A stretch of 64,000 nucleotides of DNA from positions 62,001 through 126,000 of the forward strand of contig NZ_VIGH01000009.1 of the NCBI RefSeq assembly GCF_006704125.1. The letters run 5' to 3'. The position numbers were made by a program, and so were the translations under genes. The notes under the pieces are model-generated. The model did no database searches and had not been told where the DNA came from. It saw nothing but the letters and a program-made list of their open reading frames with translations. Each line of letters starts with the position of its first letter. The stretch's first letter is position 1. Of the stretch, positions 1-64,000 are shown piece after piece. The stretch is from Rhodococcus spelaei. GTDB lineage: Bacteria; Actinomycetota; Actinomycetes; Mycobacteriales; Mycobacteriaceae.

Positions 1-7
1 CTGTCGG

Positions 8-1096
8 TCAGTCGCTGCCGACGACGCGGACGCGGGCCCAGGAGTTGTTCACGTAGCCCTTGGGATTCCACAACAGCCGGGCAGACTCGGGTTGGCACGC
101 GGCGGCGGTGTCCCACGCCCGAGCCGTGATCACGGTCGGACCGGCGGGCACTTCGAGCGTGGTCCGCCAGAGCCGCCACGCCCACGGCCCGGACGGTTCG
201 TCGAGGTCGGCCTGGACCCAGCTTCTGCCGGAGTCGAGCGACACGTCCACCCGGGCGACGCCACGGTCGCCGGCGAACGCGTAACCGGTGACCTCCGTCG
301 CGCCGACCGGAAGGGTTTGCCCCTCGACCGGTCGCAGGATGTCGGCGTTGACCGCGACCACCCCGAGCGACAGACCGTCGTAGGGGCCGGCCGTCGCGGG
401 GTCGGAATCGGCGGCGTGCAGTCGGTACGCGGTGGCCTGGAAGTAGTTGTTCGACGGATGTCGCTGGGCGCTCACCCGCTGCACCCACTTGACGCTGCGC
501 GCGCCGATGTAGCCGGGCACCACCACGCGGACCGGCGCGCCGTGTGCGGCCGGCAGTGGCTCACCGTTCATGCCCCAAGCCAGCAGCACCTCGCCCGCGA
601 GGGCCTTGGTGACGGGGATGGACGCTCCGTACGGTTGGGACGGTTCGGCCAGCGTCGAGATGTCGGGCGCGGCGAACGCGACGTGCTCGGCGGCCGCCCC
701 GAGCCCGGCCGCGGCGAGGACGTCGGCGAGGCGGACGCCGGTCCACTCCGCGGTGGAGATAGCTCCCGAGCCCCACGGCGCCTCGCCGGGGATGTCGCGG
801 ACCTCCATCAGTCCCGCCCGGCGATTTCCGGCGCACTGCAGCGTCGCCGTCAGCACCCGCGGCTCGAACCGCGACTGCAACTCCGCCAGGGACAGCGACA
901 GTGCATGGTCGACCTCGCCGTCGACGCGCAGCCGCCACGTGTGGGGGTCGAGTTGGGGGATCGGTCCGTGATTGCGACTGTAGAAGGTGTCCAGTGCGGT
1001 CACTGCCCGGTCGGCGAGCGCGTCAGGCGGCGGTTCGGCGTTGTACGGCTCCGTCTGGTGCACGATCATGCCCTCGCGTTTGCCCCATCGGCTCAT
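8..1096 (-). CDS. Sulfite-oxidase-like molybdopterin oxidoreductase
   Basis: Predicted Mo-cofactor oxidoreductase of the sulfite oxidase family, 362 residues. The N-terminal part matches the molybdopterin-binding domain, with the probable Mo-ligand cysteine (Cys88) in the segment LQCAGNRR. The C-terminal third looks like the Mo-co dimerisation domain (segment VTGYAFAGDRGVARVDVSLD). There is no heme domain and no clear signal peptide. The frame stays open further upstream, but I chose the ATG of MSRWGKREG because a GAGAGGA ribosome site lies just before it. It follows the MMPL gene by about 50 bp on the same strand and may be cotranscribed. The true substrate (sulfite, a sulfoxide or another oxyanion) cannot be told from sequence. 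Confidence 0.8.
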   Translation of the reverse strand: MSRWGKREGMIVHQTEPYNAEPPPDALADRAVTALDTFYSRNHGPIPQLDPHTWRLRVDGEVDHALSLSLAELQSRFEPRVLTATLQCAGNRRAGLMEVRDIPGEAPWGSGAISTAEWTGVRLADVLAAAGLGAAAEHVAFAAPDISTLAEPSQPYGASIPVTKALAGEVLLAWGMNGEPLPAAHGAPVRVVVPGYIGARSVKWVQRVSAQRHPSNNYFQATAYRLHAADSDPATAGPYDGLSLGVVAVNADILRPVEGQTLPVGATEVTGYAFAGDRGVARVDVSLDSGRSWVQADLDEPSGPWAWRLWRTTLEVPAGPTVITARAWDTAAACQPESARLLWNPKGYVNNSWARVRVVGSD

Positions 1097-1148
1097 CGCG
1101 AATCCTCTCGCCGCTGTCAGCGTCCGTCTGGTCAGTGTCCCCGCGCTG

Positions 1149-3260
1149 TCAGTGCCCGATGCCGACCTTCTCGTACACCTTCCGCATCCAGGCCGGTGCC
1201 CACCAGTTGGCCTCACCCATCAGTTTGACCAGTGAGGGCACCAGCAGCATCCGCACCACGGTGGCATCGATGACCAGTGCCAGGATCATCCCGACGCCGA
1301 GGAACCGCATGATCGACAGGCCGGACAGGGTGAAGGCGCCGGTCACGACGATCAGCAGGGCCGCCGCCGTCGTCACGATCCGGCCGGTGCGGGCGGTACC
1401 GATCCGCACGGCCTCCTCGGTGCTCGCTCCGTTCGCCCGCGCCTCGACCATCCGGGACATCAGGAACACCTCGTAGTCGGTGGACAGTCCGAACACCACC
1501 GCGAGGATCAGCACCACGAACGTCGGTTCCAGTGGGTTGGGTGTGACACCGAGCAGGCTCGCACCGTGACCGTCCTGGAAGACCCAGGTGAGCACGCCGA
1601 AGGTCGCGGCCAGACTCAGCCCGGCCATCGCGACCGCCTTGACCGGCAGCACCACCGAGCCGAACGCCAGGAACAGCAGCACCAGGGTCGAGCCGACCAT
1701 GATCGCGATCATCCACGGCAGGTGCGCGACGATCGAGGAGTTGGTGTCCTCGGTCAGTGCCACCCCGCCGCCGACCATCAGGTCGGTGCCGGCCGGCGGC
1801 TCGATCGCGCGCAGCGCGCGCACCGTGTCGGCCGGGTTCGAACCCTCGGCGTAGCTCGCGTTCAACACCGAGAAGTCGTCGGTCGACGCGACCAGTCGCA
1901 CCTGCGCGACACCCTCGACAGCCCGCGCCTGCGCGGAGAACTCGCCGAGTTGCGCGGTGCTCGGCGGTGCGCCGTTCTCGCCGCGCAGCATCAGGCTGGC
2001 CGCGTCGCCGGTGCCGACGAAGTCCTCGGCGAGCGTCTGGGAAGCCGCGCGGGACGGATCGTTCGCCGGCAGTGCGGTGTAGGTGATCTCGCCGAGCGTG
2101 ATACCGAGCAGCGGCGACGCGAGCACGAGCAGGCCGGCGACGATGGTCACCGCGAACGCGACCGGACGCCGCATCACCCGGGTGACCACTCGTCCCCAGA
2201 ACCGGGCCGCCCGCTTCTCTCCGCGCTCGACCGCTCCGCGGCGCCAGGCCAGCGAGTTGATCCGGTGGCCGAGGATGGCCAGCAGTGCGGGCACGGCGGT
2301 CAGCGAGAGCACTGCCGCACTGGTGACGGCGGCGATCGCGCCGTAGCCGAGCGAGCGGATCACCGGCTGCGGGAAGATCAGCATGCCGCCGAACGCGCAG
2401 ACCAGCAGCAGCCCGGAGAACATCACGGTTCGGCCGGCCGTGCAGACGGTACGGCGCACCGCCTGCGCGGGCTCGCTGCCGCCTGCCAGTTCCTCCCGGT
2501 ACCGGCTGACGATGAACAGTCCGTAGTCGATCGCGAGGCCGAGGCCCAGCAGCGAGGCGACGTTGAGGGCGAACGAGCTCACCTCGGTGAACGTGGTGAG
2601 CAGTCGCAGGGTGGCGAGTGCGCTGAAGACGGTGAGCATGCCGACGAACACCGGGACCGCCGCGGCCACGACGGTGCCGAAGATCAGTACCAGCAGCACC
2701 AGCGTGATCGGCAGTGCGATTGCCTCGGCCTTGACCAGGTCCTGTTGCAGGTGCTGGTTGAACGAGTGCCCGATGATCGTGCCACCACCGAACTGCGCCT
2801 CGATGCCGGGCGGGCTCAGCGCGTGGGTCATCGAATCCAGGTCCGCGAGGGTCGGTCCGGCGTCCCAGTCGACGAAGACCGTCGCCAGTGCCTCGCGGCC
2901 GTCCTTGGACACCATCAGCTTCGCGGTCGACGGATCCACCGACCAGTAGGAGGTGACCGAGCGGGTGGGCCACTGCTCCCGGAACGCGGTCAACGTCTGC
3001 TGGACTTGCGGGCCGATGTCGGCGATCGTCTTGCCCTCGGGCGCGGTGTAGATCGCGACGATGTCCGGCGACTGTTGTCCGAGTTTGTCGTCGATGAGGA
3101 TGCTGACCCGAGCGGACTCGCTGTTCGGGTCGAAGTACCCGCCCTGGCTGAGCTTGCCGAAGACGCCGAGCCCCCACAGTCCGCTGACGAGGACGGCGAG
3201 CACGGCGACGATCAGCACCCACCACTTCCGGGATGCGACGAACGAGGCCCAGCGCGTCAT
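1149..3260 (-). CDS. MMPL/RND-family membrane transporter
   Basis: Membrane transporter of the MMPL branch of the RND superfamily, 703 residues. It has the usual duplicated layout: a short N-terminal helix (KWWVLIVAVLAVLVSGLWGL), a large extracytoplasmic loop, a block of membrane helices containing the conserved GLAIDYGLFIVSRYREE segment, then a second loop and helix block containing FGLSTDYEVFLMSRMVE. These two Asp-Tyr segments are the signature of proton-driven MMPL exporters. It is smaller than the approximately 950-residue mycobacterial MmpL lipid exporters and closer to the general actinobacterial 700-residue group. The substrate is unknown; lipids or small hydrophobic compounds are the family expectation. 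Start chosen at the ATG with GAAGAGAG upstream. Confidence 0.88.
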   Translation of the reverse strand: MTRWASFVASRKWWVLIVAVLAVLVSGLWGLGVFGKLSQGGYFDPNSESARVSILIDDKLGQQSPDIVAIYTAPEGKTIADIGPQVQQTLTAFREQWPTRSVTSYWSVDPSTAKLMVSKDGREALATVFVDWDAGPTLADLDSMTHALSPPGIEAQFGGGTIIGHSFNQHLQQDLVKAEAIALPITLVLLVLIFGTVVAAAVPVFVGMLTVFSALATLRLLTTFTEVSSFALNVASLLGLGLAIDYGLFIVSRYREELAGGSEPAQAVRRTVCTAGRTVMFSGLLLVCAFGGMLIFPQPVIRSLGYGAIAAVTSAAVLSLTAVPALLAILGHRINSLAWRRGAVERGEKRAARFWGRVVTRVMRRPVAFAVTIVAGLLVLASPLLGITLGEITYTALPANDPSRAASQTLAEDFVGTGDAASLMLRGENGAPPSTAQLGEFSAQARAVEGVAQVRLVASTDDFSVLNASYAEGSNPADTVRALRAIEPPAGTDLMVGGGVALTEDTNSSIVAHLPWMIAIMVGSTLVLLFLAFGSVVLPVKAVAMAGLSLAATFGVLTWVFQDGHGASLLGVTPNPLEPTFVVLILAVVFGLSTDYEVFLMSRMVEARANGASTEEAVRIGTARTGRIVTTAAALLIVVTGAFTLSGLSIMRFLGVGMILALVIDATVVRMLLVPSLVKLMGEANWWAPAWMRKVYEKVGIGH

Positions 3261-3374
3261 AGAGCAGCTCTCTTCAGGGTGTGAGGTCGGTGCGGCGCCA
3301 CGACTCTACCGACGGCTGCGAGGGTTTCGGTGGCGTACGGGCGACCCTGGTGCAGGAACCGCGAAGGGCGCAGC

Positions 3375-4406
3375 ATGGTCCCCATGGACATTTCGGCCGC
3401 GATGACGGGATGGCGGGTGCGTCGGCCCGGGCCGACGCGTGGCCGGCCGTTGGAATCGGTGTCGATGCCGGTCCCCGAGCCGGGGCCCGGCGAGCTGCTG
3501 GTGCGTGTTCGGGTGTGCGGTGTGTGCCGCACCGATCTCCACGTGGCCGAGGGCGACCTTCCCGTCCATCGGCAGTTCGTGGTGCCCGGCCACGAGGTGG
3601 TCGGTGAGGTGGTCGCGTGGGGCGACGCGGTGGGAGCCGGCTTCGGGCTCGGGGACCGGGTCGGTATCGGCTGGCTGCGCCAGACCTGTGGTGAGTGCCG
3701 GTACTGCCTGCGCGGGCGGGAAAACCTCTGCCCGGGTTCGCGATACACCGGATGGGACGAGGACGGCGGCTACGCCGAGTATGCGGTGGTGCCCGCCGCG
3801 TTCGCGCACCGGCTGCCCGACGGCTACCTGGACGAGGAGCTGGCGCCACTGCTGTGTGCGGGCATCATCGGCTATCGGGCGCTCGCGTGCGCGGACCTGC
3901 CCGAGGGTGGACGGCTCGGCATCTACGGGTTCGGCGGCAGTGCGCACCTGGCCGCTCAGGTGGCGATCGCCCGCGGTGCCGAAGTGCACGTGATGACCCG
4001 AGGCGACCATGCGCGGACACTGGCGCTCGAGCTCGGCGCCGCCTCGGTGCAGGGCGCGGCGGATCCGCCTCCGGTGCCGCTGGATTCGGCGATCCTCTTC
4101 GCCCCGGTGGGCACGCTCGTCCCACCCGCGCTCGAGGCGCTGGACCGTGGCGGGACCCTTGCCGTCGCGGGCATCCACCTATCCGACATCCCGCGGCTGA
4201 ACTACCAGCGGCACCTCTTCGAGGAGAGACGGTTGCGCTCGGTCACCGCCAACACCCGCGCAGACGCCCACGAGTTCCTCGCCTTCGCGGGCGAGCATCG
4301 ACTGCTGGTGACCGCGAAGGGGTACGCGCTGGACGAGGCCGACCGTGCGCTGACCGACCTGCGGGAGGGTCGGGTCACCGGGGCGGCCGTGCTGATCGTC
4401 GGCTGA
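3375..4406 (+). CDS. adhA: Zinc-dependent alcohol dehydrogenase (AdhA-like)
   Basis: Medium-chain zinc alcohol dehydrogenase, 343 residues, similar in layout to mycobacterial AdhA (Rv1862). The catalytic zinc site is visible (Cys in [10 protein letters not shown] and the GHE motif in [11 protein letters not shown]), as is the structural zinc cluster with closely spaced cysteines ([15 protein letters not shown]). The nucleotide-binding fold carries [14 protein letters not shown]. It should oxidise alcohols or reduce aldehydes with NAD(P). Start set at the ATG at 3375, which has GAAGG eight bases upstream; an ATG nine bases later is also possible. The gene is divergent from the MMPL gene and precedes a perfect 10-bp inverted repeat. 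Confidence 0.85.
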
Positions 4407-4409
4407 CGT

Positions 4410-4459
4410 GATCCCCGTGGCAGGTGAGGCAGGGCTCGGTCCGGGCGGGCACGGGGATC
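4410..4459. repeat. Perfect 10-bp inverted repeat between adhA and the ABC genes
   Basis: GATCCCCGTG at 4410-4419 is matched exactly by its reverse complement CACGGGGATC at 4450-4459, with a 30-base spacer. It starts three bases after the dehydrogenase stop codon and ends 22 bases before the ABC ATPase start. No T-run follows, so it is either a U-less terminator hairpin for the dehydrogenase or an operator for the transporter genes. Confidence 0.55.
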
Positions 4460-4481
4460 CTCGCGGACCAGGAGGGCCGAG

Positions 4482-5396
4482 ATGACGACGGTGATTGCGG
4501 TGGATCGACTGACTCGTCGGTTCGGCCGTCGCAGGGGCGTCGAGGACGTCACATTCGAGGTCGCCGAGGGGGAGATCTTCGGGTTCCTCGGCCCCAACGG
4601 TGCGGGCAAGTCGACCACGATCCGCATGCTTCTCGGGCTCTACCGGCGCACGTCGGGGACCGCGACCGTGTTCGGTCTGGACGCGGCGACCCAGGCGGCG
4701 CGGATCCATGACCGGACCGGGTACCTGCCCGGTGAACTCACCCTCTTCCCGAAGCTCACCGGCCGCGAACATCTGGACAGGTTCGGCAAGCTCCAGGGCG
4801 CGCGGGACCGCCGCTACCGTGACGAACTGGTCGAACGATTCGGTGTCGAACTCGATCGGCCGGTGCGCATGCTGTCCAAGGGCAACGCACAGAAGATCGG
4901 GGTGGTGATGGCGTTCGGTCACCGTCCCGATCTGCTCGTGTTGGACGAGCCGACCTCCGGGCTCGACCCGCTGCTGCAGGACGAGTTCGTCAAGCTGGTC
5001 CGTGAGACGACGGCCGAGGGTCGGACGGTGTTCCTGTCGTCACACGATCTCGACGAGGTCCAGCGGCTCGCCGACCGGGTGTCGATCATCAAGGAGGGTC
5101 GGCTCGTGGTCACCGACACCGTGGCCGACCTGCGGCGCAGCGCGCCGAGCACGGTCGAGTTCCGTTTCGATCGCACGGTCGACGCGGGGAGCTTCGCAGA
5201 CCTGGACGGGGTGCGCGTGGTGAGCGCCGCCGCGGACGGCGTGGTGCTGTCGGTGGCGGGCTCGGTGGCGCCGCTGTTGCGAGTCGCCGCCGAGCTCGAA
5301 CCTGTCGAGATGAGCGCGCGGGGCGCCGATCTCGACGAACTGTTCCTCGGGTACTACCGGGATGACTCGTCGCAGGAGGATGCGCATGTCGATTGA
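4482..5396 (+). CDS. ABC transporter ATP-binding protein
   Basis: Cytoplasmic ATPase subunit of an ABC transporter, 304 residues. Walker A (GPNGAGKSTT) lies around residues 40-48, the signature region reads MLSKGNAQKIG (a divergent signature without the usual SGG), Walker B is LLVLDEPTSGLD, and the switch histidine is in SSHDLDE. The approximately 80-residue C-terminal extension after the ATPase core is typical of DrrA/CcmA-type exporter ATPases. GGAGGG lies just upstream of the ATG. Its 3' end overlaps the permease gene by 11 bases, so the two form one transporter. Substrate unknown; drug or lipid export is the family expectation. Confidence 0.9.
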   Translation: MTTVIAVDRLTRRFGRRRGVEDVTFEVAEGEIFGFLGPNGAGKSTTIRMLLGLYRRTSGTATVFGLDAATQAARIHDRTGYLPGELTLFPKLTGREHLDRFGKLQGARDRRYRDELVERFGVELDRPVRMLSKGNAQKIGVVMAFGHRPDLLVLDEPTSGLDPLLQDEFVKLVRETTAEGRTVFLSSHDLDEVQRLADRVSIIKEGRLVVTDTVADLRRSAPSTVEFRFDRTVDAGSFADLDGVRVVSAAADGVVLSVAGSVAPLLRVAAELEPVEMSARGADLDELFLGYYRDDSSQEDAHVD

Positions 5397-6174
5397 CCTG
5401 GCAGGCCTCGACCTTCGGCTGCGCCGGCGGTCCATCTTCTTCTATGCGCTGGGCATCGCCCTCTACGCGCTGATCATCGTGGTCCTGTACCCGTCGTTCA
5501 AGAACGACACCGGCCTCGACGAATTGTTCTCCGGCAATTTGACCTTCGGCGCACTGTTCGGCATAGCCGGTTCGCTGACCTCTCCCGCCGGGTGGTTGAA
5601 CGCGAACCTGTACGCGAACTTCCTCCCGCTGATCGTGCTGATGGTGACGATCGGCTACGGGGCGTCCTGCATCGCCGGGCAGGACGAGGACGGGACGCTG
5701 GCGCTGATAGCGACATTGCCGGTCGAGCGCCGGTGGATTGCACTGCAGAAGGCCGCCGCCATGGTTGCGCTGAGCCTGGCGGTGCCGATCGTCACGGGGC
5801 TGTGCGTGCTGATCGGGCGCGGTTTCAGCCTGGACGTCGACCTGTGGAACCTGGTGGGCACCACCGTCGGCGTCGTGCTGCTGGGCCTGGCCTTCGGCAT
5901 GTTGGCGATGGTCGTCGCCGCGGCCGGGGCGAGCCGGGGAGCGGCGATCGGCGTTGCCAGTGCGGTCGCCGCCGCGTCCTATCTGGTCAGTTCCCTTGCC
6001 ACGACGATCGACTGGCTGCACTCGGCGAAGTATGCGTCGCTGTTCTATTACGCGGTTGGCGACAACCAACTCGAGGAGGGGCTGTCGTGGCCTTCCGTCA
6101 CGGTGCTGCTCGCGACGACGGGGGTGTTCCTCGTCGCTACGTTGATCGCCTTCGACGGTCGCGACATTCGCTGA
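5386..6174 (+). CDS. ABC transporter permease (ABC-2 type)
   Basis: Integral membrane partner of the preceding ATPase, 262 residues. About six hydrophobic segments are visible, beginning with FFYALGIALYALIIVVLYPS and including a glycine/alanine-rich helix block near residues 160-190. The conserved loop YGASCIAGQDEDGTLALIATLPVERRWI is typical of ABC-2 permeases of the ABC-export/ABC-subfamily. Start chosen at the ATG at 5386 because AGGAGG lies six bases upstream; an ATG 24 bases earlier is also in frame. The overlap with the upstream gene implies translational coupling. Confidence 0.83.
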   Translation: MSIDLAGLDLRLRRRSIFFYALGIALYALIIVVLYPSFKNDTGLDELFSGNLTFGALFGIAGSLTSPAGWLNANLYANFLPLIVLMVTIGYGASCIAGQDEDGTLALIATLPVERRWIALQKAAAMVALSLAVPIVTGLCVLIGRGFSLDVDLWNLVGTTVGVVLLGLAFGMLAMVVAAAGASRGAAIGVASAVAAASYLVSSLATTIDWLHSAKYASLFYYAVGDNQLEEGLSWPSVTVLLATTGVFLVATLIAFDGRDIR

Positions 6175-6249
6175 CTCGCCTGGTCCCGCACGGGCGGTGA
6201 CTGCTGCGCGGGGGACGGCCGGTGCGCCCGGTTCAGTAGGCTTGCGCCC

Positions 6250-6666
6250 ATGAAGGACGACTCCGCCCGACTCCCGACCCTGGGCGAGATCATCCGGCAG
6301 CAGCGGGAGCTGGCGGCAGTTCCGATGCGCAAGTTCGCCGAGATGGTCGGGATCTCCAATCCCTACCTGTCCCAGATCGAACGCAATCTCCGCGAGCCGA
6401 GCGAACAGGTGCTCGAGGCCATCGCCGAGCACCTGCACACCTCGGCGGACATACTCTCCGCTCAGTCCAGCCGAGCCGATTCCGGGCAGTTGCCGGATGT
6501 GGTGGCCGCCATCCGTCGCGACGGCGACCTGACCAAGGCGCAGCGGGCGACCCTCGAGGAGATGTACGAGACCTTCCGGGAGGTGACGGTCGCGAAGCGG
6601 CGACGCGGGGGAACGGCGCCGAGTGACCGGGCGGCGTCCGCGGATTCGGAGCGCGACGCGGACTGA
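6250..6666 (+). CDS. XRE-family DNA-binding regulator
   Basis: Small transcriptional regulator, 138 residues. A Cro/C1-type helix-turn-helix occupies roughly residues 10-65: LGEIIRQQREL..MRKFAEMVGISNPYLSQIERNLREPS. The C-terminal half has no sensor domain I recognise; it is charged and helical (LTKAQRATLEEMYETFREV). Length and layout resemble mycobacterial Rv0474. It ends one base before the convergent alpha/beta hydrolase gene of the PHA locus, so position alone does not tell what it controls. Confidence 0.85.
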   Translation: MKDDSARLPTLGEIIRQQRELAAVPMRKFAEMVGISNPYLSQIERNLREPSEQVLEAIAEHLHTSADILSAQSSRADSGQLPDVVAAIRRDGDLTKAQRATLEEMYETFREVTVAKRRRGGTAPSDRAASADSERDAD

Positions 6667-6667
6667 G

Positions 6668-7801
6668 TCACGGTTCGGACAGGTCCGCCACATCCCGCAG
6701 CACCGGCAGCCAATGTCGGCGGAGGACCTCCGGATCGACGACCATCCCGAGGTGGCCCGTTGCGACGACGCGACGGGTGATCAGGTTCCGTGGAGTCGAC
6801 ACGTGATCCGCCAGGGCCCACAACTGGCGGGCGGAAACGATGGGGTCGCGGGTGCCGGCGAGCAGGAACAGTGGACACGTGACGGCACCGAGATCGACTG
6901 TGCTGCCGTCGATCTCCAGCTCGCTGCGGACCAGTTCGTTGCGCAGGAACAGGTGTACCGCCGCCCAGCGGTAGAAGCCCGACGGGATGCCCTGCGGTGC
7001 ATCGAGCCAGCTCTGCACGGCGACGTACGCGGCGACCCGGACGGGGTCACGGATGTGTGCCCACAGGTCCATCAGTCGGGCCCATTCCTCGGGCCACTCC
7101 GCCAGCCGGAGTGCGGCCGTCCGGGTGGCCGCGGGTGGCACTGTCGTGGCACCCGCGGGGGCCACGCCGGGTCGGCCGGACCGCACGGGGGTGAGGTCGG
7201 GGATACCGGGGCCGAAGTCGATCGGCGCCGCCGCGATGGTGAGCGTGTTGACCCGTCTCGGATGCACGGCGGCGTATCCGGCCGCCAGCCAACCACTCTG
7301 CGAGTAGGCGACCAGATTGGCGATGCCGCCGAGTTCCTCGATCGCCTCGGTGAGCACCGCCACGACGTCGTCGATGCCGGCCGCCGACGTAGCCGACGAG
7401 GGCGGTAGCCATTCCAGGCAGTGCACCCCGCGCAGTCCGGCGTCGCACGCGGTTCGCACCAGGCTGAGGTCGACGGTCAGGTCGAACAGGGTCGAGGCGT
7501 GTCCGGACAGCGGCGGCAGTACCAGGGTCGGGACGGTCCCGTCGGGGACGGTCGGCGAGAACTCCCGCAACCGGGCCAGCGGCCACACGCGCCTGACGGT
7601 GTTCGGATGCACGAATCGGGTCGGCGCGCGTCGCGTCGCGGCCTGCAAGAACTCGGTGCAGTCGAGCGCCACATCGAGCGGAGTGACTCCGCGTCGCGCA
7701 GCCGATCGCAGGTACCCGTTCCAGCCGGCAACTGTCGATGTCATCAGCTGCCGCGGGGTTTCTGCTGCAGCCCAGAACAATTCGCGAATAGTCCTCTGCA
7801 C
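6668..7801 (-). CDS. PHA-synthase/depolymerase-like alpha/beta hydrolase
   Basis: Alpha/beta hydrolase of 377 residues with the overall look of PHA synthase-like or intracellular depolymerase-like proteins. The core contains PTLVLPPLSGHASTLFDLT (oxyanion region), a nucleophile elbow VAYSQSGWLAAG, a late aspartate segment LFLLAGTRDPIV and a terminal histidine segment TGHLGMVVDP. The elbow has Ser where PHA synthases carry Cys, so a hydrolytic or thioesterase role is more likely than polymerisation. GTG start with GGAGG five bases upstream. It lies beside the phasin and PHA synthase genes on the same strand, suggesting a job in polymer turnover. Confidence 0.7.
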   Translation of the reverse strand: MQRTIRELFWAAAETPRQLMTSTVAGWNGYLRSAARRGVTPLDVALDCTEFLQAATRRAPTRFVHPNTVRRVWPLARLREFSPTVPDGTVPTLVLPPLSGHASTLFDLTVDLSLVRTACDAGLRGVHCLEWLPPSSATSAAGIDDVVAVLTEAIEELGGIANLVAYSQSGWLAAGYAAVHPRRVNTLTIAAAPIDFGPGIPDLTPVRSGRPGVAPAGATTVPPAATRTAALRLAEWPEEWARLMDLWAHIRDPVRVAAYVAVQSWLDAPQGIPSGFYRWAAVHLFLRNELVRSELEIDGSTVDLGAVTCPLFLLAGTRDPIVSARQLWALADHVSTPRNLITRRVVATGHLGMVVDPEVLRRHWLPVLRDVADLSEP

Positions 7802-7836
7802 GGTCCTCCACCTCGAGATCCAGCGATGAACGCGGG

Positions 7837-7876
7837 TCGGCCCCCGGACGGCTCGTTCGAACCGGTCGGGGGCCGA
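7837..7876. terminator. Hairpin between hydrolase and phasin genes
   Basis: TCGGCCCCCG at 7837-7846 pairs perfectly with CGGGGGCCGA at 7867-7876 across a 20-base loop. It sits just downstream of the phasin stop codon on the minus strand. There is no T-run, as is common for actinobacterial hairpin terminators, so this is a probable rather than certain terminator. Confidence 0.5.
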
Positions 7877-7893
7877 GGGATCGTGCTGCCGGG

Positions 7894-8211
7894 CTACTTG
7901 AGAATCTCGCGTGCGGCAGTGGTGGCTGCGGTGCTGATGCCCTTGACCAGCGACGTCTGCGCGTCCACGACGGCGGTGAGCCAGTCCAGCTTGGTGGCGC
8001 CCGCGATCGACTTCTGGAAGTCGAGGACGGAGGTGACCGTCTTCTCGTAGGTGTCGAGCGACAAATTGCCGCTCAGCTTGGCGGCATCGACGAACTTCTC
8101 GTTGAGTCCCTGCACACGTTCGAGGTTCTCGTCGAAGGACTTGGTGATGGACTCGACGCCCTCGGCGACGACGTTCTTGGTGCCTGCGGTGGACGTTGTC
8201 TGTGCGGCCAT
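7894..8211 (-). CDS. Phasin-like PHA granule protein
   Basis: Small helical protein of 105 residues: an N-terminal low-complexity stretch followed by amphipathic helices (SITKSFDENLERVQGLNEKFVDAAKLSG, SVLDFQKSIAGATKLDWLTAVVDAQTSLV). Composition, size and position next to PHA synthase fit a phasin, which coats polyhydroxyalkanoate granules. AGGAGG lies seven bases before the ATG. The 82-base gap to the upstream PHA synthase gene holds a cluster of GTTAGCA elements that may control this gene. Confidence 0.72.
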   Translation of the reverse strand: MAAQTTSTAGTKNVVAEGVESITKSFDENLERVQGLNEKFVDAAKLSGNLSLDTYEKTVTSVLDFQKSIAGATKLDWLTAVVDAQTSLVKGISTAATTAAREILK

Positions 8212-8241
8212 GTGATGCCTCCTGGTGCGGTTCGGACTGCT

Positions 8242-8270
8242 GTTAGCAGGTTAGCATGTCGACTGCTAAC
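8242..8270. promoter_or_regulatory. GTTAGCA-box operator upstream of the phasin gene
   Basis: The heptamer GTTAGCA occurs at 8242-8248 and 8250-8256, and its reverse complement TGCTAAC at 8264-8270. The outer pair extends to 8 bp (GTTAGCAG / CTGCTAAC). The centre carries GTCGAC, itself a palindrome. This arrangement is typical of a dimeric repressor site, for example a TetR- or PhaR-type regulator of the PHA genes. The regulator is not identified in the window. Confidence 0.6.
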
Positions 8271-8292
8271 GGTCCAGTGTCTTGCGGTCGGG

Positions 8293-9975
8293 TCAACTGA
8301 AAACGTATGTGCCGGGGGAATTTCCGATGACCGGGTATTCCGTGCTTCCCATCGGCGGCGGCGCCTGCAACTCGCCGGCCCGAGGCCCTGCCCATGCGGC
8401 CCAGTCCTCCCACCACGAGACGCTGCGGCGCTGTGCCGAGGTCCGCCAGCTTGTCGAATCCGTCGGCAACGCGGGGGCGGCCAGGTCCTCGGGCGCGCCG
8501 AGCGTCTCGACCCAGCTCTTCTTTCCCGGCGGATTGACGATGCCCGCGATGTGTCCGCCGTTCGAGAGGACGAAGCGCGCCTTGCCGCCGAACAGCAGGG
8601 CACCCGCGTACGACGACTCCCACGGCACGATGTGGTCGTCGATCGCGCCCACGATGTACACGTCACTGTCGACGTCGGACAACGAGATCTGTTGTCCGGC
8701 AATGGTGAACGTGCCCTGCGCCAACTGGTTCTCGCCGTAGAGCGTGCGCAGGTAGGTGCTGTGCATCGAGGCGGGCATCCGGGTCGAGTCCTCGTTCCAC
8801 GCCAGCAGGTCGAATGCCTGAGGCGCCTCGCCCAGCATCCACCGGCTGACCCAGTACCTGAAGATCAGGTCGTTGGCCCGCAGCAGGTCGAAGGTCAGCG
8901 CCATGTCCGCGCCCGGAAGGTAGCCCTGCCTCGCCATCAGGACGTCCGCATTGGCCCGGGTCCCGGGATCGGTGAGCAGGCCGAGGACCCCGGGACTGCT
9001 GTAGTCGAGCAGCGTGTTGGCCAACGTCAACGTGCCCAGCCGGGAATCGTCCGTGCCGGACAGGTAGCCCGCCGCGATCGACGCCATCGCCCCGCCCAGG
9101 CACAGCCCCACGAGGTCGATCTTCGTGGCCCGGGTGATCTCCTCGACGACGTCCATCGCGGCTTTCACTCCGTCGACGAGGTAGTCGTCGAATCCGACCT
9201 CGCGCATCGACTCGTCGGGGTTGCGGTAGGAGATGAGGAACACGGTCCGGCGGTGCTGGAGCGCCCATTCGACGAAGCTGCGGCCCGGGGCGATGTCCAT
9301 GATGTAGTACTTGTTGATCCACGGCGGGCATGCCAGCAGTGGCGTCGCGTGCACTTGATCGGTCTGGGGTGCGTACTGGATCAGCTCGATCAGATCGTTC
9401 CGGAAGACCACCTTGCCGGGGGTGGCGGCCATGTTCTCGCCGAGCGTGAAAGCGCTCTCGTCGATCCGCTGCGGTCGGCCACCGCGCTTGACGATGTCCT
9501 CGACCAGGTACGAGGCGCCCCGGGCCAGGTTCTTGCCGCCCGTCGTGATCGCGCGGGTCAACACCTCCGGGTTGGTGACGGGGTTGTTGGTCGGTGCGGC
9601 GGCATCGAGCAGAAGGTGGGCGAGCTGGCGGGCCTTGGCGGCCTTGAAGGCGTCGTCGGCACCCGCGTCGACCAGGCGATCGACGTACGACCGCGCGCAC
9701 AGGTAGGAGCGGAGCACGGCGAAGTACGCCGGATTCTCCCGCCAGGCGGGGTTGCGGAACCGGACGTCGTCCGGGGCGGGCGGCTCGGTGTCCGCGCCGA
9801 CGGCGACCCGGACGGTGTCGGACGGGATCTGCGCCAGCCCGATCGCGAGCTTGCCGGTGGCGGCCGCGACGGCCGCCGGATTGCGCGCCGCGCTCTTGGC
9901 GACGGAAGCACTCGCGGAGAACCAGCCGACCGGATCGACCTTGGCGGACAGTCGCCGTCTCGTCTGCTCAAGCAC
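8293..9975 (-). CDS. phaC: Polyhydroxyalkanoate synthase, class I-like
   Basis: PHA synthase of 560 residues that polymerises hydroxyacyl-CoA monomers on granule surfaces. The lipase-like box GLCLGG with catalytic Cys292 is intact. The catalytic aspartate lies in VYIVGAIDDHIVPWES and the histidine in SNGGHIAGIVNPP. The conserved WINKYYIMD segment and the N-terminal approximately 200-residue helical region fit class I/II enzymes. GTG start with GGGAGG five bases upstream, overlapping the end of the MaoC gene by 8 bases. The coupling to a hydratase and the adjacent phasin make a complete small PHA locus. Confidence 0.92.
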   Translation of the reverse strand: MLEQTRRRLSAKVDPVGWFSASASVAKSAARNPAAVAAATGKLAIGLAQIPSDTVRVAVGADTEPPAPDDVRFRNPAWRENPAYFAVLRSYLCARSYVDRLVDAGADDAFKAAKARQLAHLLLDAAAPTNNPVTNPEVLTRAITTGGKNLARGASYLVEDIVKRGGRPQRIDESAFTLGENMAATPGKVVFRNDLIELIQYAPQTDQVHATPLLACPPWINKYYIMDIAPGRSFVEWALQHRRTVFLISYRNPDESMREVGFDDYLVDGVKAAMDVVEEITRATKIDLVGLCLGGAMASIAAGYLSGTDDSRLGTLTLANTLLDYSSPGVLGLLTDPGTRANADVLMARQGYLPGADMALTFDLLRANDLIFRYWVSRWMLGEAPQAFDLLAWNEDSTRMPASMHSTYLRTLYGENQLAQGTFTIAGQQISLSDVDSDVYIVGAIDDHIVPWESSYAGALLFGGKARFVLSNGGHIAGIVNPPGKKSWVETLGAPEDLAAPALPTDSTSWRTSAQRRSVSWWEDWAAWAGPRAGELQAPPPMGSTEYPVIGNSPGTYVFS

Positions 9976-10486
9976 GGTTGCCTCCCACGGCGCTCGCGCC
10001 AGTGACGTCCCCGAGGTAGCGCAGGATCATCTGGGCCACGCACACCGGGCGGTCGACGCCCAGTGCGTCGAAGGTGAGGGTCACGGCGAGCTGGTAGCCG
10101 CCCGCGCACGGCTCGACCGCGGTCACCTCGGCGATCGCACCCACGGACGAGTTGACCGGCACGGGGGCAGGGAAGCGGACCTTGTCGAGTCCGTAGTTGA
10201 TCAGCTGAGCGCAGTCGGTCACGTCCAGCAGGTGCGAGAAGAGTTCGACCGCGAGCGACAGGGTGAGATAGCCGTGCGCGATCGGTGCGCCGAACGGGCC
10301 GTCGGCGGCCCGGGCCGGATCGACGTGGATCCACTGGTGGTCATTGGTGGCGTCGGCGAACAGGTTGATCTGTTCCTGCGTGATCAGGACCCTGGACGAC
10401 GTGCCGAGGGTCTTGCCTGCGAGTTCGGGCAGTTCGGCCATGGTGACCGTGCGTGCGGCGTTGCTGCCGGCTGTGGTGGTGGTCAT
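9968..10486 (-). CDS. MaoC-like (R)-specific enoyl-CoA hydratase
   Basis: Single hot-dog-fold hydratase of 172 residues. The hydratase motif region is clear: FADATNDHQWIHVDP..GAPIAHGYLTLS, with the catalytic Asp and His of the (R)-hydratase family. It would supply (R)-3-hydroxyacyl-CoA from fatty-acid oxidation to the PHA synthase, whose start codon it overlaps. A purine-rich GGGGGA precedes the ATG. General acyl-CoA hydratase activity outside PHA synthesis is equally possible from sequence. Confidence 0.85.
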   Translation of the reverse strand: MTTTTAGSNAARTVTMAELPELAGKTLGTSSRVLITQEQINLFADATNDHQWIHVDPARAADGPFGAPIAHGYLTLSLAVELFSHLLDVTDCAQLINYGLDKVRFPAPVPVNSSVGAIAEVTAVEPCAGGYQLAVTLTFDALGVDRPVCVAQMILRYLGDVTGASAVGGNRA

Positions 10487-10852
10487 CCCGTCCCCCTGGA
10501 AACGGATTCGAGCGCAGCTCGAATCTCTGACTGGTTGTCGTTATTTGTGTCGATCAATCGGTGGTCGGATCGCGATCGAATTCGTCGAGTAACTGTTACC
10601 CGCCTTCTCGTGAATGGTTCGACCCGCGTCGATCGGGCGGAGCATATAACGGGGTATTTATCGGTTCTGCGCGCACCCCAGGTGGGCAATGTTTGACATC
10701 TGTCCAGGTCAGCGTGGTGATATGTCCGTTTCGTGTCGCGTGGTGTCCGTAATGCCGAGGTTGCGCGAGTATTCCGGCAATTGCGATTGATGCGCTATCG
10801 GAATTGTTCGGGAAATCTACTTGCGGGTAGAAAATGTCTACTCTCGAGTAAT

Positions 10853-10882
10853 GAATTCACGCTTACTTTGCGGTAAGAATTC
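10853..10882. repeat. Bulged inverted repeat in the maoC-dnaE2 gap
   Basis: CTTAC at 10862-10866 pairs with GTAAG at 10873-10877 around a 6-base loop. The outer GAATT at 10853-10857 pairs with AATTC at 10878-10882, leaving a four-base bulge on the left arm. Two GAATTC words mark the ends. It could be an RNA hairpin or a protein site; function unknown. Confidence 0.35.
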
Positions 10883-11017
10883 GGGTCACACCAATTTGGC
10901 CGATCGAAATGTGGTGGGCGATGAACGGGCCCCGGGTCCGGATTCCGTCTCCGGAGGGCCGTGTCCGTGGCCGGCCGTTCGGCTCGGGTTGACATGGGAG
11001 GCCTCGCAGATGCACTG

Positions 11018-11033
11018 TAGAACACACGTTCGA
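11018..11033. promoter_or_regulatory. LexA (SOS) box upstream of dnaE2
   Basis: TAGAACACACGTTCGA differs at one of twelve defined positions from the actinobacterial LexA box TCGAAC-N4-GTTCGA. It lies 71 bases before the chosen dnaE2 start, and a TTGACA element lies upstream at 10989-10994. DnaE2 is a known SOS-induced gene in mycobacteria, so the site fits its expected control. An ATG that overlaps the box (11033) is an unlikely start for that reason. Confidence 0.8.
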
Positions 11034-11104
11034 TGCGACTTCCCCGCTCGGGCAATCGCCGCCGGCTCCCCGGTGGCGGGTGCGACAGGGAAGGGTGCCG
11101 GGCA

Positions 11105-14100
11105 ATGGGCTGGGGAAACGGGCCACCGACGTGGTCGGAGATGGAGCGGGTGCTCTCGGGGCGGCCCGGGCGGAACCCGCCGGAGGCGATGTATCCCGGC
11201 GACGGGAGCGACAGTCCGGCATGGTCCCGCAAGCGCGGCGAGTATCGCGCGGGACGCGTGGAACCGATCGAGGCTCCGGTCGTTCCTTACGCGGAACTGC
11301 ACGCGCACTCGGCGTTCAGCTTCCTCGACGGTGCGTCCTCGCCCGAGGAGTTGGTCGAGGAGGCCGTCCGGCTCGGCCTCGAGGCGATCGCACTGACCGA
11401 TCACGACGGACTCTACGGGGTGGTCCGGTTCGCGGAGGCCGCCAAGGAGTTGGCCATGCGCACCGTGTTCGGGGCCGAATTGTCCCTCGGTTCAACGGAT
11501 TCGAGGGCGGGGGTGGCCGATCCGGACGGTACCCACCTGTTGGTGTTGGCCCGCGGGCACGAAGGCTACCGCCGGCTGTCCCGGCAGCTCGCGGCCGCGC
11601 ACCTGGCAGGCGGGGAGAAGGGCAAGCCGCGCTACGACCTCGACTCGCTGACCGACGCTGCGGGCGGGCACTGGCAGATCCTCACCGGCTGCCGCAAGGG
11701 TCACGTGCGCGGCGCGCTGTCGACCGGGGGAGTCACGTCCGCGGAGGCCGAGTTGCGCGGTCTCGTCGAACGATTCGGCCCCGACCGGGTCACCGTCGAA
11801 CTCACTCACCACGGGATCGCCGAGGACGACGAACGCAATGCCGCGCTGGCCGACCTCGCGTTCCGCTGCGGACTGCCCGTCGTCGCGACCACCGCCGCGC
11901 ACTTCGCCGATCCGGGGCGGCGACGGCTGGCGATGGCGATGGCGGCTGTCCGGGCCAGGCAGAGCCTGGACGAGGCTGCCGGATGGCTGGCGCCGACCGG
12001 GGGAGCGCACCTGCGCTCGGGTGCGGAAATGTCACGACTGTTCGCCGCGCATCCCACCGCGGTGCCGTCCGCCGCGGACCTCGGCCGCGAGTGCGCCTTC
12101 GACCTGCGGTTGATCGCGCCGCAGTTGCCGCCCTTCGACGTCCCGGACGGGCACACCGAGGACAGTTGGCTGCGCGAGCTCACGATGATCGGCGCGCACC
12201 GCGGCTACGGCACCCCGGAGCAGCGGCCCGACGCCTACCGTCAGATCGAACACGAGCTGGCCATCGTTGCGCAGCTGAGCTTTCCGGGCTACTTCCTGGT
12301 GGTGCACGACATCGTGTCCTTCTGTCGGCGCAACGACATCCTCTGCCAGGGCAGGGGTTCGGCGGCCAACTCGGCGATCTGCTACGCCATCGGCATCACC
12401 AACGTGGACCCGGTCGGCAACAAGTTGCTGTTCGAGCGGTTCCTCTCACCCGAGCGGGACGGTCCGCCCGACATCGACGTGGACATCGAGTCCGACCGAC
12501 GTGAGGAGGCGATCCAGTACGTCTACAACCGGTACGGCCGGGACTATGCCGCGCAGGTCGCGAACGTCATCACCTACCGCGGCAAGATGGCGGTCCGGGA
12601 CATGGCCCGCGCGCTGGGCTACTCGCAGGGACAGCAGGACGCCTGGAGCAAGCAGGTCAGCCGGTGGACCGGCGTCAAGGACGAGACGGGGACGGACATT
12701 CCGCCCGCGGTGCTCGAGCTGGCCGGTGAGATCGAGGGATTCCCACGCCATCTCGGCATCCACTCCGGCGGCATGGTGATCTGCGACCGGCCCATCGCCG
12801 ACGTGTGCCCGGTGGAGTGGGCGCGGATGGAGAACCGCAGCGTCCTGCAGTGGGACAAGGACGACTGTGCTGCGGTGGGCCTGGTCAAGTTCGACCTGCT
12901 CGGGCTCGGCATGCTCTCCGCACTGCACTACATGATCGACCTGGTCGCCGAGCACAAGGGCCTCGAGGTAGACCTGGCGCGGCTGGACCTGGCCGAGGCG
13001 GCGGTCTACGAGATGCTCTGTCGCGCAGACTCGGTCGGGGTGTTCCAGGTGGAGTCCCGCGCCCAGATGGCGACACTGCCACGGCTGAAGCCCCGTACGT
13101 TCTACGACCTGGTGGTCGAGGTCGCGCTGATCCGCCCCGGCCCCATCCAGGGCGGCTCGGTGCACCCGTACATCCGCCGCCGCAACAAGATCGAGCCCGT
13201 CACCTACGACCACCCCGCGCTGGAGAACTCCCTCGAACGCACTCTCGGGGTGCCGCTGTTCCAGGAGCAACTGATGCAGATGGCCGTGGACGTCGCCGGC
13301 TTCTCCGCGGCGGAGGCCGACCAGTTGCGCCGGGCGATGGGATCCAAGCGTTCGCCGGAGCGGATGGAGCGGCTGCGGGGCCGACTCTACGACGGTATGC
13401 GCGAGCTGCACGGCATCACCGGCGACGTCGCGGACCGGATCTACGAGAAGCTGTACGCCTTCGCGAATTTCGGCTTCCCCGAGAGTCATTCGCAGTCCTT
13501 CGCCTCGCTGGTGTTCTACTCGGCGTGGTTCAAGCTGCACCATCCCGCCGCCTTCTGCGCCGGTCTGCTGCGGGCCCAGCCGATGGGGTTCTACTCGCCG
13601 CAGTCGCTGGTCGCGGACGCCCGCAGGCACGGGGTGACCGTGCACGGGCCGGACGTGAACGCGAGCCTGGCCTACGCGAGCCTCGAATGCGGTGGCAGCG
13701 AGGTGCGACTCGGGCTCGGGGAGGTCCGGCACATCGGGGCGGCGCTGGCCGAGAAGATCGTCGCCGCGCGGTGTGCGGGTGGGCGGTTCGCTTCGCTGCT
13801 CGACCTGACCGGCCGGGTGGAGTTGACCACCGCGCAGGCGGAGTCGCTGGCCACCGCGGGCGCACTGGCCTGTTTCGCCGGTTCGCGACGGCAGGCCCTG
13901 TGGGCGGCGGGCGCCGCCGCGGGGGAGCGCCCGGACCGCCTGCCGGGCATGGGGACATCGGTGACCTCACCTACCCTGCCCGGGATGAGTGACGTGGAAC
14001 TGGCCGCGGCCGACGTGTGGGCGACCGGGGTCTCCCCGGACTCGTATCCCACCCAGTTCCTGCGCCCGCAGCTCGACGCGCTCGGGGTGGTCCCGGCGTC

Positions 14101-14398
14101 CGGTCTGCTGGCGGTCCCCGACGGCGACCGGGTGCTCGTCGGTGGAGCGGTGACCCATCGGCAGCGTCCGGCCACCGCCGCCGGTGTCACCTTCATCAAC
14201 CTCGAGGACGAGACGGGAATGGTGAACGTGGTCTGCTCGGTCGGGTTGTGGGCCCGCTACCGCACCCTCGCGCACACCGCACCGGCTCTGCTGGTCCGCG
14301 GGCGGGTACAGAACGCGGAGGGTGCGGTGACGGTGGTCGCGGACCGGTTGCAGCGGATGGACCTGCGGATGGCCGGGAAGTCGAGGGACTTCCGCTGA
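11105..14398 (+). CDS. dnaE2: Error-prone DNA polymerase III alpha subunit DnaE2
   Basis: Replicative-type C-family polymerase used in damage-induced mutagenesis, 1097 residues, the same length as M. tuberculosis DnaE2. The PHP domain is at the N terminus (AELHAHSAFSFLDGASSPEELVEEA), the polymerase core includes QGRGSAANSAICYAIG and the acidic PDIDVDIESDRREE segment, followed by helix-hairpin-helix and OB-fold segments near the C terminus (VTFINLEDETGMVNVV). Start chosen at the ATG of MGWGNGPP, which matches the family N terminus and has AGGGAAGG upstream. It is controlled by the LexA box just upstream. The usual partners imuA'/imuB are not in this window. Confidence 0.95.
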   Translation: MGWGNGPPTWSEMERVLSGRPGRNPPEAMYPGDGSDSPAWSRKRGEYRAGRVEPIEAPVVPYAELHAHSAFSFLDGASSPEELVEEAVRLGLEAIALTDHDGLYGVVRFAEAAKELAMRTVFGAELSLGSTDSRAGVADPDGTHLLVLARGHEGYRRLSRQLAAAHLAGGEKGKPRYDLDSLTDAAGGHWQILTGCRKGHVRGALSTGGVTSAEAELRGLVERFGPDRVTVELTHHGIAEDDERNAALADLAFRCGLPVVATTAAHFADPGRRRLAMAMAAVRARQSLDEAAGWLAPTGGAHLRSGAEMSRLFAAHPTAVPSAADLGRECAFDLRLIAPQLPPFDVPDGHTEDSWLRELTMIGAHRGYGTPEQRPDAYRQIEHELAIVAQLSFPGYFLVVHDIVSFCRRNDILCQGRGSAANSAICYAIGITNVDPVGNKLLFERFLSPERDGPPDIDVDIESDRREEAIQYVYNRYGRDYAAQVANVITYRGKMAVRDMARALGYSQGQQDAWSKQVSRWTGVKDETGTDIPPAVLELAGEIEGFPRHLGIHSGGMVICDRPIADVCPVEWARMENRSVLQWDKDDCAAVGLVKFDLLGLGMLSALHYMIDLVAEHKGLEVDLARLDLAEAAVYEMLCRADSVGVFQVESRAQMATLPRLKPRTFYDLVVEVALIRPGPIQGGSVHPYIRRRNKIEPVTYDHPALENSLERTLGVPLFQEQLMQMAVDVAGFSAAEADQLRRAMGSKRSPERMERLRGRLYDGMRELHGITGDVADRIYEKLYAFANFGFPESHSQSFASLVFYSAWFKLHHPAAFCAGLLRAQPMGFYSPQSLVADARRHGVTVHGPDVNASLAYASLECGGSEVRLGLGEVRHIGAALAEKIVAARCAGGRFASLLDLTGRVELTTAQAESLATAGALACFAGSRRQALWAAGAAAGERPDRLPGMGTSVTSPTLPGMSDVELAAADVWATGVSPDSYPTQFLRPQLDALGVVPASGLLAVPDGDRVLVGGAVTHRQRPATAAGVTFINLEDETGMVNVVCSVGLWARYRTLAHTAPALLVRGRVQNAEGAVTVVADRLQRMDLRMAGKSRDFR

Positions 14399-14473
14399 CA
14401 GTAGGACCGCAACCCCACGGGCGAGGAGTACCGTCGAATCGGCGGGGGACGGTGGGCAGGGAGTGTCGAGTCG

Positions 14474-16813
14474 ATGTTGCCTGGCACCCGCGGTAGATCC
14501 GGGAACCTTCCCCAGGACCTGACCAGTTTCGTCGGTCGCCAGCGCGAGGTGGCCGACATCCGGCGGCTGTTGTCCACGTCTCGGCTGGTGACGCTCACGG
14601 GAATCGGCGGTGTCGGCAAGACTCGGCTCGCGCTTCGGGCAGCAGGGGAGAGCCGGCGGGCGTTCGACGACCGTGTCTGGCTCGTGGCACTGGGGGAACT
14701 CGGGGATCCGATGCTGGTCGCGGACGCGACGGCGGCCGCGCTGGGTCTACGCGAGGTGTCGAGTCGCCCACCACTCGACATGGTCGTCGACTACTGCGCC
14801 GAGCGGGATCTACTGCTTGTGCTCGACGGTTGCGAACACCTGGTCGAGGCGGTCGCGGGGCTGGCCGATGCGTTGCTTCGGGCTTGCCCGGGGGTGCGGA
14901 TCCTGGTCGCCAGCCGCGAACAGCTCGGTATTCCCGGGGAGGTGACCGTGCGGGTGCCGCCGCTCGAGGTGCCGGATCCCGACCGGCTTCCCCCGCCAGG
15001 CGGCATACCCCGGTACCCGGCCATGACCCTGTTCGCCGAGCGCGCGGTCGCGGCGCTGCCCGGGTTCGGCCTCACCGAGGAGAACACGCGGGCCGTCGCC
15101 CGGATCTGCCAGCAGCTGGACGGGCTGCCTTTGCCGATCGAGCTGGCCGCGGCGCGGCTGCGGGCCCTGTCCCCGCAGCAGATCCTGCAGCGGCTCACCG
15201 ACAGGTATCGCCTGTTGACCATCGGTCACCGGGGTGCACCGCCGCGGCAGCAGACGCTGCGGATGTGCATCGACTGGAGTTACGAGCTGTGCACCGACCG
15301 GGAGCGGGAACTGTGGGCACACCTGTCGGTGTTCGCCGGGGGTTTCGAGCTCGACGCGGCGGAAGGAGTGCGCGCCGCGGACCCGGGGCCCGACGACGTC
15401 CTCGACGTGGTGGCCGCCCTGGTGGACAAGTCGATCCTGATTCGTGAGGACCACGGTGAGGTGGTTCGGTATCGGCTGCTCGAGACCCTGCGCGACTACG
15501 GCCTCGAGAAGCTGCGGAGCAGCGGCGAGCTCGACGCGCTGCGCCGGCGACACCGGGACTGGTACGAGCAGCTGGTACAGCGTGCGGAGGCGGAGTGGAT
15601 CGGGCCGCGGCAGGTGCAGTGGATCCGCCGCCTCGACCGGGAACAAGCGAACGTGCGCGACGCGCTGGACTACTGCCTGTCCGATCCGGACGAGGCCGAG
15701 TCCGCCCTGCGGATCGCAGCGGCGATGTACCTGTCCTGGCTCGCCCGCGGGGTGCTCGGGGAGGGCCGGCGCTGGCTGGACCGCGCCCTGGCCTGCCAGA
15801 GCGAGTCGCCGACTGCGGCGCGAGTCGCCGCGCTGTACGCCGGCAGCGTGCTCGCCGTGATGCAGGGAGACGTCCCGGGTGGGACCGCGCTGAGCGCGCA
15901 GGCGCGGACAGCCGCCGCGGCGGTCGGCGGCGAGGAATGGACGGCGCTGGCCAGGTCGGCGAGTGGGTATGTGGCGATATTCGCCGGCGACCTACCCCGC
16001 GCGGTGCTGGATCTCGAGGCTGCGGTGCGCACGTTCGGCGTCACGGGGAACCCGCTGCGACGCGTCGCGAGCCTGCTCGGCCTGGCCCTGGCCAGCGGAT
16101 TGCGGGGCGAGGGCAGGCGGTCGCTGGCCTGCCACGAGGAGATTCTCGCCATCACCGACGGCCGCGGTGAGTCCATGTTCCGGGCCTACTCGCTGTGCAC
16201 CCTTGGGCTCGCAGTGGGGCAGCGGGGCGAATCGGCCCGGGCGACGGCGCTCCTCGAGGAGGGACTCCGGTTGACCCGCATGCTGGACGATCCGCTCACC
16301 TGCGCGACCTGCCTCGAGGCGCTGGCGTGGGTCGCCGCCGAACGGCAGGACTGCGAGCGGGCTGCGGTGCTGATGGGCGCCGCCGACGCCGTGGGGGAGG
16401 AGTCCGGAATCAAGAAGCTGGTCATCCCGGGCCTCGTCGGCTACCAGAAGCGGCGACGCAAGCAGGCGCGCGCCGCGCTCGGTCCGCGCGTCTTCGCCGC
16501 AGCGATGGAGCGCGGCCGCGACCTCGGTCTCGGCGATGCCGTCGCCTACGCGCTCGACGAGTTCGCACCGGCCCAGGCGTCCGAGTCGACATCCGTCCTG
16601 ACGAAACGCGAACGGGAAGTCGCCGACCTGGTGGCGCAGGGCCTGACCAACAGGGAGATCGCGCAGCGGCTCGTGATCGCGCAGCGCACCGCCGAAGGGC
16701 ACGTCGAGCACATCCTCACCAAGCTGGGCTTCGCCACCCGCGCGCAGATCGCGGCGTGGGTCGCCGCGGGGGCATCCGCTCGGGAACCGGACCGAGGGAC
16801 CGGACGCGGGTAG
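14474..16813 (+). CDS. STAND-type LuxR regulator, copy 1
   Basis: Large signalling ATPase-regulator of 779 residues. An NB-ARC/STAND P-loop is at about residues 43-51 (GIGGVGKTR), with the Walker B-like LLLVLDGCEHL near 120. The central and rear part is built of TPR-like helical repeats (residues about 370-680). A LuxR helix-turn-helix ends the protein: LTKREREVADLVAQGLTNREIAQRLVIAQRTAEGHVE. The family integrates an unknown ligand or partner through the repeats and activates transcription. GGGAGTG precedes the ATG. A close paralogue lies 830 bases downstream. Confidence 0.88.
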   Translation: MLPGTRGRSGNLPQDLTSFVGRQREVADIRRLLSTSRLVTLTGIGGVGKTRLALRAAGESRRAFDDRVWLVALGELGDPMLVADATAAALGLREVSSRPPLDMVVDYCAERDLLLVLDGCEHLVEAVAGLADALLRACPGVRILVASREQLGIPGEVTVRVPPLEVPDPDRLPPPGGIPRYPAMTLFAERAVAALPGFGLTEENTRAVARICQQLDGLPLPIELAAARLRALSPQQILQRLTDRYRLLTIGHRGAPPRQQTLRMCIDWSYELCTDRERELWAHLSVFAGGFELDAAEGVRAADPGPDDVLDVVAALVDKSILIREDHGEVVRYRLLETLRDYGLEKLRSSGELDALRRRHRDWYEQLVQRAEAEWIGPRQVQWIRRLDREQANVRDALDYCLSDPDEAESALRIAAAMYLSWLARGVLGEGRRWLDRALACQSESPTAARVAALYAGSVLAVMQGDVPGGTALSAQARTAAAAVGGEEWTALARSASGYVAIFAGDLPRAVLDLEAAVRTFGVTGNPLRRVASLLGLALASGLRGEGRRSLACHEEILAITDGRGESMFRAYSLCTLGLAVGQRGESARATALLEEGLRLTRMLDDPLTCATCLEALAWVAAERQDCERAAVLMGAADAVGEESGIKKLVIPGLVGYQKRRRKQARAALGPRVFAAAMERGRDLGLGDAVAYALDEFAPAQASESTSVLTKREREVADLVAQGLTNREIAQRLVIAQRTAEGHVEHILTKLGFATRAQIAAWVAAGASAREPDRGTGRG

Positions 16814-16909
16814 GCGCGGGCACCAAACAGGTAGTTCTCCCGTGGCCGTGAGCCACACGCGTCGAGGACGCTGGTACCTGCCCAGAACCCCCGACCATCG
16901 AGGTGACCG

Positions 16910-17554
16910 ATGCGTGATTCCATGACGAAGCACCGCCGCGCGGTGATGGACCCGACGGAAACCGGTTGGTCCGGTCTTCACGCTCTGGAGTGGGAGGAGC
17001 GGCTCGTGCACGAGCCGCTGACTGTTCGCGAGGCACTCGAGTGCTGCCGGACACAGCCTGGGGAAGGGGCGGCGTCCCTCCGGATGACGAGCGCACTGTT
17101 CCTTCGCAGGATCATGGGAGGGCTGCCGGGTGCGGGGCTCGACCCTGCCGACGAGAACGAGTGCGGGCGGGCGATCGAGGACCGCGTCACCACACTGTGC
17201 GTCGACGGCGTGCTGGCCGGATACGACGACGACCTCGCGGCCGCGGAGGCACTGGTGGACAAGGCCGGACACGCCGCGGCGCGCCTGGGTGACCCCACCC
17301 TGCTCGCGATCGTGGCCGAGGCCGCCGGATACCTGGCCGTGTTCGACTGTGACATGCGGGGCGCGGCGTACTGCTTCGAGGACTCACTCGACTCGTTCCG
17401 GGTGAGCGGGGGCGTCCCCGAGATCTCGACCCTGCTGGGCTCGGCGTTGGTCCACGGTCTGCTCGGTGACGAAGGGCGGTCCCATTCGCGCCGCGAGGAA
17501 GCTTTCCGTCTTGTTGCCGCGCACGGCGAGACCGGGTACCAGGCGCACGCGTAG
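16910..17554 (+). pseudogene. Orphan TPR fragment of a third LuxR/STAND paralogue
   Basis: This 214-residue frame aligns by eye with the TPR region of both flanking STAND/LuxR proteins. Its TVREALECCRTQPGEGAASLRM corresponds to NVRDALDYC..EAESALRIA in copy 1, and its AGYLAVFDCDMRGAAYCFEDSL corresponds to SGYVAIFAGDLPRAVLDLEAAV. It has no P-loop domain and no helix-turn-helix. It starts with an ATG behind GAGGTG, so it could still be translated as a stand-alone repeat protein. The simplest reading is the middle of a decayed third copy; a retained regulatory partner is the alternative. Confidence 0.6.
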
Positions 17555-17582
17555 TCCGGCCCCGAGGCAAGCGCTACCCTTA

Positions 17583-17631
17583 CTTCGTAATTCGAGTGAT
17601 GTGGCATCGCGGGGGGCCGCGACTTACGAAG
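17583..17631. repeat. 8-bp inverted repeat ahead of LuxR copy 2
   Basis: CTTCGTAA at 17583-17590 is mirrored by TTACGAAG at 17624-17631, with 33 bases between. It ends 11 bases before the start codon of the second LuxR/STAND gene and overlaps its ribosome-binding region (GAAGGGA). It may be a regulator site or an RNA structure that covers the ribosome site. Confidence 0.45.
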
Positions 17632-17642
17632 GGACGTCGGCG

Positions 17643-19958
17643 ATGTCGTCCGTGGCGCACGAGCGGATAGTAGGAAACCTCCCCCACGAACTCACCAGTT
17701 TCGTCGGCCGTCGCCACGAGATCGAGGGGGTCCGCGGACTGCTGTCCGACTTCCGCATCGTCACGGTGACGGGAATCGGGGGCGTCGGCAAGACTCGGCT
17801 GGCCCTGCGGGTCGGTGAGGGCTCGCGGCGGACCTACCCCGACGGAGTGTGGTTGGTCGAGCTCGGTGACCTACGCGAACCCAACCTGCTGGCGCAGACG
17901 GTCGCGACGGCGCTCGGGCTTCGGGAGCGACTGGCATACACCCCGCTCGACCTGCTCATCGACTTCCTGACCGACCGGCGTCTGCTGCTCGTCCTGGACA
18001 ACTGCGAGCACCTGGTGGACGCGGTCGCCGAGTTCGTGACAGCACTGCTACGCGCCTGTCCCGAATTGCGGATACTGGCAACCAGCCGGGAGTCCCTGGG
18101 AGTCAGCGGCGAGGCGACCCTTCGCGTGCCGCCGATGACGGTCCCGGATTCGGACCGACCGACGTCGACCAACGGCCTGTCCCGGTACGAGGCGGTCAAC
18201 CTGTTCACTGAACGGGCACGTGCCGTCCTGCCGGAGTTCAGTCTCACCGAGGACAACCAGCTCACCGTCGCGGAGATCTGCCAGCGGCTCGAGGGTCTGC
18301 CGTTGCTGATCGAGCTCGCCGCGGCCAGGTTGCGCGTGCTGTCCCCGCAGCAGATCCTGCACCGGCTCACGAATCGGTTCCAGCTGCTGACCGTGGTGCA
18401 TCGCGGCGTACCGCCGCGGCACCAGACGTTGCGGTGGTGTGTCGACTGGAGCTACGAGTTGTGCACCTCCCAGGAGCAGAGATTGTGGCGTCGGCTCGCG
18501 GTGTTCGCGGGCGGCGTCGAGTTCGACGCCATCGAGGGGATCTGTGCGGGAGAACTGCAGTCGGGGGAGGTCTCCGAGGTCGTCGCGTCCCTGGTCGACA
18601 AGTCGATCCTGACCGTGGAGGAGGGCTCGGTTGACCGCTACCGGATGCTCGCGACCCTCCGCGAGTACGGGTTGGAGAAGCTGGCGGAGGCCGGTGAGGA
18701 GCCGATGCTCCGACGACGGCACCGCGACTGGTACGAGCGGCTGGCGGTGCAGGCGGGGGCCGAGTGGATCGGCCCTCGGCAGCTGGAGTGGATCGCCCGA
18801 CTCGACCACGTGCACGCAGACCTGCGCGAGGCATTGGAGTTCAGCACCACCGAGCCGGGTGAGACGGACGCCGCGCTGCGCATCATCACCGGCTCCTACC
18901 CCTTCTGGGTCCTGCGGGGGTTGTACAGCGAGGGGCGGTACTGGATCGAGCGGGCGACGGCAGGTGATGCCGGCCCGCCCACCTCGATCCGGACCACCGT
19001 GCTGTGCTCAGGCGCCATGCTCGCCATGATGCAGGGCGACCTCGGCGCGGGGGCGGCGCTGACCGATACCGCGCGGCAACTCGCGGAGTCCCTGGGCGAC
19101 GAATCCACGACCGCGTTCGTCGTCTCGGCCACCGGCTACCTCGCCACCTTCTCCGGCGAGTTCCCCCGTGCGACGGAGTGCTTCGAGTCGTGTCTCGAGG
19201 CACTCCGATCCGCGGGCGACCTCCTGCCCCGCGTCGGGACGCTGGCCGGGCTCGCGATGGCATCCGGGCTGAGTGGGGACCACCTGCGCGCGATCGCCTG
19301 CCACGAAGAGGTCATCGCGCTCACCGAGCCGCACGGCGAAGCCATGTACCGGTCTTACTCGTTGAGCATGCTGGCGTTGGCAGTCTGGGAGCAGGGCGAT
19401 CCCGGGCGCGCGACCCACCTTGTCGAGGAGTCGTTGCGGCTCACCCGACTGGTGGACGATCCGCTCGGGTCCGCCATGTGTCTGGAGATTCTGGGCTGGG
19501 TCGCGGCCGAGGCGGACGACGCGGAGCGCGCCGCGGTATTGATGGGCGCATCGGCCTCGGTAGGCGAGGCCGCAGGCAGTCCCTCGATCGTGGTCCGGGA
19601 CCTGTTCGGCCACCACGAGCGACTGGTGCAACGGTCCACCCAGGCCCTCGGCCGGCGATCGTTCGACGCCGCCTTCGAGCGCGGGCGCGACCTCGCCGTC
19701 GACGAGGCGGTCGCCTACGCGCTGCGCGACACGTCACCCACCAAGCCGAGGGCGCACAGAACCGGGGTGGACCTCACCCGGAGGGAACGGCAGATCGCCG
19801 AGCTCGTCGCGCAGGGACTGACCAACAAGGCGATCGCCGAGCAGTTGGTGATCTCTCAGCGCACCGCCGAGGGGCACGTGGAGAAGGTCCGCGCGAAGCT
19901 GAGCTTCACCACTCGGGCGCAGATCGCGGCGTGGGTCGTCGCCCAGAACGCGGTCTGA
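17643..19958 (+). CDS. STAND-type LuxR regulator, copy 2
   Basis: Paralogue of the gene at 14474, 771 residues, with the same order of parts: P-loop (GIGGVGKTR, about residues 44-52), LLLVLDNCEHL, helical TPR-like repeats, and a C-terminal LuxR helix-turn-helix (LTRRERQIAELVAQGLTNKAIAEQLVISQRTAEGHVEKV). I chose the ATG at 17643 because the sequence from there matches the start of copy 1 (GNLPHELTSFVGR against GNLPQDLTSFVGR). An open extension upstream lacks this support. The two copies differ enough to suggest different inputs. Confidence 0.87.
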   Translation: MSSVAHERIVGNLPHELTSFVGRRHEIEGVRGLLSDFRIVTVTGIGGVGKTRLALRVGEGSRRTYPDGVWLVELGDLREPNLLAQTVATALGLRERLAYTPLDLLIDFLTDRRLLLVLDNCEHLVDAVAEFVTALLRACPELRILATSRESLGVSGEATLRVPPMTVPDSDRPTSTNGLSRYEAVNLFTERARAVLPEFSLTEDNQLTVAEICQRLEGLPLLIELAAARLRVLSPQQILHRLTNRFQLLTVVHRGVPPRHQTLRWCVDWSYELCTSQEQRLWRRLAVFAGGVEFDAIEGICAGELQSGEVSEVVASLVDKSILTVEEGSVDRYRMLATLREYGLEKLAEAGEEPMLRRRHRDWYERLAVQAGAEWIGPRQLEWIARLDHVHADLREALEFSTTEPGETDAALRIITGSYPFWVLRGLYSEGRYWIERATAGDAGPPTSIRTTVLCSGAMLAMMQGDLGAGAALTDTARQLAESLGDESTTAFVVSATGYLATFSGEFPRATECFESCLEALRSAGDLLPRVGTLAGLAMASGLSGDHLRAIACHEEVIALTEPHGEAMYRSYSLSMLALAVWEQGDPGRATHLVEESLRLTRLVDDPLGSAMCLEILGWVAAEADDAERAAVLMGASASVGEAAGSPSIVVRDLFGHHERLVQRSTQALGRRSFDAAFERGRDLAVDEAVAYALRDTSPTKPRAHRTGVDLTRRERQIAELVAQGLTNKAIAEQLVISQRTAEGHVEKVRAKLSFTTRAQIAAWVVAQNAV

Positions 19959-20021
19959 GACCGGATCGGTTGCGCGACATGCGTCACAGCAGGGAACACC
20001 ACGTTCGGTGGGCCGGTTGAC

Positions 20022-20037
20022 ATACCCCAGGGGGTAT
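20022..20037. promoter_or_regulatory. CsoR/CstR-family operator upstream of the CoADR-rhodanese gene
   Basis: ATACCCC-AG-GGGGTAT is an exact inverted repeat of the type bound by CsoR/RcnR/CstR-family repressors. It overlaps a probable promoter, with TTGACA at 20018-20023 immediately before it. It sits 27 bases upstream of the CoA-disulfide reductase/rhodanese start. A near-identical site precedes the CstR-like gene at 22312, so both are probably controlled by that protein. Confidence 0.85.
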
Positions 20038-20064
20038 AGTTTCGCCGAAACGGAGGGAGCCGAC

Positions 20065-21702
20065 GTGAAGGTCGTCATCGTGGGAGGGGTCGCGGGCGGG
20101 ATGTCCGCCGCGACCAGGTTGCGCCGACTGGACGAAACCGCGCACATCGTGGTCTTCGAGCGGGGCGGTCACGTCTCGTTCGCGAACTGTGGTCTGCCGT
20201 ACTACGCGGGCGGGGTGATCGAGGACCGGGACGCGCTGCTGCTGCAGACGCCGGAGAGCCTCGCCGCCCGGTTCGGGCTGGACGTGCGTGTCCGCACCGA
20301 GGTGACCGCGATCGATCCCGTGGCCCGTACCGTCACCGCCCGCGACGTGCGAACCGGTGCCGAGTTCACCGAGCCGTACGACTCCCTGGTCCTGAGTCCC
20401 GGCGCCAGTCCGATCGTCCCCGACATCGAGGGTGTCGAGCGCGCCCTGGTGCTGCGCGACGTCGACGACGTGGACCGCCTCGTCGCCGCGGTGGGGGACT
20501 CGGCGACCTCGGCCGTCATCGTCGGCGCCGGGTTCATCGGCGTCGAGCTCGCCGAGAACCTGCGCCGCCGCAACCTCGACGTCTCGGTTGTCGAACTCGC
20601 CGACCAGGTGCTCGCCCCGCTCGACCCCGAGATGGCCGCGCCCGTCGCGGACGAGCTGCGAGCCAACGGGGTTCGGCTCGAGCTCGGCACCCAGGTCACC
20701 TCGATCGGCGCCGCGGACGTCACCCTCGCCGACGGCCGGGTCCTGCCCGCCGACGTCGTCGTGATGGCGATCGGGGTGCGACCCGAAGCCGGGCTCGCGG
20801 TCGCGGCGGGCATCGCGACCGGCCCGCGTGGTGGCATCGCCGTCGACGACCGGATGCGTACCTCCGCGGAGCACGTCTACGCGGTCGGAGACGCGGTGGA
20901 GAAGATCGACGCGATCTCCGGTCAACCCGGTCTCGTCCCGCTGGCCAACCCTGCGAACCGGCAGGGCCGGCTCGTCGCCGATGTCATCGCCGGACTGCCG
21001 GTGCGCCCGCGCCGCGTCGTCGGCACCGCGATCGTCGGCGTGTTCTCACTGATGGCGGCGGCGGTCGGCTGGAACGAGAAGCGCCTGCGCGCGGCAGGTC
21101 GGCCGTACCGGGCGATCCACACCCACCCGCAGTCGCACGCCGGGTACTACCCGGGCGCGGAGGGGATGTCGCTCAAGCTGCTGGTCGATCCGGAGACCGA
21201 CGCGATCCTCGGCGCCCAGGGCGTCGGCGGTGACGGCGTCGACAAGCGGATCGACGTGATCGCGACCGCGATGGTCGGCGGCATCGCGGCCTCCGAACTG
21301 GCGGACCTCGAACTGGCCTACGCGCCGCAGTTCGGTTCCGCGAAGGACCCGGTGAACATGCTCGGCTACATCGCAGACAACCTGCGCGTGGGCACGGCCG
21401 CGACGGTGCAGTGGCACGAACTGCCCGACCTGCTCGCGGCGGGCGTGGTGCTCGTGGACGTCCGCACGCCGGACGAGTTCGCCGCCGGGTCCATCCCCGG
21501 CGCGGTGAACGTCGAGCTCGACGAGCTGCGGTCCCGGCTGCACGAGCTGCCGGACGGGGAGCTTGTGGTGCACTGCCAGGTCGGCCAGCGCGGGCATACC
21601 GCGGCCCGGCTGCTGGGTCAGCTCGGCCGGTCGGTCCGCAACCTCGACGGCGGGTACCGCACCTGGCAGTCGGCGCAGGTGCGGGTCGGTGAACCGGTGT
21701 AG
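20065..21702 (+). CDS. CoA-disulfide reductase / rhodanese fusion (CoADR-Rhd)
   Basis: FAD- and NAD(P)H-dependent oxidoreductase of 545 residues with a C-terminal rhodanese domain. The FAD-binding start is VVIVGGVAGGMSAATRLRR; the redox Cys42 lies in SFANCGLPYY, the hallmark of CoA-disulfide reductases; a second dinucleotide fold is AVIVGAGFIGVELAENL. The rhodanese domain (about residues 450-540) carries its active-site Cys504 in VVHCQVGQRGH. Such fusions reduce CoA persulfides or polysulfides. GTG start with GGAGGG seven bases upstream. The operator just upstream and the nearby CstR-like sensor indicate a persulfide-stress role. Confidence 0.9.
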   Translation: MKVVIVGGVAGGMSAATRLRRLDETAHIVVFERGGHVSFANCGLPYYAGGVIEDRDALLLQTPESLAARFGLDVRVRTEVTAIDPVARTVTARDVRTGAEFTEPYDSLVLSPGASPIVPDIEGVERALVLRDVDDVDRLVAAVGDSATSAVIVGAGFIGVELAENLRRRNLDVSVVELADQVLAPLDPEMAAPVADELRANGVRLELGTQVTSIGAADVTLADGRVLPADVVVMAIGVRPEAGLAVAAGIATGPRGGIAVDDRMRTSAEHVYAVGDAVEKIDAISGQPGLVPLANPANRQGRLVADVIAGLPVRPRRVVGTAIVGVFSLMAAAVGWNEKRLRAAGRPYRAIHTHPQSHAGYYPGAEGMSLKLLVDPETDAILGAQGVGGDGVDKRIDVIATAMVGGIAASELADLELAYAPQFGSAKDPVNMLGYIADNLRVGTAATVQWHELPDLLAAGVVLVDVRTPDEFAAGSIPGAVNVELDELRSRLHELPDGELVVHCQVGQRGHTAARLLGQLGRSVRNLDGGYRTWQSAQVRVGEPV

Positions 21703-21709
21703 TGGCCGG

Positions 21710-22135
21710 TCAGGCGTCCGTGTCGGGAGTGTCGGGCTCCGCGGGTCCCTGGTCCGGGTTCTCGTCGAGCACGCCCACGGTCACCCCGTAGGGCAGGAAC
21801 CGCACGAGGCGACGCGGATCGGTGTTCGTCTTGTTGGCCCGCAGCGCGTCGAGTTCGCTCGCGTAGACCTGCTCGACGCGAGCGGCGCCCTGGTCGTCGA
21901 CGAGGTAGATCGCCCAGACCCCGTCGCCGGTGTCGCCGGTGGTCGCGGGCCGCGCCGCCGGCCATACCCGGTGGGTCGTGGCCTCACCCATGCCGCTGGT
22001 CCACACGGTGCCGAGGCCGGCCTCGCCGAGGAAGCCGCCGACCTTTCCGAGGGCGTCCCGGAGGCCGTCGCCCACCTCCCTGGCCACGCGGTCGAGATCC
22101 TCCGGGTCGAAGCCGAAGGGCCCGTTCTCGCTCAT
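21710..22135 (-). CDS. Conserved hypothetical protein
   Basis: Protein of 141 residues that I do not recognise. The first 40 residues form a charged amphipathic helix (FDPEDLDRVAREVGDGLRDALGKVGGFL). The middle holds a beta-rich segment (GVWAIYLVDDQGAARVEQVYASELDALRANKTN), and the last 20 residues are acidic and proline-rich. AGGAG lies before the ATG. It is divergent from the CstR-like gene and convergent with the CoADR-rhodanese gene, a position resembling that of Rv0966c beside csoR in M. tuberculosis, but I do not claim homology. Confidence 0.6.
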   Translation of the reverse strand: MSENGPFGFDPEDLDRVAREVGDGLRDALGKVGGFLGEAGLGTVWTSGMGEATTHRVWPAARPATTGDTGDGVWAIYLVDDQGAARVEQVYASELDALRANKTNTDPRRLVRFLPYGVTVGVLDENPDQGPAEPDTPDTDA

Positions 22136-22243
22136 GATGTCTCCTGCGTCGTGTCGGATGGTGGTCGGGGTGGACGTGGTCGAACTGGCCTTGCCTCCAG
22201 TGTGGCCGCGGTTCGGTACCGGCGCCAGGAGTGGACTCGCAAG

Positions 22244-22259
22244 ATACCCCACGGGGTAC
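22244..22259. promoter_or_regulatory. CsoR/CstR-family operator upstream of the sensor gene
   Basis: ATACCCC-AC-GGGGTAC is an inverted repeat matching the site at 20022 with one outer mismatch. It lies in the divergent gap between the hypothetical gene at 22135 and the CstR-like gene at 22312, consistent with autoregulation and possible joint control of both genes. Confidence 0.8.
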
Positions 22260-22284
22260 CCTGAATTCGGGTCATTCGACGTGA

Positions 22285-22581
<297 letters not shown>

Positions 22582-22586
22582 CGGGA

Positions 22587-23180
22587 ATGGACGCGAGCGC
22601 CTGGGACGACCGGTACCGCGACCGGCCCGATCCGTGGGGGTCCGAACCCGCCGAGACCATCCGCGAGCGGCTGGTCGACGCGACGCCCGGCCGGGCCGTG
22701 GACCTGGCCTGCGGTGACGGCAGGCACGCCCGATGGCTCGACCGCGCCGGCTGGACCGTCACCGCCGTCGACTACTCGGCGGTCGCCATCGAGCAGGCCC
22801 GCGGGCGCGATCTTCAGCGGCAGATCGACTGGCAGGTCGGCGACGTCACCGCCTGGTCGCCGGACGGTCCGGTGGACCTGGTGCTGCTGAGCTTCCTGCA
22901 CCTGCCGATCGAGGAACTGCAGGCCCAGATCGCCCGCGCGGCAGGCTGGCTCGCGCCCGGCGGCCGGCTGCTCTATCTGGGACACTCACTGGAGAACTTT
23001 CACCGTGGGGTCGGCGGCCCGCCGGATCCCGCGATCCTGCCCACCATCGCCGACCTTGCCGGGGCGGCGACGGGGCTGCGGGTCGACGCTCTCGAGCACG
23101 TGTGCCGGCCCGTCGACGGCGGCACTGCCGTCGACATCCTGCTCGACGCCGGGCCGTGGGAAATCGACCCGCACCGGTAA
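22587..23180 (+). CDS. Class I SAM-dependent methyltransferase
   Basis: Methyltransferase of 197 residues. Motif I is AVDLACGDGRHARWL, followed by the acidic residue of motif II (TAVDYSAVAIEQA) and motif IV (PVDLVLLSFLHLP). The WDDRYRDRPDPWGSEP start is typical of TehB/thiopurine-like small-molecule methyltransferases. An in-frame GTG at 22578 would overlap the CstR stop codon (GTGA), so coupling is likely whichever start is used. Its place directly behind the persulfide sensor makes thiol or chalcogen methylation a reasonable guess, not a demonstrated role. Confidence 0.8.
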   Translation: MDASAWDDRYRDRPDPWGSEPAETIRERLVDATPGRAVDLACGDGRHARWLDRAGWTVTAVDYSAVAIEQARGRDLQRQIDWQVGDVTAWSPDGPVDLVLLSFLHLPIEELQAQIARAAGWLAPGGRLLYLGHSLENFHRGVGGPPDPAILPTIADLAGAATGLRVDALEHVCRPVDGGTAVDILLDAGPWEIDPHR

Positions 23181-23211
23181 CCGCACCGAACGCGAAACGG
23201 GGACGCAGATC

Positions 23212-23601
23212 ATGGAACTCGGAATCACCACCGCACTGACCACAACCTTCGACGATGCGGTGGAACGTACCCGCGGAGCCCTGCAGCAGCAGGGCTTCGG
23301 TGTGCTCACCGAGATCGACATGCAGGCCACTCTGAAGGCGAAGCTCGACGAGGACATCGAGCGGTACCTGATTCTCGGCGCGTGCAACCCGCAACTCGCC
23401 CACCGCGCGGTCGGGCTGAACCGCCAGATCGGCCTGCTGCTGCCCTGCAACGTGGTGGTCCGGGCGGACGGCGACGAGGTGGTCGTGGAGGCGATGAACC
23501 CCCAGTTGATGGTCGAGGTGACCGACGACCCGGAGCTCGCGGTGGTCGCGGACGAGGCGGCGACGCGGCTGCGGACCGCGATCGAATCGCTCGCCGACTG
23601 A
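23212..23601 (+). CDS. DUF302-domain protein
   Basis: Cytoplasmic protein of 129 residues matching the DUF302 fold: FDDAVERTRGALQQQGFGVLTEIDMQATLKAKL near the start, then RYLILGACNPQLAHRAV and a beta hairpin IGLLLPCNVVVR. The function of the family is not established; members often accompany sulfur or metal stress genes. It is the last gene of the probable cstR-methyltransferase-DUF302 unit, 31 bases after the methyltransferase, and is followed by a hairpin. Confidence 0.82.
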   Translation: MELGITTALTTTFDDAVERTRGALQQQGFGVLTEIDMQATLKAKLDEDIERYLILGACNPQLAHRAVGLNRQIGLLLPCNVVVRADGDEVVVEAMNPQLMVEVTDDPELAVVADEAATRLRTAIESLAD

Positions 23602-23606
23602 AACAA

Positions 23607-23626
23607 CCCCGCGGTCCCCGGCGGGG
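23607..23626. terminator. Hairpin after the DUF302 gene
   Basis: CCCCGC at 23607-23612 pairs with GCGGGG at 23621-23626 around an 8-base loop, five bases after the DUF302 stop codon. No T-run follows. Probable terminator of the cstR operon. Confidence 0.5.
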
Positions 23627-23741
23627 CGTGGTGCGCGTGGGATCGTCGGCGTAGCAGTATGTAACCCGGCATCCTGCCGAACGATTCGCGTTCGGTCGGC
23701 GTGCGGTTTGCGAGCTGTTCGACACCGAATGGGGAACGTGC

Positions 23742-24872
23742 ATGTCCGTGGGAATTGGGATCCGGATCGGCAGTCTGGTGTCCACCCTCGTGGTGGCATC
23801 GAACGAGCCGGGCACTCCCGACCCGATCGTCATCGTCCGCGACACCGTGCTCTACCTGTGTTCGGACGGTGAGGCGGTGCTCGGCGGCGGGGACTCGAGC
23901 GAGGATTCGGAGTTCATCAGCACGCTGTCGGGATTCGTTGCGCGAGTGGGTGATCCTGAAGGCGTGGCGACCAGTGACGGTACCCGTTACCGGGCCGAGG
24001 ACGTGGTGGCCACCGCGATGCGGAGTCTGGTCCGTGAGTGCGAACCGCTGCCGACCTTCGGCGGCCGTGACGGCGGTGCACCCAAGGTGGTGGCCACGCA
24101 TCCGTCGGCCTGGGACTCGGAGACGGTGTCGGAGCTGCGCAATTCGCTGAACTACTCCGGGCTCTCCGAGGTGTCGCTGGTCTCGGATGCCGAGGCGGCC
24201 TGCGCCTGGTTCGAGTCGGAGGTGGCCGAACAACCGGGTCAGTTGATCGGCAGCTACCACGTCGACGACGCCGGAGCGACGGTCACCCTGGTGCGCTCGG
24301 GCGTCTCCAGCGGGAGGTCGTTCCGGTTCGCCGCCGGACGCGGGTCCTCGCCGACGGCGCAGTTGTCCAGTGCGCTCGGCGCATTCGGGTGGCTGCCGTC
24401 GAACCTCGACGCAGTGGTGGTGACCGCGGACGGACTGGTCGCCCGGGATGCCGCCGCGCTGCGAGGTGTGGCGAACGCCCTCGCCGAGAAGTTCGGTGTG
24501 CACTGTGTGGTCGGACCGGGTCCGGAGCAGGCCGCAGCGCTCGGCGCGGCAATTCTCGCCGCGGGCTTCCGGACCGCGACTCACGTCAACAAGCCGATCG
24601 GGTTGCCGCCGTCCTACGACGTCACCGAGGTGCTCACCGCGATCGGGCGGATCCGGCCGGTTCCCGGTGCGGCGGCGGGGGCCGCGACCGAGTCTGTCAG
24701 CGCGGGTTCGACTCTCGTGACCGCGACACCCGACGACACCGAGTCCGTCGTGGAGGGTGAGGCGGTCGCGGTGCCGGCCGGGCACCGGCTGCGTAACGTG
24801 CTCGTCGCGCTGGCCGCCGTCGCGGCTTTGCTGGTCCTTATCGGTGTCGGGGCCGCGTTCCTGCTGCTCTGA
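23742..24872 (+). CDS. Membrane-anchored Hsp70/actin-like (ASKHA) protein
   Basis: Protein of 376 residues. The N terminus (GIRIGSLVSTLVVAS) and later segments (VVATHPSAWDSETVSELRNSL, SDAEAACAWFE) look like a reduced Hsp70-type ATPase fold. There is no substrate-binding domain. A proline/alanine-rich linker leads to one C-terminal membrane helix (LRNVLVALAAVAALLVLIGVGAAFLLL), placing the ATPase-like domain in the cytosol. Similar proteins occur in mycobacteria and nocardiae (I recall the name DUF7159), without an assigned function. GGGGAA precedes the ATG. Confidence 0.65.
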   Translation: MSVGIGIRIGSLVSTLVVASNEPGTPDPIVIVRDTVLYLCSDGEAVLGGGDSSEDSEFISTLSGFVARVGDPEGVATSDGTRYRAEDVVATAMRSLVRECEPLPTFGGRDGGAPKVVATHPSAWDSETVSELRNSLNYSGLSEVSLVSDAEAACAWFESEVAEQPGQLIGSYHVDDAGATVTLVRSGVSSGRSFRFAAGRGSSPTAQLSSALGAFGWLPSNLDAVVVTADGLVARDAAALRGVANALAEKFGVHCVVGPGPEQAAALGAAILAAGFRTATHVNKPIGLPPSYDVTEVLTAIGRIRPVPGAAAGAATESVSAGSTLVTATPDDTESVVEGEAVAVPAGHRLRNVLVALAAVAALLVLIGVGAAFLLL

Positions 24873-24936
24873 CGGCGCCGACCCTCACCTTCCCGCGATC
24901 GGATCGCCGCCGGGAGGCGCGCCGCGGTTGCCCGGC

Positions 24937-24953
24937 CACAAAGATTGATTGTG
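24937..24953. promoter_or_regulatory. Inverted repeat upstream of the LysR gene
   Basis: CACAA at 24937-24941 mirrors TTGTG at 24949-24953 around seven bases, 20 bases before the LysR start codon. The spacing and dyad resemble a LysR-type autoregulatory site (T-N11-A). Confidence 0.4.
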
Positions 24954-24972
24954 ACGCGGCTAGGCTGGGGGC

Positions 24973-25860
24973 ATGCCGATCTCGCCCCGCGTCCCCGAGC
25001 TCGCCGCCCTCGACGTGCTGGTCTCCGTCGCGCGGCTGGGCAGCATGGGCGCCGCCGGTCGCGAGCACGGACTCAGTCAGCAGGCGATCAGCGCCCGCGT
25101 GCGGTCCGCTGAACGTCAACTCGGCATCAAGGTGTTCGACCGCGCCACCACCGGCGTGACGCCGACCTACGAGGGCGGGCTCGTACTCGAATGGGCGGCC
25201 GGAACACTCACCGCGGCAGAGCATCTCGCGTCGGGAATCTCGGCGCTGCGAGGCGAGCGCGAGGCGAACCTCACGGTCGCGGCCAGCATGACCATCGCCG
25301 AGTACCTGGTCCCCGGCTGGACCGTCACCATGCGCCGCAAGCACCCGACCGTGGTCACGTCGGTTCGCCTGCTCAACTCCACCGACGTCGCCGCGCAGGT
25401 GCTCGCAGGAGACGCGGAACTCGGCTTCGTCGAGGGGCCGGAGGTGCCCGCCGGACTCGACGCGCGCGAGGTCGCCCGCGACGAACTGGTCGTGATCGTG
25501 CCGCCCGGCCACCCGTGGTCGCGGTCCGGTCCGATCGCCCCCGCCGAGCTCGCCCGAACCCCGTTGATCCAGCGTGAGTTCGGCTCCGGCACCAGGACCA
25601 CGCTCGAGCAGGCCGTGCCCGGTTGCGTGGCGCCGCTGCTCGAGCTCACCTCCTGCACAGCGGTCAAGGCCGCGGTGGTCGCGGGCAACGCCCCCGCGGT
25701 GGTGTCCTCGCTGGCGGTGGCCGCGGACCTCGTCGACGGCCGCCTGGTGGCCGTCGAACTGCAGGGGCTGCGACTGCCACGTCGGCTGTTGGCGGTGTGG
25801 GAACGTGACCGCGGATTGCGTGGCTCGGCCCGCGAGTTCCTGGACATCGCCGCGGGGTGA
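24973..25860 (+). CDS. LysR-family transcriptional regulator
   Basis: LysR-type regulator of 295 residues. The winged helix-turn-helix is at residues about 8-65 (LAALDVLVSVARLGSMGAAGREHGLSQQAIS..ERQLGIKVFDR). The rest is a two-lobed effector domain, starting at NLTVAASMTIAEYLVPGW. No divergent partner gene lies nearby; the upstream neighbour is on the same strand and ends 100 bases away, so its target is not evident. A small dyad upstream may be its own operator. I chose the first ATG; the DNA-binding domain begins at the expected distance from it. Confidence 0.88.
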   Translation: MPISPRVPELAALDVLVSVARLGSMGAAGREHGLSQQAISARVRSAERQLGIKVFDRATTGVTPTYEGGLVLEWAAGTLTAAEHLASGISALRGEREANLTVAASMTIAEYLVPGWTVTMRRKHPTVVTSVRLLNSTDVAAQVLAGDAELGFVEGPEVPAGLDAREVARDELVVIVPPGHPWSRSGPIAPAELARTPLIQREFGSGTRTTLEQAVPGCVAPLLELTSCTAVKAAVVAGNAPAVVSSLAVAADLVDGRLVAVELQGLRLPRRLLAVWERDRGLRGSAREFLDIAAG

Positions 25861-25950
25861 GCCGACGACACCGCGCTGTGTCGCGTGTCAGTCGTGCGGT
25901 CGGCCTGGGAATCAACCGTCGTCCCCGGAAATCAATGCGCGCGCAGAAAT

Positions 25951-26038
25951 GAAAAGGTACAGAACGCGCACTTTGTACAGAATGCACACTCTGTACAGAT
26001 TCGGCGGTTCGTACAGATTCCGCGAGTTGTACCTTTTC
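25951..26038. repeat. 18-bp-period GTAC array with 10-bp inverted ends
   Basis: GTAC recurs at 25957, 25975, 25993, 26011 and 26029, exactly 18 bases apart. Four of the five copies continue as GTACAGA, followed by 11 more variable bases. The array is bounded by GAAAAGGTAC (25951-25960) and its exact reverse complement GTACCTTTTC (26029-26038). It lies between the lysR and DUF167 genes. A 51-codon frame from the ATG at 25949 crosses it and would encode a six-residue repeat rich in Tyr, Arg and Leu, but it has no ribosome site. Function unknown; an operator array is the leading guess. Confidence 0.7.
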
Positions 26039-26113
26039 GATCTCGTGTGCGGAGGTGCTTCCGAGCGTGCCGGTGGGTCCTGCCGTCGACGACAGTCGGG
26101 TTGACTGTGGCGC

Positions 26114-26350
26114 ATGACCGGAACACGCGTCGTGGCCGCCCAGATCAAGCCGAACAGCAGGAAGGGCCCGCTCGTCGAGACCCTCGACGACGGCACTCTG
26201 CTGCTGTACGTGCGCGCGCCCGCGTCGGAGGGCAAGGCGAACAAGGCGGCCGAGGAACTGCTCGCCCGGCATTTCGGGGTGTCGAAGAGTTCCGTGCGGC
26301 TGACTTCCGGCTCAACCTCGCGCCACAAGCGCTTCGAGGTGCAGGATTGA
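26114..26350 (+). CDS. YggU/DUF167-family protein
   Basis: Small protein of 78 residues with the DUF167 signature: VRAPASEGKANKAAEELLARHFGVSKSSVRLTSG. The family is widespread and of unknown function. It starts 75 bases after the 18-bp array, so it is the most likely gene to be influenced by that element, and it ends three bases before the following methyltransferase gene, implying one transcript. Confidence 0.82.
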   Translation: MTGTRVVAAQIKPNSRKGPLVETLDDGTLLLYVRAPASEGKANKAAEELLARHFGVSKSSVRLTSGSTSRHKRFEVQD

Positions 26351-26353
26351 CAA

Positions 26354-27136
26354 ATGTCCGACTGGAACGGTGAGGGCTACGCACAGGTGAGCGGGCTGCA
26401 GCGCACGCTCGCCGAGAAGTCGCTGTCCGGTCTCGCACTCGGCGGCGGTGAACGCCTGCTCGACGTCGGGTGCGGCGACGGGTTCGTCACCGCGCGGCTG
26501 GCTGCCCGGCTGCCGCGCGGCTCGGTGGTCGGAGTGGACGCGTCCCCGAGCATGATCGACACAGCGCGATCGCGGCCGCGGCCGGACGGAGCCCCGATCG
26601 AGTTCCTCGTCGCCGACGCCCGCGACCTCCCGTTCCGCGACGAGTTCGACGTCGTCGTCTCCTTCAACGCGCTGCACTGGGTGACCGAGCAGCACCGGGC
26701 GCTCGCCGGGATCGCGCGGGCGCTCCGCGACGGCGGCCGCGTGATCGTGCAGATGGTGTGCGCGAGCGAACGTCCGAGCCTCGAATCCGTCATCACGCGG
26801 GCGTGCCGGCGGCCGGAGTGGTCGGGCGACTTCGCGGGATTCGAGCCGCCGTTCCTGCATGTCGATCCGGCGGACTATCGCGATCTCGCGACGTCGGCGG
26901 GCCTGGCGGTCACCGACCTGCGCGTGGGCGACCTCGACTGGGACTTCGGCTCCCGCGAGGCGTTCGCGCGGTGGTGTGCGGTCGGGTCCACGGCCTGGAC
27001 GAGCCGACTCGACGAGCGCCGCGCGACCGACTTCGTCGACCAGGTCGTCCGCGACTACGAGACGGTCGCGGGCAGACCGGGGCTGTTCCGGTTCACCCAG
27101 ATGCGAGCGGAACTTGCCAAGTCATCGACGCAGTGA
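26354..27136 (+). CDS. SAM-dependent methyltransferase (Tam/UbiE-like)
   Basis: Class I methyltransferase of 260 residues. Motif I is LLDVGCGDGFVTARLA, motif II SVVGVDASPSMIDTA, and the motif IV region DEFDVVVSFNALHWVTEQ resembles trans-aconitate methyltransferase. The C-terminal half is a lid domain (FEPPFLHVDPADYRDLA). A methyltransferase gene also lies in this part of the M. tuberculosis map (Rv3342, near metA). The substrate is not predictable. It ends 25 bases from the convergent trmL gene. Confidence 0.82.
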   Translation: MSDWNGEGYAQVSGLQRTLAEKSLSGLALGGGERLLDVGCGDGFVTARLAARLPRGSVVGVDASPSMIDTARSRPRPDGAPIEFLVADARDLPFRDEFDVVVSFNALHWVTEQHRALAGIARALRDGGRVIVQMVCASERPSLESVITRACRRPEWSGDFAGFEPPFLHVDPADYRDLATSAGLAVTDLRVGDLDWDFGSREAFARWCAVGSTAWTSRLDERRATDFVDQVVRDYETVAGRPGLFRFTQMRAELAKSSTQ

Positions 27137-27161
27137 CTACCGCCCACCCACGAAGCTGTGT

Positions 27162-27626
27162 CTACTGTCCGCCCGCGAACCCGTGTTGACGCCAGGCCTC
27201 GTAGACGGCCACCGCGGCCGCGTTCGACAAGTTCAGTGAACGCCGGCCGGGGATCATCGGAATCCGCACCTGTGCGGTGACATGTCGGTCCGCCAGGACC
27301 TCCGCGGACAGTCCGGTCGGCTCCGGTCCGAACAGGAGCACATCGCCCGGCTGGTAGGCGATGTCGGTGAACGAGGTGTCCGCGTGCGCGGTGAACGCGT
27401 ACACCCGCTGTGGGGCCACCGCCGACCACGCCGCGGGCAGATCCTCGTGCACGGTCACCGACGCGAGGTCGTGGTAGTCGAGGCCCGCACGCCGCAGCTT
27501 CGGCTCGGACAGGTCGAACCCGAGCGGGCCGACCAGGTGCAGCTCGCATCCGGTGCCCGCGACCAGGCGGATCGCGTTGCCCGTGTTGGGAGGGATACGT
27601 GGCTCGTGGAACATCAGTCGGAACAC
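27162..27626 (-). CDS. trmL: tRNA (cytidine(34)-2'-O)-methyltransferase TrmL
   Basis: SPOUT-fold RNA methyltransferase of 154 residues that modifies the wobble base of tRNA-Leu. Signature segments are RIPPNTGNAIRLVAGTG near the start, LLFGPEPTGL in the middle and the knot sequence IPMIPGRRSLNLSNAAAVAVYEAWR at the end. The GTG at 27626 gives the usual family N terminus (FRLMFHEPRIPPNTGN). Corresponds to spoU/Rv3366 in the conserved gene order with the divergent mfpA gene next door. Confidence 0.9.
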   Translation of the reverse strand: MFRLMFHEPRIPPNTGNAIRLVAGTGCELHLVGPLGFDLSEPKLRRAGLDYHDLASVTVHEDLPAAWSAVAPQRVYAFTAHADTSFTDIAYQPGDVLLFGPEPTGLSAEVLADRHVTAQVRIPMIPGRRSLNLSNAAAVAVYEAWRQHGFAGGQ

Positions 27627-27723
27627 ACCGATCAGCTTGCCAGCACCGGGTAGCAGACCTGCCGTCGCCACCCGCGCGGTCCCCGTGGTCCGGACTGTCG
27701 GTGGGAGAGGGCAGGATCGAGGT

Positions 27724-28332
27724 ATGGCTGAGGACGACATCCAGGAATTCATCGGCGAGGACTTCTCGGACGCGCGTCTGCCACGCCAGCAGTGGACCCA
27801 CCGCCACTACACCGGGTGCTCGTTCCGTGACGCCGACCTGAGCGACCTGCACACCGAGCACGTGGTGTTCACCGACTGCGACTTCACCGGCGCCGACCTC
27901 ACCGACTCGCGCCACCTGGTGACCGCGTTCCGCTCCTGCACGTTCACCAGGACCAGGCTGTGGCACAGCGTGTTCCGCAGTTCCAGCCTGCTCGGGTCCA
28001 GCTTCCAGGACTGCCGCCTACGCCCGATCGAGTTCGACGAGGTGGACTTCACCCTGGCCTCGCTCGGCAAGGCCGACCTGCGGGGGGTCAACTTCTCCGA
28101 TTGCCGGCTACGTGAGGCGAACCTGGTCGGCGCGGACCTGCGCAACGCGGTGTTGCAGTCGGTCGACATGTTCGGTGCCCGGACCTCCGGACTGCGCCTC
28201 GAGGGTGCGGACCTGCGCGGCGCGCACGTGGACGCGGCGCTGTGGACCAGCGCCAAGCTCGACAAGGCGAAGATCGAGATGACGCAGGCTATCGCGATGG
28301 CCACCGCACACGGGTTGGTCGTCGAGCCCTGA
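27724..28332 (+). CDS. mfpA: Pentapeptide-repeat protein MfpA
   Basis: Right-handed beta-helix pentapeptide protein of 202 residues that mimics DNA and binds DNA gyrase in mycobacteria, giving some protection from fluoroquinolones. Repeats of the A(D/N)LXX type run through most of the protein. Long stretches match M. tuberculosis MfpA as I recall it, such as SCTFTRTRLWHSVF, CRLRPIEFDEVDFTLASLG and the end TQAIAMATAHGL. It is about 20 residues longer at the N terminus than the 183-residue mycobacterial protein. Divergent from trmL. The mfpB-type GTPase operon partner is not adjacent here. Confidence 0.9.
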   Translation: MAEDDIQEFIGEDFSDARLPRQQWTHRHYTGCSFRDADLSDLHTEHVVFTDCDFTGADLTDSRHLVTAFRSCTFTRTRLWHSVFRSSSLLGSSFQDCRLRPIEFDEVDFTLASLGKADLRGVNFSDCRLREANLVGADLRNAVLQSVDMFGARTSGLRLEGADLRGAHVDAALWTSAKLDKAKIEMTQAIAMATAHGLVVEP

Positions 28333-28348
28333 GCCGGCGCCCCGGAGG

Positions 28349-28870
28349 TCAGCGCACGAGTTCGCGCGCCAGCAGGTCCATCAGCAGACCGTCCGCCCAG
28401 CTGCCGTCGTGGTTCAGCTCGTACTCGCGCATCACCCCGACGTCCTTGAAGCCGACCTTGCGGTAGCACGCGATCGCCGGGGCGTTCGCGACCTTCGGGT
28501 CGATGACGAGGCGGTGGAATCTGTGGTCGTCGATCAGGTGCGCGCACAGCACCCGCACCACCTCTGTGCCCAGTCCTCGACCCTGCGTCTGCGCGGACAG
28601 GAACAGGTCGAGGCCGGCGTGCCGGTACTCGGGGTCCGGTTCGAAGTACCACTGCGCGAACCCGACGACTTGATCGCCTTCGAGCACCGTGTACTTGGTG
28701 GTGTCGCGTTCCTCGACTTCCGGCCAGTCGTCGTCGGGCATCTGCCACCACTTGCGCACCTCGGGCTCGCGGTGGATCTCGCGCAGGCGGGCTCTGTGCT
28801 CGGGTCGCAGGGGGACCAGCAGCACTCGAGGACCGCGGAGTTCGGGTGCAAGTTCAGGAGTCGTTGCCAT
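28349..28870 (-). CDS. GNAT acetyltransferase, AAC(6')/IucB-like
   Basis: GNAT-fold N-acetyltransferase of 173 residues. The acetyl-CoA loop is SAQTQGRGLGTEVVRVL, and the early segment REPEVRKWWQMPDDDWPEVEE resembles the acceptor side of AAC(6')-Ib and IucB-type enzymes. The end CYRKVGFKDVGVMREYEL is typical of the fold. The real acceptor (aminoglycoside, a siderophore hydroxylamine or another amine) cannot be read from sequence. Convergent with mfpA and divergent from folD, with only 22 bases to folD. Confidence 0.75.
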   Translation of the reverse strand: MATTPELAPELRGPRVLLVPLRPEHRARLREIHREPEVRKWWQMPDDDWPEVEERDTTKYTVLEGDQVVGFAQWYFEPDPEYRHAGLDLFLSAQTQGRGLGTEVVRVLCAHLIDDHRFHRLVIDPKVANAPAIACYRKVGFKDVGVMREYELNHDGSWADGLLMDLLARELVR

Positions 28871-28892
28871 GGTTCCAGTCTGACCTGAAACA

Positions 28893-29762
28893 ATGGCGGC
28901 CGTGACTGCAACGATCCTCGATGGCAAAGCGACCCGTGACGAGATCTTCACCGACCTGAAGGCTCGGGTGGACGCACTCAGGGCCAAGGGCATCACACCC
29001 GGACTGGGCACCGTCCTGGTCGGCGACGACCCCGGATCGGCCTCCTACGTGCGCGGCAAGCACAACGACTGCACCAAGGTCGGCATCACCTCGATCCGGC
29101 GCGACCTGCCCGCCGACATCACCCAGGCCGAACTCGAGGCCACCATCGACGAGCTCAATGCGAACCCCGCGTGCACCGGCTACATCGTGCAGCTGCCGCT
29201 GCCCAAGCACCTGGACGAGAACGCCGCACTCGAGCGCATCGATCCCGACAAGGACGCCGACGGGCTGCACCCGGTGAACCTGGGCCGGCTCGTACTCGGC
29301 AAGGAGGCCACCCTGCCGTGCACGCCCCGCGGGGTGGTGCACCTGCTGCGTCGCTACGACATCCCGATCGACGGCGCCCGCGTCACGGTGGTCGGCCGAG
29401 GCGTCACCATCGGTCGCCCGATCGGGTTGCTGCTGACCCGACGCTCCGAGAACGCCACGGTCACCCTCTGTCACACCGGCACCAAGGACCTGGCAGCGGA
29501 GGTGAGCCGCGCCGACATCGTGGTTGCCGCCGCCGGCGTCGCGGGTCTGATCACCGCGGACATGGTCAAGCCGGGCGCGGCCGTGATCGACGTGGGCGTG
29601 AGCCGCACCGCGGACGGACTGCGCGGCGACGTCGCCGACGACGTGCGTGAGGTCGCGGGATTCGTCTCACCCAACCCCGGCGGCGTCGGACCACTGACCC
29701 GCGCGTTCCTGCTGAGCAACGTCGTCGAGCGCGCCGAGCAGCTCGCCGCGGGCTCGGAATAG
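28893..29762 (+). CDS. folD: Methylenetetrahydrofolate dehydrogenase/cyclohydrolase FolD
   Basis: Bifunctional folate enzyme of 289 residues interconverting 5,10-methylene-, methenyl- and 10-formyl-tetrahydrofolate with NADP. Conserved parts are seen in order: [23 protein letters not shown] with the catalytic lysine, [28 protein letters not shown], the nucleotide loop [14 protein letters not shown], and [17 protein letters not shown] at 28902 would give the shorter start seen in M. tuberculosis; neither start has a clear ribosome site. One-carbon units made here feed methionine and SAM synthesis. Confidence 0.95.
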
Positions 29763-29770
29763 TCCCGGTG

Positions 29771-30067
29771 ATGGTCGCCACCACGAACCGGTGGGCTCGG
29801 CTCGCCCGCCGGAACCTGCCGCTGCTGGCAGTGTCGGCGGTGGTCGTTGTCGCGGTGATCTTCGTGCTGGCCGAGCGGTGGCGTCGAGGTGCGTTCGTCT
29901 TCGGCCTCGCGACGCTGTTGGCGGCCGGGTTCCGGCTGTGCCTGCCGGACGAGCAGGTCGGGCTCCTCGCCGTGCGCGGCCAGGCCTTCGACGTGGCGGC
30001 CCTCACGGCGGTCGGCGCGGCGATCGTCTGGCTGGCCGTCTCCATCGACCCGCTCGGCACCGGCTAG
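29771..30067 (+). CDS. Small membrane protein (DUF3017-like)
   Basis: Integral membrane protein of 98 residues with three hydrophobic segments: NLPLLAVSAVVVVAVIFVLAE, GAFVFGLATLLAAGFRLCLP and VAALTAVGAAIVWLAVSI. It follows folD by eight bases, as Rv3355c follows folD in M. tuberculosis. Function unknown. A GTG three bases earlier is an alternative start. Confidence 0.78.
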   Translation: MVATTNRWARLARRNLPLLAVSAVVVVAVIFVLAERWRRGAFVFGLATLLAAGFRLCLPDEQVGLLAVRGQAFDVAALTAVGAAIVWLAVSIDPLGTG

Positions 30068-30105
30068 TCAGAGATCGGTTTCGGTTCGGCCTCGATCGAC
30101 GCAGG

Positions 30106-30140
30106 TTCGGTGCTGCTGCCCAGGTGGCGGCAGCACCGAA
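30106..30140. terminator. Bidirectional hairpin between the DUF3017-like gene and metX1
   Basis: The 15-base arm at 30106-30120 (TTCGGTGCTGCTGCC) pairs with 30126-30140 at 14 of 15 positions around the 5-base loop CAGGT. Its minus-strand exit is right behind the stop codon of metX1 and its plus-strand entry is 38 bases after the membrane-protein gene. No T-run on either side. Serves as a probable terminator for both convergent units. Confidence 0.65.
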
Positions 30141-30143
30141 GTC

Positions 30144-31355
30144 CTACACGGCGACCGAACTCATCTGGCTCGCCCTGGCCAGGTCCAAGGCCTCACCGAG
30201 CAGTGAGGTCACCCACGGGACCTCGGTGAGGAAGCCGTCGTGACCGGCGGCGGAATGAATCACCCGCAGGGCTTCACAGCCCGGCAGCAGTTCGGCCATC
30301 TCCTCGAGGTGACGCAGCGGCATGATCCGGTCCGAGTCGATGGCACCGACGACCACGGGGACGCGGGTCGAGGTCAGCGCGGCCTCGAGTCCACCGCGCC
30401 CGCGGCCGACGTCATACAGGGTGACGGCCTCGCTGAGGGCCACGTAGCTGCCCGCGTCGAAGATCGACACCAGCTTGTTCGCGTGGTACTCGAGGTAGCT
30501 CTGCACGGCGAACCGGCCGCCGCGCCACAGGTCCTCGCCCTTCTGCGGGACGTTCTGGAACTGCGTGTCCAGGGCCACCTCCCCGCGGTAGGACAGATGC
30601 GCGAACCGACGGGCGATGCTCAGTCCGGTGTCCGGGCTCCTGCCGGTGCCGTAGTAGTCCCCACCCTGCCAGTTCGGATCGGCGGTGATGGCGTCGATCT
30701 GGGTCGTCTGGCCACCGATCTGGTCTGCGGTGGAGCGGGGTCCCACCGCCAGTGCGAGGGCCGACGCGACCCGATCCGGATGGCTGACCATCCATTCGAG
30801 GACGCGCATACCGCCCATCGAGCCGCCGACCACGGACGCGAACCGCGCGATGCCCAGTTTGTCGGCGACCGCAGCCTCCGCCTCGACCTGGTCGCGGATG
30901 GAGATCATCGGGAAGCGCGAGCCCCAGGGCTTGCCGTCGGGGGCCGGCGAGCTGGGGCCGGTGGTGCCGCGGCAGCCACCGAGGACATTGGTGGCCAGCA
31001 CACACCACTCGTTGGTGTCGAGCGGCTCTCCCGGCCCGACCATGCCGTTCCACCAGCCTGGGGTGACGTGTTCGTCGTCCGCCGGGCCGGTGACGTGCGA
31101 GTCGCCCGTCAGTGCGTGTTCGACGAGCACGATGTTGTCCATCGCAGGGTTGGGGGTGCCCCAGCACTGCACGGCGACGGTGACGTCGGGCAGCACCTCG
31201 CCGCTCTCGAGTCGAAGTGCGCCGATGTCGATCTGGGTCAGCCGTCCGTCGGTCGGCGGAAACGCGTCGACCGTCCGCATGTACGACGCGGTCGTGATTT
31301 CCTGACGGGGAAGCTGCTCGTCAGCGGTCGTGGGGTGGTTCACAGTCGAACGCAT
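30144..31355 (-). CDS. metX: Homoserine O-acyltransferase paralogue, copy 1
   Basis: MetX-family alpha/beta hydrolase-fold transferase of 403 residues, which acylates homoserine from acyl-CoA in methionine synthesis. The nucleophile is in [14 protein letters not shown], the aspartate in [11 protein letters not shown] and the histidine in [10 protein letters not shown], so the triad is intact. It is the most downstream of three tandem metX genes. It differs from copy 3 and from M. tuberculosis MetA at positions such as [12 protein letters not shown] ([11 protein letters not shown] in those). ATG chosen at 31355; a GTG at 31382 is also possible. A 150-base gap with its own hairpin and GGTAAC repeats suggests a separate promoter. 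Confidence 0.85.
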
Positions 31356-31404
31356 GGCCAGGATGTTAGAGCGCGATGACACGGTCGCGGAGGTTAATCG
31401 AAAA

Positions 31405-31440
31405 GTTACCTATGCGCATCTCGTGACCCGGTTCGTTACC
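31405..31440 (-). promoter_or_regulatory. GGTAAC direct repeats upstream of metX1
   Basis: Read on the minus strand, GGTAAC occurs at 31440-31435 and again at 31410-31405, exactly 30 bases (about three helical turns) apart, in an A+T-rich patch ahead of metX1. A third GGTAAC lies at 32729-32724 upstream of metX2. This looks like a shared regulator site or promoter element for the two downstream metX copies. Confidence 0.4.
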
Positions 31441-31504
31441 TTTCGTACCGATCGGTCGGAACCTGGGCACGGGTTCCCAGGACGTGGGACACGCACGATT
31501 CAAC

Positions 31505-32698
31505 TCACGCGCCGCGGCGCCCGGACCTGGCCAAGGCCATCGTTTCGCCGAGCAGCGAGGTGACCCACGCGACCTCGGTGAGGAAGCCGTCGTGCCCGTC
31601 CGCGGAATGCACGAGCCGAAGGCCGTCACAGCCCGGCAGGTGGTGAGCCACCTCCTGGAGTTGGCGCAGCGGGAAGAGGCGGTCCGAGTCGATGCCGCCG
31701 ACGATCGCCGGGACCGGGGTCGCCGCGAGCGCGGCGGCCACCCCGCCACGCTCGCGGCCGACGTCGTGCCGGTTGATGGCCTCGGTGAGGACCACGTAGG
31801 TCCCCGGATCGAAGCGCGCGGTCAGCTTGTCGGCCTGGTGCTCGAGGTAGCTCTGCACCGCGTAACGACCGCCCGACCGCGGATCCTCGCCGACCTGGGC
31901 GGCGTTCCGGAAGCTGGCGTCCAGGCCCGACTCGGCCCGATAGGACAGGTGCGCGATCCGTCGGGCGATGCGAAGCCCGCCGTCCGGCGACCTGCCGGTT
32001 CCGTGGTAGTCGCCGCCCTGCCAGTCCGGGTCGGTGGTGATGGCGGAGACCTGGGTCGTCTGGGCGCCGATCTGGTCCGCGGTCGCGCAGGCGCCGGCCG
32101 CCAGCACCAGGGCTGAGCCGACGCGGTCCGGGTGACCGACCATCCATTCGAGGGCGCGCATGCCGCCCATCGAGCCGCCGACCACGGATGCGAACCGCGC
32201 GATGCCGAACGCGTCGGCCAGGGCGACCTCCGCCTCGACCTGGTCGCGGACCGAGATGGCGGGGAAGCGTGAACCCCACGGTCGTCCGTCCGTGGTCGTG
32301 GAGGTGGGGCCGGTACTGCCGCTGCAGCCGCCGAGCACGTTGGCAGCCAGCACGCACCACTCGTCGGTGTCGAGGGGTGCGCCGGGGCCGACCATGCCGT
32401 TCCACCAGCCCGGAGAGATGTGTTCGCCGTCGACCGGGCCGGTGACGTGCGAGTCGCCCGTCAATGCGTGCTCGACGAGCACGATGTTGTCCGTCTCCGG
32501 GGTAGGGGTACCCCAGCACTGCACCGCGAGGGTGACGTCGGACAGGACGACACCGCTCTCGAGTCGCAACGAACCGATGTCGACGGAGGTCAGGCGGCCG
32601 TCTGTCGGGGGAAATGTGCTTCCCCCGACTGCCGGAGGCTCGGCCCGATCGCGTGTCGAAGCGGGTGTCGAGTCGGGGCGATTCGAGGGCGACGGCAC
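31505..32698 (-). CDS. metX: Homoserine O-acyltransferase paralogue, copy 2
   Basis: Second of the three tandem MetX-family genes, 397 residues. Triad segments are intact: [27 protein letters not shown] and DGHDGFLTE. It is most like copy 1 in the segment [19 protein letters not shown] and differs from copy 3 at [18 protein letters not shown]. The first 35 residues are polar and poorly conserved, and the GTG start has no clear ribosome site. It may be cotranscribed with copy 3, 61 bases upstream. Whether it uses acetyl-, succinyl- or another acyl-CoA, or serine in place of homoserine, cannot be told here. Confidence 0.84.
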
Positions 32699-32759
32699 GA
32701 CATTGATGTTAGCGAGACTATGCGTTACCCGCCCGGGACGGTGCGCCCGGTGTAGTTCG

Positions 32760-33941
32760 TCAGGACCGGGGCCATTCCGCGGTGGTGCCGTCGCGACCGG
32801 CCCTGGCCAGTGCCATCGTCTCTTCGAGTAGGCCGGTCACCCACTCGGCCTCGGTGAGGAAGCCGTCGTGACCGTCCTTCGAGTGCACCACCCGTACCGG
32901 GCCGGAGCCCGCGAGATGGGTCGCCAACTCCTCCTGCTGCCACAGGGGATAGAGGCGGTCGGAGTCGACGCCGCCGACGATCACCGGGACGGGGGTCGAT
33001 GCGAGGGCCGCCTCGACCCCGCCCCGCCCGCGACCGACGTCGTGCCGGTTCATCGCCTCGGTGAGCAGCACGTAGGTACTGGGATCGAAACGCGCCACCA
33101 GCTTGTCGGCCTGGTGCTCGAGGTAGCTCTCGACGGCGTACCGGCCGCCGCGCCAGGGGTCCTCTCCGCGTTGCGAGGAGTTCGCGAAGCGCGCGTCGAG
33201 TTCGCCCTCGGTGCGGTAGGTCAGGTGCGCGATCCGGCGGGCGATGGCCAATCCGGTCCGGGGCGCACGCCCGGTGCCGTGGTAGTCGCCGCCCTGCCAG
33301 TCCGGGTCGGCCTCGATCGCGGCGATTTGGGTGGTCTGGGTGCCGATCTGATCGGCCGTGGCCCGCGCGCCGACAGCCAGGATCAGTGCGGAGGCGACGC
33401 GGTCCGGATGCTCGACGATCCACTCGAGGGCACGCATGCCACCCATCGATCCGCCGATCACCGAGGCGATCCGCTCGATTCCGAGGGTGTCGGCCAGCGC
33501 GACCTCGGCGGTGACCTGGTCGCGGATGGAGATCTCGGGGAACCGGGAGCCCCAGGGGCGGCCCTCGGGGTCCAGGGACGCCGGCCCGGTGCTGCCGCGG
33601 CAGCCGCCGAGCACGTTGGTGGCCAGCACGCACCACTCGTTGGTGTCGATCGGAGCGCCCGGCCCGACCATCCCGTCCCACCAGCCGGGGGAGGGATGAT
33701 CGCTGTCTGCGGGACCGGTGACGTGCGAGTCGCCGGTGAGCGCGTGCTCGACGAGCACGACATTGTCGCGGGTCGGGCTGAGCTTGCCCCAGGCCTGCAC
33801 GGCGAGGACGACGTCCGGGAGGACGGCACCGCTCTCGAGCGTGACGGGGCCGACGGGAATACCCGTCAGTCGCCCGTCCGGCGTCGGGAATCCGTCAGGA
33901 GTCCCGGCCGGACGGGCGCCCGATACGGAGCTGACGGTCAA
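32760..33941 (-). CDS. metX: Homoserine O-acetyltransferase MetX, copy 3 (probable ancestral copy)
   Basis: MetX of 393 residues, the copy most like M. tuberculosis MetA (shared [20 protein letters not shown]). Catalytic segments are [27 protein letters not shown] and [13 protein letters not shown] start overlaps the metY stop codon (TTGA), so translation is coupled to metY, the standard actinobacterial metYX arrangement. Expression should therefore follow the SAM-IV riboswitch and cysteine leader located upstream of metY. It should supply O-acetylhomoserine to MetY. Confidence 0.93.
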
Positions 33942-35251
33942 GACGCGGCCGCCGCGAAGCCGGTCTCGAGGTCGGCAAGGATGTCGTCGATTCCCTCGAT
34001 GCCCACCGCGAGCCGGACGAGCCCGGGGGTGACGCCGGACGCCAGCTGCTCCTCGGGGGACAGCTGCGCGTGAGTGGTCGAAGCGGGATGGATCACGAGA
34101 GAACGCACATCGCCGATGTTAGCGACGTGACTGTGCAGGGTCAGCGCGTTGACGAACTTCTTTCCCGCCTCGGCGCCGCCCGCCAACTCGAAGGCCACGA
34201 TCGCACCCGCACCCTTGGGTGCGAGCTGCCGCGCGCGCTCGTGCCAGGGGGAGCTCGGCAGGCCGGCGTAGGCCACCGAGGTGACGTCCGCACGTGCCTC
34301 GAGGAACTCGGCGACCCGCTGCGCGTTCGCGACGTGCCGCTCGATCCGCAGGCTCAGCGTTTCGATGCCCTGGCTGATCAGGAATGCGTTGAACGGGGAC
34401 ACCGCGGCGCCCACGTCTCGCAGCAGCTGCACGCGTGCCTTGAGCGCGTACGCGGGCGCGCCGAGGTCGGCGAACACCACACCGTGGTAGCTGGCGTCGG
34501 GGGTGGTGAAGCTCGGATGCCTGCCCTGCGTCCAGTCGAACGTCCCGCCGTCGACGATGACACCGGCGATCGCGGTGCCGTGGCCGCCGAGGTACTTGGT
34601 GGCCGAGTGCACCACGATGTCGGCTCCGTGCGCGAGCGGCTGGATCAGGTAGGGCGTCGCGACCGTGTTGTCCACGATCAGGGGGATGCCGTTCTCGTGT
34701 GCGACCGCCGAGATCCCGGGGAGGTCGAGGACGTCGTTGCGCGGGTTCGAGATGGTCTCGCCGAAGAATGCCTTGGTGTTCGGCTTGATCGCGGAGCGCC
34801 ACTGCTCGAGGTCGTCCGGGTCCTCGACGAACTCGACGGTGATGCCGAGCTTGGGCAGCGTGTAATGGAAGAGGTTGTACGTGCCGCCATACAGACGCGG
34901 GCTCGCCACGATGTGGTCGCCCGCCTCGGCCAGGTTCAGGATCGCAAAGGTCGAGGCGGCCTGGCCGGAGGACAGCAGCAGCGCCGCGACGCCGCCCTCG
35001 AGCGCGGCGATCCGCTGCTCGACCGCGTCCTGAGTCGGGTTCATGATCCGGGTGTAGATGTTGCCCGGCTCGGCGAGACCGAACAGCGCTGCTGCGTGAT
35101 CGGTGCTGTCGAAGGTGTAGGAGGTGGTCTGGTAGATCGGCAGGGCCCGAGCCCTGGTCGTCGCGTCCGAGGTTTGACCGGCATGGATCTGCTTGGTCTC
35201 GAAGCTCCAGTTCGAGGTCGGATCGGCCGAGGCGGGCGTGTTCTCGCTCAT
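33938..35251 (-). CDS. metY: O-acetylhomoserine sulfhydrylase MetY
   Basis: PLP-dependent enzyme of 437 residues of the Cys/Met metabolism family, condensing O-acetylhomoserine with sulfide (homocysteine formation). The PLP lysine is in [18 protein letters not shown]; other signatures are [15 protein letters not shown] near residue 95 and the opening [28 protein letters not shown]. It corresponds to metC/Rv3340. First structural gene of the metY-metX operon, with a 180-base leader that contains a SAM-IV riboswitch and a Cys-Cys-Cys leader peptide. GGAG precedes the ATG. Confidence 0.95.
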
Positions 35252-35284
35252 GGGTCGTCTACTCCAGGGAAATGTGGGGAGTGC

Positions 35285-35301
35285 GGCGCGGCGATCGCGC
35301 C
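35285..35301 (-). promoter_or_regulatory. Hairpin between the Cys leader and metY
   Basis: GGCGCG (35285-35290) pairs with CGCGCC (35296-35301) around five bases. It begins 17 bases after the leader stop codon and lies before the metY ribosome site. In an attenuator it could block metY when the leader is read through without stalling. No T-run, so a translational or Rho-linked mechanism is more likely than an intrinsic terminator. Confidence 0.45.
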
Positions 35302-35317
35302 GGATGGCAGGTGAGGC

Positions 35318-35338
35318 CTATCTGCGACAACAACACAT
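35318..35338 (-). CDS. Polycysteine leader peptide (Met-Cys-Cys-Cys-Arg-Arg)
   Basis: A six-codon frame reads ATG, three TGT cysteine codons, CGC, AGA and TAG on the minus strand. A perfect GGAGG lies six bases upstream of the ATG, a better ribosome site than that of metY itself. It sits between the SAM-IV aptamer and metY. Short polycysteine leaders are known in mycobacteria as cysteine-responsive attenuators of sulfur operons. Ribosome stalling at the three cysteine codons when Cys-tRNA is scarce would be the expected signal to open metY-metX expression. Confidence 0.75.
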   Translation of the reverse strand: MCCCRR

Positions 35339-35371
35339 GGTTAACCTCCGTTGGGTCGTGGCCCTGTTGGT

Positions 35372-35391
35372 GGGTCCGTCCCAGCGGACCC
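35372..35391 (-). promoter_or_regulatory. 7-bp hairpin between the SAM-IV aptamer and the Cys leader
   Basis: GGGTCCG at 35372-35378 pairs perfectly with CGGACCC at 35385-35391 around a 6-base loop. It lies directly after the SAM-IV core in the transcript and may be the extra stem of the SAM-IV fold or part of its expression platform. Confidence 0.5.
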
Positions 35392-35422
35392 GCGCTTGTC
35401 ATCCGAACTGCTACTCGGAAAA

Positions 35423-35507
35423 CCAGGTCATCACCCGGGGCACCCCACCGCGGATGGAGGGTTGCCGGCCAGCGAGCCGGGGCTTGACGCTGACACTCAT
35501 GACCTGG
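35423..35507 (-). ncRNA. SAM-IV riboswitch aptamer controlling metY-metX
   Basis: Read on the minus strand the segment opens with CCAGGTCATGAGTGTCAGC and closes with GGGTGATGACCTGG, so the outer stem CCAGGTC/GACCTGG is perfect. Between them come GTCAAGCCCCGGC, GCTGGCCGGCAACCCTCC and GGTGGGGTGCCCCGGG, which match the conserved SAM-IV core (SAM-binding region shared with SAM-I, different peripheral stems). SAM-IV elements are typical of actinobacterial methionine genes. SAM binding should lower expression of metY and the coupled metX. A promoter element just upstream puts the RNA start almost exactly at the aptamer. Confidence 0.92.
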
Positions 35508-35512
35508 CGACG

Positions 35513-35518
35513 ATCTTA
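35513..35518 (-). promoter_or_regulatory. -10 element of the metY riboswitch transcript
   Basis: TAAGAT on the minus strand lies six bases before the first base of the SAM-IV outer stem. The region 17 bases further up (TCCTGC) is a weak -35 match. The position fits a transcript that starts at the aptamer. Confidence 0.5.
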
Positions 35519-35609
35519 GCGGCTCTGTCTGCGCCGCAGGAAAGCTGGTGCCGGGCCCGAACTGTGTCCGGTCGCCGAAACCCCGCTCGACCTCGGGTGA
35601 CCTGCGTTA

Positions 35610-35622
35610 CAGGACTATCCTG
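35610..35622 (+). promoter_or_regulatory. Palindrome in the permease promoter region
   Basis: CAGGA-CTA-TCCTG is a perfect inverted repeat with a three-base centre, located 43 bases before the permease start. It covers a possible -10 (CTATCC). Likely a repressor site for the amino-acid permease; regulator unknown. Confidence 0.4.
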
Positions 35623-35664
35623 CTGGTCGAACGTGAACGATCAAGCATCTCCGGGGGACGCACA

Positions 35665-37071
35665 GTGAAAGACGCCGCCACGGCGCTGACCCGGGGTCTG
35701 ACCGCCCGCCACATCCGATTCATCGCCCTCGGTTCGGCGATCGGCACCGGACTGTTCTACGGCTCGGCAGGGGCCATCGAGAAGGCCGGCCCCGCGGTCC
35801 TGCTGGCGTACCTGATCGGCGGCGCCGCGGTGTACCTCGTGTTGCGTTCGCTCGGCGAGATGGCCGTGAGCAATCCCGTGTCCGGTTCTTTCGGCGAGTA
35901 CGCGGGCAAGCACCTCGGCCCGCTCGCAGGTTTCCTCACCGGCTGGACGTACACATTCGAGATGATCGTCGTGTGCCTCGCCGACGTCACCGCGTTCGGC
36001 GTCTACATGGGGTTCTGGTTCCCGGATGTGCCCCGGTGGATCTGGGTGCTGGCGATCGTGTTCTTCATCGGCGCATTGAATCTGCTCAGCGTCAAGGTGT
36101 TCGGTGAGCTGGAGTTCTGGTTCACGCTGGTGAAGGTGGCCGCGATCGTCGCGATGATCGCGGGTGGTGTCGCGATACTGATCTTCGGCTTCGGCGTGCA
36201 CGAGACCTCCGAGGGCGTGAGCAACCTCTGGACCGGCGGCGGATTCTTCGCCACCGGCTTCGGCGGGTTCGTGGCCTGTTTCGCCATCGTGGTGTTCGCG
36301 TTCGGTGGCACCGAGATCATCGGCATCACCGCCGGCGAGGCGGAGGATCCGGCCCGGACGATCCCCCGCGCGGTGAACACCGTGCCGGTGCGGATCATGC
36401 TGTTCTACGTCGCCACTCTCGCGGTGATCATGGCGATCAATCCGTGGCAGAACATCGGCACCGACGGCAGTCCGTTCGTGCAGATCTTCGAGGGCCTCGG
36501 CATCGGTCCGGCTGCGTCCGTCCTCAACGTCGTCGTCATCACCGCGGCGTTGTCGGCGATCAACAGCGACATCTTCGGCGCGGGCCGGATGATGTACGGC
36601 ATGGCCCAGCGCGGTCAGGCGCCGTCGGGGATGACGAAGGTCTCCCGTGCCGGCGTGCCGTGGATGACGGTGGTCGTGATGACGGTCGCGCTGCTGGTCG
36701 CAGTGGTACTCAACTACCTGATCCCGGAGAGCGTGTTCGTGGTCATCGCGTCAATCGCCACGTTCGCGACCATCTTCGTGTGGGTGATGATCCTGCTGTC
36801 GCAGTACCGGGCGCGACGCCGGATGGATGCCGCGCAGACCGCGGCGCTGGCGTTCCCGGTGCCGTGGTGGCCGTACGGGCAACTACTTGCCCTCGGGTTC
36901 CTCGGTTTCGTGATTGTCGTGCTCGCGTTCGGCTCGGACACGCGGGTGGCGCTGGTTGTCGGCGCGGTGTGGCTGGCGATCCTGACCCTCGCGTACCGAC
37001 GTTTCGTCCGGCCCCGGCTTGCCGCGGAACCGGCGGCCGCGACCGCTGGTGGCCTAGGCTGGAACCCGTGA
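35665..37071 (+). CDS. Amino-acid permease (APC/AAT family)
   Basis: Integral membrane transporter of 468 residues with about twelve hydrophobic segments. The start [43 protein letters not shown] is the signature of the amino-acid transporter (AAT) group of APC permeases (GabP, ProY, LysP relatives). The GTG at 35665 with a GGGGGA upstream gives this standard N terminus; the open frame before it has no support. The substrate is unknown. It is divergent from the SAM-regulated metY operon, so methionine or a related amino acid is a possible but unproven cargo. Overlaps the following cupredoxin gene by 4 bases. Confidence 0.88.
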
Positions 37072-37424
37072 AGACTGCTGCCTGTGTGCTGCTTGCCGGA
37101 ATCGTTGTGACCGCAGGCATTTCGGGGTGCAGTAGCGACAAGGTGAGCGACTCGACCGCCGCGCCCACCGGACCGGTGGTCGAGGTCGCGAACATGGCGT
37201 TCACGCCGAGCTCGATCACCGTGAACGTGGGGGAGACGGTGACGTGGAAGTTCGAGGACCGCGGCACCCCGCACGATGTGGTCGGTGTCGGCGACGCCAG
37301 GGCGGTGTTGCACAGCCCGCCGTTGCAGACCGGCACCTTCGCCTTCGCGTTCGCCGAGCCGGGTACCTACCAGTACACCTGCTCGTTCCATCCGGACATG
37401 CACGGGACGATCGTCGTGCGCTGA
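37068..37424 (+). CDS. Cupredoxin (plastocyanin-like) lipoprotein
   Basis: Secreted type I copper protein of 118 residues. The N terminus is a lipoprotein signal ending in GISGCSSD, with the lipid-carrying cysteine around residue 21. The cupredoxin domain (about residues 40-118) has the copper ligands His in GTPHDVVG and Cys, His and Met in [11 protein letters not shown]. It should carry electrons or copper on the outer face of the membrane. The GTG start overlaps the permease stop (GTGA), an unexpected pairing with an amino-acid transporter. Confidence 0.87.
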
Positions 37425-37589
37425 GTGTGTGACGTGACCGGGGCGATTCGGCGCGAAAGTTACCGGACAGTAGGATGTTCGACCCCCGGGGTACGCGTTG
37501 CGGCCCCGCGGGCTAGCAGTACGCTCGTCTTGTTTGGTGCGGAAACCCCGGGTTTGCGCGCGTTGTATATAAGTTATTGATTGAGTCGT

Positions 37590-37619
37590 TTGCGGTCCAC
37601 CCACAAAGCGCGACCGCAA
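37590..37619. repeat. Inverted repeat in the icd leader
   Basis: TTGCGGTC at 37590-37597 mirrors GACCGCAA at 37612-37619 with 14 bases between, in the 239-base gap before icd. An A+T-rich TATATAAG lies just upstream at 37566-37573 and is a likely -10. The repeat would be in the 5' leader of the icd transcript and could be an RNA hairpin or a regulator site. Confidence 0.45.
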
Positions 37620-37663
37620 GCCGTGTGACCAGGGGAAACTTCCTAGGAGGACGCGAAGTACAC

Positions 37664-38887
37664 ATGTCCAAGATCAAGGTTGAGGGCACCGTCGTCGAAC
37701 TCGACGGCGATGAGATGACACGCATTATCTGGCAGTTCATCAAGGACAAGCTGATCCATCCGTACCTCGATGTGAATCTCGAGTACTACGACCTCGGTAT
37801 CGAATACCGCGACAAGACCGACGACCAGGTCACCATCGACGCCGCGAACGCCATCAAGCAGCACGGCGTCGGCGTCAAGTGCGCGACCATCACGCCGGAC
37901 GAGGCCCGGGTCGAGGAATTCGGTCTGAAGAAGATGTGGCGGTCGCCCAACGGCACCATCCGCAACATCCTCGGCGGCACCATCTTCCGGGCACCGATCA
38001 TCATCTCCAACGTTCCGCGACTGGTTCCGGGCTGGACCAAGCCGATCATCATCGGCCGTCACGCGTTCGGTGACCAGTACCGCGCCACCGACTTCAAGGT
38101 GCCCGGCCCCGGCAAGGTGATGATCACCTACACGCCCGAGGACGGCAGCGCCCCGATCGAGCACGAGCTGGTGAACTTCCCGGAGGGCGGCGGCGTCGTC
38201 CAGGGGCAGTACAACTTCACCAAGTCCATCGAGGACTTCGCGCGCGCCTCGCTCAACTACGGCCTGCAGCAGAACTACCCGGTGTACCTGTCCACCAAGA
38301 ACACCATCCTCAAGGCGTACGACGGCGCGTTCAAGGACATCTTCCAGCACGTGTTCGAGACCGAGTTCAAGTCCGAGTTCGACGCGGCGGGCCTGACCTA
38401 CGAGCACCGCCTCATCGACGACATGGTCGCCTCCGCACTCAAGTGGGAGGGTGGCTACGTCTGGGCCTGCAAGAACTACGACGGCGACGTCCAGTCGGAC
38501 ACCGTCGCGCAGGGCTTCGGCTCGCTCGGCCTGATGACGTCGGTGCTGCTGACCCCGGACGGACGGACCTGTGAGGCGGAGGCCGCGCACGGTACCGTCA
38601 CCCGGCACTTCCGCCAGCACCAGCAGGGCAAGCCGACCTCGACGAACCCGATCGCGTCCATCTTCGCGTGGACCCGCGGTCTCGAGCACCGGGGCAAGCT
38701 GGACAACACCCCGGACGTCATCGCGTTCGCGCAGCAGCTCGAGGACGTCGTCATCAAGACCGTCGAGGGCGGCCAGATGACCAAGGACCTCGCACTGCTC
38801 GTCGGCGGCGACCAGGGCTACCTGACCACCGAGGAGTTCCTCGGCGCGCTCGACGAGAACCTGCAGAAGGCGCACGCGTCCAGGTAA
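37664..38887 (+). CDS. icd: NADP-dependent isocitrate dehydrogenase
   Basis: Dimeric eukaryote-type isocitrate dehydrogenase of 407 residues, making 2-oxoglutarate, CO2 and NADPH in the TCA cycle. It matches icd1 (Rv3339c) in position and sequence style. Landmarks: [14 protein letters not shown] at the start, the substrate-binding [45 protein letters not shown] with metal-binding aspartates, and the NADP region [24 protein letters not shown] lies 13 bases before the ATG, a longer spacing than usual. Left border of the conserved backbone before the beta-lactone island. Confidence 0.96.
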
Positions 38888-38908
38888 CACCGCACGGCTT
38901 CACCACGA

Positions 38909-38942
38909 GGAGGGGCGTCCCGGAGATCCGGGGCGTCCCTCT
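38909..38942. terminator. Long hairpin after icd
   Basis: A near-continuous stem of about 16 pairs (three G-T wobbles) folds around the two-base centre GA; the inner six pairs are CCCGGA/TCCGGG. It begins 22 bases after the icd stop codon. No T-run follows. This should end the icd transcript and isolate it from the island that starts at 39016. Confidence 0.7.
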
Positions 38943-39015
38943 CCCTCGTCACGGGTGAGCGATCTCACCACCTCTCACTTGGAGTTTCAACGACCGGCGC
39001 GAGGAGAATCGACAG

Positions 39016-40254
39016 GTGGATTCGCCGACTCTCCCCGCCGTCGACCGCACGTCCGGGCGGACGCGCGGCGCTCGGCGACCCGCGATGCTCGCGCTCGCAC
39101 TCGGCGGATTCGGGATCGGGACCACCGAATTCGTTGCGATGGGTCTGCTGCCCGAGATGGCGGGCAGCCTCGGAATCAGCGAACCGACCGCTGGCCATGT
39201 CATTTCCGCCTATGCGCTCGGCGTGGTCGTCGGCGCCCCCCTGATCGCGGCCGCAACAGCCCGGGTGCCGCGCCGGACTCTGCTGATCGCGCTCATGGTC
39301 GCGTTCACGATCGGCAACGCCGCCTCGGTGTTCGCGCCGTCCTACGCCGCGTTGACGGCGGCGAGATTCGTCGCGGGCCTGCCGCACGGCGCGTACTTCG
39401 GTGTTGCCGCGCTCGTCGCGGCACACCTGGCGGAACCGGGTCGGCGGGCCAAGGCCGTCTCCATGGTCATGATGGGTTTGTCGGTGGCCAATGTCGTCGG
39501 GGTGCCGGTGGCGGCATGGCTCGGTCAGACACTCGGCTGGCGCAGCGCGTTCGCGCTGGTCGCGGTCATCGGCGTGACGACCGTCGTCTCCCTGGTCGCC
39601 TGGATCCCGCCGCTCGACGCCATGCCGACGACCAATCCGGTCACCGAACTCGGCGCTCTGGGGCGGCTGCAGGTGTGGATGACGCTGATCATGGGCATGG
39701 TCGGCTTCGGCGGCATGTTCGCGGTGTACTCGTACATCAGCACCACGCTGACGGACCTGTCCGGGCTACCGCGGTCGTTCGTGCCGGTCGCGTTGATGTT
39801 GTACGGACTCGGCATGGTCGTGGGCAACTTCGTCGGCGGCCACCTCGCCGACCGCGCGTTGATGAAAGGTCTTGCCGTGTCGATGGCCGCGCTGGCGGCG
39901 ATCCTGGCGCTGTTCGTCCTGGCCGTCCACAATCCGGTCACCGCGCTCGTGTTCGTCTTCCTGATCGGCGTCGCCGGGTCCGCGATGGTGCCGGCCCTGC
40001 AGACCCGGCTGATGGACGTCGCGGCCGATGCGCAGACCCTCGCTGCCTCGCTCAACCACGCGGCACTCAACATCGCCAACGCCTTCGGCGCGTGGATCGG
40101 CGGAGTCGTGATCGCCGCCGGCTTCGGGTACGCCGCACCGGCCGCGGTCGGAGCGATGCTGGCAGTCGCGGGCTTGGCCGTGTTGGCCGGCGCGGTGCTG
40201 CTGCCGCGCCGCGCGCGCTATGTCCGGGTAGAGCCGGGGGAGGCGTCCATCTGA
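39016..40254 (+). CDS. MFS efflux transporter (DHA1/AraJ-like)
   Basis: Major facilitator transporter of 412 residues with twelve predicted helices. Family features: LGGFGIGTTEFVAMGLLPEMAGSLGIS in helix 1 and GRRAKAVSMVMMGLSVANVVGVPVAAWLGQTLGWRSAF with the motif C-like region of drug/proton antiporters. GTG start with GAGGAG nine bases upstream. It precedes the NRPS gene by 61 bases on the same strand, at the left edge of the beta-lactone island. Export of the island's product is the natural guess; sugar or drug efflux is the general family role. Confidence 0.85.
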   Translation: MDSPTLPAVDRTSGRTRGARRPAMLALALGGFGIGTTEFVAMGLLPEMAGSLGISEPTAGHVISAYALGVVVGAPLIAAATARVPRRTLLIALMVAFTIGNAASVFAPSYAALTAARFVAGLPHGAYFGVAALVAAHLAEPGRRAKAVSMVMMGLSVANVVGVPVAAWLGQTLGWRSAFALVAVIGVTTVVSLVAWIPPLDAMPTTNPVTELGALGRLQVWMTLIMGMVGFGGMFAVYSYISTTLTDLSGLPRSFVPVALMLYGLGMVVGNFVGGHLADRALMKGLAVSMAALAAILALFVLAVHNPVTALVFVFLIGVAGSAMVPALQTRLMDVAADAQTLAASLNHAALNIANAFGAWIGGVVIAAGFGYAAPAAVGAMLAVAGLAVLAGAVLLPRRARYVRVEPGEASI

Positions 40255-40272
40255 ACGCCCTCGCCGGGAGCT

Positions 40273-40284
40273 GTAACACGTTAC
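40273..40284 (+). promoter_or_regulatory. Palindromic operator/promoter at the head of the NRPS operon
   Basis: GTAAC-AC-GTTAC forms a dyad whose right arm overlaps TACTAT (40282-40287), a good -10 match. The start codon follows 29 bases later. The arrangement suggests a TetR-like repressor that blocks the promoter of the beta-lactone genes. No such regulator gene lies within the island. Confidence 0.5.
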
Positions 40285-40315
40285 TATTCCCGCACCCACC
40301 AGGCGAGGAGCGACG

Positions 40316-43294
40316 TTGACTTCGGCATTCCCCGTTTTCACCCGGCCGGTGTCACCGACCGAGCGGCTGTACCTGGCCATGCAGACCCTGGCGCCGCCGT
40401 TCGCGATTCAGTTGCTGGTCGAGGGGGTCGGCGCCATTGCCGAACTGGACCTCGCGGTTGCGGTCGCCGGTGCAGCGCAGGCCTGCCCGGGAGCGCGTCT
40501 CGTGCGCCGCGGCGACGACTGGGTGGACAGCGGGGTCGCGCCGCCGGTGCACGTGATCTCCGACGCGGGACTGTCCGGGGACAGCCTCGACGACCATCCG
40601 CTGCTCACTCGCCCACTCGATCCCGTCGATGGCCCGACGTGTGAGGTCCTGCTGCTGCCCGGGTCCCCGAATACCGTCGTGTTCAGGGCATTTCACGGCG
40701 TCATGGACGGCAAGGGCGTGCACCTGTGGGCGACCGAGGTGTTCCGGCTGCTGCGGGGGGAGCGTCCGGTCGGCGCCCGTGAGGCCGTCGCCGACCACAC
40801 GCTCGTCGAGCGACTCGGTGGCGGTGGCAAGCCCACGGTGATGATTCCGAGGTCCCGGTCGCCGCTGGGGCGGACTAAATCGGTGTCCGGCGAACCCGAA
40901 TTCCTGTGGCGCAGACGCACGGTCGGGTCGACCTCGCCCGCGGCGGTGGCGCGGATCGCCGAGGTGATCACCGCGGCGGTCGGCGGTCGGACCCGCATCA
41001 TGGTTCCCGTCGACCTGCGCAGGCACGACCGTGACCTGCGGTCGACCGCCAACCTGTCGCTGCCGCTGTTCCTCGACTCGGTGCCGGGCGACGGGTGGCA
41101 GCGCATCCACGCCGGGCTGCTGCGCGGGATGGTGGAATCACGCGAGCTCGCCGAGATGAACAACGGCGGGCTGCAGAGGATGCCGACCGCCGCTGCCCGC
41201 GCGATCATCCGGGCCGGCATGTTCCTCGGCGCCCGCACCGGCAACAACCTGGTCTCGGCCATCGTGTCCCACACGGGGACGACCGATCTCGGTGAACTGA
41301 GCTGCCGCGGGTTCGCGGCGACCCGGGTCAGTGGGCTGCCCGTGCACACCGGCATGGTGCCGCTGACGATCGCGGTGATGGAGGCGGGGGGCAGCACAGA
41401 GCTCGGTGTGTCCTGCCGCAACGGCGCGGGCGTGGAGCCGCGTCTCGACTGGCTGCTCGACCGGATCGAGGCGGCGCTGGGCGCGACGAGAGTCGTTGCC
41501 GCACCGGTCGATCCGCAGGCCGACCGGACCCTCACCGGCCTCTTCCGCGACCACGTCCGGTCGGCGCCCGAGGCGCCCGCTGTTCTCGGTCCCGAGGGCG
41601 AGTTGAGCTACGCCGCCCTCGACGCGTGGTCCGACGCGATCGCCGGCGAACTGCGCGGGCGCGGGGTGCGACGCGGTGACGTGGTGGCCATCCTGGCCCG
41701 CCGGACCTTCGCCGCCGTCGCGGGCCAGATCGGGATCCTCAAGTCCGGAGCGGCCTTCCTGGCGCTCGACCCCCACCACCCCGACGAGCGCATCCGCGGC
41801 ATCGTGGACGAGGCCGGCGTGGGGTGCGTCCTCACCGAACGCGAGTTCGCCGCGCGCGCCGGGCTCGGCGCGGTGGCAGCGGCAGTCCTCGAGGACATCC
41901 CGGTCCGGACCGGCGACGGGGAGGGTGCCGGAACCGATCTCGCGGAGCCCGGCGACGTGGCGTACGTGACCTACACCTCGGGGTCCACCGGCAGGCCGAA
42001 GGGCGTCCAGGTCGAGCACCGCGGCATCGTCAACCTGCTCCGCGCGGGCGCCGAACTGTACCGGCTCGGTCCGGAGACCCGATTCGCGTACTACCACACC
42101 CAGGCCGCCGACATGGCTTGCGCGGCCCTGCTTCTCCCGCTCACCAGCGGCGGCGCGGTGGTGCTCGTCCCAGGCGAGGTCAACCACCTCACGCTGACCG
42201 AGATCTTCGAAGGTTCCACGGTGAACACGGTCATGGTGACGCCGAGCCTGCTCGAGGTGGTGGTCCGGCTCGGACTCGAACCGGCAGCGATGCGCGCGGT
42301 GAGCATCGGGGGCGAGGCCCTGCACGAGCCGCTGGCCGCCGAGGCTCGTGCACTGTTCGGACCGGAGTGCAGGGTGCTCAACAGCTACGGCCCCGCAGAG
42401 ATGTCGATCGTCTGCGCGGCGCACCGGATCGAGGCCGTCGACGGGAGCGGAGCGGCGCCGGTGCCTATCGGTCGGCCCACCGCCGGCACCACGGTTCACG
42501 TCCTCGACGCGGCCCGACGGCCGGTACTCGCGGGCGAGATCGGAGAACTGTACTTCGGCGGTCCACAGGTCGGGCGCGGGTACCTGAACCGACCGGACCT
42601 GACCGCGCAGCGATTCGTGACCCTTCCCGACGGCGAACGCGTATACCGCACCGGCGATCTCGGTCGGATCCTGCCCGGCGGCGAGCTGGAGTTCTCCGGT
42701 CGTGTCGACAGTCAGGTCAAGATCAGGGGGAACCGGGTGGAACCGGGGGAGGTCCAGTCGCGACTCGCGGCTCATCCTGCCGTCGCCCGAGCGGCAGTGG
42801 TCGCCGTCCGCCGCGCGGAGCGCGGCGACAATGTGCTCGTCGCGTACCTCGTCGCGTCCGCAGGCGAATCAGTACCGGAGGTGAGCACGCTGCGGGACCA
42901 CCTGTCCCGATCCCTGCCGACGTACATGATTCCCGCCGAGTTCCACGTCGTCGCGGACATCCCGTTGACCTCCAACGGCAAACTCGACAGCGCGTCCCTC
43001 GGCACCGCGCGTGCGGACACCCCGACGGCGGTGCTGCCCGCCGACGACATCGCCGAGATCTGGGCCTGTGTCCTGCGGGTCGACGCCTCGACACTCGACG
43101 ACGCGGCGGACTTCTTCGAACTCGGTGGCGATTCACTGGCGGCGGTGGAGATGCTCTCGCAGGTCTCGCGGCGGGTCGTCGGTCCGGGCAACGACGTCGG
43201 GTTCGTCGCCGACCTCGAGGACCTCGTGCATCGGTTGACGCTCGGCCGGGTCCGGCAGGCGGCGCACCGTGCCCGCGTGCCCGCGCACCGGTGA
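40316..43294 (+). CDS. NRPS, condensation-like/adenylation/carrier (LstE-like)
   Basis: Single-module nonribosomal peptide synthetase of 992 residues. An N-terminal condensation-like domain (about 10-400) carries FHGVMDG at 126-132: the catalytic second His and the DG of HHxxxDG are kept, the first His is Phe. The adenylation domain (about 410-890) has YTSGSTGRPKG at 553-563, amino-group-binding Asp599, NSYGPAE near 688, YRTGDLG, and Lys in SNGKLD. The carrier domain has LGGDSL with the attachment Ser940. There is no thioesterase. Start is a TTG with AGGCGAGGAG upstream; an ATG 63 bases later is the alternative. Next to LstABCD-like genes it plausibly adds an amino acid to a beta-lactone lipid, as proposed for LstE in lipstatin. 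Confidence 0.88.
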   Translation: MTSAFPVFTRPVSPTERLYLAMQTLAPPFAIQLLVEGVGAIAELDLAVAVAGAAQACPGARLVRRGDDWVDSGVAPPVHVISDAGLSGDSLDDHPLLTRPLDPVDGPTCEVLLLPGSPNTVVFRAFHGVMDGKGVHLWATEVFRLLRGERPVGAREAVADHTLVERLGGGGKPTVMIPRSRSPLGRTKSVSGEPEFLWRRRTVGSTSPAAVARIAEVITAAVGGRTRIMVPVDLRRHDRDLRSTANLSLPLFLDSVPGDGWQRIHAGLLRGMVESRELAEMNNGGLQRMPTAAARAIIRAGMFLGARTGNNLVSAIVSHTGTTDLGELSCRGFAATRVSGLPVHTGMVPLTIAVMEAGGSTELGVSCRNGAGVEPRLDWLLDRIEAALGATRVVAAPVDPQADRTLTGLFRDHVRSAPEAPAVLGPEGELSYAALDAWSDAIAGELRGRGVRRGDVVAILARRTFAAVAGQIGILKSGAAFLALDPHHPDERIRGIVDEAGVGCVLTEREFAARAGLGAVAAAVLEDIPVRTGDGEGAGTDLAEPGDVAYVTYTSGSTGRPKGVQVEHRGIVNLLRAGAELYRLGPETRFAYYHTQAADMACAALLLPLTSGGAVVLVPGEVNHLTLTEIFEGSTVNTVMVTPSLLEVVVRLGLEPAAMRAVSIGGEALHEPLAAEARALFGPECRVLNSYGPAEMSIVCAAHRIEAVDGSGAAPVPIGRPTAGTTVHVLDAARRPVLAGEIGELYFGGPQVGRGYLNRPDLTAQRFVTLPDGERVYRTGDLGRILPGGELEFSGRVDSQVKIRGNRVEPGEVQSRLAAHPAVARAAVVAVRRAERGDNVLVAYLVASAGESVPEVSTLRDHLSRSLPTYMIPAEFHVVADIPLTSNGKLDSASLGTARADTPTAVLPADDIAEIWACVLRVDASTLDDAADFFELGGDSLAAVEMLSQVSRRVVGPGNDVGFVADLEDLVHRLTLGRVRQAAHRARVPAHR

Positions 43295-43380
43295 TCAGCC
43301 CACCACGCGCACTTCGAACGAGCCACCGCGCTCACCCAACCGCCATGGCCGCATCGGCCTGCCGACCCAGAGAGACCACG

Positions 43381-44442
43381 ATGACAAAGTCTCGGTTCGA
43401 ATCGATAGGTACCTACCTGCCCAGCACGGTCCTGAGTACGAAGGAGTTGGTCGGCAGGCTCGCCACCGCGCCCCCCTTCGACCTCGAGGCCATCACCGGT
43501 GTCGTGGACCGGCGCGTCTCCGACACCCGAGCGGAGAGCTACGAGGACTCGTTCACGTTGGCGCTCAACGCGGCCCGGGACGCGCTGAGCCGGTCCCGCT
43601 ACCGAGCCGACGAGATCGACGTGATCATCTCGACCTCGATCTCGCGCAGCAAGAACCGTGACACCATGTACCTCGAGCCGTCCTTCGCCTCGATGCTCGC
43701 GAAGGAACTGGGCGTCCGGGGCGGGGGCTCCGCTCCGATCACGTTCGACCTGTCCAACGCCTGCGCGGGCATGCTCAGCGGCGTCTACGTGCTGGACCGG
43801 ATGATCCGATCGGGGGCGGTGCGCACCGGAATCGTGGTCAGCGGCGAGCACATCACCCCGATCTCGGAGACCGCGGTCTCCGAGATCTCGGAGAAGTACG
43901 ACCTGCAGTTCGCGTCGCTGTCGGTGGGGGATTCGGGCGCGGCGGTGGTGCTGGACCGTGCCGTCGACGAGGACGACAAGATCGACTACATCGAGCTGAT
44001 GACCGCCTCCGAGTACTCGAACCTGTGCCTGGGCATGCCGAGCGAGCAGACCCCCGGGATCGCCCTGTACACCGACAACCGCAGGATGCACAACGAGTCG
44101 CGCTTCCTGCTGTGGACGAACGCGCAGAAGGAGTTCCTCGCGGCGCGCGGGCGTACCTTCGCCGACGAGGACTTCGACTTCGTCATCCACCACCAGTTCG
44201 GTGCCTCGGCGGTATTGATGCTGAACGCGTTGGGGGAGCGAGAGTTCGAGACGCCGATGCCGCCGCCTCTCAATGTCGTCGAGAAGTACGGAAACACCTC
44301 GAGCACGTCCCACTTCGTCGTCCTGCACGACCACCTGAAGGACAAGGCGGTGCCGAGAGGGTCGAAGATCCTGATGGTCCCGGCTGCCTCCGGCATCGTC
44401 ACCGGCTACGTGTCCGCCACGATTTCTTCCCTGGAGGTCTGA
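43381..44442 (+). CDS. KAS III-like acyl-CoA condensing enzyme, catalytic subunit (LstA/NltA/OleA-like)
   Basis: Thiolase-fold enzyme of 353 residues in the KAS III/OleA group, expected to join two fatty acyl-CoA chains head to head. The full triad is visible: Cys128 in SNACAGML, His270/271 in VIHHQFGAS, Asn305 in EKYGNTSS. A conserved glutamate in the OleA-type segment TMYLEPSFAS is also present. The ATG at 43381 gives the usual N terminus (FESIGTYLPSTVLST); the frame is open far upstream but overlaps the NRPS gene. It ends six bases before the second KAS III-like gene, which probably forms a heterodimer with it, as LstA does with LstB. Confidence 0.88.
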   Translation: MTKSRFESIGTYLPSTVLSTKELVGRLATAPPFDLEAITGVVDRRVSDTRAESYEDSFTLALNAARDALSRSRYRADEIDVIISTSISRSKNRDTMYLEPSFASMLAKELGVRGGGSAPITFDLSNACAGMLSGVYVLDRMIRSGAVRTGIVVSGEHITPISETAVSEISEKYDLQFASLSVGDSGAAVVLDRAVDEDDKIDYIELMTASEYSNLCLGMPSEQTPGIALYTDNRRMHNESRFLLWTNAQKEFLAARGRTFADEDFDFVIHHQFGASAVLMLNALGEREFETPMPPPLNVVEKYGNTSSTSHFVVLHDHLKDKAVPRGSKILMVPAASGIVTGYVSATISSLEV

Positions 44443-44448
44443 CTCGTC

Positions 44449-45345
44449 ATGGGTATCGCCATCAAGTCCACCGGCGTGAGCGTTCCCGCCGTGACGACCA
44501 GCGTCATCGAGCACTCGGCCCGCGCGGCGCGGGCCGCGATGGCCACCGCGGGCATCGAGGCGCAACAGGTCGGCGTGCTGGTCAACACCGGCATATACCG
44601 AGACTCGAACCTGTTCGAGCCGTCCATCGCGGCACTGATCCAGCGCGAGGCGGGCATCGGGCTCGAGTACCCGGAAGGCGTCGCGCGGTCGTTCTCCTTC
44701 GACCTGATGAACGGCGCCTGCGGTGTGCTCAATGCGGTGCAGGTTGCGACCGCACTCCTCGAAACCGACAGTGCCGAGCATGTTCTCGTGGTGTCCGGCG
44801 ACACGCATCCGTCGCTGCAGCGGCGCCGGCCGTCCGCGGACTTCCCGTTCGTGACCGCGGGCGCGGCACTGTTGCTCGCGAAGACCGACGGCCCTGAGGG
44901 CTTCGGCCCGGTCGCGGTCGCGGAGTCCGACGGGTCGCCCGCCACCGAGGGTTTCGCGGACATGTCGACGATGGGCGTGCACGGCCGTTCCCTCGTCCAC
45001 GTGGTGCGCGAGGAGGGTTTCGAGCACCGCCTGCTCGACGTGGCGACCTCTGCCGCGCTCGAGGCGCTGGAAGCGGACGCGGATCCGCGTCGGACCGCGT
45101 TGATCTGCTCGCGGCCCACGGACGGGTTCGGTTCGCTGCTCGCCGCGCGGCTCGGGTTGCCCGGCGACTCGGTGATCGGCAGCGGGCCGGTACAGGGCGA
45201 CGCTCACACGGCGGCGCTCACCGTGGCGTACCACCATGCCGCCGAGACCTCGTTGCTCGCCGGCTACGACCAGGTCCTGTTCGTCGCCGCGGGCGCGGGT
45301 CCGAGCGCCGCCGCCGTCGTCTACCGGTTGGCGCCGGGGAAGTGA
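44449..45345 (+). CDS. KAS III-like partner subunit (LstB/NltB-like)
   Basis: Thiolase-fold protein of 298 residues, shorter than its neighbour. It keeps a cysteine (Cys91 in MNGACGVL) and the OleA-type glutamate (Glu57 in YRDSNLFEPS) but lacks recognisable His and Asn catalytic segments; where Asn is expected it has GPVQGDAHTAAL. This asymmetry matches the lipstatin LstA-LstB heterodimer, in which the B subunit supplies the glutamate. The gene follows the catalytic subunit by six bases and its stop overlaps the start of the beta-lactone ligase gene (GTGA), so the three proteins are made together. Confidence 0.85.
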   Translation: MGIAIKSTGVSVPAVTTSVIEHSARAARAAMATAGIEAQQVGVLVNTGIYRDSNLFEPSIAALIQREAGIGLEYPEGVARSFSFDLMNGACGVLNAVQVATALLETDSAEHVLVVSGDTHPSLQRRRPSADFPFVTAGAALLLAKTDGPEGFGPVAVAESDGSPATEGFADMSTMGVHGRSLVHVVREEGFEHRLLDVATSAALEALEADADPRRTALICSRPTDGFGSLLAARLGLPGDSVIGSGPVQGDAHTAALTVAYHHAAETSLLAGYDQVLFVAAGAGPSAAAVVYRLAPGK

Positions 45346-47018
45346 CGACGGCAGCACCGCGCGCGCACTGCGGTTCCGTCGCGAGGCTCCGTGCGATCGC
45401 GGCCGAGCATCCGGGGCGCGAGGCAGTGATCCACGCGGACGGCGGAACCGACTCGGGTACACCGCGATACGCACGACTGACGTATCGCGAACTCGACGAC
45501 TGGTCGGACCTGCTGGCGCAGCGTTTCGAGGCCTGCGGGATCGGACGCGGCATGCGCACGCTGCTGCTGGTGACGCCCGGTCCGGAGTTCTACGCGATCA
45601 TGTTCGGCCTGCTCAAGGTGTCCGCCGTGCCGGTGGTGATCGATCCGGGGATGGGTCTGCGGCCGATGCTGCGGTGCCTGAAATCGGTGGCGCCGCAGGC
45701 GTTCGTGGGGATCTCGAAGGCGCACCTGCTGCGACTGGCGTTCCGCCGCACCTTCGCCACGGCGCGCGTGAGGGTGACGGTCGGCCGCCGGGCCTGGGGC
45801 GGGCACAGCCTGCGGTCGTGGGGGCGCACCCCGGATCGTCCGGTCGCGCCGACGCCCGCTGCGCCCGACGACGAGGTGATGATGATCGCCTTCACCACCG
45901 GTAGCACCGGCCCGGCGAAGGCCGTCAACCTCACGCACGGAAACCTCGCCGCCATGCTCGAGCAGGTCGACGAGGCGCGGGACCGCATTCCGCCGGGCAC
46001 CTCGCTGATCACCCTGCCGATCTTCGGGGTGCTGGACCTGATGCTGGGGTCGCGGTGTGTGCTGCCGCCGATCAGGCCGGGCCGGGTCGGCGAGGTCGAC
46101 CCGGCCCACGTGGTCGACGCGATCGACCGGTTCGAGGTGCGGACCCTGTTCGCGTCGCCCGCAGTGCTGGTGCCACTGGTGCGGTACGGCCGCGCGCACG
46201 GCGTCACGCTGTCGTCGGTGCGGTCGGTGTTCTCCGGCGGAGCGCCGGTGCCGCACGACGCCATCGCCGGCCTGCGGGAGATGCTGCCCGACGACGGTCA
46301 GGTGTCCGCAGGGTACGGCTCGACCGAGGCGTTGCCGATGTCGGCGATCGAATCTCGCGAGCTGCTCGGTGAATTCGTCGATCGCGCGCACGCGGGCGCC
46401 GGGACCTGCCTCGGCCGCCCGGCACACGGGGTGCACGCCCGGATCATCGCGATCACCGACGACGCCGTCCCGGACCGTGCCGCCGAGCGCGCCGCGGCTG
46501 CGGGCGGTATCGGCGAGATCGTGGTCGCCGGACCGAACGTGAGCACGAGCTACCACTGGCCGGTCGAGGCGAACGCGCTCGGGAAGATCCGCGACGGGGA
46601 CCGGATCTGGCACCGCACCGGCGATCTCGGCTGGATCGACGAGGCGGGCCGGATCTGGTTCTGCGGACGCAAGAGTCAGCGGGTGCAGACGGCGGACGGA
46701 CCGTTGTTCACGGTGCAGTGCGAACAGATCTTCAACGCTGTGCCCGACGTGGCGCGCACAGCTCTGGTCGGCGTCGGCAGTGTCGCCGACCGACGCCCCG
46801 TGCTGTGCGTCGAACTGCAGCCGGGCGTCGGCTCCGGCCAGCGGCCGCGGATCGAGGCGAAGTTGCGCGAGCTGGGCGCCCAGAGCCACGTCACCGCGCG
46901 CATCGAGCACTTCCTGTTCCACCCGGGATTCCCGGTGGACATTCGGCACAACGCGAAGATCGGGCGCGAGAAGTTGTCGGTGTGGGCGCAGCGACAGTTG
47001 GCGAAGGAGAGCAGATGA
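45342..47018 (+). CDS. Beta-lactone synthetase, OleC/LstC/NltC-like
   Basis: Adenylate-forming enzyme of 558 residues. The ATP loop is FTTGSTGPAKAVNLTHGN (about 184-201), the aromatic/acidic motif is GYGSTEALP, and the hinge region reads HRTGDLGWIDEAGRIWFCGRKSQRVQ. The C-terminal sequence FPVDIRHNAKIGREKL (530-545) is the hallmark of OleC, which closes beta-hydroxy acids to beta-lactones rather than making CoA esters. GTG start overlapping the previous stop; its own stop overlaps the next ATG. An ordinary fatty-acyl-CoA ligase is the alternative but the C-terminal motif argues against it. Confidence 0.9.
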   Translation: MTTAAPRAHCGSVARLRAIAAEHPGREAVIHADGGTDSGTPRYARLTYRELDDWSDLLAQRFEACGIGRGMRTLLLVTPGPEFYAIMFGLLKVSAVPVVIDPGMGLRPMLRCLKSVAPQAFVGISKAHLLRLAFRRTFATARVRVTVGRRAWGGHSLRSWGRTPDRPVAPTPAAPDDEVMMIAFTTGSTGPAKAVNLTHGNLAAMLEQVDEARDRIPPGTSLITLPIFGVLDLMLGSRCVLPPIRPGRVGEVDPAHVVDAIDRFEVRTLFASPAVLVPLVRYGRAHGVTLSSVRSVFSGGAPVPHDAIAGLREMLPDDGQVSAGYGSTEALPMSAIESRELLGEFVDRAHAGAGTCLGRPAHGVHARIIAITDDAVPDRAAERAAAAGGIGEIVVAGPNVSTSYHWPVEANALGKIRDGDRIWHRTGDLGWIDEAGRIWFCGRKSQRVQTADGPLFTVQCEQIFNAVPDVARTALVGVGSVADRRPVLCVELQPGVGSGQRPRIEAKLRELGAQSHVTARIEHFLFHPGFPVDIRHNAKIGREKLSVWAQRQLAKESR

Positions 47019-47272
47019 CAGGCACGCGGGTGGTGGCACTGCGGGCGATACCGGTGCTGGGTTGGATGTTCCTGGCGGTCGGCCTGATTCGGCCGTTCCG
47101 GGGTCGGACGCTTCGCGCGCTGTGGTGGACCGACGTCGCACTGAGTGTCGGCGCGCACGCCGCGCAGGTCCCCATGGCACTCGAACACGGCCGCCGACTG
47201 GGGCATTCGGACGGCAGGATCGTCGCGATGACGATGCTGCTCGGCGCGACCTGGTGGAGGACGCAGCGTTGA
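47015..47272 (+). CDS. Small membrane protein of the beta-lactone operon
   Basis: Protein of 85 residues with two to three hydrophobic segments (about 5-24, 36-52 and 67-78) separated by basic loops (RPFRGRTLRAL, EHGRRLGHSDGR). I do not recognise the family with certainty. Its ATG overlaps the stop of the ligase gene (ATGA) and the next gene starts 13 bases downstream, so it is a firm member of the operon. I recall no counterpart in the lipstatin or nocardiolactone clusters. It might anchor the soluble enzymes at the membrane. Confidence 0.7.
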   Translation: MTGTRVVALRAIPVLGWMFLAVGLIRPFRGRTLRALWWTDVALSVGAHAAQVPMALEHGRRLGHSDGRIVAMTMLLGATWWRTQR

Positions 47273-47285
47273 CGGGCGTGACACG

Positions 47286-48332
47286 GTGAGGGCATTGGTG
47301 ACCGGTGCGAGCGGGTTCCTCGGCGGGGCACTGACGCGGCGCCTGCTCTCCGGCGGCGACATGGAGGTCTCGGTGCTGGTGCGCCGCACCAGCGACCTGC
47401 GCGACCTCGGCGACACGTCCCGTCTGACACTCGTCTACGGCGACCTCGCCGATCGGGAGTCGCTGCGGGCGGCGACCCGCGGCGTGGACGTGGTGTTCCA
47501 CAGCGCCGCGCGGGTCGACGAGCGTGGTGTGCGTGAACAGTTCTGGGTCGAGAACGTGCAGGCGACGGTCGACCTGCTCGACGCGGCCCGGCGCAGCGGG
47601 GCGTCGCGATTCGTGTTCGTCTCCAGCCCGAGCGCGCTGATGGAGTACGACGGGGGCGACCAGATCGACGTCGACGAGTCGCTGCCGTACCCCGTGCGGT
47701 ACCTGAACCTGTACTCCGAGACGAAGGCGGCCGCCGAGCGGCGGGTGCTCGCGGCGAACGGTCGGGACCTGACGACCTGCGCGCTGCGCCCGCGCGCGAT
47801 CTGGGGCGCGGGAGACCGGTCCGGCCCGATCGTCCGGTTGCTGGCCAAGGCGTCGAGGGGCGCACTGCCGGACCTGTCCGGCGGGCGTGCGGTGTACACG
47901 TCGCTGTGTCACGTCGACAACATCGTCGACGCGTGCGTGCGGGCCGCGGCCGCGGACTCGGAGCGGGTCGGCGGCCGCGCGTACTACGTCGCCGACGCGG
48001 AGCGGACCGACGTGTGGCAGTTCGTCGGGGAGGTCTCGCGGCTGTTCGGCTTCGATCCGCCGAGCCGGCGGCCGAACCCCCGGGTGCTCGCCGCGGTGGT
48101 GGGCGTCACCGAGGCGATCTGGCGGATGCCGTGGGTCGCGACCAGGTGGTCGCCGCCCCTGTCGCGGTACGTGATCGCGCTGCTCACCCGCAGCGCGACC
48201 TTCGACATCGGCGCCGCCGAGCGCGACTTCGGCTATCGGCCGATCGTCAGCCGGGACGCCGGACTGAAGGAGTTCCAGGACTGGGTGGACGAGCAGGGCG
48301 GCGTCGCGGCACTGGCCAGGCCGTTGCGCTAG
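47286..48332 (+). CDS. NAD(P)-dependent beta-keto reductase, OleD/LstD/NltD-like
   Basis: Extended short-chain dehydrogenase of the 3-beta-HSD type, 348 residues. The nucleotide loop TGASGFLGG is at residues 6-14; the catalytic Ser is in FVFVSSPSALMEY and Tyr143/Lys147 in LYSETK. OleD-type enzymes reduce the 2-alkyl-3-keto acid made by OleA to the beta-hydroxy acid that OleC lactonises. The GTG start gives the expected N terminus (MRALVTGASGFLGGALTRRLL). Last gene of the beta-lactone operon, 38 bases before xthA. Confidence 0.87.
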   Translation: MRALVTGASGFLGGALTRRLLSGGDMEVSVLVRRTSDLRDLGDTSRLTLVYGDLADRESLRAATRGVDVVFHSAARVDERGVREQFWVENVQATVDLLDAARRSGASRFVFVSSPSALMEYDGGDQIDVDESLPYPVRYLNLYSETKAAAERRVLAANGRDLTTCALRPRAIWGAGDRSGPIVRLLAKASRGALPDLSGGRAVYTSLCHVDNIVDACVRAAAADSERVGGRAYYVADAERTDVWQFVGEVSRLFGFDPPSRRPNPRVLAAVVGVTEAIWRMPWVATRWSPPLSRYVIALLTRSATFDIGAAERDFGYRPIVSRDAGLKEFQDWVDEQGGVAALARPLR

Positions 48333-48370
48333 CGGAGGTTTGTCGGGCCGGTCGGTTACGGTTTCTTCCC

Positions 48371-49174
48371 GTGCCGCACATCATCACCACCGTCAATGTC
48401 AACGGGGTCCGCGCCGCCGCCAAGAAGGGGCTGCTCGAGTGGATCGACGCCACCGAGGCCGACGTGATCTGCCTGCAGGAGACCCGCGCCGACGACAAGC
48501 AGTTGCGGGCCACGCTCGCGCCCGCCCTCGACGCGGGCTGGCATGTCGCCTCGGCCGAGCCGTCCGCGAAGGGACGCAACGGCGTTGCCGTGCTCTCGCG
48601 CCGGCCCGCGGACGCGGTCCGCGTCGGTCACGGCGACGACGAGTTCGCCGAGGCGGGCCGGTACCTCGAGGCGGACTTCGACGAGTTGACCGTCGCGAGC
48701 CTGTACCTGCCGTCGGGCGAGGTCGGGACCGAGCGGCAGGACGAGAAGGAGCGCTTCCTCGACTCGTTCGGCCGGCACCTCGAGGCGACCGCTGCGGACG
48801 CGCTGGCCGCCGACCGGCACGTCGTGGTGTGCGGCGACTGGAACATCGCGCACACCGAACTGGACCTGAAGAACCACAAGGGCAACGTCAAGAACTCCGG
48901 CTTCCTGCCGTCCGAGCGGGAGTGGATGGGTTCGGTGTTCGGCGAGTTCGGCTGGGTGGACGTGGTGCGCGGGCTGCACCCGGACCTGCCCGGGCCGTAC
49001 AGCTGGTGGTCGTACCGCGGCAAGGCGTTCGACAACGACTCCGGCTGGCGCATCGACTACCAGGTCGCCACCCCGGCGCTCGCCGAGCGGGCGAAGGAGG
49101 CGGTGACCGAGCGCGCCGCGTCCTACGACCAGCGCTGGTCCGACCACGCGCCGGTGACGGTGCAGTACCGGTGA
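48371..49174 (+). CDS. xthA: Exodeoxyribonuclease III / AP endonuclease
   Basis: Exonuclease III-family base-excision repair nuclease of 267 residues. Metal and active-site segments: NVNGVRAAAKKGLLEWI, the catalytic Glu in ICLQETRADD, GDWNIAHTELDLKN with Asp and Asn, and the terminal SDHAPV. GTG start. It marks the right border where conserved backbone genes resume after the beta-lactone island. Confidence 0.93.
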   Translation: MPHIITTVNVNGVRAAAKKGLLEWIDATEADVICLQETRADDKQLRATLAPALDAGWHVASAEPSAKGRNGVAVLSRRPADAVRVGHGDDEFAEAGRYLEADFDELTVASLYLPSGEVGTERQDEKERFLDSFGRHLEATAADALAADRHVVVCGDWNIAHTELDLKNHKGNVKNSGFLPSEREWMGSVFGEFGWVDVVRGLHPDLPGPYSWWSYRGKAFDNDSGWRIDYQVATPALAERAKEAVTERAASYDQRWSDHAPVTVQYR

Positions 49175-49721
49175 GCCGGCTCGGGACGCGGTCGCGCGTC
49201 GTCGTCGGGGTGCTGCTGGCCGTCCTCGTGGTGGTCGCGGCCTTCGTCTTCACCGGCCGCGACGGGGACTCCTCATCGGATTCGTTTACGGTGTCGGAGT
49301 CGCTCGTCGAGACGTCGAGCCAGGCGCAAGCATTCCAGCCGTCGCCAACACCCAAGCGCATCGTGGTCCTTCCCGACGGCTCGGTGACCGAAACGCAGGC
49401 GCCGCCTCAGACCGCCGGACCGCGTGGCGTGGTTCCGGCGGCGGTCACCGCCGCCGCCGTCGCCACCCTGGCCAAGATCGACGCCGGCACCTGGCCGGAC
49501 TCGGCGAACGCGCCGGGCACCAAGGGCGGCGACACCTGGCAGAACCGGGAGGGCAGGTTGCCGCGGACGGACTCGGCGGGGAAGTCGATCGCCTACCGGG
49601 AATGGGACGTGAACCCGAAGATCCGCGGCGAGACCCGCGATGCGGAGAGGATCATCACCGGTAGCGACGGATCGGCCTGGTACACCGCCGACCACTACAC
49701 GAGTTTCGCGAGGATGCGCTG

Positions 49722-49722
<1 letters not shown>
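49171..49722 (+). CDS. Membrane-anchored guanyl-specific ribonuclease (RNase Sa-like)
   Basis: Protein of 183 residues. An N-terminal hydrophobic helix (RVVVGVLLAVLVVVAAFVF, about 9-27) acts as signal or anchor, followed by a low-complexity Ser/Thr/Pro linker and a microbial RNase domain over the last 90 residues. The catalytic set of the RNase Sa/T1-like fold is visible: Glu in AYREWDVNP, Arg in ERIITGSDG and His in YTADHYTSF. GTG start overlapping the xthA stop. The following gene encodes its likely inhibitor, so this is a secreted or surface nuclease with self-protection. Confidence 0.85.
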
Positions 49723-51249
<1,527 letters not shown>

Positions 51250-51270
51250 CGCAGAAGGGGTGAACCGTCG

Positions 51271-52299
51271 GTGCCGGACGTGAAGAGCTTTCTCGAGCGT
51301 CAACGTGCGGCGCGACCGTGGCTGGACCACCTGATCCGTGCCGGCGGGCGCTACCAGCAGCAGAAGGGCGACTACTTCGCCGCGGGGATCACCTACTTCA
51401 GCGTGTTCGCGCTGTTCCCGATGCTGATGGTCGCGTTCGCCGTCACCGGTTTCATCCTCGTCGGGCACCCGGAGTTGGTGACCTCGATCCACGACTCGGT
51501 CAGCAAGGCGATGCCCGGCGACCTGGGCACGCAGATCAACCAGCTCATCGACGCGGCGATCGACGCGCGAACGACGGTCGGCGTGCTCGGTCTGCTCGGT
51601 GCCGCCTACTCGGGTCTCGGGTGGATGGCGAACCTGCGCGAGGCACTGAGCGCGATGTGGGAACAGCGGCACCCGAAGTCGAGCTTCCTGCGCACCAAGC
51701 TGCTCGACCTGACCAAGCTGGTGGGACTGCTGTTGGCGGTGGTCCTGGCGGTCGGGCTGTCCGTGCTCGCAGACGGCGGCGTCATCCGCACGGTCCTGGA
51801 ATGGCTCACCATCGACGACATCGCCTGGGTGCAGACCCTCGTGCAGGTCATGACCTCAGTGCTCGCGCTCGCGGCCACGTGGGCGGTGTTCGTATGGGTC
51901 ATCGCGCGACTGCCACGCGAGCCGATCACGTTGCGCAGTGCCGCCCGCGCCGCGTTGTTCGCGGCGATCGGTTTCGCGGTGTTCACGCGGCTCGGCGCGA
52001 TCTACCTCAGGGCCGTCACCGGCGGCCCGGCCGGTTCCACGTTCGGTCCGATCATCGGTCTGCTGGTGTTCATCTACTTCACCGCCCGCCTGATCCTGTT
52101 CTCCACTGCGTGGGCGGCGACGGCGCGGGAGAACATCAGCCGGGCCTACGTGCCGCCGCCCGATCCCGCGGTCATCGAGGTCGTCGCACCACCTCCGAAG
52201 GGGCCGAGCGTCGCGGAGGCCATCGCGCTGGTCGGTGCGGGTGCGGTCGCCGCGCTCGGTCTCGGCGGGATGTTCCGTCGTCGACGCGACCGACGCTAG
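51271..52299 (+). CDS. YihY/UPF0761-family inner-membrane protein
   Basis: Integral membrane protein of 342 residues with about six helices. The family opening [30 protein letters not shown] is clear, as is the later [39 protein letters not shown]. Once called ribonuclease BN, but the family has no confirmed nuclease role. Corresponds to Rv3335c. The C terminus is a positively charged tail (MFRRRRDRR). GTG start behind AAGGGGTG. Its stop overlaps the convergent dacB1 stop by 3 bases. Confidence 0.87.
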
Positions 52300-53603
52300 C
52301 GTCGTCGCTGCAGCCGCCGCGCCGCCAGCAGGAGCACACCGATGACGATGCCGCCGACCAGCGCGACGGTCGTCCCGGGCACCCGGTTCGTGCCGTTCGA
52401 GTCTGCCCCGGACGCACTGACCGCGCTGGCCGTCGCCCGGTCCGAGTGCTCGCCCGGGGGTGCGGCGAGGGTTACCGGAGCGGCCGCGTCGCTGTCGGGT
52501 TCGACGAGTGTGCCGACCGAGGTCGACGCAGACAGCGCGAAGCCGTAGTCGAGCAGTCGGGCGGCCTGCTCCCACGGTCGGATCGGCAGGACGTCGGCCT
52601 TCATGAGCGTGACGACGAGCCGGCGCCCGTTCCGTTCCGCCGCTCCGGCGAAGGTCTGGCGGGCGTCGTCGGTGTAGCCGGTCTTGCCGCCGAGGGCGCC
52701 GTCGTAGTTGTAGAGCAGCTTGTTGTCGTTCGACAGCGTGAACGGGGGATGGTCCTTGTCGTCCGGTTTGGCCGGATCCTTGGGGAATCCCGGGAACTGC
52801 ACGGTCTCGGTGTGGATCAGGTCCGCAAAGGTCTTGTTGCGCATGGCGGCCCGGAAAATGACCGCGAGATCGTAGGCGGAACTGGACATTCCGGGACCGT
52901 CCAGTCCGGACGGCGTCGCGGTCCGGGTGTCGAGAGCACCCAGAGCGCGGGCGCGCGCGTTCATCTTCGCGACGGCGGCGTCGACGCCGCCGAGTTGCAT
53001 GGCGATAGCGTGGGCGGCGTCATTGCCCGACGCCATCACCAGCCCCTGGAAAAGCTGGCGATTGGTGTAGCGGCCGTTCTTGCCGAGTCCCACGGAGCTA
53101 CCCTCGGCATTCGCGTCGTCGGCGGTGGCGACGACGGGCTTGTCGAGGTCCAGTTCGTCGAGGGCGACCAGCGCGAGCAGCATCTTGATGGTGCTCGCCG
53201 GCCGGTACCGGCCGTGCGGATCCTTGGCGGCGATGACCTTGCCTGAGTCGAGGTCGGCGAGCACCCAGCCGGTGGCGGAGATGTCGGCGGGCAGCGGGGG
53301 CGTGCCCTGGGCGGTGATTGCGCCGCACTCGCCGAGGCGGTTACCACCGACCGGGTCGGCCGGGACCGGCAGCGCGGACGGGGCCTGTTGGCCGGGCTCG
53401 GGCACCTCGGACAGGTCGATCGCCTTCGGCGGGGAGGTCCGCTGCGGACAGTTGTCGGTGTTCGGGGTGGTGAACGGGGCGCTGGTGGTGGTGCCGGCCG
53501 AAGGGGCCGGGGGCGCGGGTTGGGCCGCGACCGTCGGTGCACCGATCAGCGTGATCGCTGCGGCGGCGATCACGGCTTTTCGGGTTCGTCCACGTGCACT
53601 CAT
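52296..53603 (-). CDS. dacB1: D-alanyl-D-alanine carboxypeptidase DacB1
   Basis: Low-molecular-weight penicillin-binding protein of 435 residues trimming peptidoglycan stem peptides outside the membrane. Motifs: STIK (catalytic Ser in [12 protein letters not shown]), SGN ([11 protein letters not shown]), KTG (LGGKTGYTD). Signal peptide at residues about 8-27, then a Pro/Ser-rich linker; a single C-terminal helix ([18 protein letters not shown]) anchors it. Matches Rv3330. The ATG at 53603 has no ribosome site (CCTCCC upstream), so the transcript may be leaderless or the start is slightly different. Confidence 0.92.
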
Positions 53604-53631
53604 CGGGAGGCACGTTATCTCACGACGGACC

Positions 53632-54600
53632 TCAGGTGCCGGATTGACCGGGGGAGTTGTACGCGGCGCAGACCGCGCCGATCCATCGACGGTCGCTGAC
53701 CGAGTCGGGTGCCGCAAGCCACGCGGGGTCGATCGGCTCGGCGTCACCCTGGTGCAGCCACCGGGCGATGGCCGCCGCGTGTTCGGGCAGGCCGGCGGGC
53801 GGCGGCGTCGGCTCCGGCGCGAACAGGCCGGCACCCGCGTGCAGGTAGAGCCCGTCGAGAATCTGGGCGATACGGTCACTGGCCGTGAGCGTGGCGGTGG
53901 CGGACCGGTAGTCGGTGTCGAGGAGTTCGGGGTGGGCGGTCGTCAACGCGGTCCACAGCCGGCGGGTCCGTCGTAGGTCGACTCGGGCGCGCAACCAGGC
54001 CTCGACCATGACCGACGAACACCCCGCGCTGATCGCGATGACGGCGACCGCCCACCACAGCCCCTCCGGCATCGCATGCTCAGCGGGCCGGACCGCCAGC
54101 GAGTGCAGGCCGATACCGGCGACGACCAGGCTGCCCGCGCAGAACAGCCCGATCGCCCGCCCGAGCGGGTTCCACCGCGCGTACCGGAGACCGGCGACCA
54201 CCGCGAACGTCGCCGTCACGGTCAGGAACACGTCGGTGAGGCGGTGATGGTCGGGTCCGCGAAGCTCGTTCGCGATCACGGCCACCGCGGTCGCGGCGAA
54301 GGCGACCGGTAGCGGCCACTGCGGACCGCGGCTCAGCCGGGGTACGGAGGCCGCCGCGATCAGCGCAGTGGCCGCGCCGAACACGATCCAGCAGATCTCG
54401 AATCCGGTGGCGGCGGTGCCCGGTCCTGACGCGTCGAGCACCTCGGTCACGGTGCGGGTCCGGATCGTCGCCGCGGCGGTCACCGAGATGGCCGCCACCG
54501 CGATCGACACCCTGGCGAGCGAGGGTGGGCGTACGGTCAGCCGCCCGATCCGCGCTCCGACCGCGGTCGAGCAGACCAGGGCGATGAGCCAGGTGATCAT
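53632..54600 (-). CDS. MAB_1171c-like multi-helix membrane protein
   Basis: Membrane protein of 322 residues. About seven hydrophobic helices fill residues 1-210, followed by a cytoplasmic, mostly helical C-terminal domain ([42 protein letters not shown]). The layout and the neighbouring ImmA/IrrE and XRE genes fit the MAB_1171c/DUF6545 family, named as a putative transporter without evidence. The C-terminal region looks more regulatory than transport-like. ATG overlaps the protease stop codon (ATGA), so the two are coupled. Confidence 0.72.
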
Positions 54601-55112
54601 CCGAGTGCCTCGTCGTAGCAGAGCAGTGGACGCCAGTTCTGGTCCCGTTCGAAATGCCCGAGCCGCTGCAACAGGCGCACCGCGAATGCCTCGGCCTCCC
54701 ACTCCTGCAGCGCCTCGGCGGTCAGCGCAGCCGAGCTCGCGGCCCGCTGGCTGAGCATGTACGCGATCAGGTCGTCGTCGGCGGCGAGGGTGGTCTCGGC
54801 GATCGCGGTGCCGGGATGTCGGAAGACGATGTGCCCGATCTCGTGGGCGAGGGTGCGGTCGACACTGGGGAGGCTGCGTGCCAGCACGATCTGGTCGCGG
54901 TCGGGGAACTCCCGACGCTGACCCCACACGCCGGGTCCGAGGTCCGCGATCTCGATCTCGATGGGGCGACGGCGGGAGGAAGCGAGAGCCTGGGCGATGT
55001 CCTCGATGGTGACGGCGTGCGTCTGCGCGGCCAGGTCCAGGATCGCGTCGACCGCCGCGAGGACGCGCCGGTGCGAACGCACCGGACGCGACGTGGGATC
55101 TGTGGCAACCAT
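54597..55112 (-). CDS. ImmA/IrrE-type metallopeptidase
   Basis: Zinc protease of 171 residues. The HExxH motif is HEIGH at residues 90-94, with a third ligand probable in EWEAEAFAVRLLQRL. ImmA-type proteases cleave XRE-type repressors; an XRE gene heads this operon. The first 50 residues contain an arginine-rich helix (HRRVLAAVDAILDLAAQTHAV). Its ATG shares a base with the stop of the PTTT-repeat gene and its stop overlaps the membrane-protein start, so all three are translated together. Confidence 0.85.
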   Translation of the reverse strand: MVATDPTSRPVRSHRRVLAAVDAILDLAAQTHAVTIEDIAQALASSRRRPIEIEIADLGPGVWGQRREFPDRDQIVLARSLPSVDRTLAHEIGHIVFRHPGTAIAETTLAADDDLIAYMLSQRAASSAALTAEALQEWEAEAFAVRLLQRLGHFERDQNWRPLLCYDEALG

Positions 55113-56101
55113 CAGGAGGCAGGTCCGAGGAACTCGGCCCTGGCGAGATTGATCCGAGCGCGCGTCGCGCGTGCGCTGCGGAAGCTCGCGAATCCCGTTG
55201 CACCTGCGGCGAGGACGACTGCGCCCACCCCCGCCGACGCCGCGCCGAGGTCACCGCCGGTGCGGGTCGCCGAAGCCAGGTCCACGGTGTCGACTTTCTC
55301 TTCGCTGGTGAGGGAGGGAACCGCGGTAGGTGCGGCGGCTGTCGCACGGTCGCGCGGAACGTCCGCGGGGGCCGGTCCGAGAGATTCGAACGCTGTGGGA
55401 CCGTCCGCCGAGGCACCGCCCGCTGTAGGACCGTCCCCGGCGGGACGAGCCGCGTCACCGGCCGGCCCGGTACCTCCGGCAGCGGGTGGGTCGGCAGGAG
55501 GTGCAAGCGGTGCGCCGGCGCTGGGCGCAGGCGGCGGAGTCTCCGGTGGCACTTCGGGTTTCGCGGGCGGCGCCGGCGGTGGGGCGGGTGGAAGAACGGG
55601 CGGCACGACCACGACACCCGCGGGCTTGGTCGTCGTGGTCGGCTTGGAAGTCGTGGTCGTCGGGGCCGCGGTGGTGGTCGGGGGCACGGTCGTCGTGGGA
55701 GCAGCGGTCGTCGTGGGAGCAACGGTGGTGGTCGGGGCCACAGTCGTCGTGGGGGCCGCGGTGGTGGTCGTGGGAGACACCGTGGTGGTCGGGGCCACAG
55801 TCGTCGTGGGGGCCGCGGTAGTGGTCGGGGCCACGGTCGTCGTCGGTACCCGGGTCGTCGTGGGCGCCGCCGTGGTGGTGGGATGGCCGCAGCCGTGTCG
55901 ATCACGGTCGCCGTGGCCGCAATGATCGTCGTGCCCGCCGTGATCGCCGTGCTGGTCGCCCCGTTCGTCCAGTTCCATCGCGGGACGGTCGGCCGAATCC
56001 GGGTATGCGCCAGCGATTCCCGGTGTCAGCGCCATCGACCCGACGAAGGCGCCGGCCGCGAGGAGCCGCCAGCGCCCGGGCCGGTTCCCGTTCACCCCCA
56101 C
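55112..56101 (-). CDS. Secreted PTTT-repeat surface protein with His-rich segment
   Basis: Cell-surface protein of 329 residues. A signal peptide (about 10-32) is followed by a His/Asp/Gly/Cys-rich stretch at about 47-73 (runs such as HGDHGGHDDHCGHGD) that could bind metal. Residues 74-159 are PTTT(A/V)A-type repeats, then a Pro/Ala/Gly-rich stalk to about 260. A membrane helix (GAASAGVGAVVLAAGATGF, about 290-308) and a basic tail (RSARATRARIN) end it. No LPXTG motif. Likely O-glycosylated and membrane-anchored. GTG start five bases after the XRE gene. Its function is unknown. Confidence 0.7.
   Translation of the reverse strand: MGVNGNRPGRWRLLAAGAFVGSMALTPGIAGAYPDSADRPAMELDERGDQHGDHGGHDDHCGHGDRDRHGCGHPTTTAAPTTTRVPTTTVAPTTTAAPTTTVAPTTTVSPTTTTAAPTTTVAPTTTVAPTTTAAPTTTVPPTTTAAPTTTTSKPTTTTKPAGVVVVPPVLPPAPPPAPPAKPEVPPETPPPAPSAGAPLAPPADPPAAGGTGPAGDAARPAGDGPTAGGASADGPTAFESLGPAPADVPRDRATAAAPTAVPSLTSEEKVDTVDLASATRTGGDLGAASAGVGAVVLAAGATGFASFRSARATRARINLARAEFLGPAS
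55625..55882 (-). repeat. Tandem repeat coding for PTTT units
   Basis: About 260 bases made of roughly 15-base (five-codon) units, encoding PTTTVA/PTTTAA repeats of the surface protein. Copy number is likely to vary between strains through slippage. Confidence 0.8.
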
Positions 56102-56106
56102 TCGTA

Positions 56107-56526
56107 CTACTCGGTTGAATCGGGTGGCGTCGCGGGCAATCCTTCACTGCGACGAAGCTTCTCGGCCATCGCGGTGAGCAGTTCCTGCGATTCCGTCGAG
56201 AGGTCGAAGGCTCGGGCAGACAGGCGCCGCAGCCCGTATCCGCGAAGCTGGGCGAGCAGCTCCAGGTCGTGGTCGATGCGCGCGGCGTAGATGTCGTCGA
56301 AGAAGTAGTCGGACTTCACCTTGAAGAACTGGGCAAGTGCCGCAACGGTTTCCGGGGACGGATTGGTCCGCTGGCCGTTCCGGAGTTGCGAGATGTACGG
56401 CTTCGAGATCCGATGGCCGGCGGAGTTGAGGGCCTCTGCGACCTCGGTGTTCGTATGGGGCTTCCGGCCGGCGGGGTGCACGGTTTCGAAGAGCTTGTTC
56501 AGCCGAGAAGCGAAGTCTGGCTCCAT
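56107..56526 (-). CDS. EspR-like XRE regulator
   Basis: DNA-binding protein of 139 residues. The helix-turn-helix and its surroundings (FASRLNKLFETVHPAGRKPHTNTEVAEALNSAGHRISKPYISQLRNGQRTNPSPETVAALAQFFKV) follow M. tuberculosis EspR closely as I recall it. The C-terminal half (DHDLELLAQLRGYGLRRLSARAFDLS) corresponds to the EspR dimerisation region. It heads an operon with the PTTT surface protein, ImmA/IrrE protease and a membrane protein. Likely target of the protease and regulator of its own operon. Confidence 0.88.
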   Translation of the reverse strand: MEPDFASRLNKLFETVHPAGRKPHTNTEVAEALNSAGHRISKPYISQLRNGQRTNPSPETVAALAQFFKVKSDYFFDDIYAARIDHDLELLAQLRGYGLRRLSARAFDLSTESQELLTAMAEKLRRSEGLPATPPDSTE

Positions 56527-56646
56527 TGACGTAGGTCCCGATCCCTTCGTGTTGTCTGACCCTCGTCAAACGAGGACCGCCCCCTGCGCGACTCATGGTA
56601 ACGGATGAATAACCGAAGGGGGAGTGAAGTTCAGGAACCAAACATA

Positions 56647-56657
56647 ATGAATTTCAT
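56647..56657. promoter_or_regulatory. Palindrome upstream of the EspR-like operon
   Basis: ATGAA-T-TTCAT is a perfect odd dyad in an A+T-rich 150-base gap before the EspR-like gene, downstream of the sdh terminator. It is a candidate regulator site in the promoter region of that operon. Confidence 0.35.
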
Positions 56658-56678
56658 AAACGCCGTCGAGTCCACGAC

Positions 56679-56710
56679 AAAAGGCGCGAACCCCCGATGG
56701 GGTCCGCGCC
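56679..56710 (-). terminator. Intrinsic terminator of the sdh operon
   Basis: On the minus strand the outer stem GGCGCG/CGCGCC encloses an inner GACCCC/GGGGTT stem with a tight loop and is followed by TTTT. This is a classical Rho-independent terminator 46 bases after the sdhB stop codon. Confidence 0.85.
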
Positions 56711-56755
56711 ATTGCCTACTTGCTGAGAGTTAGCGAGGTGTGGAGATCAGCTGCG

Positions 56756-57529
56756 CTACCGTGTGAACAGCAGCGCGCGCTTGACTTCCTGGATCGCCTT
56801 CGTCACCTGGATGCCACGGGGGCACGCGTCGGTGCAGTTGAACGTCGTGCGACAGCGCCACACACCGTCCTTGTCGTTGAGGATGTCGAGACGCTCGGCG
56901 GCACCCTCGTCACGGCTGTCGAAGATGAACCGGTGTGCGTTCACGATCGCGGCCGGGCCGAAGTAGCTGCCGTCGCTCCAGTACACCGGGCACGAGGTGG
57001 TGCAGCACGCGCACAGGATGCACTTGGTGGTGTCGTCGAATCGGGCGCGGTCGGCCTGCGACTGAATGCGCTCGCGGGTCGGCTCGTTGCCGCTGGTCAT
57101 GAGGAACGGCTTGACCGCACGGAACGCGTCGAAGAACGGCTCCATGTCGACCACGAGGTCCTTCTCCACCGGCAGGCCCTTGATGGGCTCGACGGTGATG
57201 GTGACCGCCTTGCCGTCCTTGGGCAGCAGGTCCTTCATCAGGATCTTGCAGGCCAGGCGGTTGACACCGTTGATCCGCATGGCGTCCGAGCCGCACACAC
57301 CGTGCGCGCACGAGCGGCGGAACGTCAGCGTGCCATCCAGGTAGCCCTTCACATACAGCAGCAGGTTCAGCATGCGGTCCGACGGCAGCGCCGGAACCTG
57401 GAAGCTCTCCCAGCGCTGGCCCTCGCCGTCCTCCGGGTTGAACCGGGCGATCTTGAGGGTGACCATGACGGCGCCCTCGGGCACGGGCGGCAGCGCGGGT
57501 GCGTCCTTGTCTACAGCAGGTGCGGACAT
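56756..57529 (-). CDS. sdhB: Succinate dehydrogenase iron-sulfur subunit
   Basis: Electron-transfer subunit of complex II, 257 residues. The [2Fe-2S] cluster cysteines are in RRSCAHGVCGSDAM, and the [4Fe-4S]/[3Fe-4S] cysteines in CILCACCTTSCP and TFNCTDACPRG. It passes electrons from the SdhA flavin to the membrane subunits. ATG shares one base with the sdhA stop. Corresponds to Rv3319. Confidence 0.96.
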   Translation of the reverse strand: MSAPAVDKDAPALPPVPEGAVMVTLKIARFNPEDGEGQRWESFQVPALPSDRMLNLLLYVKGYLDGTLTFRRSCAHGVCGSDAMRINGVNRLACKILMKDLLPKDGKAVTITVEPIKGLPVEKDLVVDMEPFFDAFRAVKPFLMTSGNEPTRERIQSQADRARFDDTTKCILCACCTTSCPVYWSDGSYFGPAAIVNAHRFIFDSRDEGAAERLDILNDKDGVWRCRTTFNCTDACPRGIQVTKAIQEVKRALLFTR

Positions 57530-59280
57530 CAGTACTTACGCTCCATCGGCTCGTAGCGGGTCTGGACTACCGGCTTGTAGTCGAGACGGATGTCGGAGAG
57601 CAGGCCGTCGCCCACCTTGTAGGCCATGGTGTGCTTCATGTACTCGGCGTCGTTGCGGTCCGGGAAGTCCTCGCGGGCGTGGCCGCCGCGGGACTCCTTG
57701 CGGTTGAGCGCACCGACGACGGTGACCTCGGCCATCTCCAGCAGGAAGCCGAGCTCGACGGCCTCGAGCAGGTCGCTGTTGTAGCGCTTGCCCTTGTCCT
57801 GCACGGTGATGTGGTTGTAGCGCTCCTTGAGCGCACGCACGTCGTTCAGCGCCTGGGTCAGCGTGGCCTCGGTGCGGAACACCGACGCGTTGTTGTCCAT
57901 GGTCACCTGCAGTTCCGTGCGGATGTCCGCGACACGCTCGTGACCGTGGTCGGAGAGGATGACCGCGAGCCACTCCTCGACCATCTTGGCGGGCTCGTCG
58001 GGCAGCGGCACGAACTCGGAGTTGTTCGCGTGCTCGGCGGCCGCGATGCCGGCCCGACGGCCGAACACGTTGATGTCGAGCAGCGAGTTGGTGCCGAGGC
58101 GGTTGGCGCCGTGCACCGACACGCAGGCGCACTCGCCTGCGGCGTACAGGCCGGGGACGTGGTCCTCGTTGTTGCGCAGCACCTCACCGTTGATCTTGGT
58201 GGGGATGCCGCCCATCACGTAGTGGCAGGTCGGGTACACCGGCACCAGTTCGGTGACCGGGTCAACGCCCAGGTAGGTGCGGGCGAACTCGGTGATGTCG
58301 GGGAGCTTCTCCTCGAGCACCTCCTCGCCGAGGTGGGTCACGTCGATGTAGACGTAGTCCTTGTTCGGGCCGGCGCCGCGGCCCTCGAGCACCTCGAGAA
58401 CCATCGAGCGGGCCACGATGTCGCGGGGCGCGAGGTCCTTGATGGTGGGGGCGTACCGCTCCATGAAGCGCTCGCCGTCGGCGTTGCGGAGGATGCCGCC
58501 CTCGCCGCGGACCGCCTCGGAGATGAGGATGCCCAGGCCCGCCAGTCCTGTCGGATGGAACTGGTGGAACTCCATGTCCTCGAGGGGCAGGCCCTTGCGG
58601 AAGATGATGCCCATGCCGTCACCGGTGAGGGTGTGCGCGTTGGACGTCGTCTTGTACATGCGTCCCGAGCCGCCGGTGGCGAACACGATGGACTTCGCGT
58701 GGAAGACGTGGATCTCGCCGGTGGAGAGCTCGTAGGCGATGACGCCGGTCGCGACCGGGCCGTCCTCGGTCTCGGTGAGGGAGATGTCGAGTGCGTAGTA
58801 CTCGTTGAAGAACTCGACGTCGTGCTTGACGCAGTTCTGGTACAGCGTCTGCAGGATCATGTGGCCGGTGCGGTCCGCGGCGTAGCAGGCCCGGCGGACC
58901 GGGGCCTTGCCGTGGTCGCGGGTGTGGCCACCGAATCGACGCTGGTCGATCTTGCCCTCGGGGGTGCGGTTGAAGGGCAGACCCATCTTCTCCAGGTCGA
59001 GCACCGCGTCGATGGCCTCCTTGGCCATGATCTCGACGGCGTCCTGGTCGGCGAGGTAGTCGCCGCCCTTGACGGTGTCGAAGGTGTGCCACTCCCAGTT
59101 GTCTTCCTCCACGTTCGCCAGCGCGGCACACATGCCGCCCTGGGCCGCACCGGTGTGGCTGCGGGTGGGGTAGAGCTTGGTCAGGACCGCGGTGCGTGCG
59201 CGCGGGCCGGCCTCGATGGCTGCGCGCATCCCGGCGCCGCCTGCGCCGACGATGACCACGTCATAACGATGTTCCAGCAT
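57529..59280 (-). CDS. sdhA: Succinate dehydrogenase flavoprotein subunit
   Basis: Catalytic FAD subunit of complex II, 583 residues, oxidising succinate to fumarate. FAD-binding start VVIVGAGGAGMRAAIEAG; the covalent FAD histidine in YPTRSHTGAAQGG; substrate-site segments MEFHQFHPTGL and the later ECACVSVHGANRLGTNSLLD. Corresponds to Rv3318. Third gene of the sdhCDAB operon, 15 bases after sdhD. Confidence 0.97.
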   Translation of the reverse strand: MLEHRYDVVIVGAGGAGMRAAIEAGPRARTAVLTKLYPTRSHTGAAQGGMCAALANVEEDNWEWHTFDTVKGGDYLADQDAVEIMAKEAIDAVLDLEKMGLPFNRTPEGKIDQRRFGGHTRDHGKAPVRRACYAADRTGHMILQTLYQNCVKHDVEFFNEYYALDISLTETEDGPVATGVIAYELSTGEIHVFHAKSIVFATGGSGRMYKTTSNAHTLTGDGMGIIFRKGLPLEDMEFHQFHPTGLAGLGILISEAVRGEGGILRNADGERFMERYAPTIKDLAPRDIVARSMVLEVLEGRGAGPNKDYVYIDVTHLGEEVLEEKLPDITEFARTYLGVDPVTELVPVYPTCHYVMGGIPTKINGEVLRNNEDHVPGLYAAGECACVSVHGANRLGTNSLLDINVFGRRAGIAAAEHANNSEFVPLPDEPAKMVEEWLAVILSDHGHERVADIRTELQVTMDNNASVFRTEATLTQALNDVRALKERYNHITVQDKGKRYNSDLLEAVELGFLLEMAEVTVVGALNRKESRGGHAREDFPDRNDAEYMKHTMAYKVGDGLLSDIRLDYKPVVQTRYEPMERKY

Positions 59281-59295
59281 GAAGTTTCTGCTCCC

Positions 59296-59733
59296 CTATG
59301 CCGAGATGTTGGGGTCGAAGGTGAAGATGACATAGCTGCCGAGGCCCATGATCAGGATCATCGACACCACGAGGATCGTGTTCAGCCAGAACCGCGTGCG
59401 ATCGTTGCGCGAGTAGTCCGCAATCACCGTGCGCAGGCCGTTACCGCCGTGCAACTGGGCGAGCCAGAGCATGGTCAGGTCCCAGAACTGCCAGAACGGG
59501 CTGGCCCACCGGCCGGCGACGAAGCCGAAGTTGATGCGGTGCACACCGTCGTCCATCATCAGCATGATGAACAGGTGGCCGAGCACCAGCACGATCAGCG
59601 CGAGACCGGACAGGCGCATGAACAACCACGCGTAGAGCTCGAAGTTGTTCTTGGCCTGGCGCCGCGGCGAACGCGGGTTGTCCAGGCTGGCGGGACGGTC
59701 GTAGGACGTTCCCAGGCTCTTCGCTTCAGTCAT
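59296..59733 (-). CDS. sdhD: Succinate dehydrogenase membrane anchor subunit
   Basis: Membrane subunit of 145 residues with three helices (YAWLFMRLSGLALIVLVLGHLFIMLMM; FWDLTMLWLAQLHGGNGLRTVI; WLNTILVVSMILIMGLGSYVIF). RLSG and the helix histidine are the family quinone/heme-site features. ATG overlaps the sdhC stop codon. Confidence 0.93.
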   Translation of the reverse strand: MTEAKSLGTSYDRPASLDNPRSPRRQAKNNFELYAWLFMRLSGLALIVLVLGHLFIMLMMDDGVHRINFGFVAGRWASPFWQFWDLTMLWLAQLHGGNGLRTVIADYSRNDRTRFWLNTILVVSMILIMGLGSYVIFTFDPNISA

Positions 59734-60137
59734 CAGTGCCCCGCAAACATGTTGTAGAAGATGCGGCCGGCGCCGGGAATCATCACGACGAACCAGATCG
59801 CCAGGATGATCCAGAGCATCGGGCGCTGGTACTGCGCACCCTTCGACCAGAAGTCCACGAGCATCACGCGGATGCCGTTGAGTGCGTGGTAGAGCACCAT
59901 CGCGACCAGGGCGAGCTCCATGAGCCCGACGACCGGGTTCTTGTAGGTCTCGATGACCCGGTCATAGGTGTCCGGATTGACTCGCACCAGCGCGGTGTCG
60001 AGTACGTGGACGAAGAGAAAGAAGAATGTCGCGACTCCGGTGATCCGGTGTAGAACCCAGGACCACATTCCGGGGTCGCCCCGGTATAGCGACCGTGTGC
60101 GCTCCTTCGCCGGAGCGGCTTCAGTCGTGCTACTCAT
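59733..60137 (-). CDS. sdhC: Succinate dehydrogenase cytochrome b556 subunit
   Basis: Membrane subunit of 134 residues. Signature WSWVLHRITGVATFFFLFVHVLDTALV with the helix-I HRITG motif, and YHALNGIRVMLVDF with a probable heme-ligand histidine. First gene of the operon; GGAGG lies upstream of the ATG at 60137, with longer than usual spacing. The upstream 267-base gap is shared with divergent cdd. Confidence 0.93.
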   Translation of the reverse strand: MSSTTEAAPAKERTRSLYRGDPGMWSWVLHRITGVATFFFLFVHVLDTALVRVNPDTYDRVIETYKNPVVGLMELALVAMVLYHALNGIRVMLVDFWSKGAQYQRPMLWIILAIWFVVMIPGAGRIFYNMFAGH

Positions 60138-60404
60138 CGAGTGCTGTGCCTCCAACGTCTTTGGTGGACTGTCGCACCCCGAGCGGCTGTTTCTTCGGGG
60201 ACGACCCTGGAGTATTCAGCCTTGGCGCGACGAGAACCTGAACCGACTTCCTGCACTGTAATCCTCGGGCAATCCGGGAACTAATTCGACAGGCGGTTCG
60301 TACGAGCGCTCGGCGGCCGTCTTAGGTTTGCCTGTCCAATGCAGGCGGCGACGTTCCCGGTGATCTTCTGCATCCATTCAGTGCTCGTGCTTGGATGGTC
60401 CACT
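60138..60404. other. Divergent promoter region, sdhC / cdd
   Basis: No gene seen in this 267-base gap. It must carry the promoters of the sdh operon (minus) and the cdd-deoA-add operon (plus). I found no strong dyad or riboswitch in it. Confidence 0.5.
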
Positions 60405-60815
60405 GTGGTGGAAATTGACTGGAAGGCGTTGCGCGACAATGCGGATCGCGTCATGAGGCGCGCGTACGCGCCGTATTCGAGCTACCCGGTCGGGGCGGCG
60501 GCCCTAGTCGACGACGGGCGCATTGTCACCGGATGCAATGTGGAAAATGTCTCATACGGACTGACCCTGTGTGCCGAATGTGGACTCGTCAGTAACTTAC
60601 ACGCGACCGGCGGCGGTCGCCTGCTGGCGCTGTCCTGCCGAGACGCGAACAACCAGGCACTCATGCCCTGCGGACGGTGCAGGCAGTTGCTGTTCGAGCA
60701 CGGTGGCGCCGAACTCCAGGTCGACACCGCGACCGGCGTCGTGCCACTCGGCGACCTGCTGCCGCTGGCTTTCGGCCCCGACGACCTGGCCCGGGTGAAG
60801 GGACAGCAGCGGTGA
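60405..60815 (+). CDS. cdd: Cytidine deaminase
   Basis: Pyrimidine-salvage enzyme of 136 residues converting cytidine and deoxycytidine to uridines. Zinc site: Cys-Ala-Glu in TLCAECG and the pair in PCGRCRQLL; NVENVSYG is the conserved substrate strand. Start is one of two adjacent GTG codons (60405/60408) behind GGATGG. The end overlaps deoA (GTGA). Corresponds to Rv3315c. Confidence 0.94.
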   Translation: MVEIDWKALRDNADRVMRRAYAPYSSYPVGAAALVDDGRIVTGCNVENVSYGLTLCAECGLVSNLHATGGGRLLALSCRDANNQALMPCGRCRQLLFEHGGAELQVDTATGVVPLGDLLPLAFGPDDLARVKGQQR

Positions 60816-62104
60816 TCGCGGACGCCGTCTCGCTCATCACCGCCAAACGCGACGGTCGCGAGCTGACCGATGATGAGATCGGCTGGCTGATCGCCTCGTA
60901 CACCCGCGGCGAGGTCGCCGACGAACAGATGTCGGCGCTGGCGATGGCGATCGTCTTCCGTGGCATGACCCGCGCCGAGACCGCGGCGTGGACGCACGCG
61001 ATGATCCGCACCGGCCGCCGGATGGACCTGAGCGCGTTGCCACGTCCGACCGTCGACAAGCACTCGACCGGCGGGGTCGGCGACAAGATCACTCTTCCGT
61101 TGGCGCCGCTCGTCGCGGCCTGCGGCGCGGCGGTCCCGCAGCTGTCCGGCCGCGGACTCGGGCACACCGGCGGCACCCTCGACAAACTCGAATCGGTGCC
61201 CGGCTGGCGCGCAGACCTGGCGCCGGCGGAGATCGACGCCATCCTGGCGGACCCGGCGGTCGGGGCGGTGGTGTGCGCCGCCGGCGCCGACCTGGCGCCC
61301 GCCGACCGCAAGCTCTACGCGCTGCGCGACGTCACCGGGACGGTCGAGTCCATCCCGCTGATCGCCAGCTCGATCATGAGCAAGAAGATTGCCGAGGGCG
61401 CGGGCGCCCTGGTGCTCGACGTCAAGGTGGGGTCGGGGGCGTTCATGAAGAACGTCGCCGACGCCCGCGAACTGGCTACCACGATGGTCGAACTGGGCGT
61501 CGATGCGGGTGTACGCACCGTCGCCCTGCTCACCGCGATGGACAGCCCGCTCGGTTACACGGCCGGCAACGCGCTCGAGGTCGCCGAGTCGGTCGAGGTG
61601 CTCGCCGGCGGCGGACCCGCCGACGTGGTGGAACTGACCCTGACGTTGGCCCGCGAAATGCTCTGCGCCGCAGGCCTCGACGGTCTCGATCCGGCCGAGG
61701 CGCTGCGCGACGGACGGGCGATGGACCGGTGGCGGGCCATGCTGCGCGCTCAGGGCGGCGATCCCACCGCGGCGTTGCCGACCGCCCGGGAGCGAGATGT
61801 GGTGACCGCGACCGAATCCGGCGTACTGACCCGCCTCGACGCGATGGCGGTCGGGGTGGCGGCCTCGCGGCTCGGCGCCGGTCGCGAGCGACAGGGCCAG
61901 CCAGTGCAGTCCGGGGCGGGGGTGACCTGGCACGCCCGGCCCGGTGACCTCGTCGTCGCGGGACAACCGTTGCTGACCCTGCACACCGACACCCCGGCCA
62001 GGTTCGCCGCCGCGCGGGCGGCGCTCGACGGAGCCTGGTCCGTGGGCGACACGCCACCGGAGGAGCCGCTCGTGATCGATCGCATCGGGCTCGTACAGGT
62101 TTAG
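60812..62104 (+). CDS. deoA: Thymidine phosphorylase
   Basis: Nucleoside phosphorylase of 430 residues cleaving thymidine and deoxyuridine with phosphate. Signature VDKHSTGGVGDKITLPLAPL (phosphate site) and SGRGLGHTGGTLDKLESVPG are exact. Further KIAEGAGALVLDVKVGSGAFMK. GTG start coupled to cdd. Corresponds to Rv3314c. Confidence 0.96.
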   Translation: MIADAVSLITAKRDGRELTDDEIGWLIASYTRGEVADEQMSALAMAIVFRGMTRAETAAWTHAMIRTGRRMDLSALPRPTVDKHSTGGVGDKITLPLAPLVAACGAAVPQLSGRGLGHTGGTLDKLESVPGWRADLAPAEIDAILADPAVGAVVCAAGADLAPADRKLYALRDVTGTVESIPLIASSIMSKKIAEGAGALVLDVKVGSGAFMKNVADARELATTMVELGVDAGVRTVALLTAMDSPLGYTAGNALEVAESVEVLAGGGPADVVELTLTLAREMLCAAGLDGLDPAEALRDGRAMDRWRAMLRAQGGDPTAALPTARERDVVTATESGVLTRLDAMAVGVAASRLGAGRERQGQPVQSGAGVTWHARPGDLVVAGQPLLTLHTDTPARFAAARAALDGAWSVGDTPPEEPLVIDRIGLVQV

Positions 62105-62113
62105 CGTCGTGAC

Positions 62114-63205
62114 ATGAGCCCGGCACCTCTGGACCTCCCGACCGTGCGGACCGCGCCGAAGGCGCTGCTGCACGACCACCTCGACGGCGGGCTGCGTCCC
62201 GCGACCGTGCTCGAACTGGCCCGCGAGTGCGGTTACGACCGACTGCCCGCCGACAACGCGGACGACCTCGCCGCCTGGTTCGCGGACGCGGCAAGCAGCG
62301 GTTCGCTCGAGCGCTACCTCGAGACCTTCGAGCACACCGTCGCGGTCATGCAGACGCCCGAGGGGTTGGCGCGGGTGGCCCGCGAGTGCGCGCTCGACCT
62401 CGCGGCGGACACGGTGGTGTACGCCGAGGTCCGCTTCGCCCCCGAACAGCACCTCGAGCGCGGCCTGAGCCTGGACGAGGTGGTGCACCACACGCTGCTC
62501 GGGTTCGAGGAGGGCGTCGCGCTCGCGGCGGACCGGGGACAGCAGATCCGGATCGGCTGCCTGCTCACCGCGATGCGGCACGCCGCCCGCTCACTCGAGA
62601 TCGCCGAGCTCGCGGTCCGGTTCCGGGACCGCGGGGTGGTCGGATTCGACATCGCGGGCGCGGAGGCCGGACACCCGCCGAGCAGGCATCTCGATGCGTT
62701 CGAGCATATGCGGGCGAACAACGCGCACTTCACGATTCACGCGGGTGAGGCGTTCGGGCTACCGTCCATCCACGAGGCCATCGCCTTCTGCGGCGCGGAC
62801 CGGCTCGGCCACGGAGTCCGGATCACCGACGACATCACCGTCGGCAAGGCCGACCGGGCCGAGTTGGGCCGGCTCGCCGACTACGTGCGGGACAAGCGAA
62901 TCCCGTTGGAGCTGTGCCCGAGTTCGAACGTGCAGACCGGGGCCGTCGCCAGCCTGGAGAAGCACCCCTTCGACCTCCTTGCCCGGCTGCGGTTCCGGGT
63001 CACCGTCAACACCGACAACCGTCTGATGAGCGCGACCAGCATGAGCGAGGAGATGGTCAAGCTCGCCACCACCTTCGGCTACGGGTGGAGCGACCTCGAG
63101 CGGTTCACGATCAACGCGATGAAGTCCGCGTTCATCCCGTTTCCGGACCGGCTCCGACTGATCGACGAGGTCGTCAAACCGGGTTACGCGGTGCTGATCG
63201 GCTGA
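62114..63205 (+). CDS. add: Adenosine deaminase
   Basis: Purine-salvage metalloenzyme of 363 residues converting adenosine to inosine. Zinc ligands in [11 protein letters not shown] and HAGEAFG, catalytic segments GHGVRI and the metal Asp in [10 protein letters not shown]. Follows deoA by nine bases; third gene of the cdd-deoA-add nucleoside salvage operon. Corresponds to Rv3313c. Confidence 0.95.
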
Positions 63206-63214
63206 GCGGTCCCG

Positions 63215-64000
63215 CTACTCCGGGCGCAGTCGCGTCTCGAATTCGTGCTCGAGCGCCCGCCAGGACTCGGACTCGTCGGTGAACGGTGCGCTCGGCGCCA
63301 TCCGGTTCGGATCCGGGTCGAGCACGTAGGAGACGTACCAGCCGAGCGGAGTGGACGCCGCGAGCGCCTGCTCGGTGGACTCGTCGCGCGCGTACTCCGC
63401 GGCGTCGGTGAACAGTTCGACCGCCAGATCCAACTGGTCGGCGTCCACGGCCTTCGGGCCCGCGGCCAGATCGTCGGCCAATCCGGGCAGGACGTAGACG
63501 TTCTCCTCGGTGACCTCGACCTCCAGCGAGCCGTCGACCGCCGCGGCCTGCACGTCCCCGTACGTGCTGACCCGCGCGAGGTCGTGGTCGTGGTTGTCCG
63601 CGAGGTACCGGGCCAGCGCCCGCTCCGAGGTGAAGACCAGGATCCGGCCGGACTTGCCGAGGAAAACCGGGTCGTCGTCGAGGTAGCACCGCAGAGTGAA
63701 GTACGTGGCGGACGAGGTGATGATCTTGACCGGATCGATGCCGACCGAGGACCAGAACGAATCGTCTTCCGCGGCAAGGGCGATCGGGTCGACGGTGTCG
63801 TCGTCGAGGTCGAGGGTCATGAATTCGAGGTCGTCGGAGTCCTCGTCGGACTCCTCGGCCGCGTCGTCTGCGTCGACGACGTTCTCCTCCGCGGCGAGGA
63901 TCTCCGCCTCGGCCACCGCGACCGCTGCCGCGTCGACCTCGGGCACCGCGACGATTCCGTCCACGGCGTCCAGCACGGCGTCCCAGCCGGACGCGACCGC
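63215..64000 (-). CDS. Acidic Rv3311-like protein, 5' end outside window
   Basis: The frame is open to the right edge of the window, so the N terminus is missing. The visible 261 residues begin with AVASGWDAVLDAVDG, pass through a strongly acidic stretch (DADDAAEESDEDSDDLEF) and end with a globular domain (SATYFTLRCYLDDDPVFLGKSGRILVFTSERALARYLADN). Its position after add matches Rv3311 of M. tuberculosis, a conserved protein sometimes annotated as a primosomal protein without evidence. Function unknown. Confidence 0.75.
   Translation of the reverse strand, partial: AVASGWDAVLDAVDGIVAVPEVDAAAVAVAEAEILAAEENVVDADDAAEESDEDSDDLEFMTLDLDDDTVDPIALAAEDDSFWSSVGIDPVKIITSSATYFTLRCYLDDDPVFLGKSGRILVFTSERALARYLADNHDHDLARVSTYGDVQAAAVDGSLEVEVTEENVYVLPGLADDLAAGPKAVDADQLDLAVELFTDAAEYARDESTEQALAASTPLGWYVSYVLDPDPNRMAPSAPFTDESESWRALEHEFETRLRPE

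Follow-up and report, generated by a model that had tools for sequence, protein, structure and literature searches.

We have examined a window of 64,000 nucleotides from Rhodococcus spelaei, which carries between positions 39016 and 48332 a run of codirectional frames for an MFS transporter, an NRPS, two KAS-III subunits (KAS1 and KAS2), an OleC-like ligase, a small ORF and an OleD-like enzyme (Table 1). The six frames on which the original prediction of a lipstatin/nocardiolactone-like cluster was built were all recovered, yet that gene set was incomplete, as the 85-aa ORF overlapping the ligase gene had been overlooked. Judging from sequence, we assign the operon 40316-48332 to the lipstatin-type (lst) beta-lactone class; the class first proposed is borne out by the KAS and ligase trees together with the KAS1 triad.

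Table 1. Genes and domains of the locus and its borders, in window positions.
Feature	Position	Strand	Evidence
icd, isocitrate dehydrogenase family, left border	37664..38887	+	PF00180
MFS transporter, Cmx/AraJ kind	39016..40254	+	icd-MFS-xth in three congeners
LstE-like NRPS, 992 aa	40316..43294	+	Pfam PF00501, PF13193, PF00550; TIGR01733
NRPS N-terminal domain, unclassified	40316-41500	+	HxxxD motif FHGVMDG
NRPS adenylation domain	about 41525-43000	+	
NRPS thiolation domain	about 43046-43174	+	LGGDSL
KAS1, LstA-like catalytic KAS-III subunit	43381..44442	+	Cys128-His271-Asn305; tree
KAS2, LstB-like partner subunit without triad	44449..45345	+	Glu57 kept; tree
OleC-like beta-lactone synthetase (LstC-like), 558 aa	45342..47018	+	NF045786; tree
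Small hydrophobic ORF, 85 aa	47015-47272	+	overlaps ligase end; blastp
OleD-like 2-alkyl-3-oxoacyl reductase (LstD-like), SDR	47286..48332	+	PF01073 141 bits; YSETK
Endonuclease/exonuclease/phosphatase-family gene, right border	48371..49174	+	PF03372

The left border gene icd matches R. oryzae and R. maanshanensis at 98%, and the right border gene, which from general knowledge we take to be xth, matches R. oryzae at 87%. Scans of 38700-49300 for promoters and terminators gave no signal above shuffled sequences, and PADLOC returned no match for the 4 proteins submitted. No tRNA was found within the window and no long repeat pair frames the operon in 38600-49400, while GC3 of the operon genes (0.83-0.94) lies around the window mean of 0.896. 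There is thus no sign of a mobile element from tRNA, repeats or GC3, though origin by one would still be possible.

The original prediction had placed an MFS exporter at the head of the cluster. The frame stands, but its role as the cluster's exporter is not supported: orthologues at 78-85% occur in 3 of 5 congeners, and in these three the gene is found in the order icd-MFS-xth without the biosynthetic cluster, which rules out a cluster gene by origin. It is an older resident neighbour of icd and xth that may nowadays be co-transcribed with the operon. Its best three NCBIfam models all scored under their cut-offs, and R. oryzae and R. maanshanensis have no close relative of it at E 1e-40.

The KAS pair has the composition of the lipstatin type, with one LstA-type subunit carrying a triad and one LstB-type subunit without it, for which a heterodimer is predicted. 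In PMC12141560, the LstA triad is reported as Cys128/His271/Asn305 and LstB as a partner lacking the triad but having Glu60. KAS1 shows C128/H271/N305, the same residue numbers, as expected from the full triad announced for one subunit; the spacing of His and Asn from Cys (+143 and +177 residues) recurs in R. oryzae and in four Streptomyces/Kitasatospora rows. KAS2 has no triad and retains Glu57, which we infer to be the counterpart of LstB Glu60. In the tree, which carries a long-branch warning, the two proteins fall into two lst/nlt-like clades, away from three OleA-type rows and from the FabH rows, for which two PF08541 proteins encoded in this genome served (two further FabH candidates were left out for lack of a match). 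Under the same warning, a FabH pair, the grouping that had been named as refuting the idea, is rejected.

The ligase falls within the OleC clade (support 100/99) and, inside it, within an lst/nlt-like subclade (98/99), while a set of 8 further AMP-binding enzymes from the same genome, used to represent acyl-CoA ligases, falls outside; the ordinary acyl-CoA ligase that had been set against the prediction is rejected by this placement. It reached 522.7 bits against NF045786, below the curated cut-off of 900, and passed that of NF006754, the broader model named "fatty acid CoA ligase family protein". Among 92 matches of its own genome to the OleC model, it scored 522 bits and the other 91 at most 101. 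The predicted motif FPVDIRHNAKIGREKL is present at residues 530-545 and is found with small changes in all four Streptomyces/Kitasatospora ligases examined.

In blastp the product of the 85-aa ORF shows 45-48% identity (E 3e-18 to 2e-20) to the tail at the C-terminus of LstC-type proteins from Streptomyces; it is likely a membrane protein, with one 19-residue hydrophobic peak of 2.06 where each of 5 relatives has two. It matched nothing in Pfam or NCBIfam. Of 397 genomes surveyed within the order, 7 carry the ORF, and these are the same 7 that have an lst/nlt-like KAS2; it belongs to the biosynthetic set. As for the reductase, it reached 200.3 bits against NF042422 (cut-off 580, not reached), and the predicted YSETK lies at residue 143 and is also present in both Streptomyces reductases examined.

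The NRPS starts with TTG, in agreement with the N-termini of its relatives, and passed TIGR01733 with 381.8 bits (cut-off 317.4). Of the predicted C-A-T architecture, A and T were confirmed by Pfam, giving the adenylation and carrier domains of the lipstatin type, with no thioesterase domain found in 40316..43294; C was not. None of 11 members of the N-terminal domain's own family matched PF00668 at E up to 1, none of the 53 PF00668 matches across the genome lies at this gene, and a PDB profile search did not recognise a condensation fold. Profile alignment by hhalign against 30 condensation domains was weak (P 0.003, probability 9.8%), with HxxxD aligned, and weaker in probability against 8 WS/DGAT proteins (P 0.024, 2%); two unrelated controls gave P 0.54-0.55, and a single condensation domain gave no match. 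The label "C" is therefore unproved, its backing being this remote similarity and the HxxxD motif. The adenylation pocket letters, DMAVSGSIVK, are identical in R. oryzae and R. maanshanensis and differ among Rhodococcus, Nocardia-like (g3, see below) and Streptomyces rows; they do not allow the amino acid to be named.

What sets this operon apart from its sisters is what it has lost. The core genes are present in all six genomes of the genus examined. A strong match to an LstF-like formyltransferase exists in 5/5 congeners, whereas here only two weak matches were obtained (partial-length, at 32-34% and E around 1e-5), probably PurN- and Fmt-like, and no remnant was found within the window. The operon copy of MmpL is likewise missing only in this species among the six. 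In the Rhodococcus loci compared, NRPS, KAS pair, OleC, OleD, formyltransferase and MmpL are present in 9/9, and the small ORF was called in 7. With formyltransferase and MmpL missing, an altered version of lipstatin is therefore probably made. With moderate confidence, we read the locus as a lipstatin-type Rhodococcus operon that has lost both genes and would make an aminoacyl beta-lactone without N-formylation.

It could be argued that the whole aminoacyl branch is decaying, so that the NRPS would be irrelevant and the product a simple dialkyl beta-lactone like nocardiolactone. The loss of two genes would agree with this, as would the five nlt-like g3 loci in which the A-T part is missing and the N-terminal domain is represented only by a stand-alone relative. 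Moreover, dN/dS against R. oryzae, which averages over the time before and after the gene losses, peaks at 0.47 over 90 codons of the carrier stretch, the least constrained part, so that decay of the NRPS step is possible. Yet the NRPS frame is whole, and it retains the serine of the carrier domain, the HxxxD and the motifs for adenylation. Its dN/dS over the gene is 0.26, and its pocket letters are shared with two species in which the formyltransferase persists; we find such decay unlikely. The 0.14-0.28 of the six genes in the same comparison speaks for the main reading.

Still less probable is a full formyl-aminoacyl product, formed by another formyltransferase in trans, or another N-cap. 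The two weak matches might supply such an enzyme, and g3 genomes can have NRPS-formyltransferase pairs away from the core: the formyltransferase is found in 5/148 of them, next to a gene for an NRPS (fragmentary in one case), and the 18 kb examined there gave no call of a core gene. The two matches, however, are what housekeeping enzymes would give. Finally, the missed OleC cut-offs and the passed general model would suit an ordinary acyl-CoA or acyl-AMP ligase, yielding a branched lipid or an N-acyl amino acid and no beta-lactone, but the clade placement and the gap in score to all other matches of the genome make this very improbable.

For the favoured aminoacyl beta-lactone, the reactions, substrates, amino acid and product are predicted from gene content, family placement, catalytic residues and the absences relative to the sister species. 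A KAS1-KAS2 heterodimer would carry out a non-decarboxylative joining of two fatty acyl-CoAs, after which the OleD-like enzyme would reduce the beta-keto group. The OleC-like enzyme, for which the 85-aa protein may serve as membrane anchor, would convert the 2-alkyl-3-hydroxy acid with ATP into the beta-lactone. One amino acid would be adenylated by the NRPS and loaded onto its carrier domain, from which the HxxxD domain may transfer the aminoacyl group to a hydroxyl of the lipid chain. Since an LstF-like formyltransferase is missing, the amine would be expected to be left free or capped in another way.

Perhaps, Rhodococcus operons consist of a core and a separable NRPS-formyltransferase module, with a free-amine aminoacyl beta-lactone made here, the HxxxD domain acting as O-aminoacyl transferase, its stand-alone relative and MmpL in nlt-like loci providing extra acyl-transfer and export steps, and the 85-aa protein being a membrane component of the beta-lactone synthetase that had gone unnoticed. 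We offer this joint reading only tentatively. If this is true, nlt-like pathways would have acyl-transfer and export steps beyond their four named genes. Neither Pfam nor NCBIfam had a matching model for the HxxxD domain or the 85-aa protein, and both are open to direct testing. In the papers searched we found no description of a lipstatin-type cluster in Rhodococcus, though some may appear under the general class "betalactone". The related Rhodococcus operons have differing amino-acid pockets, have gained or lost formyltransferase and transporter, and have parts split or fused; as a family they are a natural comparison of side-chain genes with those for beta-lactone closure and export.

Lipstatin is the natural parent of orlistat, the marketed lipase inhibitor and anti-obesity drug; in its pathway LstC is the beta-lactone synthetase, LstD the reductase, LstE the NRPS and LstF the formyltransferase. 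The nocardiolactone cluster nltA-D of Nocardia codes for a KAS pair, OleC and OleD, which the window shares, mostly along with the small ORF. In the g3 genomes, which we infer to be Nocardia, the nlt-like loci resemble the window at about 55% identity for KAS2 and 60-63% for OleC; of the NRPS they have only a stand-alone relative of the N-terminal part, together with MmpL. The NRPS of the window is complete in A and T, and these adenylation and carrier domains set it apart from the nlt type, where no amino acid is activated. The ole clusters (OleA-OleBC-OleD, OleA-OleB-OleC-OleD) share OleC and OleD homology with the window but have a single OleA in place of the KAS pair and an OleB-like alpha/beta-hydrolase, which is present in three of them (L129, L130, L131) and absent among the genes of 39016-49174; since it is not present, a beta-lactone is the expected product.

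The lipstatin operon lstA-F of Streptomyces toxytricini (BGC0000382) shares with the window the NRPS, OleC-like and OleD-like enzymes and a heterodimeric KAS-III pair whose triad residues have identical numbers, a likeness drawn through residue numbers, gene order and Streptomyces/Kitasatospora proxies; the window differs in having no formyltransferase. The order KAS1-KAS2-OleC-OleD-NRPS-formyltransferase was seen in three Streptomyces/Kitasatospora loci and one locus taken as Streptomyces, and it recurs in most Rhodococcus loci; in the window the NRPS stands first. The small ORF, separate here, is fused to the ligase in the Streptomyces relatives, and the pocket letters differ from those of the relatives examined, including the NRPS of the Streptomyces locus L090, which was found by the formyltransferase profile and is the contig given as "Lipstatin (14%)" in a paper; this last difference counts against the lipstatin-type reading. 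R. oryzae and R. maanshanensis have an operon that shares the icd-xth site, gene order and pocket letters (KAS1 84%, NRPS 67%); both species retain MmpL and the formyltransferase but lack a close relative of the MFS.

By its sequence, the operon between icd (37664-38887) and xth (48371-49174) is of lipstatin type, in a variant without the formyltransferase and the operon MmpL, and it is predicted to work like lipstatin assembly as far as aminoacylation. A reading-frame check recovered every frame that had been claimed for it.

Features of the operon region and basis of their assignment
Feature	Position	Basis or remark
MFS protein	39016-40254	Pfam/NCBIfam
NRPS with adenylation and carrier domains	40316-43294	Pfam/NCBIfam
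KAS-III-like protein KAS1	43381-44442	Pfam/NCBIfam
KAS-III-like protein KAS2	44449-45345	Pfam/NCBIfam
AMP-binding enzyme (ligase), close to olefin beta-lactone synthetases	45342-47018	Pfam/NCBIfam
85-aa small ORF	47015-47272	overlaps ligase 3' end; no Pfam/NCBIfam family
SDR, close to 2-alkyl-3-oxoalkanoate reductase	47286-48332	Pfam/NCBIfam

Between the window and R. oryzae, dN/dS is 0.14-0.28 across six operon genes and 0.47 for the NRPS carrier stretch alone; the low values, which also span time before the gene losses, disfavour an old decay of the operon.

In a KAS tree of 63 rows (two further loci without a match were left out), for which the program warns of long branches meeting, KAS1 and KAS2 fell into different clades, both of them holding rows from Rhodococcus, Streptomyces/Kitasatospora and group g3 (probably Nocardia), and more distant ones from g2 (probably Mycobacterium) and g10. 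As predicted, the pair stands apart from the presumed FabH rows (two PF08541 proteins encoded by the genome), subject to the same long-branch warning. The clades are lipstatin/nocardiolactone-like, and the three OleA-type rows also stand apart from them. The full Cys-His-Asn triad expected in one subunit lies in KAS1 (Cys128, His271, Asn305), with the same numbers as in LstA according to a review (PMC12141560). Opposite the active cysteine of KAS1, KAS2 reads FDLMNGACG; its Glu57 is retained, in a segment resembling the Streptomyces proteins, and we infer that this residue is the counterpart of LstB Glu60, described as essential in that review. Since LstB counterparts are also described there as common and always adjoining LstA, novelty is limited.

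The OleC affiliation claimed for the ligase was borne out in a tree of 29 rows (one locus dropped), where it lies in the OleC clade (support 100/99), within its lipstatin/nocardiolactone-like part (98/99), and apart from eight AMP-binding enzymes of the same genome taken as acyl-CoA ligases. The OleC model has 92 matches in the genome, led by the ligase with 522.7 bits, the next best reaching 101. The curated NCBIfam cut-offs were missed by the ligase (522.7 of 900 bits, olefin beta-lactone synthetase) and by the reductase (200.3 of 580 bits, ole-type reductase); the ligase passes that of the general model "fatty acid CoA ligase family protein".

The NRPS had been described as C-A-T. Its adenylation and carrier domains were confirmed and the condensation label was not, PF00668 matching 0/11 members of the N-terminal domain. 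With E relaxed to 1, these 11 produced just two isolated, weak matches, both with unrelated families (E 0.17 and 0.25); the domain profile found no PDB sequences, the domain is absent from the 53 condensation matches of the window genome, and no similarity to one condensation domain was found. With hhalign, it aligned to 30 condensation domains at P 0.003 (probability 9.8%), FHGVMDG lying opposite HHISADG, and to eight WS/DGAT proteins at P 0.024 (2%); the values were P 0.54-0.55 for two unrelated controls and P 2e-5 (77%) for the positive control, WS/DGAT vs condensation. We take the domain for a remote, putative member of the condensation/WS-DGAT superfamily. Five nocardiolactone-like g3 loci carry a stand-alone relative of the domain (49-50%) adjoining an MmpL gene.

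The window, R. oryzae and R. maanshanensis share the adenylation pocket letters DMAVSGSIVK (positions as in gramicidin synthetase), which do not allow the amino acid to be named. Six further rhodococci have DMA(F/L)(V/I)GS(V/I)(V/A)K, four Streptomyces/Kitasatospora rows DLM(M/L)QG..., Streptomyces sp. BR123 DIFLLGGVAK and four g3 rows D(L/M)M(L/F)(A/V)GS(M/L)VK. In g3 loci L184-L188, an LstE-like NRPS (full length in four, a fragment in L188) adjoins an LstF-like formyltransferase, and no beta-lactone core gene was called in the 18 kb of sequence covered; the pair is a separable amino-acid module. Contigs C14, C15, C18 and C1 of the window genome also hold very long NRPS reading frames (14485, 10976, 9188, 9009 and 5616 aa).

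KAS1-KAS2 pairs occur in other settings. At L051:9838-15201 (-), in g2, one 1788-aa protein fuses condensation (PF00668), adenylation and carrier domains to the pair, adjoining a type I PKS and an OleD-like SDR; six matches within 1800-1836 aa frames came from g2 genomes in the order search, domain content being known from L051 alone. In three g3 loci (L043, L044, L045), a second KAS1-KAS2 cluster includes a ligase that is not OleC and a gene of 250 aa, which in L045 is a GT2 glycosyltransferase; OleC and OleD were not called there. L045 has the small ORF and a P450-like gene as well. Similar pairs (32-50% identity) lie in L014-L028 (g2, one g10), and OleC and OleD were not called nearby in the wider flanks of such pairs (L046-L050, L052).

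The small ORF of the window resembles the C-terminal tail of LstC-type proteins (45-48%, four Streptomyces/Kitasatospora loci). A profile of stand-alone copies matches 5/9 ligases, all five from Streptomyces or Kitasatospora, the other four being negative. Clear hydrophobic stretches number one in the window copy and two in each of five relatives. The ORF is present in 7/397 genomes of the order, the same seven with lipstatin/nocardiolactone-like KAS2; in one of them, G309, it lies in the second cluster and is missing from the nocardiolactone-like one.

The MFS gene, proposed as an exporter heading the cluster, is not supported in that role: its orthologues in 3/5 congeners (78-85%) stand in the order icd-MFS-xth, trpS nearby, with the beta-lactone genes absent from that place. 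The operon thus sits between two old neighbours, the MFS gene probably being an earlier occupant. At this site the operon is also present in R. oryzae and R. maanshanensis, where the MFS gene is absent. No feature accounting for a move was found around the operon in the window. Between xth and trpS lie, at 49171-50180, a ribonuclease-family (PF00545) and then a Barstar-family (PF01337) gene, likely a ribonuclease-inhibitor pair.

The genus set comprised the window genome, R. oryzae NEAU-CX67, R. maanshanensis NBRC 100610, Rhodococcus sp. RD6.2, R. triatomae BKS 15-14 and R. tukisamuensis NBRC 100609; KAS2 occurs in 6/6 and the whole set in the five congeners. Their formyltransferase matches are strong (5/5), the window genome giving two weak ones (E about 1e-5), and no remnant was found in the window. 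A search with the operon MmpL gave, at E 1e-100 or better, four matches per congener and two in the window genome. One of the two, gene 1149-3260, shares 56% identity with the operon copy of R. oryzae; each congener has a separate MmpL gene at 54-56%, of which gene 1149-3260 is probably the counterpart, and we do not count it in the operon.

A contig scan using the sister-formyltransferase profile, which required a pattern match and is so not a full census, gave 15 loci: nine in Rhodococcus, five in Streptomyces or Kitasatospora and one weak match in an unrelated MAG. All nine Rhodococcus loci unite KAS pair, ligase, reductase, NRPS, formyltransferase and an MmpL gene (just past xth in R. oryzae and R. 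maanshanensis), the small ORF being called in seven. The order KAS1-KAS2-ligase-reductase-NRPS-formyltransferase recurs in 3/5 Streptomyces/Kitasatospora loci; the sequence examined of the other two yielded no core-gene calls, and an MmpL relative was called in 0/5. Contig 221 of Streptomyces sp. BR123, one of these two loci, is given as "Lipstatin (14%)" in PMC9405382. From the lipstatin system proper, the window operon departs on one tested feature, the formyltransferase.
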